Both the position numbers and the translations under genes were made by a program. From assembly GCA_017470055.1 (NCBI GenBank), contig JAFUFD010000059.1, positions 1-38,545 on the forward strand: DNA of 38,545 nt, given 5' to 3'. This document shows positions 1-38,545 of this stretch, piece by piece. This stretch comes from Prevotella sp. GTDB lineage: Bacteria; Bacteroidota; Bacteroidia; Bacteroidales; Bacteroidaceae. Numbering within the stretch: the first letter of the stretch is position 1; every line of letters begins with the position of its first letter. Below the pieces are notes generated by a model, which saw nothing but the letters and a program-made list of their open reading frames with translations, did not search any database and was not told the DNA's origin.

Positions 1-158
1 ATGGTGAAGTTACTCTTGTAATTGAACCCAATCGTGAACTGCGAGGTAAGATAATGCTCTATGGAGAGAACCTTGAGGTGATGCAACCATTGTCTTTGAG
101 AGAGCAGATTAAGGATATTCTTATGAAGCAATTGGAGTTATATTTGGTAGAGAAATAG
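1..158 (+). CDS. WYL-domain regulator, C-terminal fragment (partial)
   Basis: The frame starting at base 3 is open from the window edge to a TAG at 156-158 and gives about 51 residues. The peptide has the typical C-terminal end of a WYL-domain transcriptional regulator: a beta strand (GEVTLVIEPN), a short segment leading to LYGENLEVMQP, then a final helix rich in Leu and Lys. WYL proteins usually carry an N-terminal HTH and bind nucleic-acid ligands; many control defence loci in Bacteroidota. The N-terminal part lies outside the window, so the DNA-binding domain cannot be checked. A forward promoter (179-208) starts just after the stop. Confidence 0.7.
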   Translation, partial: GEVTLVIEPNRELRGKIMLYGENLEVMQPLSLREQIKDILMKQLELYLVEK

Positions 159-178
159 TAATTTTTCTAAGAAATCCT

Positions 179-208
179 TTGGAGATTCCAAAAAATAATG
201 TAACTTTG
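179..208 (+). promoter_or_regulatory. Bacteroidota-type promoter downstream of the WYL gene
   Basis: TTG at 179-181, 19 bp spacer, TAACTTTG at 201-208. This is a full match to the -33/-7 consensus of the primary sigma factor of Bacteroidota. It points rightwards into a stretch with no forward gene (the next gene, DUF3800, is on the other strand), so it may drive a short RNA. Confidence 0.55.
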
Positions 209-214
209 CATCCA

Positions 215-291
215 GAAATAAGTCCTTTGCAACTGAAAGGTTACGTTGACGTAGCTCACTTGTGTAGGTTGTACGGGGCTGTTTCTTTTTT
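215..291 (+). ncRNA. Candidate small RNA between the WYL and DUF3800 genes
   Basis: Transcription from the promoter at 179-208 would start near 215. The RNA would contain a CCTTT/AAAGG hairpin (224-240), a TACG-TTGA-CGTA hairpin (242-253) and a loose AGCTC/GGGCT stem (253-280) followed by a T-rich run (281-291). No forward reading frame of note is present. The last stem is weak, so the terminator is doubtful. The 3' part overlaps the end of the DUF3800 gene in antisense. Confidence 0.25.
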
Positions 292-1113
292 ATGATGCTT
301 TGTAAACCCTTTATCTTTCGTAAAGCGATTTGGAACAAAGTTCCAGTGTAAATAAGGCTCTTTCCATAAGTCAGACTTCTTTGTGATGGGTGTTGTTATA
401 CCAATATTAAAGCCAGGATGCAGTTCAAAGATCCTTTTAGAGATATGCTTGTAAAGCCTCTCTTTCACTATGTTCCGCTTCGCTCTTTTTCCATCGATAC
501 CACGCTCTTTATGCTTATCGTTCAAGCGAAAACACATTGCCCCAAGTACTACGTCCATAACTTGTAGTGGTAAATGTTTCTTGGAATTGACTTCTGCAAC
601 ATCACCATCCTTAATATGTATATTTGCCTTTTGAAATTGAACCAAATCATTTAAATGGTAGATAGCCTTCAGGAAACTGTCCCTATCAGGTCCTTTCAAT
701 GGCATGTCATCAATGAGCAATCTTACTCTAACATTCTTTCCTTTAGGATTGCTATAAATCAGTCCAAAGTCATTTTTGATGAATTGATAGTAAAGAATCT
801 GATATTCATGTCTCCTTTGTTCGTTATTCAATTCGAAAGCCTTAAACTGGCGGTGGCGGAAGAATATTCTTATTTTAGCCTTACCCTCACCAAGCAACTC
901 AAATAGCACGTCAATGATTCTCTTGTACCGCTCTTCTGTATATTCATTTACCTTCTGCCATTTGATTTCGTCCTCTATTCCTACTTCTCTAACAATAGCA
1001 GAAAGCCGTTGGAGCACTTCTTCATAGTGCTCTGACAGGATCAGTATACCACCATAGAAATTAGCATAATACTTCCCTGTAGAATCGCTCTCGTCAGTCC
1101 AGATGTAATACAT
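256..1113 (-). CDS. DUF3800 domain-containing protein
   Basis: This 285-aa protein matches the DUF3800 family. It opens with a strand and acidic pair (TDESD, D7/E8), has a second acidic pair in LLIDDMP (D135/D136), and a third conserved Asp in LQVMD (D187). This arrangement of acidic residues in an alpha/beta fold fits the proposal that the family is RNase H-like, but no activity can be claimed from the sequence. There is no signal peptide, so it should be cytoplasmic. DUF3800 genes often occur in mobile or defence islands, in line with the neighbours here. The start is the ATG at 1113, about 20 bp after a minus-strand -7 element (1133-1140). It is convergent with the WYL gene. Confidence 0.75.
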   Translation of the reverse strand: MYYIWTDESDSTGKYYANFYGGILILSEHYEEVLQRLSAIVREVGIEDEIKWQKVNEYTEERYKRIIDVLFELLGEGKAKIRIFFRHRQFKAFELNNEQRRHEYQILYYQFIKNDFGLIYSNPKGKNVRVRLLIDDMPLKGPDRDSFLKAIYHLNDLVQFQKANIHIKDGDVAEVNSKKHLPLQVMDVVLGAMCFRLNDKHKERGIDGKRAKRNIVKERLYKHISKRIFELHPGFNIGITTPITKKSDLWKEPYLHWNFVPNRFTKDKGFTKHHKKETAPYNLHK

Positions 1114-1132
1114 AGTTTACTAAATATGTCTG

Positions 1133-1140
1133 CAAAGGTA
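1133..1140 (-). promoter_or_regulatory. -7 promoter element of the DUF3800 gene
   Basis: On the minus strand this reads TACCTTTG, a perfect TAnnTTTG -7 element followed by C. No clear TTG lies at the -33 distance. Start of transcription is expected near 1126, giving a leader of roughly a dozen bases. Confidence 0.45.
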
Positions 1141-1223
1141 CAAAAATTCTACGAGAATCTGTCATGTATTTAGGGAAATGTACCTCTTTTTAGATATCTG
1201 GTATGGTTTATGTCAAAAACATT

Positions 1224-1409
1224 TCATAAAAGTTTGATTAACTGCTCTAAGGATTGCAGTTGTTGATTATACAACTGCTCCATGATATCAGCCCCTTTCT
1301 TTGCTTCATCCAGCCTCCTGCACTTTTCATCTGCCACATCTGGTGGATACATGCTACGAATTTGACTTTTCTTACTCTCAATAATCATTTCTTTTTCAGC
1401 ATCTGTCAT
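1224..1409 (-). CDS. Small hypothetical protein (61 aa), helical and charged
   Basis: I do not recognise a family. The 61-aa product is hydrophilic and predicted helical, with Glu/Lys-rich stretches at both ends and a central CRRLDEAKKG segment; the C-terminal 20 residues look like a short amphipathic or coiled-coil helix (NQQLQSLEQLIKLL). The start is unusually well marked: an AAAGGAG Shine-Dalgarno sequence (1417-1423) sits 7 bases before the ATG, which is rare in Bacteroidota. It lies 110 bases upstream of DUF3800 on the same strand, but DUF3800 has its own -7 element between them, so joint expression is uncertain. It could also be a small toxin/antitoxin-like or phage-derived protein; there is no evidence for either. 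Confidence 0.5.
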   Translation of the reverse strand: MTDAEKEMIIESKKSQIRSMYPPDVADEKCRRLDEAKKGADIMEQLYNQQLQSLEQLIKLL

Positions 1410-1701
1410 ATTATATCTCCTTTACCTTATTTGATTATTGTCGGAATGAGTACCATTACTCACCCCATTTTATTGATTATGGCTCTATGGCTCGCTTCGA
1501 CAACCAATAAAACTGGTGCAAAGATAAGCAATATTCTCCAGATATCAGTACAGAATTGGCTAAAAAGTGTTATAACATTCCCCAATTCCCTATTATTCTT
1601 ATTAATAATATGTACCTTTGCAAGAAGAGAATGGTATCAATATGCATATGACTACAGATAAGAACATTGTCTACTTGATTAATAATAACAAGCCCTCAAA
1701 C

Positions 1702-1722
1702 GGTTCCATGCAGAACGGAACC
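1702..1722 (+). promoter_or_regulatory. Dyad operator GGTTCC-N9-GGAACC, copy 1
   Basis: GGTTCC (1702-1707) and GGAACC (1717-1722) form a perfect inverted repeat with a 9-bp spacer. The second arm ends 19 bp before the -33 TTG at 1742. The same dyad at the same distance precedes the promoter at 5724-5754. The position, centred about 65 bp before the expected transcription start, suits an activator binding site. Which protein binds is unknown. Confidence 0.6.
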
Positions 1723-1741
1723 ATTCGTGAGGCAGAAATGC

Positions 1742-1772
1742 TTGCAGTGATCAGAAATCAGTTGTACCTTTG
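1742..1772 (+). promoter_or_regulatory. Promoter of the kinase/response-regulator unit
   Basis: TTG at 1742-1744, 20 bp spacer, TACCTTTG at 1765-1772. Transcription should start near 1779, leaving a leader of about 55 bases that can form a small hairpin (CATTTGA/TCAAGTG) before the ATG at 1834. Confidence 0.7.
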
Positions 1773-1833
1773 CGGCGCATTTGAGACTCAAGTGCAGGAC
1801 ATAAAGTACTAACCAACAAAAACACAAGAGACT

Positions 1834-4488
1834 ATGCAGAACGCACAGAACGCAGCAGAGATTCAGCAGAGAGTGATTAACCTCGTAGAACTTTACCGTA
1901 CTAAAGTGGGTAAGGAAAGTCAGATAGCTAAGGATGCCAAGGCGGATTGTGACTACTGGGATCAAGAGTCTATCAATTTGATGGATGAGAATGGCATAGG
2001 AGGTGGAATATATGGCGAAGGTCCTCATATCGAAGATTGGATAAAGCACCTGATGGTCAATGAACAGTTGCTTGGTCATTTCTATTCACTTGTTGCTGGA
2101 AAGGATGCTGAAAAAGAGATTCTTGACCAGTTACAGCCAGATGTCTATGATAAGACCATCTTTACCGAAGAAGAAGAGTTGTTCCTTACAGCCCATTTTA
2201 AGGATATGGTGAATTACATCATCCTTACTCCTTGTGATGATTCCCTTGAGTGGGTACATCGCCATGACGGCAAGGATGCTTATACCATTCCAAAGGAAGT
2301 GCTTGAACTCGTCAAAGCTCGGGTAGAGATTCCTATAGGTTCAACAGTGTATTATCCCCATACTGCATTTGCTCAATTAGCGAATCTGTTCGATGGGTGT
2401 AAGTATTATTGCGACACCATGTTTTATGCATGGACGAAAGTCGCCCTCTATGCCAACAATATAGATGCTGAGAACAATGCAAGGCCTACATCATACGATG
2501 CGATTGTGTCATATCTCCCAAAAGACGATGATGACAGCAAGGCAATTGCCCGTTTATGTGATGCATACAAGAATTTGCCAGTTGGTGGCAAATTTGTTCT
2601 GATTTGTCCGCCAAATGTTTTAGTGAACAAGGAGAATACTTTGTATAGAAGGACTCTTTCTGAAACATTGAAATATAAAGGACTACCTTCTGTTAAGGAA
2701 AAACTAGAAGAGGCATCCACAGACGTTAATGCTCAATTCAGGCGAATGCTTGTGGAGGACAAGGCTATTAAGGAGATAATCCAATTGCCCTCGGTAATGA
2801 GCAATAATGCGTCTTTCGACGCCTATTGTCTCCTGATTGCAGAGAAAGGAAGGATAAAATCAGACACTCTTCTCGTTGATGCTCGTGTGGCAAGTAATGA
2901 TTTTGATACAAAGCATTATATATTGTCATTCGACAATACCAAGTTCAATGCAATCTTGCAGAACGATGGTATTGATTCAAGTACGGGATTGAGAAAAGTG
3001 GTGAATGTATCCTCTGAGGATTTATCATCAGAGATTCTCATACCACAAGTATATGTGATAGAGAGACCTACAGAAACAGAACATCCTGTTCCTCTGTCGA
3101 TGTTATGCTCTTTGGCATCAACCAGAGTTCGTGATGTGCAATTTGATTTGCCAGAAGATACCCCATGGATAACCAAGAGTGACTTAACACCATTATACAC
3201 AGGTGATTTGGACATGTCTGTTATAAGAAAAGCAGATTGTCCTAACAATCCACCTTATGTTGAAGGTAGCAAAGAGTACGGATTTGATAAGGACGGCAAG
3301 TTCGTTGATTCCATTTGGTCACAGATAGGAAAGTCCAAAGGACATGATGTTTTGGAATATAGGAGATGTACCTATCTTGACGGCAACAGTGATGCTGTTC
3401 TCTATGAGCGATTTGCAGAGTCAGGAATTCAAATTGCTGTAGTTCGTGCGACAGGAAAACCTTATGCCGTAAGTAGCGGTATCTTTGTTTTCTGTCCTAA
3501 GGATGACTTTGATGCTAACTCGTTGGTAGCACTCTTGAGATTGCCTGTAGTGTATAGACAATTGATAGCATATCAAGAATATGGACTGGGCAATTACCTG
3601 AACGAGATACTTGTTCCTATGGATAAGCGCATTATTGGTGATGAACTCTATCGGATGAAGAGAGAAGAGGCTGTCACTAATGAGTTGGGAGAAAAAGTTC
3701 TGGTAATGAAGACCGAGTATATAAACGAGGTTCGGATGAGGAAACATGATATGCGTCCTCATATGAAGCAGTTGAATTCCTCAAAGAATTTGATGCAGCA
3801 CTATGTTGATAATATGTCTACAATAGATGATGTCCAGATTCATCTAAACCATCAACTCGCTCGATTCAGTGATGCGCTGGGACATCTTTCTGACATAATA
3901 GAGCATCTTAGTGATGAAGAGAAGTTTGGTAAACCTGAGCGATTCCCAATTATCGAACATCTACAAGAACTTATTACAGAATTTAATCGAAGTGGATACA
4001 ATATTTCTTTCAATTATAAAGAGGACGAGGCAAAGGAATATCTGAAAAACAAGATTGAGTATTTCTTGGATAATATTAAGGATTTCGAAACAGAAAAAGG
4101 AGAATATCCATTTCCAATACACTTCTCATATGCGCTAATAGCTCCATTGGATTTTGATCGGATGGTTCAAAATATAATAGAGAATGCTCGTACTCATGGA
4201 TTTATAGATGCATCTAAATCTGATTATAAAATTTGGATAAATCTTGATATAGATGAAAAGCGTGATATGTACCAGATTGATTTCTCAAATAACGGTATGC
4301 CTTTACCCGAAGGTATGACGAAAGCCCGTTATGGCATAAAAGGAGAGAAGGCTGGCAAACATGCAGGAACTGGCTCTGGCGGCTATATAGTGAAGTCCAT
4401 TGTTACCCACTATGGAGGTGACTATGACATTTTTTGTAAGAACGGAATAACAACTGTAAGAATATTATTACCGATAGTAACGATATGA
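1834..4488 (+). CDS. Hybrid histidine kinase with pseudo-HsdM methyltransferase sensor (884 aa)
   Basis: The C-terminal third is a histidine kinase: a phospho-acceptor helix around H638 (RKHDMRPHMKQL), then an HATPase_c domain with N box N780/N784 (NIIENARTHGF), G1 box near 816-823 (DFSNNGMP) and G2 box 845-850 (GTGSGG). Residues about 60-345 resemble the HsdM/N6-adenine methyltransferase fold, but both active motifs are lost: the SAM loop (usually DPxxGxG) reads YYPHTAF at 173-179, and the NPPY/F position reads SYLP at 226-229. Residues about 420-605 look like a target-recognition (HsdS-like) segment. There is no signal peptide or membrane segment, so it is probably a cytoplasmic sensor kinase reading DNA or a restriction-type ligand. 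Its stop overlaps the start of the response regulator (ATGA). The kinase call is firm; the methyltransferase-like call is moderate and the specificity segment tentative. Confidence 0.75.
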   Translation: MQNAQNAAEIQQRVINLVELYRTKVGKESQIAKDAKADCDYWDQESINLMDENGIGGGIYGEGPHIEDWIKHLMVNEQLLGHFYSLVAGKDAEKEILDQLQPDVYDKTIFTEEEELFLTAHFKDMVNYIILTPCDDSLEWVHRHDGKDAYTIPKEVLELVKARVEIPIGSTVYYPHTAFAQLANLFDGCKYYCDTMFYAWTKVALYANNIDAENNARPTSYDAIVSYLPKDDDDSKAIARLCDAYKNLPVGGKFVLICPPNVLVNKENTLYRRTLSETLKYKGLPSVKEKLEEASTDVNAQFRRMLVEDKAIKEIIQLPSVMSNNASFDAYCLLIAEKGRIKSDTLLVDARVASNDFDTKHYILSFDNTKFNAILQNDGIDSSTGLRKVVNVSSEDLSSEILIPQVYVIERPTETEHPVPLSMLCSLASTRVRDVQFDLPEDTPWITKSDLTPLYTGDLDMSVIRKADCPNNPPYVEGSKEYGFDKDGKFVDSIWSQIGKSKGHDVLEYRRCTYLDGNSDAVLYERFAESGIQIAVVRATGKPYAVSSGIFVFCPKDDFDANSLVALLRLPVVYRQLIAYQEYGLGNYLNEILVPMDKRIIGDELYRMKREEAVTNELGEKVLVMKTEYINEVRMRKHDMRPHMKQLNSSKNLMQHYVDNMSTIDDVQIHLNHQLARFSDALGHLSDIIEHLSDEEKFGKPERFPIIEHLQELITEFNRSGYNISFNYKEDEAKEYLKNKIEYFLDNIKDFETEKGEYPFPIHFSYALIAPLDFDRMVQNIIENARTHGFIDASKSDYKIWINLDIDEKRDMYQIDFSNNGMPLPEGMTKARYGIKGEKAGKHAGTGSGGYIVKSIVTHYGGDYDIFCKNGITTVRILLPIVTI

Positions 4489-5678
4489 ATACAAAGTATG
4501 AGGTCATCTGGATTGATGACGAATGGGAAAAGATGGATGCATTCAAAGAAGAATGTGAAGTGATTCATCAGATATATCTTCATCCGTTTCGGACTCAAAA
4601 GGCCGGAATGGATGAGTTTGATAAGAATCCCAAGAAATGGGATGCCATTATTCTTGATGCCAAAATGTTTGATGAGTCAGAGAATGAAGTGCCAAGATTG
4701 GATGGATTAAGGAAGGCAGTACAGCATATTAATGAAAAATCGTTGTTGTGCAAGGTTCCTTACTTTATTTCTACAGGTCAACCAGGTTTGATGGACAATG
4801 AGACTTTTGAACAGGCATTTGGTACTTATTACATCAAGGAGCGTGATGATCAAAAGCTCATTCAAGGCATAAAGGACGCTGCTGGCAAATCAACGAGGTT
4901 TCAAACTAAAACGTATTATATTGATGCTATAGAACAACTTGAATCTATTGATGCTTGGTGTTGTGATAAGATTCTTGACATATTGGAAGCAATGCATTTC
5001 CCTGAAAAGAATATTGATCCATTACTTTATTACAACCCCTTAAGGCAAACTTTAGAATATATCTTTAGGAAAGCAAATAAGGTCAACATCATACCCGATG
5101 AGTTTATTGGAAAAGACAAAGATGATGTCAACTTGAACCAGTGTGTACAGTTCCTTTCGGGTAGAAATGCTGATTGGATAGGGATTCGCTTTGGTGGAGC
5201 TAAAGACTTTGCCGTTCCTGCTCATATTAAGGATATGATGTTTCAAGTGCTAAATCTTGGCAATATCAATTCTCATTCACGGACGTTGAATGATGATGAA
5301 CTAAAGAAATTGGGTGCGTATTTCAAAGAAAATGTATGCAATTCTCATTATCTTATTTATAGTCTTGCACTGCAAATATGTGAAATAGCAGTCTTTATTG
5401 GAAAATATATAGCAGCCAATAAAGATACAGATAAGAATAGGACACAATGCAAAACATTTGGTATTGTGGAGAAGATTGAAGGAAATGATTCAATCTGCGT
5501 AATAAAAAGCAAAAGGCCTGGACGGGAATCATGCATCTGTATTTCCACAAAGTTTGCAATTAGTAAGGGAATAATTGACAAAAAGGTTGTTGTAATAGAC
5601 GAAAGTCCAAACACAAACAATACTACGAAAGTAGAATATCCATACTTTGCAATAAAAATAGAGCCTTTAGAGAAGTAA
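4485..5678 (+). CDS. Response regulator: receiver, helical domain and beta-rich tail (397 aa)
   Basis: Residues 1-130 are a receiver domain with all key residues: D11/D12 (WIDDE), phospho-acceptor D58 (IILDAK), S96/T97 (FISTG) and K118 (YYIKER). It overlaps the kinase gene by 4 bases and is surely its partner. No DNA-binding output domain follows. Residues about 145-305 are helical, with a pattern (LRQTLEYIFRKAN, then IKDMMFQVLNLGNINSHS) resembling DUF4145/HEPN-like domains, although no RxxxxxH nuclease motif is visible. Residues about 310-397 are beta-rich and could be an OB-like fold. The output may be protein or nucleic-acid binding rather than transcription. The output-domain assignments are inference. 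Confidence 0.7.
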   Translation: MNTKYEVIWIDDEWEKMDAFKEECEVIHQIYLHPFRTQKAGMDEFDKNPKKWDAIILDAKMFDESENEVPRLDGLRKAVQHINEKSLLCKVPYFISTGQPGLMDNETFEQAFGTYYIKERDDQKLIQGIKDAAGKSTRFQTKTYYIDAIEQLESIDAWCCDKILDILEAMHFPEKNIDPLLYYNPLRQTLEYIFRKANKVNIIPDEFIGKDKDDVNLNQCVQFLSGRNADWIGIRFGGAKDFAVPAHIKDMMFQVLNLGNINSHSRTLNDDELKKLGAYFKENVCNSHYLIYSLALQICEIAVFIGKYIAANKDTDKNRTQCKTFGIVEKIEGNDSICVIKSKRPGRESCICISTKFAISKGIIDKKVVVIDESPNTNNTTKVEYPYFAIKIEPLEK

Positions 5679-5683
5679 AAAAC

Positions 5684-5704
5684 GGTTCCAAGTAGAACGG
5701 AACT
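5684..5704 (+). promoter_or_regulatory. Dyad operator GGTTCC-N9-GGAACT, copy 2
   Basis: GGTTCC (5684-5689) and GGAACT (5699-5704), 9-bp spacer, beginning 5 bases after the response-regulator stop. The flanks also match copy 1 (AAACGGTTCCA before, ATTCG after). The distance from the second arm to the -33 TTG is 19 bp, identical to copy 1. In this copy the frame that is open in copy 1 hits TAG at once, so conservation is at the DNA level. Confidence 0.6.
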
Positions 5705-5723
5705 ATTCGCAAGGCTTGTTTTC

Positions 5724-5754
5724 TTGCAGACATCGGAAAGTTGCCGTAACTTTG
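5724..5754 (+). promoter_or_regulatory. Promoter of the 151-aa/helicase unit
   Basis: TTG at 5724-5726, 20 bp spacer, TAACTTTG at 5747-5754. Spacer length matches that of the kinase promoter. Just upstream, TTCGCAAGGCTTG (5706-5718) matches the left part of the palindrome in front of the ftsZ-like gene. Confidence 0.7.
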
Positions 5755-5796
5755 CAGCGTCAATCTCTGAAACCACCCCAGAGTTGACGCTGCAAA
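5751..5796 (+). repeat. Long inverted repeat at the transcription start of the 151-aa gene
   Basis: The arm 5751-5769 (TTTGCAGCGTCAA, T, CTCTG) pairs with 5779-5796 (CAGAGTTGACGCTGCAAA), giving about 18 base pairs with one bulged T and a 9-base loop. The left arm begins inside the -7 element, so only the inner part would be in the RNA; it may act as DNA operator, RNA leader structure or both. Confidence 0.65.
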
Positions 5797-5822
5797 ATGT
5801 TAGTGGTGGGAACTAAAACAGG

Positions 5823-6278
5823 ATGAATACTATGACGAACACAGCACTTCAAGACATCGCAATCAGGGCTCTGCCAGCACTCTCAGGTGAGCAAGTGACC
5901 TACAACGCAGCAAAGAACGTATTCCTTTCGCAGGGATACACAAGTGCGGCAGGGAACATGTATTACAAGGCAATACGTCTGTCGAACAGGCTGGTGGTAT
6001 ACTACGATTTGGGGCAGGGATATCTTCACACCTTCCTGAACGGCATCAAACTGTTCTGCTTTGACGGTCAGAAGGCGAACCTCATCGCACAGAAGTACTG
6101 GGGTGGCTGTGACTACCGCATCTTCAACGAGCAGTTTGCCAAGGAGCAGAGCATTTTGATGCTGAAGGACTTCTTAGACGGTCAACTGAAGTTGGAGGGG
6201 GCACACGTCAGCGATCAAGAACTTTCCAGTTTCGCAAGAAACATGGTAGAGGAGACACATCGTAAGCAGTTAGTTTAA
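5823..6278 (+). CDS. Hypothetical protein (151 aa)
   Basis: I do not recognise a family. The protein is soluble, with no signal peptide or membrane segment. The N-terminal half mixes a helix (LQDIAIRALPAL) with a stretch rich in Tyr and Val (KAIRLSNRLVVYYDLGQGYL) that looks like paired beta strands; the C-terminal half is helical and charged. No metal or nucleotide motif is visible. The ATG at 5823 lies about 60 bases after the expected transcription start; an ATG at 5832 is an alternative. It is followed after 57 bases by the helicase gene with no promoter in between, so the two are probably co-transcribed and under the same dyad control as the kinase unit. Confidence 0.65.
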   Translation: MNTMTNTALQDIAIRALPALSGEQVTYNAAKNVFLSQGYTSAAGNMYYKAIRLSNRLVVYYDLGQGYLHTFLNGIKLFCFDGQKANLIAQKYWGGCDYRIFNEQFAKEQSILMLKDFLDGQLKLEGAHVSDQELSSFARNMVEETHRKQLV

Positions 6279-6335
6279 GGGTGACTGCTTGCGACAAGGA
6301 TAACACTATAAACAATCACTAAGACCAATAAGACT

Positions 6336-8381
6336 ATGGAGAACATGATTGACACACAGAACAAGCAGCAGGTAATGGCTTACGAACTGATTGCCAACAC
6401 CAACAGTAGTTTCTTCCTGACCGGTAGGGCAGGAACAGGTAAAACAACATTTTTGCGCAACGTGCAGAAGATGGTGGACAAAGAGTTTATTACTCTGGCA
6501 CCAACGGGGGTAGCAGCCATCCTTGCAGGTGGTGATACCATCCACTCATTTTTCGGACTGCCTATGGATGTCTGCTATCCTGGCACGATGGGTAAGATGA
6601 ACGAGGCACGTATTCAAACCTTGCTGCATACTGACACCATTATCATAGATGAGGTGTCGATGGTACGCTGTGACATCATTGATGCCATAGATTACACTAT
6701 GCGCAGGACTCTTCGTTCTACGCAGCCCTTTGGTGGTAAGCAGGTCATCTTTGTGGGTGATATGTTCCAGTTGCCACCAGTGGTAGCAAGGAAAGAGGAG
6801 CGAGAACTGATGCAAGACCTGTACCATGCGGATGACTGCTTCTTCTATAAGGCAGATGTCATCAAGCGGATGCGTTTGGTGAAGATTGAGTTCCAAAAGG
6901 TGTATCGTCAGGATGACTCCCATTTCCTCCAAATACTGGAGAATGTGCGACTCAACAAGGTGACACCAGAGGACTTGATGCATCTGAACAGACGTGTTTG
7001 CCAGCCTACCAAGGAGGACGGAATGGTAATTACGCTGGCTTCTCGTAATAGTACCGCAGATGCCCTGAATGAGGAGCGCCTTGCAGAGATTGATTCAGAG
7101 GAATACGTCTATGAGGGTACTGTACAGGGCAAGTTTGACGAGAAGCGTTTTCCTGTCGACAAGACCATGAAACTAAAAGTGGGTGCACAGGTGATGTTTA
7201 CCCGTAATGATCAGCATAAGCGATGGGCTAATGGTACGCTGGGCAAGGTGTCGAAACTTTCAAAAGATGAGGTACAGGTAACAATCAATTCTGGAGCGAC
7301 CTATGTCGTGCCTAATTGCTCATGGGACTCTGTGACCTATGAGTATGACAAAGAAGCGAAAAAACTGAAAAAGGAGGTGACAGGCACGTTTACCCAATAT
7401 CCTTTGAAGTTGGCATGGGCTATCACTGTGCATAAGAGTCAGGGCATGACATTTGAAAAGATGTCGCTTGATTTAAGCAAGGGCATGTTTGCGGCAGGAC
7501 AACTTTATGTGGCACTGAGCCGTGTGCAGTCTTTGGATGGTTTGTTTTTGTCGAAGGGTATCATCCCTCAGTATTGTCATACCAGTAGAGAGGTGTTGTT
7601 GTATGCCAATGGCTATAACGATGAGCAGGTAATCAGCAATGAGATAGAAAGTGGAAAGGCTGTCTATAAACTGCTGCACCATTATGACTATGATAACGCA
7701 GCCAAACAGTATCTGCTCTTAGTGCAAAAGAAGGCTGAGGCAGGGGACATCAAGGAGGCTATGCAGCAGGCTAAGCGATTTCTAGATACAGTCATCGATG
7801 ATGAAGAACTTTTTGGGTGTGTTGATGCGATTCCAGCAGAACTGATGGAAGCCAATCACTGGGCGCCCAAGTTCCTTGTTGCTCTGCTTAGTCTTTATGC
7901 AGGAAAATATGAACAGGGATTGGAGTATGTCAACAGTGTGCTATCGCAGCATCAGTGTCAGGAGGCACTCTACGTGAAGTCCCGCTGTCTTGCAAAACTC
8001 GAGCGATATGCTGAGACTGACGCTGTGAATGTGTTGATGGCAGAGAACTTTGACATGTCTACGCCAGATGCAAAGGTACTCTATATGATTGCCATGGTCA
8101 ACGAAATGCACGTCGGAGATTCAGGTCTGGCTTATATGCAGCAGTTGATAGCAGCAAGACCAAAGTACGACAAAGCCATTCTTGCGCTTCGTTATCTGAT
8201 GAGGCGTAAGGGGTTGGTACTGGTGAAGAGTTCTGACGAGAAGCGTGAGTTGGTGGATGACTTCAACTCAGATATGTCGAATAAGGAGTTTGCGGTGAAA
8301 CTGTCTGCTGCTCGGGAGAAAGCCCCCAAGTCAGTAGACTACCTTCGCCGACTCATCAAGAGACAGGAGTTCCAAGGATAA
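6336..8381 (+). CDS. Pif1-like SF1 DNA helicase with long C-terminal extension (681 aa)
   Basis: Superfamily 1B helicase of the Pif1/RecD2 type. Visible motifs: Walker A GRAGTGKTT (30-38), motif Ia LAPTGVAA, Walker B DEVSM (105-109), motif III GDMFQLPP (141-148), and the C-terminal UvrD_C_2-type motif WAITVHKSQGMTF (361-373) with YVALSRV (391-397). Such enzymes unwind DNA 5'-3' in an ATP-dependent way. Residues about 415-681 are an extra helical region whose repeated A/L/Y pattern suggests TPR-like repeats; this is unusual for a plain Pif1 and may be a protein-interaction module. Many Bacteroidota carry several Pif1-like helicases on mobile elements. It lies between the 151-aa gene and the winged-helix-like gene, with short gaps and no promoter. 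Confidence 0.85.
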   Translation: MENMIDTQNKQQVMAYELIANTNSSFFLTGRAGTGKTTFLRNVQKMVDKEFITLAPTGVAAILAGGDTIHSFFGLPMDVCYPGTMGKMNEARIQTLLHTDTIIIDEVSMVRCDIIDAIDYTMRRTLRSTQPFGGKQVIFVGDMFQLPPVVARKEERELMQDLYHADDCFFYKADVIKRMRLVKIEFQKVYRQDDSHFLQILENVRLNKVTPEDLMHLNRRVCQPTKEDGMVITLASRNSTADALNEERLAEIDSEEYVYEGTVQGKFDEKRFPVDKTMKLKVGAQVMFTRNDQHKRWANGTLGKVSKLSKDEVQVTINSGATYVVPNCSWDSVTYEYDKEAKKLKKEVTGTFTQYPLKLAWAITVHKSQGMTFEKMSLDLSKGMFAAGQLYVALSRVQSLDGLFLSKGIIPQYCHTSREVLLYANGYNDEQVISNEIESGKAVYKLLHHYDYDNAAKQYLLLVQKKAEAGDIKEAMQQAKRFLDTVIDDEELFGCVDAIPAELMEANHWAPKFLVALLSLYAGKYEQGLEYVNSVLSQHQCQEALYVKSRCLAKLERYAETDAVNVLMAENFDMSTPDAKVLYMIAMVNEMHVGDSGLAYMQQLIAARPKYDKAILALRYLMRRKGLVLVKSSDEKRELVDDFNSDMSNKEFAVKLSAAREKAPKSVDYLRRLIKRQEFQG

Positions 8382-8411
8382 CAGATTATTAACCAATAAA
8401 CCTAAGCAACT

Positions 8412-9014
8412 ATGGAAACACAGATGCGAGAGTTAGTAAAAGAGGAGTTAAAGCATTTCCATTGCTCCATTCTTTTGGACGAGGTGAGGGAGAAAGTGCG
8501 CAAGTTGAAAGCGTATGGGGTGCAGGATGCTGAGATTGATGCTGTCATGCATGATGAGGAGTTGCTGCCTCGACTGACAGTGACGAAGGATTACAAGGTT
8601 GTGATTGCTGATGGACATCATACAGAGGTCGTCATGGAACCTTTGGTGAAGGCGGTGTACTTGCTTTTCCTGAAACATCCAGAGGGGATTGTGCTGAAGT
8701 GTCTTTCTGACTATCGGGAAGAGTTGACTCAACTGTACTTGTTGTTGCGACCTGCAGGGTTGACGGACAGGGTGAGGAAAAGCATAGAGGATGTGACAGA
8801 CTCAACCCAGAACTCGATTAACGAGAAGTGTACCAGAATACGGAAGGCTTTCGCTGGGATTCTTCCACAAGGTATTACCCGATATTATGTGATAGCGGGC
8901 AAGAGAGGAGAGGCGAAATATATCTCTCTGCCACGTGTAAATGTCGTGTGGGCATGCCAATTGCCATCTTCACAAGGCTTGTCTTCCGAAATCATTTCTG
9001 AGAGTGGGGAATAA
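8412..9014 (+). CDS. Winged-helix-like protein, paralogue 1 (200 aa)
   Basis: It is clearly related to the product of 12606-13190: both share a KDY strand, a KAVYLLFLxHPEGI helix-turn, a LSDYRxELT helix, an INEKCxRI+xxF helix and a final strand with a basic turn. The order (helix ending in a PEG-type turn, helix, recognition-like helix, beta hairpin with G-K-R-G and a Tyr-Ile strand) resembles the OmpR/PhoB C-terminal winged helix, so it may bind DNA. I cannot name a family and the winged-helix call is inference. It starts 30 bases after the helicase stop, so it belongs to that unit. The region encoding its last residues may also carry a promoter element for the next gene. Confidence 0.65.
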   Translation: METQMRELVKEELKHFHCSILLDEVREKVRKLKAYGVQDAEIDAVMHDEELLPRLTVTKDYKVVIADGHHTEVVMEPLVKAVYLLFLKHPEGIVLKCLSDYREELTQLYLLLRPAGLTDRVRKSIEDVTDSTQNSINEKCTRIRKAFAGILPQGITRYYVIAGKRGEAKYISLPRVNVVWACQLPSSQGLSSEIISESGE

Positions 9015-9018
9015 GTAG

Positions 9019-9026
9019 TAATTTTG
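9019..9026 (+). promoter_or_regulatory. -7 element before the YbjN-like gene
   Basis: TAATTTTG followed by C, 25 bases before the ATG at 9052. The -33 position has only TTC/TTT. Further upstream, TTCACAAGGCTTG (8969-8981) resembles the motif at 5706-5718 and 11269-11285. Confidence 0.4.
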
Positions 9027-9051
9027 CAACAGAGATACAAGTAGATTGAAT

Positions 9052-9624
9052 ATGGAACATTTTATAGGAATTATAGTGGTAATCTTAGTAGTTAGCCTCT
9101 ATCGATATTATCATGAGGGTGACAGTTACGAATATAGTCCTGTGGTAACGGACACGTCAGACAACAATCAAATATCAGAAACAAATATGGAAGAAACAAT
9201 TAGCACAAGACAATTGGCTTTGAAGATAATTGAGAATATCGGGAGCAGCCCACAATATACAGAAGAAGGTAGGATTAAATTTGAATATCAGGGCGTGATA
9301 TTCCTGATGGAGGCTGTCAATGATTGTATGTTTGTAAATTTGATATGGCCTTGGTGCCATAGTTTTTCCAAATTTGACATCGACGAGTTATCGAGGGTTC
9401 GTCAGGTTATAAATGACATAAACATGAGAGGGACTGCTTCTGTCTTTTATAGCATCACAGATTCTGATGATGTGGCATTGCATATCAAGAAGCATTTCTT
9501 ACTCGTATCTCAGATTCCGGGTATAGAGGATTATCTGAAACTGATGCTGGATATCTTTTTCAGAACTGCCAGAACATTGGACGTGGAGATTGAAAAACTC
9601 AGATTGCAGGAATGTGAAAGATAA
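9052..9624 (+). CDS. Membrane-anchored YbjN-like protein (190 aa)
   Basis: The ATG at 9052 is preferred over the in-frame TTG at 9046. Residues 3-18 form one hydrophobic segment (FIGIIVVILVVSLYRYY) without a cleavage site, so the protein is likely anchored in the inner membrane. After an acidic linker, residues about 45-185 fit the YbjN/type-III-chaperone-like alpha-beta fold: paired strands, an INDINMRG turn, a strand with SITDSDD, and a final helical pair. YbjN-like domains are found in stress and cell-shape proteins but have no catalytic role. It lies between the winged-helix gene and the ftsW-like gene. Confidence 0.55.
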   Translation: MEHFIGIIVVILVVSLYRYYHEGDSYEYSPVVTDTSDNNQISETNMEETISTRQLALKIIENIGSSPQYTEEGRIKFEYQGVIFLMEAVNDCMFVNLIWPWCHSFSKFDIDELSRVRQVINDINMRGTASVFYSITDSDDVALHIKKHFLLVSQIPGIEDYLKLMLDIFFRTARTLDVEIEKLRLQECER

Positions 9625-9643
9625 ACTAAAAATATAACGGACA

Positions 9644-9885
9644 ATGGAAGGCAAGGACAAATACCTTGAATACATTAAAGGTAAATTTGAGTCAATAAGG
9701 AAGGGTAATAGCCATGTGCATATAGGATTCCATGTATGAGGTGCGGATGCAAATCTGAAAAGTTACAACTATATGAATATACACACGATGCAGGGCCTCT
9801 AGGGTACAAGGGTGAATTGTCTGTATGTACTAACTGTATGGAGGCGGTGGAGTTTTTTCCTACAATATTGATCAGATACCAGTAG
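9644..9885 (+). pseudogene. Small zinc-ribbon protein, frameshifted
   Basis: Frame A runs from ATG 9644 to TGA 9737-9739 (31 codons, ending HVHIGFHV). A second frame picks up at ATG 9736 and runs to TAG 9883-9885 (49 codons) with cysteines spaced CMRCGC and later CTNC, a typical four-Cys zinc ribbon. Adding one C near 9730 (CC to CCC) would join them into one protein of about 80 aa with ...HIGFPCMRCGC.... The two halves fit well, so this is either a recent single-base deletion or a sequencing error. The 49-aa piece could be made on its own. It sits directly before the ftsW-like gene, with which it was probably co-transcribed. Confidence 0.55.
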
Positions 9886-9903
9886 AATGAGAATTGGGAA
9901 CAT

Positions 9904-11145
9904 ATGGGCATTGAGGATATAAAAATAGGTAATCTGTTCAAGGGTGACAAGGTCGTTTGGATGATTCTTTTCTTGCTCTGTATGGTCAGTATCGTGGAAG
10001 TGTTTTCCGCTTCAAGTGTGCTGACCTATAAGAGTCAAAACTATCTTAAACCAATAACATTTCACTCTTTTACCATTATTGCAGGTGTGATTGTTGCCAT
10101 TATCATGCAAAACATACCATACCGAAACTTTAGGTCAATGATACCTTTTCTGACTGTATTCTCTGCGGTTACTTTGTTATGGGTACTATTAGTTGGGGCG
10201 AAAGTGGGCGATGCGGGGCGATGGATTAGTATATTTGGTCTAACCTTCCAACCCTCAGAAATCGCAAAAGGTACTATTGTTTTGCTTGTTTCTCATATTT
10301 TGGCAATATCGCAACGTGAAAACGGGGCGGATAGAAGTGCCATTAAGGTTATTCTTTGGATAACCATACCAACATGCATTCTGATAGGACTGGAAAATCT
10401 TTCGACGGCAGTCATGCTTTTCTGTGTGGTTTTTATGATGATGTTCTTCGGTCTTGTACCAATAAAGCAACTCATGAAACTTGCAGGTTATATCATACTG
10501 ATAGTAACTTTCGCGTTGGCAATAATCATGTTAGTTGGGCATGATATTAGTGACGAAGAAAAGGAACTGGCAAAAATCGAACATGTGGATGGGTTCCAAG
10601 AGAAGAACATTATTGAGAAAATCTTTCATCGTGTTGATACATGGAAAAGCAGAATCATCAATTTCGGGAAGCCCATGCCTGCTCCTGAAGATTATAATCT
10701 CGACAAGAATGCTCAGGTTGCCCATGCAAATATTGCCATTGTGACGAGTGGAATGATTGGAAAAGGACCGGGAAGAAGTACGGAGCGAGACTTTCTGTCG
10801 CAGGCATTCTCGGATTTTATTTTTGCTATCATCATTGAAGAGTTAGGGCTGTTGGGGGCATTTGCTGTCGCTTTCCTTTTTATAGTCCTTCTTTATCGAT
10901 GTGGTCGTATTGCCAGCAGATGCGAAAAGAGATTCCCTGCTTTTCTAGTTATGGGGCTTGGAATACTGCTTACATCACAGGCAATTTTTAATATGATGGT
11001 TGCAGTGGGACTTGTCCCTGTAACGGGTCAACCACTGCCACTAATTTCAAAGGGCGGAACTTCAACGATCATAAATTGTGCTTATATAGGCGTGATATTA
11101 AGTGTCAGCAGATATTCTAATAAAATAAGGTGTAACAAAGGATAA
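9904..11145 (+). CDS. FtsW/RodA-family peptidoglycan polymerase, accessory copy (413 aa)
   Basis: SEDS-family membrane protein with about ten hydrophobic segments. Signature parts are present: GRWISIFGLTFQPSEIAK in the first half, QVAHANIAI and GMIGKGPGRST before SDFIFAIIIEELGLLGA, and PVTGQPLPLISKGGTS near the end. The Asp of SDFIFA and the Trp of GRWI, both needed for polymerase activity in SEDS enzymes, are kept, so it may be active. FtsW builds septal peptidoglycan with a partner class B PBP; none is encoded here. The main ftsW should lie in the dcw cluster, but this copy has none of those neighbours except the ftsZ-like gene after it, so I read it as an extra, island-borne copy. It starts 18 bases after the zinc-ribbon pseudogene. 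Confidence 0.85.
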   Translation: MGIEDIKIGNLFKGDKVVWMILFLLCMVSIVEVFSASSVLTYKSQNYLKPITFHSFTIIAGVIVAIIMQNIPYRNFRSMIPFLTVFSAVTLLWVLLVGAKVGDAGRWISIFGLTFQPSEIAKGTIVLLVSHILAISQRENGADRSAIKVILWITIPTCILIGLENLSTAVMLFCVVFMMMFFGLVPIKQLMKLAGYIILIVTFALAIIMLVGHDISDEEKELAKIEHVDGFQEKNIIEKIFHRVDTWKSRIINFGKPMPAPEDYNLDKNAQVAHANIAIVTSGMIGKGPGRSTERDFLSQAFSDFIFAIIIEELGLLGAFAVAFLFIVLLYRCGRIASRCEKRFPAFLVMGLGILLTSQAIFNMMVAVGLVPVTGQPLPLISKGGTSTIINCAYIGVILSVSRYSNKIRCNKG

Positions 11146-11146
11146 G

Positions 11147-11293
11147 AGGATTGTATTGATAACGATGGTGGGATTGGTTATGGCTAATCTGTCTTGCACT
11201 AATAAGACTTTCAGGTGCTTCAGTAATTGTGACCATCTTAAGGAATTGCATTTAGGCAATCATTCTCTTTCGCAAGCCTTGCGAAGATTTTGA
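11147..11293 (+). pseudogene. Possible remnant of a small lipoprotein
   Basis: The frame read from 11147 gives RIVLITMVGLVMANLSC, which looks like the hydrophobic part of a lipoprotein signal ending in Cys, then about 30 residues with several Cys and a TGA at 11291-11293. The first ATG in frame (11165) would cut the signal in half, and upstream only GTA/ATT/TTG codons are available. Either a start codon has been lost or this is chance. Its end overlaps the palindrome and -33 element of the ftsZ-like gene. Confidence 0.2.
11269..11285. promoter_or_regulatory. Perfect 17-bp palindrome upstream of the ftsZ-like gene
   Basis: TTCGCAAG-C-CTTGCGAA, 8-bp arms with one central base, ending 4 bp before the -33 TTG. 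Its left 13 bases match 12 of 13 with TTCGCAAGGCTTG at 5706-5718 (same distance range from the next -33) and are similar to 8969-8981. Likely operator for a dimeric regulator. Confidence 0.5.
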
Positions 11294-11319
11294 TTTCTCT
11301 TAGAAAATGCGTAATTTTG
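11290..11319 (+). promoter_or_regulatory. Promoter of the ftsZ-like gene
   Basis: TTG 11290-11292, 19 bp spacer, TAATTTTG 11312-11319. Transcription should start near 11326. This rules out the upstream in-frame start at 11290 and supports the ATG at 11347. Confidence 0.65.
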
Positions 11320-11346
11320 TCAACGAAATCGATAAAGAAGGAAAAT

Positions 11347-12609
11347 ATGGCAGATGAACTATTAGAATTTGGACTAGTGGAGGATAAGATGCAGGGCATT
11401 ATCAAGGTGATAGGCGTTGGTGGGGGAGGATGTAATGCCGTACGTAATATGTACAACGACCAAATCAGTGGCGTGACGTATGCGGTGTGCAATACGGATA
11501 GTCAGTCGCTATCCCGTTCACCAGTACCTGTGAAGATCCTGCTCGGAAAGTCTGGTCTTGGTGCGGGAGGCAATCCTATACAGGGGCGTGAAGAAGCCGA
11601 GACGAATATCAATGACATAACGAAACTGTTGTCTGACGGTACGAAGATGGTCTTTGTGACGGCGGGTATGGGTGGCGGTACTGGTACTGGTGCGGCTCCT
11701 GTAGTGGCTGGCGTGGCTAAAGACATGGGTATTCTGACAGTTGGTGTGGTGACAATCCCTTTCTATTTTGAGAAGAAACGAAAGATTATAAAAGCACTGA
11801 AAGGTGTGGAGGAATTGCGTAAGAACGTAGATGCCCTCTTGATAGTGAATAATGAACGTCTTTGCGACGTGTATTCTGACTCAGATATTTCAATGAAAGA
11901 GGCTTTCTTTAGAGCAGACAACATTCTGATGGACGCCGTGAAGGGAATTTCGGAATTGATAACGCTCCCTAGCGATGGTGGTATTAAGAGTGACTTCCGT
12001 GATGTGGAGACAACGATGAAAGATGGCGGCGGTGCTATCATGGCGATGGGAAGAGCCTCTGGTGAACATCGTGTTGAGAAGGCAATCATGAATGCCCTTG
12101 ACTCACCTCTGCTCTACGGTAATGATATTGGTAAGGCAAAACGTATCCTCTTTAATATATATGCCAGTGACGAGCATCCCATATTCGTAAGAGAACTGCA
12201 GGAGATTGATGACTTCTTTGACCAGATGGATCCCAATATTGAGGTCATCTGGGGCACGGCAACGGATGATTCCTTAGGCGAGGATGCTAAGGTGACCATC
12301 TTGGCAACAGGACTTGAGGATGACTTGCGCAACGATGCACAGCAGGAGGTGTATCGAAATGAGGATGATTTCTATGAGGACTTGATACCGAAACTCTATA
12401 AACCTGCCAAGAAGAAAACTGTTGTTGAGGTATTATCTCCAGAACTCCCTTTCGATGTGGAGCCAGCCAAGGAGCCAGAGCCTGTGGTGGAGAAAGAGAC
12501 TCCTGTTGCAGAATCAGAGGAAATACAGGAGGAACATTCCGAACAGCCTACTATCCTTGATAAGTGGAAGAAGTGGTTGAATGACTTGATGAAAGATGTG
12601 ACGGAATGA
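11347..12609 (+). CDS. FtsZ-like GTPase, accessory copy (420 aa)
   Basis: Tubulin/FtsZ family: IGVGGGGCNAV near the N-terminus, NTDSQ, and the GTP-binding signature GGGTGTG at 109-115. The overall fit to Bacteroidota FtsZ is good (SPLLYGNDIGKAKRI, NIEVIWGTATD). The T7 loop reads KSDFRD at 214-219: both catalytic Asp residues are kept but the usual leading Asn is Lys. The last 60 residues are an acidic linker ending in a basic amphipathic helix (DKWKKWLNDLMK), with no obvious FtsA-binding tail. It follows an ftsW-like gene but no other dcw genes, so it is probably an additional copy used in a special setting. Its stop overlaps the next gene (ATGA), so the two are translationally coupled. The start is fixed by the promoter at 11290-11319. 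Confidence 0.85.
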   Translation: MADELLEFGLVEDKMQGIIKVIGVGGGGCNAVRNMYNDQISGVTYAVCNTDSQSLSRSPVPVKILLGKSGLGAGGNPIQGREEAETNINDITKLLSDGTKMVFVTAGMGGGTGTGAAPVVAGVAKDMGILTVGVVTIPFYFEKKRKIIKALKGVEELRKNVDALLIVNNERLCDVYSDSDISMKEAFFRADNILMDAVKGISELITLPSDGGIKSDFRDVETTMKDGGGAIMAMGRASGEHRVEKAIMNALDSPLLYGNDIGKAKRILFNIYASDEHPIFVRELQEIDDFFDQMDPNIEVIWGTATDDSLGEDAKVTILATGLEDDLRNDAQQEVYRNEDDFYEDLIPKLYKPAKKKTVVEVLSPELPFDVEPAKEPEPVVEKETPVAESEEIQEEHSEQPTILDKWKKWLNDLMKDVTE

Positions 12610-13190
12610 TGGATTTAACTCGTCATACTCCAGAAGAGATCGCGGAGCAGATGAAAAAACTTGTGGAACTGCTCCGAACGGCAGGTCGTAAGGACTTGCT
12701 GTTGCAGGCTATCAGTGCGTCTTTACTGGAAGAACTGCGAGTAGAGGCAGCACGGACAAAGTTGAGCAGATTACTGATAACGAAGGATTACAGGCTCTTT
12801 CTCATGGATATGGATTATAGGGAGATTGAACTACAGCCTGTGCATAAAGCGGTTTACCTACTATTCCTGGCTCATCCTGAAGGAATTGAGTTTAAACGTC
12901 TGAGTGATTATCGTCAGGAATTGACACATTACTATATGGCAACAGCGAAACTGATGGATAAAGAGAAAATCCTTGAGGGCGTCGCCCATCTGGTGAGTCC
13001 ACTCGACAACGCCATCAACGAGAAATGTTCACGTATCAAAAGAACGTTTTTGGAGATAATGGACGAGTACCGGGCGAACTATTACATTATCAGCGGTCAT
13101 ACCCAGAAGCACTTTGAAGGTTCGTCGCGTATATGGTACGAACGATTAAAGATTATAGCGTTGCCACGTGATTTAGTAGTGTGGGAATAA
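12606..13190 (+). CDS. Winged-helix-like protein, paralogue 2 (194 aa)
   Basis: Paralogue of the 8412-9014 product. Shared landmarks: TKDYR strand, HKAVYLLFLAHPEGIEFK, LSDYRQELT, AINEKCSRIKRTF and a final YYIISG hairpin followed by IALPR. The order of elements resembles an OmpR-type winged helix, so DNA binding is possible but unproven. The N-terminal 60 residues are helical and differ from paralogue 1. Overlap with the ftsZ-like gene by 4 bases implies coupled translation. An ATG at 12609 is an equally possible start. The final gene of the island on this side; the next gene has its own promoter. Confidence 0.65.
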   Translation: MMDLTRHTPEEIAEQMKKLVELLRTAGRKDLLLQAISASLLEELRVEAARTKLSRLLITKDYRLFLMDMDYREIELQPVHKAVYLLFLAHPEGIEFKRLSDYRQELTHYYMATAKLMDKEKILEGVAHLVSPLDNAINEKCSRIKRTFLEIMDEYRANYYIISGHTQKHFEGSSRIWYERLKIIALPRDLVVWE

Positions 13191-13350
13191 TCTTCTCAAT
13201 TTTTTGTGAATTCTTTAATATCTTTATCAGGGTATAAGGATTATCGGAATGAGTGCAAAAGTATATCTTTTACTAAGGGGTAACCTTCTGGGGGTCACAT
13301 CAGAAAGAAAAATTTCTACTCTTTCTCTTCGCTTAATCGAAATTTTGCAC

Positions 13351-13358
13351 TACCTTTG
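13351..13358 (+). promoter_or_regulatory. -7 element of the fic gene
   Basis: TACCTTTG followed by CAGTG and the ATG at 13364. The -33 position has TTC instead of TTG. With only 5 bases between the -7 element and the ATG, the transcript would be leaderless or nearly so. Confidence 0.5.
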
Positions 13359-13363
13359 CAGTG

Positions 13364-14143
13364 ATGTTTGAAAAAGAGATAGAGGAGTACGAACGTCTTC
13401 GACAGGACTACCAGCAACAGATTGCTGATAGAATGGGGGCGCAGCAGTGGATGGAATACAACGAGATTCTGTTCTCGACTCATTCCTGTGCCATTGAGGG
13501 TAACTCGTTTACTGTCGATGACACACGAATCCTCCGTGAACAAGGTATGGCAATGATACCCGTAGGACGCTCGCTGTTAGAGTGTATGGAAATGGCAGAC
13601 CATTTTAGAGCCTTCGACTACATGACGAGTCATCTGGATAGCCCCTTTGATGAGGTTTTATTGAAAGAGGTAAACCGTTTGGTCACGGAGCATACCTTGG
13701 GGTATCGAGCCCCAGGGGCTGTCGCAGGGGAATATACCACAGAAGACATGGCTGCTGGTGATACTATTTTTGGCGACCATGAGGCGTTGATAGCACGAGT
13801 ACCAGACTTGATGGTCTCTACGCAACGTACTCTTGCCGAAGGGCAGCATCCTATGGTGGTGGCAGCCAAGTGGCATGGCTATTATGAATATCTGCACCCT
13901 TTCCGTGATGGTAATGGACGGACAGGGCGATTGCTCTCCAACTTCATCCTGCTGCGTGAAGGTTATCCCTTGCTCATCATCGAATTGAAAGATCGTGCCG
14001 CATATATCGCCGCTTTAAAGCAGATTCGTGAGGAAGGTACCGATGAGCATTTGGTCGCTTTCTTCTTCAAGACCGCCATTAATCACATGAAGGGAGAACT
14101 GACTCAAAAACGTAAGAACTCATTGCCCTTGGTATTTTTTTAG
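13364..14143 (+). CDS. Fic domain protein (AMPylase-type, N-terminally inhibited)
   Basis: The active-site motif HPFRDGNGRTGR is complete (about 178-189), including the catalytic His and the Arg that contacts ATP phosphates, so it should transfer AMP (or another nucleotide part) to a protein hydroxyl. An inhibitory helix motif SCAIEGN ((S/T)xxxE(G/N)) occurs at about 41-47, which marks a class II Fic protein kept off by its own N-terminal helix. The flap before the motif and the DRAAYIAALKQIRE helix after it are typical. The length of 259 aa is normal for a single-domain Fic. ATG 13364 is chosen; GTG 13361 is in frame just before it. It lies 7 bases upstream of the (p)ppGpp gene, so the two are co-transcribed. 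Confidence 0.9.
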   Translation: MFEKEIEEYERLRQDYQQQIADRMGAQQWMEYNEILFSTHSCAIEGNSFTVDDTRILREQGMAMIPVGRSLLECMEMADHFRAFDYMTSHLDSPFDEVLLKEVNRLVTEHTLGYRAPGAVAGEYTTEDMAAGDTIFGDHEALIARVPDLMVSTQRTLAEGQHPMVVAAKWHGYYEYLHPFRDGNGRTGRLLSNFILLREGYPLLIIELKDRAAYIAALKQIREEGTDEHLVAFFFKTAINHMKGELTQKRKNSLPLVFF

Positions 14144-14150
14144 TCGTATA

Positions 14151-16364
14151 ATGACAGTGAGATTTGAATTTACATCGAAGGAAAGGGAGCAACTGCTCTT
14201 ATTATATAATAAGGTGAAGCAGGAGATCGGCTCGTCGCTCTTAGCGGGTGACGAGGAGAAGATGCGCCAGTATCTGAGCGGCTATATCGAGCAGAACCAG
14301 ATACGCCGTGATGTCTTTGGACTGAACCCTATGCTGCTGGCGTTCCAGACGGCATTCCTCGTGGTAGAGGAGATCGGGCTGAAGCGTGACGCAGTGCTTG
14401 CCGTCCTGTTGCACCCATGTGTCGAGGACGGCTACCTTACCATCGATGCCATCCGACAGGAGTTCGGTGAGTCGGTGGCTCGCATCCTGCATGGTCTGCA
14501 ACGCATCCAGGAACTCTATCAGAAGAACCCTGTCATCGAGACGGAGAACTTCCGTAACCTGCTGCTCTCCTTTGCGGAGGACATGCGTGTCATCCTCATC
14601 ATGATTGCCGACCGTGTGAACCTGATGCGCCAGATTCGTGACACCAAGCAGACGGACGCCCAACGGGAGGTCAGCGAGGAAGCCGCCTATCTCTATGCGC
14701 CCCTTGCCCATAAACTGGGACTCTATAAGTTGAAGAGTGAGTTGGAGGACCTCTCGCTGAAATACTTGGAGCATGACGCCTATTACCATATCAAGGAGAA
14801 ACTGAGTGAGACGAAGAAGAGCCGTGATGCCTATATCGAGCGTTTCATCCAACCGATCAGTGAGCATCTAAAGGCGGCGGGTCTCAGTTTTCATATCAAA
14901 GGGCGCACCAAGTCGATTCACTCCATCTGGCAGAAGATGAAGAAGCAGAAATGCGACTTCGAGGGTGTCTACGACCTTTTCGCTATCCGTGTCATCCTCG
15001 ACTCCCCTGTGGAGAAGGAGAAAATGCACTGCTGGCAGGTGTATTCCATCGTGACGGATATGTACCAGCCGAACCCTAAACGGCTCCGTGACTGGCTGAG
15101 CGTGCCGAAGTCGAACGGCTATGAGAGTCTGCACATCACCGTCTTGGGTCCTGAACAGAAATGGGTGGAGGTGCAGATCCGTACAGAGCGCATGGACGAG
15201 ATCGCTGAGCGAGGTGTCGCCGCCCACTGGCGCTATAAGGGTGTGAAGGGCGAGACTGGTTTGGACGAGTGGTTGACGAACATCCGCTCGATGCTGGAGA
15301 CGGCAGACGGTTTGGAGGCAATGGACCAGTTTAAGATGGACCTCTACGAGGATGAGGTCTTTGTGTTCACCCCCAAGGGCGACTTGTATAAATTTCCCAA
15401 GGGTGCCACCGTTCTCGACTTCGCCTACCATATCCACTCGAAGATAGGCAATGCCTGCACGGGTGCCCGTATCAATAATAAGGTGGTGCCCCTCCGACAG
15501 ATCCTACAGAGTGGTGATCAGGTCGATATCATGACCTCCTCCACGCAAAAGCCCCGACGGGAGTGGCTGAATATCGTGAAGACCTCCCGAGCCAAGTCGA
15601 AGATACGACTGGCGTTGAAGGAGACGCAGGTGAAAGAGGGACTCTTCGCCAAGGAGACCTTAGAGCGTCGTTTCAAGAACCGTAAGGTGGAGATGGAGGA
15701 GTCTACCATGCAGCACGTCATCAAGAAGATGGGCTTCAAGGAGACGAGTGACTTCTACAAGCAGATAGCAGACGGTACCCTCGATGTCAATCAGGTCATC
15801 GACAAGTATGTGGAACTGCAACAGGGTGAGCAGCCCGTCACGGGAAACAATATTGCGCAGAGCGCAGCCGACTTCGTGCTTGACAACTCCCAACTCTCCA
15901 CTAACACATACCTCAGTGATGATGTCCTCGTCATTGACCGCAACCTGAAAGGGATCGACTATCAGTTGGCACGCTGTTGCCAGCCCATCTATGGCGACAA
16001 GGTGTTTGGCTTCGTCACCGTCAGTGGCGGCATCAAGATACACCGTGAGGACTGTCCGAACGCTCCCGAGTTGAAGAAGCGTTTCGGCTACCGTGTCGTT
16101 CGTGCCATGTGGAGTGGGAAGGGCTCGTCACAGTATTCCATCACCCTCCGTGTCATCGGCAATGATGATATCGGTATCGTCAACAATTTGACCAGTATTA
16201 TCTCCAAGGATGAGAAACTCATCCTTCGCAGTATCAATATCGACTCGCACGACGGCTTGTTCAGTGGCAATCTCGTCGTCATGCTTGATGACACTTCCCG
16301 TTTGGAGTCCCTCATCAAGAAACTCCGTACAGTGAAGGGCGTAAAGCAAGTCAGCAGGATATGA
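14151..16364 (+). CDS. relA: RelA/SpoT-family (p)ppGpp synthetase with degenerate hydrolase site
   Basis: At 737 aa it has the full long-RSH layout: HD-like region (about 40-200), synthetase (about 235-350, with SIWQKMKKQKCDFEGVYDLF and RLRDWLSVPKSNGYESLH), TGS (about 400-460, VFVFTPKGDLYKFPKGAT), a Cys/His region (RCCQPIYGD, IHREDCPN) and a C-terminal ACT domain. In the HD region the key His-Asp pair reads His-Pro (LLHPCVED, H88-P89), while ED and ADRVNLMR remain. Loss of the metal-binding Asp suggests the hydrolase is weak or dead and the enzyme mainly makes (p)ppGpp in response to starved ribosomes. A second, SpoT-like protein would then be needed elsewhere in the genome. It is preceded by fic and followed by the nitroreductase gene. 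Confidence 0.9.
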   Translation: MTVRFEFTSKEREQLLLLYNKVKQEIGSSLLAGDEEKMRQYLSGYIEQNQIRRDVFGLNPMLLAFQTAFLVVEEIGLKRDAVLAVLLHPCVEDGYLTIDAIRQEFGESVARILHGLQRIQELYQKNPVIETENFRNLLLSFAEDMRVILIMIADRVNLMRQIRDTKQTDAQREVSEEAAYLYAPLAHKLGLYKLKSELEDLSLKYLEHDAYYHIKEKLSETKKSRDAYIERFIQPISEHLKAAGLSFHIKGRTKSIHSIWQKMKKQKCDFEGVYDLFAIRVILDSPVEKEKMHCWQVYSIVTDMYQPNPKRLRDWLSVPKSNGYESLHITVLGPEQKWVEVQIRTERMDEIAERGVAAHWRYKGVKGETGLDEWLTNIRSMLETADGLEAMDQFKMDLYEDEVFVFTPKGDLYKFPKGATVLDFAYHIHSKIGNACTGARINNKVVPLRQILQSGDQVDIMTSSTQKPRREWLNIVKTSRAKSKIRLALKETQVKEGLFAKETLERRFKNRKVEMEESTMQHVIKKMGFKETSDFYKQIADGTLDVNQVIDKYVELQQGEQPVTGNNIAQSAADFVLDNSQLSTNTYLSDDVLVIDRNLKGIDYQLARCCQPIYGDKVFGFVTVSGGIKIHREDCPNAPELKKRFGYRVVRAMWSGKGSSQYSITLRVIGNDDIGIVNNLTSIISKDEKLILRSINIDSHDGLFSGNLVVMLDDTSRLESLIKKLRTVKGVKQVSRI

Positions 16365-16387
16365 ACATAGGAAAGAAATAACAAGAT

Positions 16388-16912
16388 ATGGAATTTAAGG
16401 ATTTAGTACAGATGCGTCGCTCCCACCGTAAGTTCACGGAAGAGGAGATTGACGGCGAAGACGTGAAGTTGATACTCCGTGCAGGACTGATGTCGCCCAC
16501 CTCGAAAGGACAGCGTGCCTGGCAGTTCGTGGTCGTCGATGATAAGATGGACATAGAGAAACTGTCGGATGCCAAGGACATGGGAGGGCAGTTTCTCAAG
16601 GGGGCTCCCCTTGCCATCGTCGTACTGGGCGACCCGATGCAGAACGACTGCTGGGTGGAGGACGGTGCCATCGCTGCTATCTCGATGCAGTATCAGGCAG
16701 AGGCTCTGGGACTGGGCTCCTGTTGGATACAGATGCGTGGCAGGGGACTGAGCGACGGCACGAGTGCCGACACGGTGATACAGGGGGTGCTGGATATCCC
16801 GGAGAACCTGTCGTGCCTCTGCATCCTCGCCATCGGTCATAAGGCTGACGAACGGAAGCCCCAGAACGAGGAGAAACTGAAGTGGGAGAATGTCCATCTG
16901 AATAAATACTAA
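16388..16912 (+). CDS. Nitroreductase family protein (174 aa)
   Basis: FMN-dependent nitroreductase fold: the N-terminal RRSHRKF motif that binds the FMN phosphate, LRAGLMSPTSKGQRAWQF, a central GAIAAISMQYQAEALGLGSCW helix typical of the family, and ILAIGHK near the end. Such enzymes reduce nitro compounds, quinones or related substrates with NAD(P)H; the substrate cannot be told from sequence. It is a short member with no cap insertion and no signal peptide. It starts 23 bases after relA and is followed after one base by the DUF2520 gene. Confidence 0.9.
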   Translation: MEFKDLVQMRRSHRKFTEEEIDGEDVKLILRAGLMSPTSKGQRAWQFVVVDDKMDIEKLSDAKDMGGQFLKGAPLAIVVLGDPMQNDCWVEDGAIAAISMQYQAEALGLGSCWIQMRGRGLSDGTSADTVIQGVLDIPENLSCLCILAIGHKADERKPQNEEKLKWENVHLNKY

Positions 16913-16913
16913 G

Positions 16914-17690
16914 ATGCAGATTGTATTGATAGGGGCGGGCAGACTCGCCACCAACCTCGGACATACCCTGTTGGGCGCAGGGCATGAGATAGTCTGTGTG
17001 AACAGCCGTACCATGAAATCAGCGAAGGCGCTTGCCGACCGCATCGGAGGCATCCCCGTTGACAGAGCGGAGGATGTGCCGATGGAGGCAGATGCCTATA
17101 TCATCGCCGTAAAGGACTCGGTACTTGCCGATGTGATACCTGCCGTGGTGAAGGGCAGGGAGCATCAGGTGTTCATGCATACGGCAGGGTCGATGCCGAT
17201 GTCGATGTTCCAAGGGATGGCTCGCCATTACGGGGTGTTCTATCCCATGCAGTCGTTCTCGAAGGAACGTCCTGTCGACTTTGCGGAGATTCCCACCTTT
17301 ATAGAGGCTAATGACGAGAAGGCGATGGAAGTGATACGCCGTCTGGCTGAGAGTATCACAGAACGTGTCTACGAACTGTCGAGTGACGACCGCCAGTATC
17401 TGCATCTTGCCGCTGTCTTCGCCTGTAACTTCGTGAATCACTGCTATGCGATGGCTGCGGAGGTGCTGGAGCAGCACGGCATGGATTTCAGTGTGATGCT
17501 GCCCTTGATTGACGAGACGGCACGAAAGGTGCACCAGTTGCATCCGTTGGACGCACAGACGGGTCCTGCCGTACGCTATGACGAGAATGTCATTCGTCAT
17601 CAGGTTCAACTGTTACAAAATCAGCCCTTTATGAAAGATCTATACGAACGTTTGTCGTTGAATATACACAGAAAGGCTAAGAACGTATGA
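16914..17690 (+). CDS. Rossmann-fold NADP-binding protein with DUF2520 domain
   Basis: The N-terminus carries the dinucleotide-binding motif [11 protein letters not shown] within a Rossmann fold (to about residue 125). The C-terminal part is the all-helical DUF2520 domain (Q-S-F-S-K-E-R near 118-125 and [19 protein letters not shown] about 158-176). The family resembles pyrroline-5-carboxylate and ketopantoate reductases; its own substrate is unknown. Start is one base after the nitroreductase stop and its stop overlaps the kdsC-like start (ATGA), showing a compact operon. Confidence 0.88.
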
Positions 17691-18205
17691 TAAACTACGA
17701 TTTACAGAAGATACGTGCTATTATTTTTGACTTGGACGGTGTGCTGAGTTCGTCGACCATCTCATTGGGAGCCGACGGGACTCCGCTGCGCACCGTGAAT
17801 ATCAAGGACGGCTACGCCATCCAACTTGCGGTCAAGATGGGACTGCATGTCGCTATCATCTCTGGTTGCAAGATAGAGAGTGTGCGAGTCCGCTATGAGG
17901 GTTTGGGCATGAAAGACATCTATTTAGGTGCTGCCGTGAAGATCAAGACCTATGAGGAGTTTCTGGTAAAACATGGACTGAACGATGATGAGGTGATGTT
18001 TATGGGTGACGACATCCCCGATCTTGAGGTGATGCGTAGGGTTGGCTGCCCCGTCTGTCCTAAAGACGCTTGCAGTGAGGTGAGGGAAGCCAGTCTCTAT
18101 GTGAGCGATTACTTAGGTGGTGGCGGTTGTGGCAGGGACGTGATAGAGCAAACCCTTAAGGCACAAGGTAAATGGCTAAAGGATGAAAGGGCTTTCGGAT
18201 GGTAA
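17687..18205 (+). CDS. kdsC: HAD phosphatase, KDO-8-phosphate phosphatase type
   Basis: Cap-less HAD phosphatase with motif I FDLDGVL, a serine in IISG (motif II) and motif [11 protein letters not shown]. The 172-aa length and the [17 protein letters not shown] segment are characteristic of KdsC, which removes phosphate from 3-deoxy-D-manno-octulosonate 8-phosphate in lipopolysaccharide core synthesis in the cytoplasm. No kdsA/kdsB genes are adjacent, so another sugar phosphate is possible. It overlaps the gene before by 4 bases and the maf gene after it by 7. Confidence 0.85.
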
Positions 18206-18774
18206 GCGATCGTTATCATATCATCTTGGCAAGTAACTCGCCAAGACGGAAAGAACTTCTCGGAGGCATTGACATCCCGTTTGAAATCAGAGTGTTAGAC
18301 GGAATTGATGAAAGTTACCCAGACCATCTACCTACGAAAGATATCGCAGGTTATATTTCAAAGAAGAAAGCGGATGCCTACCAACAGACGATGGCACCCG
18401 ATGAGTTGATCATCACAGCCGATACGATTGTCGTATTGGGACAGGAAGTGATGGGGAAGCCCAAGGATGCCGCAGAGGCACGTCAGATGCTCCGCAAACT
18501 GAGCGGCAAGACGCATCAGGTGATTACTGGTGTCTGTCTGACGACCCAGGAGCGACAGGTGAGTTTCTCTGTGGAGACAGATGTGACCTTTAAGTACCTG
18601 ACCGACGAGGAGATCACCTACTATGTAGACCATTACCGTCCTTTCGACAAAGCAGGTGCCTATGGTATTCAAGAATGGATAGGACATGTGGGAGTGACGG
18701 GCTTGAAAGGTAGTTACTTCAATGTGATGGGATTGCCTGTGCAGAGGATTTATGAGGCATTAAAGACCTTTTAA
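18199..18774 (+). CDS. maf: Maf-like nucleotide pyrophosphatase
   Basis: The Maf signature [12 protein letters not shown] lies at the N-terminus, followed by the catalytic ITADTIV, the GKPKDAAEA segment, and [12 protein letters not shown]. Maf proteins hydrolyse dTTP/UTP and modified nucleotides to monophosphates, limiting incorporation of aberrant nucleotides and affecting septum formation in some bacteria. The length of 191 aa is normal. The ATG overlaps the end of kdsC. It ends the forward operon that began with fic. Confidence 0.92.
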
Positions 18775-18819
18775 TCAGAGGAAAAGTGTTAAATCGTTGA
18801 AAAATATCGAACAATTCCA

Positions 18820-18849
18820 TTGCTATTTCAAGATTTATAACTAAATTTG
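18820..18849 (+). promoter_or_regulatory. Promoter downstream of maf, likely of a small RNA
   Basis: TTG 18820-18822, 19 bp spacer, TAAATTTG 18842-18849. It points towards a terminator about 75 bases away and no forward gene, while the next gene (trmH) is on the other strand. Confidence 0.55.
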
Positions 18850-18855
18850 CAGCAC

Positions 18856-18928
18856 ACAACTAGTAATTTAATCTATATTTATCATTTTCCTCGAAGGGAT
18901 ACTATCTGTGAAGACAGGTCCCTTTTTT
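18856..18928 (+). ncRNA. Candidate small RNA of about 75 nt
   Basis: It runs from the expected start of the promoter at 18820-18849 to the six T residues at 18923-18928. The 3' end is a terminator hairpin: GGGA (18896-18899) with TCCC (18919-18922), and CTGT (18906-18909) with ACAG (18914-18917) inside. The 5' 40 bases are AT-rich and likely single-stranded. No coding frame fits. The element stops just before the 3' end of trmH on the other strand. I cannot match it to a named RNA family. Confidence 0.45.
18896..18928 (+). terminator. Intrinsic terminator of the small RNA
   Basis: Two-part hairpin (GGGA/TCCC and CTGT/ACAG, asymmetric bulge) followed by TTTTTT at 18923-18928. On the minus strand no T run follows, so it works in the forward direction only. 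Confidence 0.6.
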
Positions 18929-18929
18929 G

Positions 18930-19661
18930 TTATCCCCTGCGCTTGAACTCAGAGCAGGTGATGGCGGTGGCAATAGCGACATTGAGGCTCTCCGCTCTTA
19001 GCCCGTCAGTGTGGAAGTCGGGGATTAGGAGTCGCTTGCTGATATGCTGGCGCACCTCTGGCGAGATGCCGTTGCCCTCGTTGCCCATCACGATAATACC
19101 CTCGGCGGTAAGTTCCTGCTCGTAAATGTTCTCTCCGTCGAGCAAGGTGCCATAGATAGGATAGGAGGGAGGAAGACTATTGAAAAGTTCCAACAAATCA
19201 GTATAGAACACCTGCACGTGGGCAAGGCTGCCCATCGTAGCCTGTACCACTTTAGGGTTATAGGCATCTGCCGTGTCCAGCGAGCAGTAGATGGTGGGGA
19301 TGCCAAACCAGTCGGCAATACGGATGATGGTACCGAGGTTGCCAGGGTCTTGTACACTATCAAGGGCGAGGGACAGCGGAGCGTTGGGTATTGGGTGCTG
19401 AGCGTTAAGCGATGAGGGTATCTCGAAGACAGCGATAACCTCCTGCGGATGTTGCAGGAAACTGACCTTGCGAAGTTCTTCCTCAGTGATCAGTTCGGCG
19501 TCAGGACGTGCTACTGTCGAGAAGAGCATCCTCGGCACAAAGCCTGCCTGCATCAAGTCGCCAACTACTTTAGGGCCCTCTGCAACGAAGAGTCCCTCCC
19601 GTTTCCTGTTCTTCTTCAATTCCAAAGAACGGATGAGTTTCATCTGGTTTTTACTAATCAT
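18930..19661 (-). CDS. TrmH/SpoU-family RNA 2'-O-methyltransferase (243 aa)
   Basis: SPOUT methyltransferase with the three C-terminal motifs: NLGTIIRIADWFG, IIVMGNEGNGIS and ESLNVAIATAI. The N-terminal RNA-binding (L30-like) part includes the FVAEGPKVVGDL segment. It should methylate 2'-OH groups of tRNA or rRNA with SAM; the exact target is not clear. A short linker between the two parts (SLNAQHPIPNAP) is encoded by a low-complexity stretch. It is divergent from tamL with a shared promoter region; ATG 19661 lies about 11 bases after its expected transcription start. Confidence 0.9.
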   Translation of the reverse strand: MISKNQMKLIRSLELKKNRKREGLFVAEGPKVVGDLMQAGFVPRMLFSTVARPDAELITEEELRKVSFLQHPQEVIAVFEIPSSLNAQHPIPNAPLSLALDSVQDPGNLGTIIRIADWFGIPTIYCSLDTADAYNPKVVQATMGSLAHVQVFYTDLLELFNSLPPSYPIYGTLLDGENIYEQELTAEGIIVMGNEGNGISPEVRQHISKRLLIPDFHTDGLRAESLNVAIATAITCSEFKRRG

Positions 19662-19675
19662 TTTCTTGCAATTTG

Positions 19676-19710
19676 CTGCAAAGATAGAAAAATTTTTCTT
19701 AACTTTGCAA
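19676..19710. promoter_or_regulatory. Symmetric divergent promoters of trmH and tamL
   Basis: Minus strand (trmH): TTG at 19710-19708, 21 bp spacer, TATCTTTG at 19686-19679. Plus strand (tamL): CTG at 19676-19678, 21 bp spacer, TAACTTTG at 19700-19707. The two promoters occupy the same bases, each -7 element sitting at the other's -33, in a GCAAAG/CTTTGC palindrome. Only one polymerase can bind at a time. Confidence 0.55.
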
Positions 19711-19714
19711 CAAA

Positions 19715-21925
19715 ATGTGGCGTAGATACTCCTTATTTATTTTGATGGTACTCCTTTTATGTGCCTGTTCAGAGACGAAATATGTCCCTGAAGGAGACTA
19801 TTTGCTGGATAAGGTGAGTGTGAAGAGTACTCCGAAAACAAAGGGTGTCGACCCCTCCAGTATGAAAGCGTATGTACGCCAAGTGGGCAACTCCCGCTGG
19901 TTCTCCACGGCAAAGATACCCCTTGCCACCTATTCCCTCTCTGGTCGTGATACGACAAAATGGATGAACCGCCTGTTACGCTCCATCGGTGAGGCGCCTG
20001 TCATCTACGACTCGCTCAGTACCCGCAAGTCGATGGCAGACTTGCAGATGCAACTGGTGAATATGAGTTATCTCAGAGCCAGTGTCGATGCGATGACGAA
20101 GGCGAGGAAAAAGAAGATTGACGTGACCTACCTGTTGCATCCTGGTAAACCTTACCATATCCGTAATGTGGAGTATGTCATTCATGACTCCCTGATAGCC
20201 AGTCTGTTGCAACTCAACATTCCTAAGAACCGTGGACTGAGGAAGGGTATGCGTTTCAGCGTGGAGAATCTGGATGGGGAACGCAAGCGTATCACGAAAA
20301 TGCTGAACGACCTCGGCTACTACCGTTTTAATAAGGAGTTCATCACCTTTCAGGCAGACTCTGTCGCCAATACGCAGGACATCGATGTGGTGCTGGTGCT
20401 TCGCAACCAGCGTGACGGTGGAGGGAATGAGTTCGCGCACCAGCGTTATCGGGTGAGGGATGTCATCTATCAAAGTGGTGACAAGGAAGACTCGGTCATC
20501 CACTTGCGACAGGGCGTGTTGCGAAGGAATACCTACGTGAGGGAGAACAAATACTATTCTGCTGAGGATTTGCAGAATACGTATAACCACTTTGGGCGAC
20601 TGGGTGCTGTGCGCTATACCAATATCTCATGGCGAGAGCAACCAGACTCTAACCTCCTTGACTGCCAGATACAGATCAGTACGAATAAGCCCTCGACTAT
20701 CTCGTTTCAGCCAGAGGGTACGAATACGGCAGGTGACTTGGGTGCCGCCGCCTCGTTGACCTACCAGAACCGTAACCTGTTCAGGGGATCGGAGAACCTG
20801 ACGATAGAGTTGCGTGGCGCCTATGAGGCTATCAAGGGCTTGGAGGGTTATTCCAATCATAACTTCTTGGAGTACAGTCTGGGTACGAAGTTGACCTTCC
20901 CCCGTTTCATCGTCCCCTTCCTGTCCTCAGATATCCGCAAGAGAGTCAACGCCACCAGTGAGGTGTCCCTGTTATATGACCTGCAGAACAGGCCCGAGTT
21001 CCATCGGCGTGTGTTCTCCGTAGGATGGCGGTATAAGTGGTATAACCAAAAACATCATGACAGTTATCGTGTTGACCTGTTGGACCTGAACTATATCTCC
21101 ATGCCTTGGATCAGTGAGACCTTCAAAAGGGAGTACCTTGACGATACCAGTAGTCGTAACGCCATTCTGCGCTATAACTATGAGAACTTGTTTATCATGA
21201 AGTTCGGGGTGGGGTATACCTATAATAATGGTGTCATTGCCATCAAGGCGAATGCGGAGACTGCGGGTAACCTGTTGGGACTGGCTGCGAAGACTTTCAG
21301 TTTCCATCAAAATAATGAGGGACAGTTTACTTTTCTGGATGTCGCCTATGCCCAGTATGTGAAAGCAGACTTCGACGTGACTCGTAATGTCGTTATCGAC
21401 TATAACAACCAGTTGGTGTTCCATGCGGGACTGGGTATCGCCTATCCTTATGGCAATAGTACGATTCTGCCTTTCGAGAAGCGTTATTTCTCGGGAGGTG
21501 CCAACAGTGTGAGAGGATGGAGCGTGAGAAGTCTGGGACCAGGAAAATATATCAGTCGTGACGGTCGTATTGACTTCATCAACCAGACGGGTGACATGAA
21601 GTTAGATCTTAACGTGGAGTATCGAGCCCATCTGTTCTGGAAACTGGGACTCGCCATGTTTGTGGATGCTGGTAATATATGGACGTTACGCAGTTATGAC
21701 GAACAACCAGGAGGACAGTTCAAACTCTCGGAGTTCCTGAATCAACTGGCTGTAGGATACGGTCTCGGCTTCCGTCTTAACTTCGATTATTTCATCCTAC
21801 GCTTCGACATGGGTATGAAGGCCATCAATCCCGCCTATGAGGAGGACGACGAGCATTATCCTATCATCCACCCACGGCTCAGTCGTGACTTTGCTTTCCA
21901 CTTTGCGGTAGGGCTCCCATTTTGA
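19715..21925 (+). CDS. tamL: TamL, lipoprotein-type BamA/TamA-family outer-membrane protein (736 aa)
   Basis: A short signal peptide ends in a lipobox (LLLCACSE, Cys17-18), so unlike TamA it is a lipoprotein. POTRA-like domains follow (about 30-330), then a 16-strand barrel region to the C-terminus, with typical BamA-family features: GRD-like turns, RYFSGGANSVRGWSVRSLGPG (strand 6 loop region, about 590-610) and a terminal aromatic residue (FAVGLPF). Such TamL proteins occur in Bacteroidota and work with TamB in outer-membrane assembly. ATG 19715 lies only 7 bases from the -7 element, so the mRNA is probably leaderless. The 3' end overlaps the convergent lipoprotein gene by 47 bases. Confidence 0.88.
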   Translation: MWRRYSLFILMVLLLCACSETKYVPEGDYLLDKVSVKSTPKTKGVDPSSMKAYVRQVGNSRWFSTAKIPLATYSLSGRDTTKWMNRLLRSIGEAPVIYDSLSTRKSMADLQMQLVNMSYLRASVDAMTKARKKKIDVTYLLHPGKPYHIRNVEYVIHDSLIASLLQLNIPKNRGLRKGMRFSVENLDGERKRITKMLNDLGYYRFNKEFITFQADSVANTQDIDVVLVLRNQRDGGGNEFAHQRYRVRDVIYQSGDKEDSVIHLRQGVLRRNTYVRENKYYSAEDLQNTYNHFGRLGAVRYTNISWREQPDSNLLDCQIQISTNKPSTISFQPEGTNTAGDLGAAASLTYQNRNLFRGSENLTIELRGAYEAIKGLEGYSNHNFLEYSLGTKLTFPRFIVPFLSSDIRKRVNATSEVSLLYDLQNRPEFHRRVFSVGWRYKWYNQKHHDSYRVDLLDLNYISMPWISETFKREYLDDTSSRNAILRYNYENLFIMKFGVGYTYNNGVIAIKANAETAGNLLGLAAKTFSFHQNNEGQFTFLDVAYAQYVKADFDVTRNVVIDYNNQLVFHAGLGIAYPYGNSTILPFEKRYFSGGANSVRGWSVRSLGPGKYISRDGRIDFINQTGDMKLDLNVEYRAHLFWKLGLAMFVDAGNIWTLRSYDEQPGGQFKLSEFLNQLAVGYGLGFRLNFDYFILRFDMGMKAINPAYEEDDEHYPIIHPRLSRDFAFHFAVGLPF

Positions 21926-22331
21926 CGAGCCAGTCACCATCCCGCTTCACCAGTTGAATCAGAAACTCGTCTGTGTCAATCACTTGATTGTCCTGTGCGG
22001 TGTTCCCTAACTGGATGAAGTTGGAGACACGGATGTAGGCATTGCAGATAGAGTCCCCCTCCGTCATCTGGCTATTGAGGACCTCAATCTGTGTCTGTGC
22101 GTCGTGCTGTTTGATGAAATCAACATCCTCTTGGGTGATGTTCGAGGCGGCAAAGCGCAGCCATTGTCCACTTTCCGGGGTCATCACTTTCATTGCCCTC
22201 TCATAATCAAAGTTAAAATAGGCGTTTGCCCATGAGGTCAGCGACTTCTCTGCGGCACTCTTTCCATGGTCGTCCTGAACTTGGCAACCTGCCATCAGGA
22301 AAGTCATAAAAAGGAGGATGTAATATTTCAT
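21879..22331 (-). CDS. Small lipoprotein, NTF2-like (150 aa)
   Basis: The N-terminus is a lipoprotein signal (MKYYILLFMTFLMAGC, Cys16). The mature part (AAEKSLTSWANAYFNFDYERAMKVM, then paired strands ending in GDWLVKMG) resembles the DUF4878/NTF2-like fold: a helix pair followed by a curved sheet. No enzyme residues are seen. The ATG at 22331 is chosen over the one at 22355 because the minus-strand -7 element (22358-22365) would start transcription near 22351, inside the longer version. Convergent with tamL (47-base overlap) and divergent from the WalJ-like gene. Confidence 0.7.
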   Translation of the reverse strand: MKYYILLFMTFLMAGCQVQDDHGKSAAEKSLTSWANAYFNFDYERAMKVMTPESGQWLRFAASNITQEDVDFIKQHDAQTQIEVLNSQMTEGDSICNAYIRVSNFIQLGNTAQDNQVIDTDEFLIQLVKRDGDWLVKMGALPQSGKQSHD

Positions 22332-22357
22332 AAGTTTAAAATTATCATAAAACATTG

Positions 22358-22396
22358 CAAAGATAAGGAAAAACTCCCAACTTTTTATTACTTTTG
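22358..22396. promoter_or_regulatory. Divergent -7 elements of the lipoprotein and WalJ genes
   Basis: Minus strand: TATCTTTG read from 22365 to 22358. Plus strand: TACTTTTG at 22389-22396. Neither has a clean TTG at the -33 distance. The plus-strand element lies over the alternative TTG start at 22394, which argues for the ATG at 22415. Confidence 0.4.
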
Positions 22397-22414
22397 CACA
22401 AAATATTAACTAAA

Positions 22415-23218
22415 ATGCTGAAATTTATATCCTTTGGAAGCGGCAGTAGTGGAAATTGCTATATGCTGATGACCCCGACGGATGGACTGTTGATAGATAT
22501 CGGAGTAGGGATTAGAGGTCTGAAAAAAGACTTTAGGGATTACGGACTTAGTTTGTCGCAGGTGCACCATGTGCTTGTCACTCATGACCATGCCGACCAT
22601 ATCAAGTCTGTGGGCTCCTTTAGTAAAGACTACCATGTGCTTGTCTATGCGACGGCGAAAGTGCATGAGGGCATCAACAAGAACTATTGCGTACAGCAGA
22701 AAGTACCGCAGGAGTTGAAACGCTATGTGGAGAAAGGCGAGACTGTCAGGATAGGGGAGTTTATGGTTACCCCTTTCTCCGTGCCCCATGATAGCAGTGA
22801 TAATGTGGGCTACATGATAGAGGCTGAGGGCGTTGTTTTCTGTGTCATTACAGATGCGGGGTATGTCACTGACGAGATGAAGCCCTATATCTCGAAAGCA
22901 AACTATCTGGTCATAGAGGCAAACCATGACGAGGAGATGGTGAACAACGGTCCCTATCCTCAATTCCTCAAAGACCGCATCCTCTCACAGACGGGACATC
23001 TGAGTAATCGCTCCTGTGGTCTTGCGTTGGTGGAGAATATGACAGAAGACCTGCGTTATGTATGGCTATGCCACCTGAGTGAGGAGAACAACCATCCAGA
23101 ACTGGCTCGTAAGACCGTGGAGAGCGTACTTCGTGACTATGGTATCATCGTGGGTGTCGATCTGAAGATGGAGGTGCTCAAGCGGACTACACCGACAGGA
23201 ATCTTTGAGTTAGAATAA
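22415..23218 (+). CDS. WalJ/YycJ-like MBL-fold metallo-hydrolase (267 aa)
   Basis: Metallo-beta-lactamase fold with the metal motif THDHADH and downstream His/Asp ligands (PHDSSD, ITDAGY, CHLSEENN). The opening (FISFGSGSSGNCY) and the overall length fit the WalJ/YycJ group, which is linked to DNA repair and cell-wall signalling in Gram-positives; its role in Bacteroidota is unknown. The start is ATG 22415, after the promoter. It is followed by moxR after 18 bases with no promoter visible, so the Bat genes may be transcribed from here. Confidence 0.85.
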   Translation: MLKFISFGSGSSGNCYMLMTPTDGLLIDIGVGIRGLKKDFRDYGLSLSQVHHVLVTHDHADHIKSVGSFSKDYHVLVYATAKVHEGINKNYCVQQKVPQELKRYVEKGETVRIGEFMVTPFSVPHDSSDNVGYMIEAEGVVFCVITDAGYVTDEMKPYISKANYLVIEANHDEEMVNNGPYPQFLKDRILSQTGHLSNRSCGLALVENMTEDLRYVWLCHLSEENNHPELARKTVESVLRDYGIIVGVDLKMEVLKRTTPTGIFELE

Positions 23219-23236
23219 TTAAAATAAATATAGAAT

Positions 23237-24232
23237 ATGGCAGAATCTATTGATATCCGTGAGTTGAATATCCGGATAGAACAACAAAGTGGCTTTGTTA
23301 CCAATCTGGTAACAGGTATGGATCGAGTGATAGTAGGACAGAAACACTTGGTGGATTCCTTGCTGATAGGACTGCTGAGTGATGGTAATATCCTGTTGGA
23401 GGGTGTACCAGGCTTGGCGAAGACCCTTGCCATCAAGACCCTCGCCCAACTCATCGACGCTTCCTATAGTCGTATACAGTTCACACCAGACCTGTTGCCT
23501 GCCGACGTGACAGGTACAATGATTTATTCTCAGAAAGACGAGCGGTTCCAAGTCAAGCAAGGACCCGTCTTTGCCAACTTTGTCTTGGCGGATGAGATCA
23601 ACCGTGCTCCTGCCAAGGTGCAGAGTGCTCTGCTGGAGGCTATGCAGGAGAAACAGGTGACTATCGGCAAGGAGACTTTTGACTTGCCGTCTCCTTTCTT
23701 AGTGATGGCGACTCAGAACCCGATAGAGCAGGAAGGTACCTATCCGTTGCCTGAGGCGCAGATGGACCGTTTTATGCTGAAAGTGGTCATCGACTACCCG
23801 ACGTTGGAGGAGGAGAAACGTATCATCCGTGAGAATATTGCTGGCGCCTTGCCAGAAGTGACACCCGTTACCACAGCACAGGAGATTCTGAAAGCACGTG
23901 AGGTGGTTCGTGAGGTCTATATTGATGAGAAGATAGAACAGTATATCGCAGACATCGTCTTTGCTACCCGTTATCCAGACCGTTATGGCTTAAAGGACAT
24001 GAAGGATATGATCTCTTTTGGTGGCAGTCCTCGTGCTTCCATCAACCTGGCGAAGGCGGCACGTGCCTATGCCTTCATCAAACGTCGTGGCTATGTTGTC
24101 CCAGAGGATATCCGTGCCGTGGCACATGATGTGCTACGCCATCGTATTGGGCTGACCTATGAGGCTGAGGCAAGCAATGTGACGAGTGAGGAAATCGTTT
24201 CTAAGATCATCAACAAGGTTGAGGTTCCTTGA
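23237..24232 (+). CDS. MoxR-family AAA+ ATPase of the Bat operon
   Basis: AAA+ ATPase with Walker [10 protein letters not shown], Walker [10 protein letters not shown], sensor 1 (ATQNP) and the arginine-finger region (LPEAQMDRF). MoxR ATPases act as chaperones for maturation or assembly of other proteins, here probably of the vWA proteins encoded downstream. The length of 331 aa is typical. The stop overlaps the next start (TGATG). This is the first gene of the conserved moxR-DUF58-BatA-E order that gives Bacteroides aerotolerance. Confidence 0.93.
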
Positions 24233-25101
24233 TGGAGACAAGTGAGTTACTAAAGAAAGTTCGGAAAATAGAGATCAAGGCACGCGGACTGAGTGCCAAC
24301 GTCTTTGCTGGTCAGTATCACTCTGCCTTTAAGGGGCGTGGTATGGCTTTCAGCGAGGTGCGTGAATACCAGTATGGTGATGATGTGCGTGACATCGACT
24401 GGAATGTGACGGCTCGTTTCCATCGTCCTTATGTGAAGGTCTTTGAGGAGGAGCGTGAGTTGACGGTGATGCTGTTGATTGATGTCAGTGGCTCCCTCGA
24501 CTTTGCGACCCAGAAGCAGATGAAGCGGGACATGGTGACGGAGATTGCCGCTACCATCGCTTTCAGTGCTATCCAGAACAACGATAAGATAGGGGTGGTG
24601 TTCTTCTCCGACCATATCGAGAAATACATCCCTCCCAAGAAAGGTCGTAAGCACATCCTCTATATCATCCGTGAACTGTTGGACTTCAAGCCCGAGAGTA
24701 AGCGGACGGATGTGAAGCAGGCACTGGAGTTCCTGACGAGTGTGGCAAAGCGTCGTTGCACAGCCTTCGTGCTGAGTGACTTCTATGTCCAGCAGGATTT
24801 CCTGCAAACAATGCAGATTTGTAATCGGAAGCATGACGTGGTGGCTGTTCAGGTGTATGACCGGCGTTCCAAGGAGTTGCCTGATGTGGGACTGATGCGT
24901 GTGGTAGATGCCGAGACGGGTTTCGAGCAATATATCGATACCAGCAGCAAGCGTCTTCGCAAGGCTCATGAGAACTATTGGATGAATCGTCAGCAACAAC
25001 TCCGTGAGACGATGAACAAGAGTAATGTGGATATGATCAGTATCGCCACGAGTGACGATTTCGTCAAACACCTGCTGATGCTCTTTAAACAACGAAGTTA
25101 A
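24232..25101 (+). CDS. DUF58 protein of the Bat operon (289 aa)
   Basis: DUF58 family: YQYGDDVRDIDWNVTARFHRPYV-type core (about 43-65 after the Ala-Gly-rich opening), then a vWA-like domain with the metal-site motif DVSGS and a later LSDFYV. No membrane segment, so it is soluble and cytoplasmic, next to MoxR with which it probably forms a complex. The start is ATG 24232 rather than TTG 24229, overlapping the moxR stop by one base. The stop is directly followed by the next gene, so the two are translated together. Confidence 0.9.
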   Translation: METSELLKKVRKIEIKARGLSANVFAGQYHSAFKGRGMAFSEVREYQYGDDVRDIDWNVTARFHRPYVKVFEEERELTVMLLIDVSGSLDFATQKQMKRDMVTEIAATIAFSAIQNNDKIGVVFFSDHIEKYIPPKKGRKHILYIIRELLDFKPESKRTDVKQALEFLTSVAKRRCTAFVLSDFYVQQDFLQTMQICNRKHDVVAVQVYDRRSKELPDVGLMRVVDAETGFEQYIDTSSKRLRKAHENYWMNRQQQLRETMNKSNVDMISIATSDDFVKHLLMLFKQRS

Positions 25102-26172
25102 ATGAAAAGAATAGGATTACTGCTCTGTTTGATAGGTACTGTGGTCAAGATGATGGCACAGGTAGGGGTTGAGGCGATCATCGACTCTATCCAGATGTTC
25201 ATCGGGCAACAGGTGCATGTCACAGTGACAGCGACCACTCCGGCGAATGCGAAGGTGGTGTTCCCCACCTATAAGCCAAGAGAACAGATGGTGCAGGGAG
25301 TCGAGGTCCTTGCCGTCAGTGAGGAGCAGAGCAAGGATATTGATAAAGGTAGGCAGTCGACACGTGTCTATACCCTGACCTCTTTTGACGGGAATCTCTA
25401 CTACCTTCCTCCTTTTAAGGTGAAAGTGGATGGGAAGACATATCAGAGCAAGAGTCTTGCCTTGAAGGTGATGGAGGTCGATGTGGACACTACTAAGATG
25501 AACCAGTTCTATGGTCCAAAGGATGTGCAGGATAATCCTTTCCTGTGGTCCGACTGGTCGTTGGTGTTTTGGTTGAGTGTCCTGCTGTTGCTCCTATTGA
25601 GTGCGGCAAGTTATCTGTATGTCCGTCTGCGTGACAACAAACCGCTTATCAAGAGTTTCAAACTGGTGAGGAGGCTGTTGCCCCATCAAAAGGCAATGAG
25701 GGAGATCGAGCAGATCAAGGCGGACAAGATGGTGTCCTCGGAGAACCAGAAAGAATACTACACCAAACTGACTGATACCCTGCGCCGTTATATCGAGGAG
25801 CGTTATAAGTTCTCTGCCATGGAGATGACGAGCACGGAGATTATCGAGCGACTGACACAGGATGGTGACCAGAAGTCATTGGACGAACTGCGCCAACTCT
25901 TCACGACGGCAGATCTGGTGAAGTTCGCCAAGTACTCCACGTTGATTAACGAGAATGATATGAACTTGGTCAATGCCATCGAGTTCATCAACCAGACGAA
26001 GCAGGACGTACAGGTGGTGGAGGAGGAGAAACCGCAACTCTCGGAAGCCGACCAGCGTTCGTTGAGGACTCGTCGGGTGTTGAAGTGGGCTATCGGTGGT
26101 ATCATCGTGGTATGTCTCTTCTTGCTGGGCTTCGTCGTCTATCGGTTGATGGTGCTCACAGGAGTCATGTAA
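25102..26172 (+). CDS. Bat-operon membrane protein with periplasmic beta domain (356 aa)
   Basis: It has a signal peptide (MKRIGLLLCLIGTVVKMMAQ), a beta-rich periplasmic region (about 20-145), one membrane helix (about 153-172, FWLSVLLLLLLSAASYLYV), a cytoplasmic helical part (DTLRRYIEERY; TEIIERL), and a final membrane helix near 330-350. It takes the place that DUF4381-type or similar proteins hold between DUF58 and BatA in other Bat/MoxR operons. I do not recognise a named family. It probably links the cytoplasmic MoxR/DUF58 pair to the periplasmic vWA proteins. Confidence 0.7.
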   Translation: MKRIGLLLCLIGTVVKMMAQVGVEAIIDSIQMFIGQQVHVTVTATTPANAKVVFPTYKPREQMVQGVEVLAVSEEQSKDIDKGRQSTRVYTLTSFDGNLYYLPPFKVKVDGKTYQSKSLALKVMEVDVDTTKMNQFYGPKDVQDNPFLWSDWSLVFWLSVLLLLLLSAASYLYVRLRDNKPLIKSFKLVRRLLPHQKAMREIEQIKADKMVSSENQKEYYTKLTDTLRRYIEERYKFSAMEMTSTEIIERLTQDGDQKSLDELRQLFTTADLVKFAKYSTLINENDMNLVNAIEFINQTKQDVQVVEEEKPQLSEADQRSLRTRRVLKWAIGGIIVVCLFLLGFVVYRLMVLTGVM

Positions 26173-26188
26173 TAAAAATGAAAGAACA

Positions 26189-27187
26189 ATGGAATTTGCG
26201 AATAAAGAATATCTGTTCCTCCTATTACTGCTGATACCTTATTTAATATGGTATCTGATGTACAGGAAGAAGACGGAGCCAACCATGCGGATGAGCGATA
26301 CGAGAGCCTATCGCTTCGCTCCCCGTAGTTGGAAGGTGACGCTGATGCCATTACAGTTGCTTTTGCGCATTGCCGTCTTTGTATTGCTCGTCCTGATATT
26401 GGCACGTCCGCAGACTCATAACTCATGGAACAACAAGTCGGTAGAGGGTATCGATATCATGATGGCGATGGATGTCTCTGGCTCGATGTTAGCCGAGGAC
26501 CTGCGCCCTAATCGTATCGAGGCTGCTAAGCAGGTCGCGGCGGAGTTTATTGCTGGTCGCCCGAGTGATAATATAGGACTGACGATATTCGCAGGAGAGG
26601 CGTTCACTCAATGTCCGATGACGACCGACCACGCTTCTCTGCTCAACCTGTTACATGGGGTGCGTACCGACCTTGCCACCCGTGGACTGATAGAAGACGG
26701 AACGGCGATAGGTATGGGGCTGGCGAATGCTGTGAGCCGACTGAAGAACTCGAAGGCGAAGAGCAAAGTCGTCATCCTCTTGACAGATGGAAGTAACAAC
26801 CGTGGTGATATCTCGCCAATGACTGCAGCCGAGATAGCCAAGAGCCTCGGCATCCGTGTCTACACCATTGGTGTGGGCACGAATAAGGTCGCTCCATACC
26901 CCATGCCTGTGGCTGGGGGGGTACAGTATGTGAATATCCCAGTGGAGATAGACAGTAAGACACTTAGTGACATCGCTGCTGCCACTGATGGTGACTTCTA
27001 CCGTGCCACCAACAACAAGGAACTGCAGAATATCTATAAGGAGATTGACAAACTGGAAAAGTCGAAGTTGAGCGTGAAGACCTATAGTAAGCGTTACGAG
27101 GCATATCAGCCTTTTGCCATTGCTGCCGTCTTGCTCCTCCTGCTGGAGATATTGTTGCGTATTACGGTATTCCGGAAATTACCGTGA
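26189..27187 (+). CDS. batA: BatA, vWA-domain membrane protein (332 aa)
   Basis: Two N-terminal membrane helices (about 7-22 and 52-70), a periplasmic vWA domain with the metal-site motif MDVSGSM (DxSxS, about 92-98) and TDGSN further on, and a C-terminal membrane helix (about 307-328). This is the normal BatA layout. vWA domains bind partner proteins through a metal ion. It lies 16 bases after the previous gene; a short tandem repeat follows it. Confidence 0.9.
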   Translation: MEFANKEYLFLLLLLIPYLIWYLMYRKKTEPTMRMSDTRAYRFAPRSWKVTLMPLQLLLRIAVFVLLVLILARPQTHNSWNNKSVEGIDIMMAMDVSGSMLAEDLRPNRIEAAKQVAAEFIAGRPSDNIGLTIFAGEAFTQCPMTTDHASLLNLLHGVRTDLATRGLIEDGTAIGMGLANAVSRLKNSKAKSKVVILLTDGSNNRGDISPMTAAEIAKSLGIRVYTIGVGTNKVAPYPMPVAGGVQYVNIPVEIDSKTLSDIAAATDGDFYRATNNKELQNIYKEIDKLEKSKLSVKTYSKRYEAYQPFAIAAVLLLLLEILLRITVFRKLP

Positions 27188-27254
27188 GTTGTGATATAAC
27201 GATTGGCGATATAACGAGATAGCGATATAACGATATAATGAGATAACGAAGGAA
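27188..27254 (+). repeat. Degenerate tandem repeat, unit GATATAACGA
   Basis: GATATAACGA occurs at 27193-27202, 27208-27217 and 27224-27233, with GATATAATGA (27232-27241) and GATAACGA (27242-27249) after it; the period is 15-16 bases. It fills most of the gap between batA and the batB-batC gene. Confidence 0.6.
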
Positions 27255-28958
27255 ATGTTTCGATTTGAAGACCCTATATATCTGTATGCTTTGGTGCTGA
27301 TACCTGTATTGGCGCTGATTCGCTGGTGGATGATACTCCGTCAGCGAAAGCAACTTCGTCGTTTTGGCGACATGGAACTCGTGCGCCAACTGATGCCTGA
27401 CGTGTCACGCTTCCGTCCTTTGGTGAAGTTCTCGCTCCTGCTGACAGCACTCGCCTTGATGATTGTGATGCTTGCGCGCCCTCAGTTGGGGACGAAAATC
27501 AGTCATGAGAAACGGACGGGTATAGAGACCATTATCGCCTTGGACATCAGTAACTCGATGCTTGCCGAGGACGTTTCGCCCAGTCGCCTTGACCGTGCGA
27601 AGATGATGGTTGAGAACCTGGTTGACCATTTCACCAACGACAAGATAGGATTGATTGTCTTTGCGGGGGAGGCTTTCGTGCAGTTGCCCATCACCAGCGA
27701 CTTCGTCTCTGCGAAGATGTTCCTCAGCAGTATCGAGCCGTCGATGATAGAGACGCAAGGAACGGATATCGCCGCCGCCGTGACGATGGCGACCCATAGT
27801 TTCACGCAAGAGGAAGGAGTGGGAAAGGCGATTATCGTCATCACGGATGGTGAGGACCATGAGGGTGGTGCCTTGGAGGCTGCCCAGGAGGCAAAGGATA
27901 AGGGCATGCGTGTCTATATGCTGGGAATCGGCTCTACCAAGGGGGCTCCTATACCTATTCCAGGTACCAATGACTATATGAGGGACAATAGTGGTGAGAC
28001 CGTGATGTCGGCACTCAACGAGGAGATGTGTAAGCAGATCGCTGATGCTGGTGATGGTGCCTATATCCATGTCGAGAACAACAGCAATGCCCAAGAGTTG
28101 TTGAACCGTGAACTCGACAAGTTGGCAAAGAAAGAGATCTCCAGTACGGTATATAGTGACTATGACGAGCAGTTTCAGGCGGTGGGCATCCTTGTCTTGC
28201 TGCTCTTGATAGCGGAGATATGTATTATGGAGATTAAGAACCCGCATCTGAAGAACCTCCATCTGTTCAGTCGTAAGAAGACGGTCACCGCATTATTGCT
28301 TCTCATGGCGGTTTCCGTGCAGGCACAAAGCGACCGTGACTATATCCGCAGTGGCAACAAACAGTTCCGTGCTGGTAAGTATGCGGAGGCGGAGGTCGCC
28401 TACCGCAAGGCGATAGAGAAGAACGGGAAGAACCCTCAGGCACTCTATAATCTGGGTAACGCCCTGATGGCACAGAAAAAAGACTCTGCCGCCATCGAGC
28501 AGTACCAGTCAGCCGCCAAGATTGAGACGAATCCCCGTCGTCGTTCGTATGCCTATCATAACATCGGAGTCATCTGTCAGGGACATCAGATGTTCGGGAA
28601 GGCGATAGAGGCGTATAAGGAGGCGCTTCGTAATAACCCCACTGATGACGAGACCCGTTATAACTTGGAACTCTGTAAGCGTCAGCAGAAACAGCAGCAA
28701 CAGAATCAGCAGAACCAGCAACAGAAACAGAACAAGGACAATAAAGACAATAAGGACAAAAATAAAGACCAAGATCAGCAAGACCAGCAGAAGCAACAAG
28801 ATAAGCAAGAGCAGCAGAAACAGGACAAGCCGCAGATGAGCAAAGAGAATGCGGAGCAGTTGCTGAATGCTGCCATGCAGGAGGAGAAGAATACGCAGCA
28901 GCGTATCAAGAAGGCACAGCATCAGAAGCAGAATCGTAAGTTGCAGAAGAACTGGTGA
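27255..28958 (+). CDS. batB: BatB-BatC fusion: vWA domain plus TPR and Gln/Lys-rich tail (567 aa)
   Basis: Residues 1-340 are BatB: two N-terminal membrane helices, a vWA domain with the metal site LDISNSM, and a membrane helix near 312-330. At about 343-361 there is a second signal-like segment (KKTVTALLLLMAVSVQAQ), which would be the start of a separate BatC in other species. TPR repeats follow (about 365-470), then a Gln/Lys/Asn/Asp-rich low-complexity tail (about 475-555). The internal segment likely serves as a membrane helix that puts the TPRs in the periplasm. One uninterrupted reading frame, so a true fusion in this sequence. Confidence 0.88.
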   Translation: MFRFEDPIYLYALVLIPVLALIRWWMILRQRKQLRRFGDMELVRQLMPDVSRFRPLVKFSLLLTALALMIVMLARPQLGTKISHEKRTGIETIIALDISNSMLAEDVSPSRLDRAKMMVENLVDHFTNDKIGLIVFAGEAFVQLPITSDFVSAKMFLSSIEPSMIETQGTDIAAAVTMATHSFTQEEGVGKAIIVITDGEDHEGGALEAAQEAKDKGMRVYMLGIGSTKGAPIPIPGTNDYMRDNSGETVMSALNEEMCKQIADAGDGAYIHVENNSNAQELLNRELDKLAKKEISSTVYSDYDEQFQAVGILVLLLLIAEICIMEIKNPHLKNLHLFSRKKTVTALLLLMAVSVQAQSDRDYIRSGNKQFRAGKYAEAEVAYRKAIEKNGKNPQALYNLGNALMAQKKDSAAIEQYQSAAKIETNPRRRSYAYHNIGVICQGHQMFGKAIEAYKEALRNNPTDDETRYNLELCKRQQKQQQQNQQNQQQKQNKDNKDNKDKNKDQDQQDQQKQQDKQEQQKQDKPQMSKENAEQLLNAAMQEEKNTQQRIKKAQHQKQNRKLQKNW

Positions 28959-28974
28959 GTCAATGAAGTAGAAA

Positions 28975-31539
28975 ATGAAGAAAACGTTCACATTATTATA
29001 TATATGTTTGCTGACTGTTGTCACACAAGCACAGCAGATCACAGGACGGGCACCTTCCCAAGTCGCTGTTGGGGAGCAATTCCGCCTGACCTATACCGTC
29101 AATACGGATGATGTCAGTGGATTCCGTGCGGGTAATATCCCTGATGCCTTCGATGTGCTGATGGGACCAAGCACCTCCACCCAGTCGAGTTTCCAGATGG
29201 TCAACGGACATACGTCCAGTTCGACCTCTGTCACCTATACCTATATCCTCTCTGCGACAAAGAACGGCTCGTTTACCATCCCTGCGGCACGTGCGACGGT
29301 AGGTGGTAAGTCGTTAACCTCTAATGAGTTGCATATCAAGGTTTCAGGAACGGCACAACAGGGGAATAGTAGTGGTGGACAACATTCGCAGGGTGGGGCA
29401 CCGGCACGTGCGGCAAGCAGTCATATCTCTGGCAGCGACCTGTTTATCAAGGTCAGTGCCAATAAGAGTCATGTCCATGAGCAGGAGCCTATCTTGTTGA
29501 CTTACAAGGTATACACCCTTGTCGACCTGACCTCATTGAGTGGTAAGATGCCTGACCTGAAGAGTTTCTATACCCGTGAGGTTCCCCTGCCACAGGAGAA
29601 AAGTTTTAAGTTGGAGACACTCAACGGTCGTCCGTATCGTACCGTGACATGGCAGCAGTATGTGATGTTCCCCCAGACAACTGGTAAGTTGGAGATTCCC
29701 AGCATCACATATGAGGGTATGGTGGTGTTGCAGAACCGTAATGTCGATCCCTTCGAGGCGTTTTTCAATGGCGGCTCTGGCTATATGGAGGTGAAGAAAG
29801 AGATCAAGGCGCCAGGACTGACAATCACTGTCGACCCGTTGCCTGCTCGTCCCACCAATTTCTCAGGTGGAGTAGGTACCTTTACCCTGACGGCGAATGT
29901 CGACAAGACGGAGGTAAAGGCGAACGACCCTATTACTTTCCGTGTTACCGTGAGTGGTGCGGGTAATCTGAAACTCATCAAGCAACCTGTCGTCAACCTG
30001 CCGAAAGACTTCGACCAGTATGACGCAAAGGTTACTGACAAGACACAACTGACCACCAATGGCATAGAGGGTAGCATGGTTTACGATATCCTTGTGGTGC
30101 CTCGTCATCAAGGGAAATACGAGATACCACCTGTGGAGTTTACCTATTTCGACACCCAGTCGAACGGCTATAAGACGTTACGCTCTCAGTCGTTCACCTT
30201 GGATGTGGCGAAAGGTGACGGGAACTCGGGTGTTGCCGCCTATACCAGCGAGGAGGTGAAGCAGTTGAACAAGGACATCCGTTATATCAAGACGGAGGAC
30301 ACCCGTCTGCGTGCCGTCGATGATTATTTCTTTGGCTCTGTTTTCTATTGGATTAGCCTTGCCGTCCTCCTTGCCGTTTTCCTCTCCCTGTTTGTCATCT
30401 TCCGCCATCGTGCCTTGGAGAATGCCAATATCGGTAAGATGCGTGGCAAGCGAGCCAACAAGGTCGCTGTGCGCCGTCTGCGTGAGGCGAATAAGTTGTT
30501 GAAGGCTAACAAACAGAGCGAGTTCTATGACGAGGTGCTGCGTGCCCTCTGGGGGTATGTGGGCGATAAACTCGATATGCCTGTCACCCAACTCTCTCGT
30601 GATAACATCAGTCAGCAACTCACAGAGCGTGGTGTGGATGGCGAGACCGTCAATCTCTTTATCGGAGCCCTCGACGAGTGTGAGTATGCCCGCTATGCGC
30701 CAGGTGATGCCAGTGGTAATATGAATAAGGTGTATGATGCCGCCATCCAAGCGATTATGAAGATTGAGGACTTTTTGAAAGGCAAGAAGCACATCCGTCG
30801 TGCGACAGCCACCATCCTTTTATTGCTGTTGTTACCTCTTACTGCCTCCGCTGTCACGAAGGAACAGGCTGACAGCGCCTATGCGCAAGAGCGTTACCAG
30901 CAGGCAATAGCCGATTATGAGGCGTTGCTGAAGGGTGGGGTGAGTGCTGAACTCTATTATAATTTAGGTAATGCTTATTATCGTACCGATCAGATGCCTA
31001 AGGCGGTGTTGAACTATGAGCGAGCCCTGTTGCTATCCCCTGGTGATGCCGATATCCGCTTCAACCTGCAGATGGCTCGCTCGAAGACTATTGACAAGAT
31101 AACACCTGAGTCGGAGATGTTCTTCATCACATGGTATCACTCGTTGGTCAATATGATGAGTGTCGATGCATGGGCTCGTACCGCCTTGATAGCCCTTGCC
31201 ATCGCTATCATCCTCGTTCTCGCCTACCTGTTCTCCGATAGGATGTGGTTGCGGAAGACGGGCTTCTTTGGGGCCTTGTTCCTGTTGCTGGTCTTCCTGT
31301 TGAGCAACCTCTTCGCTTTCCAGCAGAAACAGAAATTGACAAACCGTACGGGAGCCATCATCATGACCAATGCGGCTACGGTGAAAAGTACCCCTGCGAA
31401 GAATGGCACAGACCTCTTCATCCTGCATGAGGGCACTCGTGTCACTATCACCGATAACTCGATGAGTGGCTGGAAGGAGATTCGTGTGGCAGATGGCAAA
31501 CAGGGTTGGATTGACGCCAAGCAATTGGAAATTATTTAA
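28975..31539 (+). CDS. batD: BatD-BatE fusion: oxygen-tolerance protein plus TPR and SH3 domains (854 aa)
   Basis: N-terminal signal peptide (MKKTFTLLYICLLTVVTQAQ), then the BatD beta domains (about 20-440), a membrane helix (about 455-473) and a cytoplasmic segment. At about 607-625 a second signal-like stretch (TATILLLLLLPLTASA) marks the start of the BatE part, with TPRs (about 630-700), two membrane helices (about 720-765) and an SH3-like domain at the C-terminus (about 785-854). One frame throughout. BatD and BatE are separate in the best-studied Bacteroides, so both BatBC and BatDE are fused here. It ends the operon. Confidence 0.88.
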   Translation: MKKTFTLLYICLLTVVTQAQQITGRAPSQVAVGEQFRLTYTVNTDDVSGFRAGNIPDAFDVLMGPSTSTQSSFQMVNGHTSSSTSVTYTYILSATKNGSFTIPAARATVGGKSLTSNELHIKVSGTAQQGNSSGGQHSQGGAPARAASSHISGSDLFIKVSANKSHVHEQEPILLTYKVYTLVDLTSLSGKMPDLKSFYTREVPLPQEKSFKLETLNGRPYRTVTWQQYVMFPQTTGKLEIPSITYEGMVVLQNRNVDPFEAFFNGGSGYMEVKKEIKAPGLTITVDPLPARPTNFSGGVGTFTLTANVDKTEVKANDPITFRVTVSGAGNLKLIKQPVVNLPKDFDQYDAKVTDKTQLTTNGIEGSMVYDILVVPRHQGKYEIPPVEFTYFDTQSNGYKTLRSQSFTLDVAKGDGNSGVAAYTSEEVKQLNKDIRYIKTEDTRLRAVDDYFFGSVFYWISLAVLLAVFLSLFVIFRHRALENANIGKMRGKRANKVAVRRLREANKLLKANKQSEFYDEVLRALWGYVGDKLDMPVTQLSRDNISQQLTERGVDGETVNLFIGALDECEYARYAPGDASGNMNKVYDAAIQAIMKIEDFLKGKKHIRRATATILLLLLLPLTASAVTKEQADSAYAQERYQQAIADYEALLKGGVSAELYYNLGNAYYRTDQMPKAVLNYERALLLSPGDADIRFNLQMARSKTIDKITPESEMFFITWYHSLVNMMSVDAWARTALIALAIAIILVLAYLFSDRMWLRKTGFFGALFLLLVFLLSNLFAFQQKQKLTNRTGAIIMTNAATVKSTPAKNGTDLFILHEGTRVTITDNSMSGWKEIRVADGKQGWIDAKQLEII

Positions 31540-31544
31540 GTATT

Positions 31545-32198
31545 ATGGAAGAACTCATTCAATTTGATAAGCAACTCTTGCTAATGGTCAATGGCAGCGA
31601 CTCATGGTTTCTGGACTGTCTGATTCTCACCCTGACCAATGCCAAGGTGTGGATACCTCTTTATATAGGACTCTTCTATGTCGTGCTGAGGTCAAACAAG
31701 AACGTCCGTGAGGTCATGCTGATACTCTGTGCCGCAGGTCTTTGCTACCTGTTGGCAGGAGCCATTGATGATGGTCTTGTCAAACCGCTCGTGGCTCGTT
31801 GGCGACCCACCCACGACCCGGAGATTGGTGCCTTGGTCGATGTGGTCAATGGCTATCGGGGTGGCAACTATGGCTTCTTCTCTGCCCATGCCTCCAATAC
31901 GTTCAGTATTGCCATTTTCTTCTCGTTGCTGATGCGGCAGCGGTTGCTTACCTGCTTCCTTGTTGGCTGGTCGCTCATCAATTGCTACACCCGTCTTTAC
32001 TTGGGTGTACACTATCCAGGCGACATCACTGTCGGACTCCTGTGGGGAGGCTTCGTGGGTTGGTTTGTCTATTGGCTCTATGGCAAGATCACCATTCCTG
32101 CCCGTTATGACATCCGCCTTTGCTTTGTTCCTATTGCCATCATAGGACTCACCATCCTGACGGCAGTTGTCATGGCACTCTTTGGCGTTTATTTTTGA
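31545..32198 (+). CDS. PAP2-family membrane phosphatase (217 aa)
   Basis: The three phosphatase motifs are present: KPLVARWRP (KxxxxxxRP), FFSAHA (SxxH-like; usual PSGH), and TRLYLGVHYPGD ((S/T)RxxxxxHxxxD). Six membrane helices can be placed. PAP2 enzymes remove phosphate from lipids such as undecaprenyl pyrophosphate or phosphatidic acid. It starts 5 bases after batD-E, so it may be part of the same transcript, although it is not a Bat gene. Confidence 0.9.
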   Translation: MEELIQFDKQLLLMVNGSDSWFLDCLILTLTNAKVWIPLYIGLFYVVLRSNKNVREVMLILCAAGLCYLLAGAIDDGLVKPLVARWRPTHDPEIGALVDVVNGYRGGNYGFFSAHASNTFSIAIFFSLLMRQRLLTCFLVGWSLINCYTRLYLGVHYPGDITVGLLWGGFVGWFVYWLYGKITIPARYDIRLCFVPIAIIGLTILTAVVMALFGVYF

Positions 32199-32224
32199 CA
32201 GGAGAAGAAAAATAGGTTTTCCTT

Positions 32225-32254
32225 TTGCGCTTTGCTCACTTATTCGTACCTTTG
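32225..32254 (+). promoter_or_regulatory. Promoter of queA
   Basis: TTG 32225-32227, 19 bp spacer, TACCTTTG 32247-32254. Transcription should start near 32261. It lies inside the longest open frame, so the coding start must be the ATG at 32273 and not the TTG at 32225. Confidence 0.7.
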
Positions 32255-32272
32255 TCTCGACTTACGTTTTTT

Positions 32273-33490
32273 ATGGATACAAAAAAGATACAGATATGCG
32301 ACTATGACTATCCCTTGCCCGATGAGCGGATAGCCAAGTTTCCTATGGCTGAGCGTGACCATTCGAAGTTGCTATTATATAAGAAAGGTGAAGTGGGAGA
32401 GGACATCTTCTACAATCTGCCCAAGTATTTGCCCTCCAAGGCACTGATGGTATTCAACAATACCAAGGTGATACAGGCTCGGCTGCATTTCCGTAAAGAT
32501 ACAGGTGCATTGATTGAGATATTCCTCTTGGAGCCTGCGAAGCCTGCCGACTATGAGCAGATGTTCCAGACGAGGAAGTGTTGCTCATGGCTTTGTCTGA
32601 TAGGCAATCAGAAGAAATGGAAAGAAGGATCATTGACACGTAAAATAGAGATTGGGAATGATATGTTAGAAATGAAGGCTACCCGTCAGGGGGAGCAGGG
32701 CACCAGTCAACTCATCCAGTTTGAATGGGATGGGGACGTGCCTTTCTCGGATGTCATCGACGCTATCGGTGAATTGCCGATACCTCCTTATCTCAACAGA
32801 GAGACGCAGGAGAGCGACAAGACCACCTATCAGACCGTCTACTCGAAGATCAAGGGAAGTGTTGCCGCACCGACGGCGGGACTGCACTTTACGGAACGTG
32901 TCCTTGCCGACCTTGATGCCCATGGTATTGAGCGTGAGGAATTGACGCTGCATGTGGGAGCAGGTACTTTCCGCCCCGTGAAGAGTGAGACGATAGGTGA
33001 GCACCCCATGCATACTGAGTATATTGCCGTACGCCGTCATACCATCGAGCAACTCATAGCCCACAACGGAGAGGCGATAGCCGTAGGTACAACCAGTGTG
33101 CGGACTTTAGAGAGCCTATATTATATGGGACTGAAGGTGATGGCGAATCCAGATCTGACAGAGGAGCAGTTGCATGTCAACCAGTGGGAACCGTATGAGC
33201 GGTCAATGGCAAACAGCCAACATCCAATAGTTGTCTTGCAGACCTTGCTCGACTGGATGGACCGTCATGCGTTGACGGTGCTCCATTCCTCTACGCAGAT
33301 TATCATAGCCCCGGGCTATGACTACCATATCGTGAAGATGCTCGTTACCAATTTCCACCAGCCGCAGTCAACGCTGTTGTTGCTGGTGAGTGCCTTTGTC
33401 AAAGGCGACTGGCGGCGTATCTACGACTACGCCTTGGCTCATGACTTCCGTTTCCTGAGTTATGGCGATTCCTCACTATTGATTCCATAG
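32273..33490 (+). CDS. queA: S-adenosylmethionine:tRNA ribosyltransferase-isomerase (QueA)
   Basis: QueA transfers the ribosyl part of SAM to preQ1 in tRNA to make epoxyqueuosine, in queuosine synthesis. Recognisable segments: DYPLPDERIAKFP, FNNTKVIQARL, KGSVAAPTAGLHFT, LHVGAGTFRPV and the final NFHQPQSTLLLLVSAF. At 405 aa it is longer than E. coli QueA, as usual in Bacteroidota. The start is ATG 32273, fixed by its promoter. Transcribed separately from the PAP2 gene. Confidence 0.95.
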   Translation: MDTKKIQICDYDYPLPDERIAKFPMAERDHSKLLLYKKGEVGEDIFYNLPKYLPSKALMVFNNTKVIQARLHFRKDTGALIEIFLLEPAKPADYEQMFQTRKCCSWLCLIGNQKKWKEGSLTRKIEIGNDMLEMKATRQGEQGTSQLIQFEWDGDVPFSDVIDAIGELPIPPYLNRETQESDKTTYQTVYSKIKGSVAAPTAGLHFTERVLADLDAHGIEREELTLHVGAGTFRPVKSETIGEHPMHTEYIAVRRHTIEQLIAHNGEAIAVGTTSVRTLESLYYMGLKVMANPDLTEEQLHVNQWEPYERSMANSQHPIVVLQTLLDWMDRHALTVLHSSTQIIIAPGYDYHIVKMLVTNFHQPQSTLLLLVSAFVKGDWRRIYDYALAHDFRFLSYGDSSLLIP

Positions 33491-33530
33491 CCGACTCGTA
33501 ACATCGTAATATCGAAAAAACTATAATACA

Positions 33531-35453
33531 ATGAAACATGGACTGATTACTGTGGCAGCCGCTGTGCCTGCCGTCAAAGTTGCCGATGTCGAGTATAACG
33601 TGCTCGAGATTGAGAAACTCATAGCCAATGCGGAAGGGCAGGGAGTGGAGATCATCTGCTTCCCGGAACTTGCCATCACAGGATATAGTTGTCAAGACCT
33701 TTTCAAAGAGCAACTACTGCTGTCGAAAGCGGAAGAGGGACTGATGATGCTGTTGGACTTTACCCGTAAGTTGAATGTCATTAGTGTGGTTGGTATACCC
33801 GTGCAGGCTGGTGGACTGTTGCTCAACTGTGCCGCTGTGATTCAGGGTGGTAACCTGTTGGGATTAGTACCTAAGACCTATCTGCCCAATTATAATGAGT
33901 TCTACGAGAAACGGTGGTTTGCGTCCGCACAGGACTTGAATCCTACCGACCTCTATCTGGCGGGTTCACATACAAGTATCTCCGCTGATCCGAAGGTGTT
34001 CCAGACCGCTGAGGGCGTGAAGTTCGGTGTGGAGATCTGTGAGGATGTGTGGGCACCGATACCTCCCAGCAACAATCTGACGATGGCAGGGGCAGATATC
34101 ATCCTCAACTGCTCGGCAAGTGATGAGTTGATAGGCAAGCACAACTACCTGCGTTCCCTGGTGGCACAACAGAGTGCCCGTACCATTAGTGGCTATGTCT
34201 ATGCCTCATGCGGTTTTGGCGAGTCGACACAGGATGTGGTCTATGGTGGTAATGCGATGATTTTTGAGAATGGTCACCTATTGGTGGAGGGGGATCGTTA
34301 TTCCTTCCAGCCACAGATGCAGGTGACGCAGATTGATGTGGAGCGACTTCGCACGGAGCGTCATACCAACTCCACTTTCATCAATGCGCAGCGAGAGGCG
34401 AAGGCGGAGATTGTTGAGTGTAAGGCTGTCGAGTTGGTGGAGTTTCAGATGTTACGCACAGTCAATCCTCATCCCTTCATCCCTACAGACGAGAATATGG
34501 CGCAGACCTGCGAGGAGATACTGAACATCCAGACGGCTGGACTTGCCAAGCGACTGGTGCATACCAACTGCCAACATGTGGTAGTAGGTATCAGTGGCGG
34601 ACTGGACTCTACACTCGCCCTGCTGGTGTGTGTGCGTACTTTCGATAAATTAGGTTTCGACCGCAAAGGAATCGTGGGTGTTACCATGCCTGGTTTCGGA
34701 ACGACAGACCGTACGCATGATAATGCCACCACACTGATGCAGACATTGAATATCTCACAGATGGAGATTTCCATAGCCAAAGCGGTGACCCAGCATTTCG
34801 AGGACATCGGTCATGACATCAAGAAGCATGATGTGACCTATGAGAACTCACAGGCTCGTGAGAGGACGCAGATACTGATGGATCTCGCCAACCAACTCAA
34901 TGCGATGGTGGTGGGTACGGGCGATCTCTCCGAACTTGCCCTTGGATGGGCTACGTATAACGGTGACCACATGTCGATGTATGGTGTCAACGCAGGTATT
35001 CCCAAGACACTCATCCAGTATCTGATCCGTTATGTGGCTAACTTGCCTCAGTTCAAGGCGCAGCAGGAGACCTTACTTGACATCATCGACACGCCGATCT
35101 CACCAGAACTGACTCCTGCCGATGCGGAGGGGAATATCAAGCAGAAGACGGAAGACTTGGTAGGTCCTTATGAGTTACATGACTTCTTCCTCTATTACTT
35201 CCTGCGTTTCGGCTTCCGTCCTAAGAAGATATTTTTCCTGGCACGTCATGCCTTTGGGGAGCAATATGACAAGGAGACTATCAAGAAATGGCTGACGACC
35301 TTCTGCCGTCGCTTCTTCAGTCAGCAGTTCAAACGCTCCTGTCTGCCCGACGGACCGAAGGTGGGTAGTGTGAGCCTCTCGCCTCGTGGCGACTGGCGCA
35401 TGCCAAGTGATGCCTCCAGCACGCTATGGATCAAAGAATGTGAAGACCTCTAA
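33531..35453 (+). CDS. nadE: Glutamine-dependent NAD+ synthetase (NadE)
   Basis: Two-domain enzyme of 640 aa. The N-terminal nitrilase-type glutaminase has the catalytic Glu (FPELAITGYSCQDLF), Lys (LVPKTYLPNYNEF) and Cys (GVEICEDVW). The C-terminal synthase has the ATP pyrophosphatase P-loop VVGISGGLDST and the STYNGDHMSMYG-like substrate region (WATYNGDHMSMYG). It converts nicotinate adenine dinucleotide to NAD+ with ammonia from glutamine. It lies 40 bases after queA with no clear promoter and 18 bases before dnaB. Confidence 0.95.
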   Translation: MKHGLITVAAAVPAVKVADVEYNVLEIEKLIANAEGQGVEIICFPELAITGYSCQDLFKEQLLLSKAEEGLMMLLDFTRKLNVISVVGIPVQAGGLLLNCAAVIQGGNLLGLVPKTYLPNYNEFYEKRWFASAQDLNPTDLYLAGSHTSISADPKVFQTAEGVKFGVEICEDVWAPIPPSNNLTMAGADIILNCSASDELIGKHNYLRSLVAQQSARTISGYVYASCGFGESTQDVVYGGNAMIFENGHLLVEGDRYSFQPQMQVTQIDVERLRTERHTNSTFINAQREAKAEIVECKAVELVEFQMLRTVNPHPFIPTDENMAQTCEEILNIQTAGLAKRLVHTNCQHVVVGISGGLDSTLALLVCVRTFDKLGFDRKGIVGVTMPGFGTTDRTHDNATTLMQTLNISQMEISIAKAVTQHFEDIGHDIKKHDVTYENSQARERTQILMDLANQLNAMVVGTGDLSELALGWATYNGDHMSMYGVNAGIPKTLIQYLIRYVANLPQFKAQQETLLDIIDTPISPELTPADAEGNIKQKTEDLVGPYELHDFFLYYFLRFGFRPKKIFFLARHAFGEQYDKETIKKWLTTFCRRFFSQQFKRSCLPDGPKVGSVSLSPRGDWRMPSDASSTLWIKECEDL

Positions 35454-35471
35454 ACAATATACTCAGATTTT

Positions 35472-37001
35472 ATGCCAGAGAATAACCAACGCAGACCGCG
35501 CAGAGCGAGTCAGACAGATAATACCTATGCCCATGTGCAACCACAGGCCACGGAGATTGAGCGTGCCGTGCTGGGTGCCTTGATGATCGACAAGGATGCC
35601 TATACCGTGGTATGTGAGATGCTCTATCCCGAGAGTTTCTACGAGCCTCGTAACCAGAAGGTGTATGAGGCGATACGTGACCTTGAGATGAAGGAACAGC
35701 CCGTCGACGTATGGACGGTGACGGAGCAACTTGCCAAACAGGGTGACTTGGAGGATGTGGGTGGTCCCGCCTACGTCACGGAACTCTCCTCACGGGTGGC
35801 TTCCTCGGCGAATATCGAGTATCATGCCCGCATTATCGCCCAGAAGTTTCTGGCGCGCCAACTGATCTCCTTTGCCAGTGTCATAGGCACCAAGGCACTC
35901 GACGAGACGATAGATGTCGACGACCTGATGCAGGAGGCGGAAGGCTCCCTCTTCGAACTCTCACAGAAGAACATGAAGAAGGACTATACGCAGATCGACC
36001 CTGTCATCAAGAATGCCATCGATGTTATCCAGAAGGCAGCAGCCAACAAGGATGGTCTGACGGGTGTGCCCACAGGCTATCATAAACTGGACGATATCAC
36101 CAGTGGATGGCAACCTTCCGATCTCGTCATCATCGCTGGTCGCCCAGCCATGGGTAAGACGTCGTTCGCCCTCTCAATGGCAAAGAATATCGCTGCCGAC
36201 TATCAGGTGCCAATGGCGTTCTTCTCGCTTGAGATGAGCAACACGCAGTTGGTCAACCGCCTTATCTCTAACGTCTGTGAGATACAGGGTTCGAAGATCC
36301 TGAACGGACAGTTGCATCCTGACGAGTGGGACCGTTTGGACAAGCGTGTCAACAACCTTCTTGGTGCTCCTTTGTATATCGATGATACCCCAGGACTCTC
36401 CGTCTTCGAACTTCGCACGAAGGCACGTCGACTGGTGCGTGAGCATGGTGTGAAGATTATCATGATCGACTACCTCCAGTTGATGAATGCCAACGGCATG
36501 CGCTTCTCCAGTCGCCAGGAGGAGGTGTCTACCATTAGCCGTTCGTTGAAGGGACTGGCTAAGGAACTTGACATCCCCATCATCGCCCTCTCGCAGTTGA
36601 ATCGTGGTGTGGAGAGTCGTGAGGGATTGGAGGGCAAGCGTCCGCAACTCTCTGACCTCCGTGAGTCGGGAGCCATCGAGCAGGATGCCGATATGGTGCT
36701 CTTCGTCCATCGCCCGGAGTATTACCATATCTATCAGGACGACAATGGTCGTGACCTGCACGGCATGGCGCAGATCATCATCGCCAAGCATCGTAAGGGT
36801 GCTACAGGTGATGTTTTGCTGACTTTCCGTGGAGAGTTCACCCGTTTCGAGAACCCAGAGGACAACCGCTTAGGTCGTCGCAAACAAGGTGACAATGGGG
36901 GAGAGATCCTGGGCAGTCGTGTCAATGGCGAGCAGTCAGACGGACAAGTCGACCAGTCTCCCTTCGACACCTACGATAACAGTGGTCCCCTTCCTTTCTG
37001 A
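35472..37001 (+). CDS. dnaB: Replicative DNA helicase (DnaB)
   Basis: The N-terminal DnaB domain (LGALMIDKDAY..., about 30-130) is followed by the RecA-like ATPase with Walker A GRPAMGKTSF, Walker B MIDYLQLM, and conserved ALSQLNRGVESR and LSDLRESGAIEQDAD segments. It unwinds DNA at the replication fork as a hexamer. The length of 509 aa and the acidic C-terminal tail are normal for the phylum. It is closed by a strong terminator at 37027-37061. Confidence 0.96.
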   Translation: MPENNQRRPRRASQTDNTYAHVQPQATEIERAVLGALMIDKDAYTVVCEMLYPESFYEPRNQKVYEAIRDLEMKEQPVDVWTVTEQLAKQGDLEDVGGPAYVTELSSRVASSANIEYHARIIAQKFLARQLISFASVIGTKALDETIDVDDLMQEAEGSLFELSQKNMKKDYTQIDPVIKNAIDVIQKAAANKDGLTGVPTGYHKLDDITSGWQPSDLVIIAGRPAMGKTSFALSMAKNIAADYQVPMAFFSLEMSNTQLVNRLISNVCEIQGSKILNGQLHPDEWDRLDKRVNNLLGAPLYIDDTPGLSVFELRTKARRLVREHGVKIIMIDYLQLMNANGMRFSSRQEEVSTISRSLKGLAKELDIPIIALSQLNRGVESREGLEGKRPQLSDLRESGAIEQDADMVLFVHRPEYYHIYQDDNGRDLHGMAQIIIAKHRKGATGDVLLTFRGEFTRFENPEDNRLGRRKQGDNGGEILGSRVNGEQSDGQVDQSPFDTYDNSGPLPF

Positions 37002-37026
37002 CTCACCATCTCCCTTTATACATTCT

Positions 37027-37061
37027 AGGCAAGGATTCCACACAAAATCCTTGCCTTTTTT
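37027..37061 (+). terminator. Intrinsic terminator of dnaB
   Basis: Perfect 11-bp stem AGGCAAGGATT (37027-37037) / AATCCTTGCCT (37046-37056), 8-base loop, followed by a T run to 37061. No T run on the other strand, so it serves dnaB only. Confidence 0.9.
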
Positions 37062-37064
37062 ACT

Positions 37065-37910
37065 CTACTTAATCATCCTTATGAAATCATCCGCTATGAT
37101 ATCATGCATCAAGGCAAAGGCAAACCATTTCTTGCCTAAGTCCTTGATGGAGGCACCGATATGATACACCTCATCGTCAATCAGCAGAAAACGGTCGTGA
37201 GCCTTATTGAAACACCTCACCTCTATAGGAGCATATTGTTCGTTATGCCGTTTGATATCCAATTGGAACTGGTCAGTAATAGATTTGGTATAAATCGTTG
37301 CTGATACTCCCTCTTTCCGTTTGTCCAACAACGACAACACCGTGTCATCCACATAATTGTCTATCAGGACAATGCGCCTATCAGCCTTTCTGATTAAGTC
37401 TGAAGCGAAACGGTATGCGTCAAATACCTGTCCGTCGTAAAAGATTCCCTCTACTGGTGGAAGTGAAGTACGGACAAAGAAATCAATCTTCTCCTCCGTC
37501 CGACTCATCCGCTGCTCTAGCCGTTCAAACCGTTGATTGACAGAATAATCTTTCAGCAAGTATTCCTTCAGTACGCTATTAGCCCACTTACGGAACATAG
37601 TAGCGTTAATGCTGTTCACCCTGTAGCCTACAGACAATATTGCATCTAGATTGTAGAATTTTGTCTTGTAGAGTTTCCCGTCTGCAGCAGTATATTCCAA
37701 AATGGAATGAACTGAACTCTCTTCCAACTCACCACTTCTGAAAATGTTATTCAGGTGCTTGGATATGGCTGGTTGTTTCACTCCAAAGAGCGTTGCTATC
37801 TGATGCTGAGTCAGCCACACCGTCTCATCACCCATCCTCACTTCCAGCCTGATGGTTTCATCAGGTTGGTACAATACGATTTCACCAGTTTGTCTTTCTT
37901 CCTGTGCCAT
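37065..37910 (-). CDS. RhuM-family DNA-binding protein with PLD-like C-terminal part (281 aa)
   Basis: The N-terminal half (about 1-130) is RhuM-like: VWLTQHQIATLFGVKQPAISKHLNNIF is an HTH-type helix pair (about 28-54), then KFYNLDAILSVGYRVNS and FRKWANSVLKEYL. After a coiled region (residues 134-150) a PLD-like fold follows: RRIVLIDNYVDDTVL and HDRFLLIDDEVYHIGASIKDLGKK, with His-Asp-Arg in place of the usual His-x-Lys, so it is probably not an active nuclease. RhuM proteins are frequent on mobile and pathogenicity islands. It is convergent with dnaB and has its own promoter at 37949-37978. Its role is unknown. Confidence 0.85.
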   Translation of the reverse strand: MAQEERQTGEIVLYQPDETIRLEVRMGDETVWLTQHQIATLFGVKQPAISKHLNNIFRSGELEESSVHSILEYTAADGKLYKTKFYNLDAILSVGYRVNSINATMFRKWANSVLKEYLLKDYSVNQRFERLEQRMSRTEEKIDFFVRTSLPPVEGIFYDGQVFDAYRFASDLIRKADRRIVLIDNYVDDTVLSLLDKRKEGVSATIYTKSITDQFQLDIKRHNEQYAPIEVRCFNKAHDRFLLIDDEVYHIGASIKDLGKKWFAFALMHDIIADDFIRMIK

Positions 37911-37948
37911 AATGATAGTCGAATAGTTGATGTTCCTATTCTCGTCTG

Positions 37949-37978
37949 CGAAGGTACGACAAAAATTCTATATGGCAA
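37949..37978 (-). promoter_or_regulatory. Promoter of the RhuM-family gene
   Basis: On the minus strand: TTG (37978-37976), 19 bp spacer, TACCTTCG (37956-37949), a -7 element with one mismatch. Transcription should start near 37942, about 30 bases before the ATG. Confidence 0.55.
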
Positions 37979-38185
37979 AGACTTTTACATCATTTAAGAT
38001 AATAGAAAAATCGCACCTACCTTGGCAGTAGATGTGATAAAAAGAATCATTATATCAACAATTTTTATTCCTTCCCCTCTACAAATCTATAGTCCAGACT
38101 GGTCGTGGAAATGGATCAGCAGAACCGTCCCAAGTTTTTCCTGGGGATTTCTCGGGCTACATTTATTCTTTTTCTTCAAAAAAGT
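37979..38185. other. AT-rich intergenic region without a clear gene
   Basis: No convincing coding frame on either strand, no tRNA-like or repeat structure. The only notable point is a CCCA/TGGG mini-hairpin around 38129-38145. The open frame starting at 38022 has no promoter or typical start context. Confidence 0.4.
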
Positions 38186-38216
38186 TTGGCTATTTCAAAT
38201 TAAAGGACTACCTTTG
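38186..38216 (+). promoter_or_regulatory. Promoter near the right edge
   Basis: TTG 38186-38188, 20 bp spacer, TACCTTTG 38209-38216, then C. A strong match to the Bacteroidota consensus. Transcription should start near 38223. Confidence 0.6.
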
Positions 38217-38222
38217 CAATAC

Positions 38223-38363
38223 CAGACCCCGCCAAGCCTCTCAACGATGCTCAAATGTGTGGGTCGTTTTATTTTTATAAAATCAACGCAATGGGGTTCC
38301 CCCGTGGATGGGAGAATGAACCATTATGGAATACGCCAATTGCTTGATAAAAAAGACAGATAA
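38223..38363 (+). ncRNA. Candidate structured RNA or leader downstream of the 38186 promoter
   Basis: The expected transcript begins with a GACCC (38225-38229) / GGGTC (38261-38265) stem followed by a T-rich stretch, then a rod-like hairpin closed by GCAAT/ATTGC (from about 38289) with inner GGTTCC/GGAA and ATGG/CCAT pairs. A 38-codon frame (ATG 38248 to TAA 38361-38363) overlaps it; which of the two matters is open. I could not match it to a known RNA family. Confidence 0.3.
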
Positions 38364-38375
38364 ATCGGAATTTAT

Positions 38376-38483
38376 ATGGCAAAAAAATTTTCGATAATAA
38401 TAATCACCATCTTGGTGGTCTTGCTGACCTATAGAGTCAACCAGCAAGTGCAATTTGCCTGCAAAGTTAGGCATAATGTTTGA
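38376..38483 (+). CDS. Possible 35-aa single-span membrane peptide
   Basis: ATG 38376 to TGA 38481-38483. The product has two Lys after the start and one hydrophobic helix (FSIIIITILVVLLTY), then a short polar tail. It lies 13 bases after the 38-codon frame and could be read from the same promoter (38186-38216). No homologue is recognised and short frames of this kind arise by chance in AT-rich DNA, so this is tentative. Confidence 0.25.
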   Translation: MAKKFSIIIITILVVLLTYRVNQQVQFACKVRHNV

Positions 38484-38491
38484 AAAAGACC

Positions 38492-38508
38492 TCATTTGGT
38501 GTGAGGAA
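38492..38508 (-). terminator. Possible terminator hairpin near the right edge
   Basis: CCTCA-N7-TGAGG hairpin. On the minus strand it is followed by TCTTTTTC, so it could end a leftward transcript from a gene to the right of the window. The stem is only 5 bp. Confidence 0.3.
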
Positions 38509-38545
38509 ATTTAGTTTTTCCCTCGGTCTTCTGTTGATTTTTGCC

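Follow-up and report, generated by a model that had tools for sequence, protein, structure and literature searches.

Two overlapping open reading frames in the window, a 38,545-nucleotide stretch of a Prevotella-like draft genome, encode a sensor histidine kinase of 884 amino acids (1834..4488) and a receiver partner of 397 amino acids (4485..5678), and on balance we favor reading this pair as a soluble two-component switch that is linked to defence and senses through a dead methylase clamp; we infer its ligand, phosphotransfer and output. The kinase matches both HATPase_c and N6_Mtase over the cut-off, while the receiver was characterized through its family alignment; all features given below lie on the + strand unless stated otherwise. 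A preliminary description had proposed a two-component system with a dead restriction-type methyltransferase as sensor, and this observation was confirmed, with the same design also being found in further kinases beyond the window protein. Its interpretation was supported in part, with the sensing of DNA methylation and action against phages staying conjectural.

Four parts can be told from the kinase sequence: a type I methyltransferase domain that is catalytically dead, a domain of the specificity type (clear only in relatives), a stretch resembling a spacer that runs into the DHp domain, and an ATPase domain. The spacer-like helix and DHp occupy residues 595-700 (3616..3933) and contain the phospho-acceptor H638 (3745-3747), a histidine conserved in 26/26 kinases in an alignment in which the distance from a conserved proline to the histidine is 43 in the window kinase. 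The catalytic ATPase domain follows at residues 768-884 (4135..4485), with N, G1 and G2 boxes and a HATPase_c match of 3.7e-8, which is over the cut-off. On the receiver side, a receiver domain at residues 1-144 (4485..4916) carries the phospho-acceptor D58 (4656-4658), in agreement with the two-component assignment made earlier.

By profile-profile comparison, the input of the kinase is homologous to type I methyltransferases, with the window-clade profile matching HsdM over residues 146-363 (2269..2922) at 97.2% and an E value of 3.9e-11. Both catalytic motifs are absent from this domain in the window kinase: YYPHTAF (residues 173-179; 2350..2370) stands at the position of SAM motif I, and SYLP (residues 226-229; 2509..2520) at that of the NPP[FY] motif IV. 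By contrast, the free HsdM proteins encoded in the same neighbourhoods of relatives keep NPP[FY] in 10/10 and DPxxG in 9/10 cases. Homologues with intact motifs, looked for as the counter-case to the earlier reading, did not appear among the 24 kinases that could be aligned at both motifs (0/24), and the loss was strongest in the window clade, which is without restriction genes. The claim of an HsdM-derived input with both motifs lost is upheld. Purifying selection was seen on all parts of the kinase, and the M domain (dN/dS 0.167) is not far off the kinase core (0.09-0.10) in a single comparison, that with L002. Because the whole-kinase structure prediction reached a pLDDT of 46.5, it was set aside for fold claims, and the homology to HsdM rests on the sequence profile.

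In a quick tree with several long branches, 13 kinase M domains and ten HsdM proteins were split by one branch (SH-aLRT 88). A recent origin of the M part as a copy of the operon's HsdM was not supported, the own HsdM being the best BLAST match in 0/10 loci, and neither was a recent origin of the specificity part from the operon's HsdS, which was the best match in 1/9 loci (L037, E 0.06). Given these counts, together with a window locus that has no adjoining restriction genes, reading of the same site as the resident methylase is not favored.

The specificity-like segment ahead of the kinase core, which the preliminary description had regarded as possible, was found in relatives but not in the window protein itself. 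Methylase_S was seen in 9/13 kinases outside the window clade and was over the cut-off in 5, with N6_Mtase, Methylase_S and HATPase_c all over the cut-off in the single chains of L038, L039 and L058. In L039 and L056, the specificity-subunit models reach or even pass the phospho-histidine. In the window protein, the corresponding segment (residues about 421-594; 3094..3615) is positioned from the alignment only, and a direct comparison of the window-clade profile with HsdS detected no specificity segment there.

Downstream of the receiver domain, an output domain at residues 145-320 (4917..5444) with invariant R187 and H264 in the family alignment is at best weakly DUF4145-like: DUF4145 matched 5/18 receivers (best E 0.0076), that of the window not being among them, and a profile of the output domain matched four DUF4145 sequences weakly. 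A C-terminal segment at residues 321-397 (5445..5675) is beta-rich in the secondary structure of the predicted model. Fold comparison of this model (pLDDT 68) was convincing for residues about 1-144, where the good matches are all receiver folds, and gave no such match for the C-terminal half. As proposed earlier, the receiver is without a recognised DNA-binding output.

A link to defence, for which a survey of homologue neighbourhoods had been suggested, emerged outside the window clade, where in 10/14 genome loci (0.3 expected) there is a further N6-methylase gene no more than 10 kb from the pair, leaving 4/14 with no methylase gene in that range, and where the L057 pair sits inside a type III CRISPR operon. 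Around the window pair itself there are no restriction genes, and in 7/7 window-clade genomes searched no methylase gene was found near the pair. Here the pair occupies a slot of variable cargo, which in the window includes a DUF3800 gene (256..1113, - strand; Pfam 3.5e-5; PADLOC candidate PDC-M04A, 1.8e-15) and is bordered on the right by a gene for 151 amino acids (5823..6278) that was matched in 10/80 genus genomes and borders the L062-L067 slots; a Pif1-like helicase gene (6336..8381; Pfam PIF1, 1.3e-33) lies in the right flank. In two other genomes CRISPR genes fill the slot that houses the window-clade pair, and in one the slot is empty; slot contents in other genomes comprise AbiLi/AbiLii, AbiEii, a PDDEXK nuclease or CRISPR genes. 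The window pair itself had no match in PADLOC (PADLOC-DB 2.0.0).

The host of the pair is a gut bacterium. Whole-genome searches covered Bacteroidota, and six peptides from the window protein served as exact queries in a whole-collection scan. A phage-borne origin was considered and rejected, with no relative in IMG/VR scans or phage records. Plasmid records held no match for the window kinase, and the only hits for the receivers of L039, L056 and L054 were three Myroides records, identical for all of them. The L039 kinase had more than 1700 matches in plasmid records, and among the 40 listed, three from Myroides cover at least 80% while the rest are partial and mostly methylases; for the L058 kinase, also with more than 1700, none of the 15 listed covers 80%.

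The Detocs system (DtcA, DtcB and DtcC) likewise uses a histidine kinase and a receiver in defence, although its sensor and receiver output differ from those found here. Similar to the window pair, HEF_HK (PF19191) and Response_reg_2 (PF19192) are soluble kinase-like and receiver-like genes adjoining each other (side by side in 91.6% of 644 regions) near restriction-modification genes (PMC8011034). However, the HEF_HK sensor is an N-terminal, paraMORC-like HATPase_c_3 domain rather than a dead type I methylase, and the genes around it belong mostly to type II systems with C5-cytosine methylases, whereas the neighbours here are type I. With both models assumed to be present in our Pfam copy, PF19191 and PF19192 matched none of the kinases and, at E values up to 10, none of the 18 receivers. 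A WYL gene lies within 12 kb of 24/31 kinases, reminiscent of the BrxR/CapW-type WYL regulators of defence loci, among whose BrxR-associated systems type I restriction accounts for 34/210; those proteins are transcription regulators, and the relevant sections describe no kinase-receiver pair with them (PMC9122601). Schlafen RNases carrying a fused minimal histidine kinase (PMC12839542) are a different protein from the window kinase, and among the listed matches and passages from open-licence PMC text there was no description of a methylase-kinase fusion. Compared with the type I core of HsdM and HsdS, the kinases share a homologous M domain and, in relatives, also a specificity domain and the start of the spacer, but they have lost the catalytic motifs, carry one specificity domain instead of two, and have a kinase added.

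Given that the kinase would dimerise through DHp, two M-plus-specificity halves could come together as a clamp resembling the M2S core of type I enzymes, the DHp helices taking the place of the HsdS coiled-coil spacer. The ligand of this clamp may be a DNA site, a modification state or a DNA-mimicking protein, and its closure on the ligand would move the spacer helix, resulting in phosphorylation of H638 and phosphoryl transfer to D58. The output domain would then act on a defence machine through protein contact, the target being the adjoining restriction or CRISPR enzyme in relatives and perhaps the variable cargo gene in the window clade.

In a broader version, which we regard as rather unlikely, the dead type I core fused to a histidine kinase would serve to lure DNA-mimic anti-restriction proteins of phages, or unmodified phage DNA, so that disabling restriction trips a phosphorelay alarm to which restriction, type III CRISPR or abortive-infection effectors can be connected. 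One particular form of the main explanation, which we regard as doubtful, is an integrated decoy activated by Ocr-like or ArdA-like proteins of phages or plasmids, and not by DNA, with a second-line response as the consequence. ArdA, ArdB and Ocr inhibit type I enzymes (PMC10149784), and the association of the pair with type I operons, the dead catalysis under continued purifying selection and the lack of BLAST preference for the operon's own HsdS all agree with such a decoy; however, there are no restriction genes to guard at the window locus, and an ordinary DNA sensor would leave the same signs. It is unlikely that the pair merely tunes a resident type I enzyme, via HsdR joining or expression, and raises no alarm against invaders. 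The receiver gene is directly followed by hsdM in L036-L040, L052, L054 and L056, and HsdR of L052 starts with DUF4145 (5.4e-7), which might put HsdR and the receiver in competition for the same docking site, but such tuning does not fit the methylase-free surroundings of the window clade, the four other loci without a methylase, or the pair in the CRISPR operon.

The sensor is not constant, since L057 has no detectable methylase and a HATPase_c score below the cut-off. Together with the methylase-free kinase of L035 and that of the second pair of L063, and with a motif loss that peaks where restriction genes are missing, this could mean that the methylase part is a leftover fusion scaffold and that the kinase responds to an unrelated signal, such as one received via N-terminal helices or an insertion in the specificity segment; the selection on the M domain, near that on the kinase core, makes this quite improbable. 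Hardly credible is a plain DNA methyltransferase that is still active and carries an additional ATPase domain. Single motifs do survive in relatives (NPPW in L038 and DPVAGTGG in L058), and a Myroides member is annotated as an N-6 DNA methylase, a filing we take as an annotation warning, but none of the 24 kinases keeps both motifs while the free HsdM proteins alongside retain NPP[FY].

The proposed switch with a dead clamp as its sensor makes predictions that can be tested, namely the clamp ligand, the transfer from H638 to D58 and the target of the receiver. That relatives lie inside restriction and CRISPR clusters points to a new mode of attack sensing in bacteria, and a dead restriction methylase as kinase input, joined in relatives by a specificity domain, would open a direct route to studying how, in the course of an infection, restriction and CRISPR loci come to be sensed and switched.

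The kinase gene of the window (1834-4488, 884 aa) and its receiver gene (4485-5678, 397 aa) overlap in an ATGA that joins kinase stop to receiver start, on a window that represents one entire contig (C69) of a draft genome. Pfam placed HATPase_c at kinase residues 773-881 (3.7e-8) and N6_Mtase at residues 298-369 (21.2 bits, cut-off 20.4); the receiver protein gave no significant Pfam match, and PADLOC matched neither protein. The nearest relatives of the kinase were found in Prevotella and Prevotellaceae MAGs. A receiver gene adjoins the kinase gene in all 30 kinases whose 3' flank lies on the contig, with the L005 locus being cut by the contig end and L033, where the receiver gene consists of two overlapping frames (3685-4939), being counted. 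Seven loci (L052-L058) were found through the receiver and the remaining ones through the kinase or flanking genes. At a threshold of E 1e-10, and with its own genome included each time, the kinase protein was recovered from 11/301 genomes of the family and 4/296 of the phylum, and the receiver profile from 11/345 genomes, partly the same as those of the phylum kinase search. The pair differs from the published HEF_HK/Response_reg_2 pair (PMC8011034) in that neither of the two Pfam models was matched by the kinases or receivers here.

The preliminary description had traced the kinase input to a restriction-type methyltransferase, and profile comparison bears this out. A profile of ten HsdM proteins (A8) matched that of 12 window-clade kinases (A10) with 97.2% probability and an E-value of 3.9e-11 over window residues 146-363, the M domain. 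With a profile of 17 kinases (A1), three successive stretches matched solved HsdM structures (EcoR124II M, 8.7e-31), the HsdS-like chain Esub1 (8vsq, 8.8e-5) and histidine kinases (5c93, 2.7e-9). The specificity-like segment proposed ahead of the kinase core held for relatives outside the clade, where Methylase_S was listed in 9 of 13 methylase-bearing kinases (above cut-off in five) and single chains (L038, L039 and L058) carry N6_Mtase, Methylase_S and HATPase_c, each above cut-off. By contrast, Methylase_S was listed in none of the ten window-clade kinases scanned, two of which (the window's and that of L062) had N6_Mtase above cut-off; the direct profile test for the segment was negative in this clade, where its placement comes from alignment alone. 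A structure model of the whole window kinase was too poor for use. The family also includes short kinases that lack the methylase part, of 459 aa in L035 (8422-9798, minus strand) and 438 aa in L063 (3863-5176, minus strand), each followed by a receiver gene; the L035 protein keeps a spacer-like start ahead of the H box. The L029 kinase (6555-10208, minus strand) looks like a chimera, its N-terminal part being of the window type and its H box and receiver resembling those of L034 and of the second pair in L004.

Motif I of these methylases is DPxxG and motif IV is [DNS]PP[FYW]. Among the 24 kinases aligning over the methylase part (26 aligned, minus L035 and L057), none keeps both, in agreement with the double loss described for the window. 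Single motifs survive in L058 (DPVAGTGG, motif IV lost) and L038 (NPPW, motif I lost); L031 has DPFAG with QPLR at motif IV, and NPFAG stands at the place of motif I together with TPPF in L032 and L052 or NPPL in L040 and L054. Both sites are degenerate in four more window-clade kinases (L005, L062, L063 and L067). Free HsdM proteins of the same neighbourhoods have NPP[FY] in 10/10 and DPxxG in 9/10 (the exception being L036). Judged from these motifs, the kinase input is a predicted dead methylase. The domain is not decaying, as its dN/dS was 0.167 in the one genome pair compared by Nei-Gojobori (window versus L002), where the specificity-like segment gave 0.123, the ATPase 0.092 and the receiver gene 0.098.

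In several relatives (e.g. L032, L040 and L056), an HsdS-like PPLxxQ-type helix start lies behind the specificity domain, and the phospho-histidine is located 39-51 residues past the aligned proline position in the 24 kinases. PADLOC specificity-subunit models match residues 381-565 in L039, up to phospho-histidine H565, and 428-625 in L056, past H609. DHp helices may have replaced the HsdS coiled coil, in which case the kinase dimer would form an M2S-like clamp.

Outside the window clade, 14 genome loci and one plasmid were available. In 10 of the 14 (L032, L036, L037, L038, L039, L052, L053, L054, L056 and L058) a further N6-methylase gene is located no more than 10 kb from the pair, versus 0.30 expected from 2-6 other matches per genome (P about 1e-14, random placement), which supports the suspected link of homologue neighbourhoods to defence genes; L031 (a 10-kb contig), L035, L055 and L057 have none within that distance. 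The L053 methylase, split over two frames, is 9.6 kb off, but an HsdR gene precedes the kinase there by about 1.3 kb. Among the neighbours scanned, HsdS was confirmed in 8/8 and HsdR in 5/5. Myroides plasmid pFM-G13 carries in one run WYL, kinase, receiver, HsdM, HsdS, two other genes and HsdR, the kinase being annotated as N-6 DNA methylase and the receiver as hypothetical. A WYL-like gene, called by Pfam in L003 and L039, by annotation in L040 and by similarity to these elsewhere, lies within 12 kb of 24/31 kinases and within 82 bases in nine loci. The L057 pair (locus 605-12185) sits inside a type III CRISPR operon, where it is preceded by Cas10 and RAMP and followed by a sub-threshold Csx1-CARF match and by Cas6; its distant kinase has no detectable methylase and scores only weakly for HATPase_c (18.6 bits, cut-off 26.4). 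In L055 the pair is followed by an AAA ATPase, and in L058 it is preceded by a NACHT protein.

No other N6_Mtase gene was found on the pair's contig, some being short, in seven window-clade genomes (G000, G060, G014, G063, G187, G034 and G083). In most of these loci the pair is bordered by a WYL gene on one side and, on the other, by a 151-aa gene and a Pif1-like helicase gene (window 5823-8381); the window contig reaches its start without a WYL gene, and a search of the draft genome at E 1e-20 yielded none. The content of this slot varies across Prevotella-like genomes (L062-L067 among them): AbiLi/AbiLii genes (PADLOC 8.8e-79 and 1.4e-16) and two pairs in L004, a PDDEXK nuclease and two pairs in L063, a helicase and one pair in L062, and type III CRISPR genes without a pair in L064 (Cas10, Cas1 and RAMP confirmed) and L065 (RAMP confirmed). 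The L066 slot is empty, its two border genes lying about 0.5 kb from each other. In the comparison of the window with L002, dS was 0.62 and 0.50 for the pair, 1.01 for the 151-aa gene and 2.47, near saturation, for the helicase; the lower values of the pair fit its transfer as a cassette in this one comparison. The 151-aa gene, whose protein has no Pfam match, and a 168-aa gene adjoining it in relatives are distant paralogues (about 25-30% identity; window 5823-6278, L003 14065-15072). A DUF3800 gene of the window (256-1113, minus strand) has a match (1.8e-15) to PDC-M04A, a candidate defence family of PADLOC, and ORFs that precede the pair in L003 and L005 have a very similar start. Beside the L062 pair, a 2667-aa open frame (3679-11679) is flanked by an S1-domain protein and a UvrD-like helicase.

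Comparison with the operon's own HsdM gave no support to the M domain being a copy of it, and the specificity segments of the kinases showed no preference for the operon's own HsdS; this speaks against a pair that simply reads the site of its own operon. That the pair is purely a restriction controller appears unlikely to us: one pair sits in a type III CRISPR operon, and in the seven window-clade genomes searched the pair's contig carries no other N6-methylase gene. A decoy, the form of the sensor reading in which the clamp senses a DNA-like inhibitor, is a rather improbable rival; by sequence alone it would look no different from a DNA sensor. We lean, by a modest preference, towards the general sensor reading, in which the dead methylase clamp would respond either to the state of DNA or to an inhibitor resembling DNA, the kinase would signal to the receiver, and the receiver would act by contact on a defence machine.
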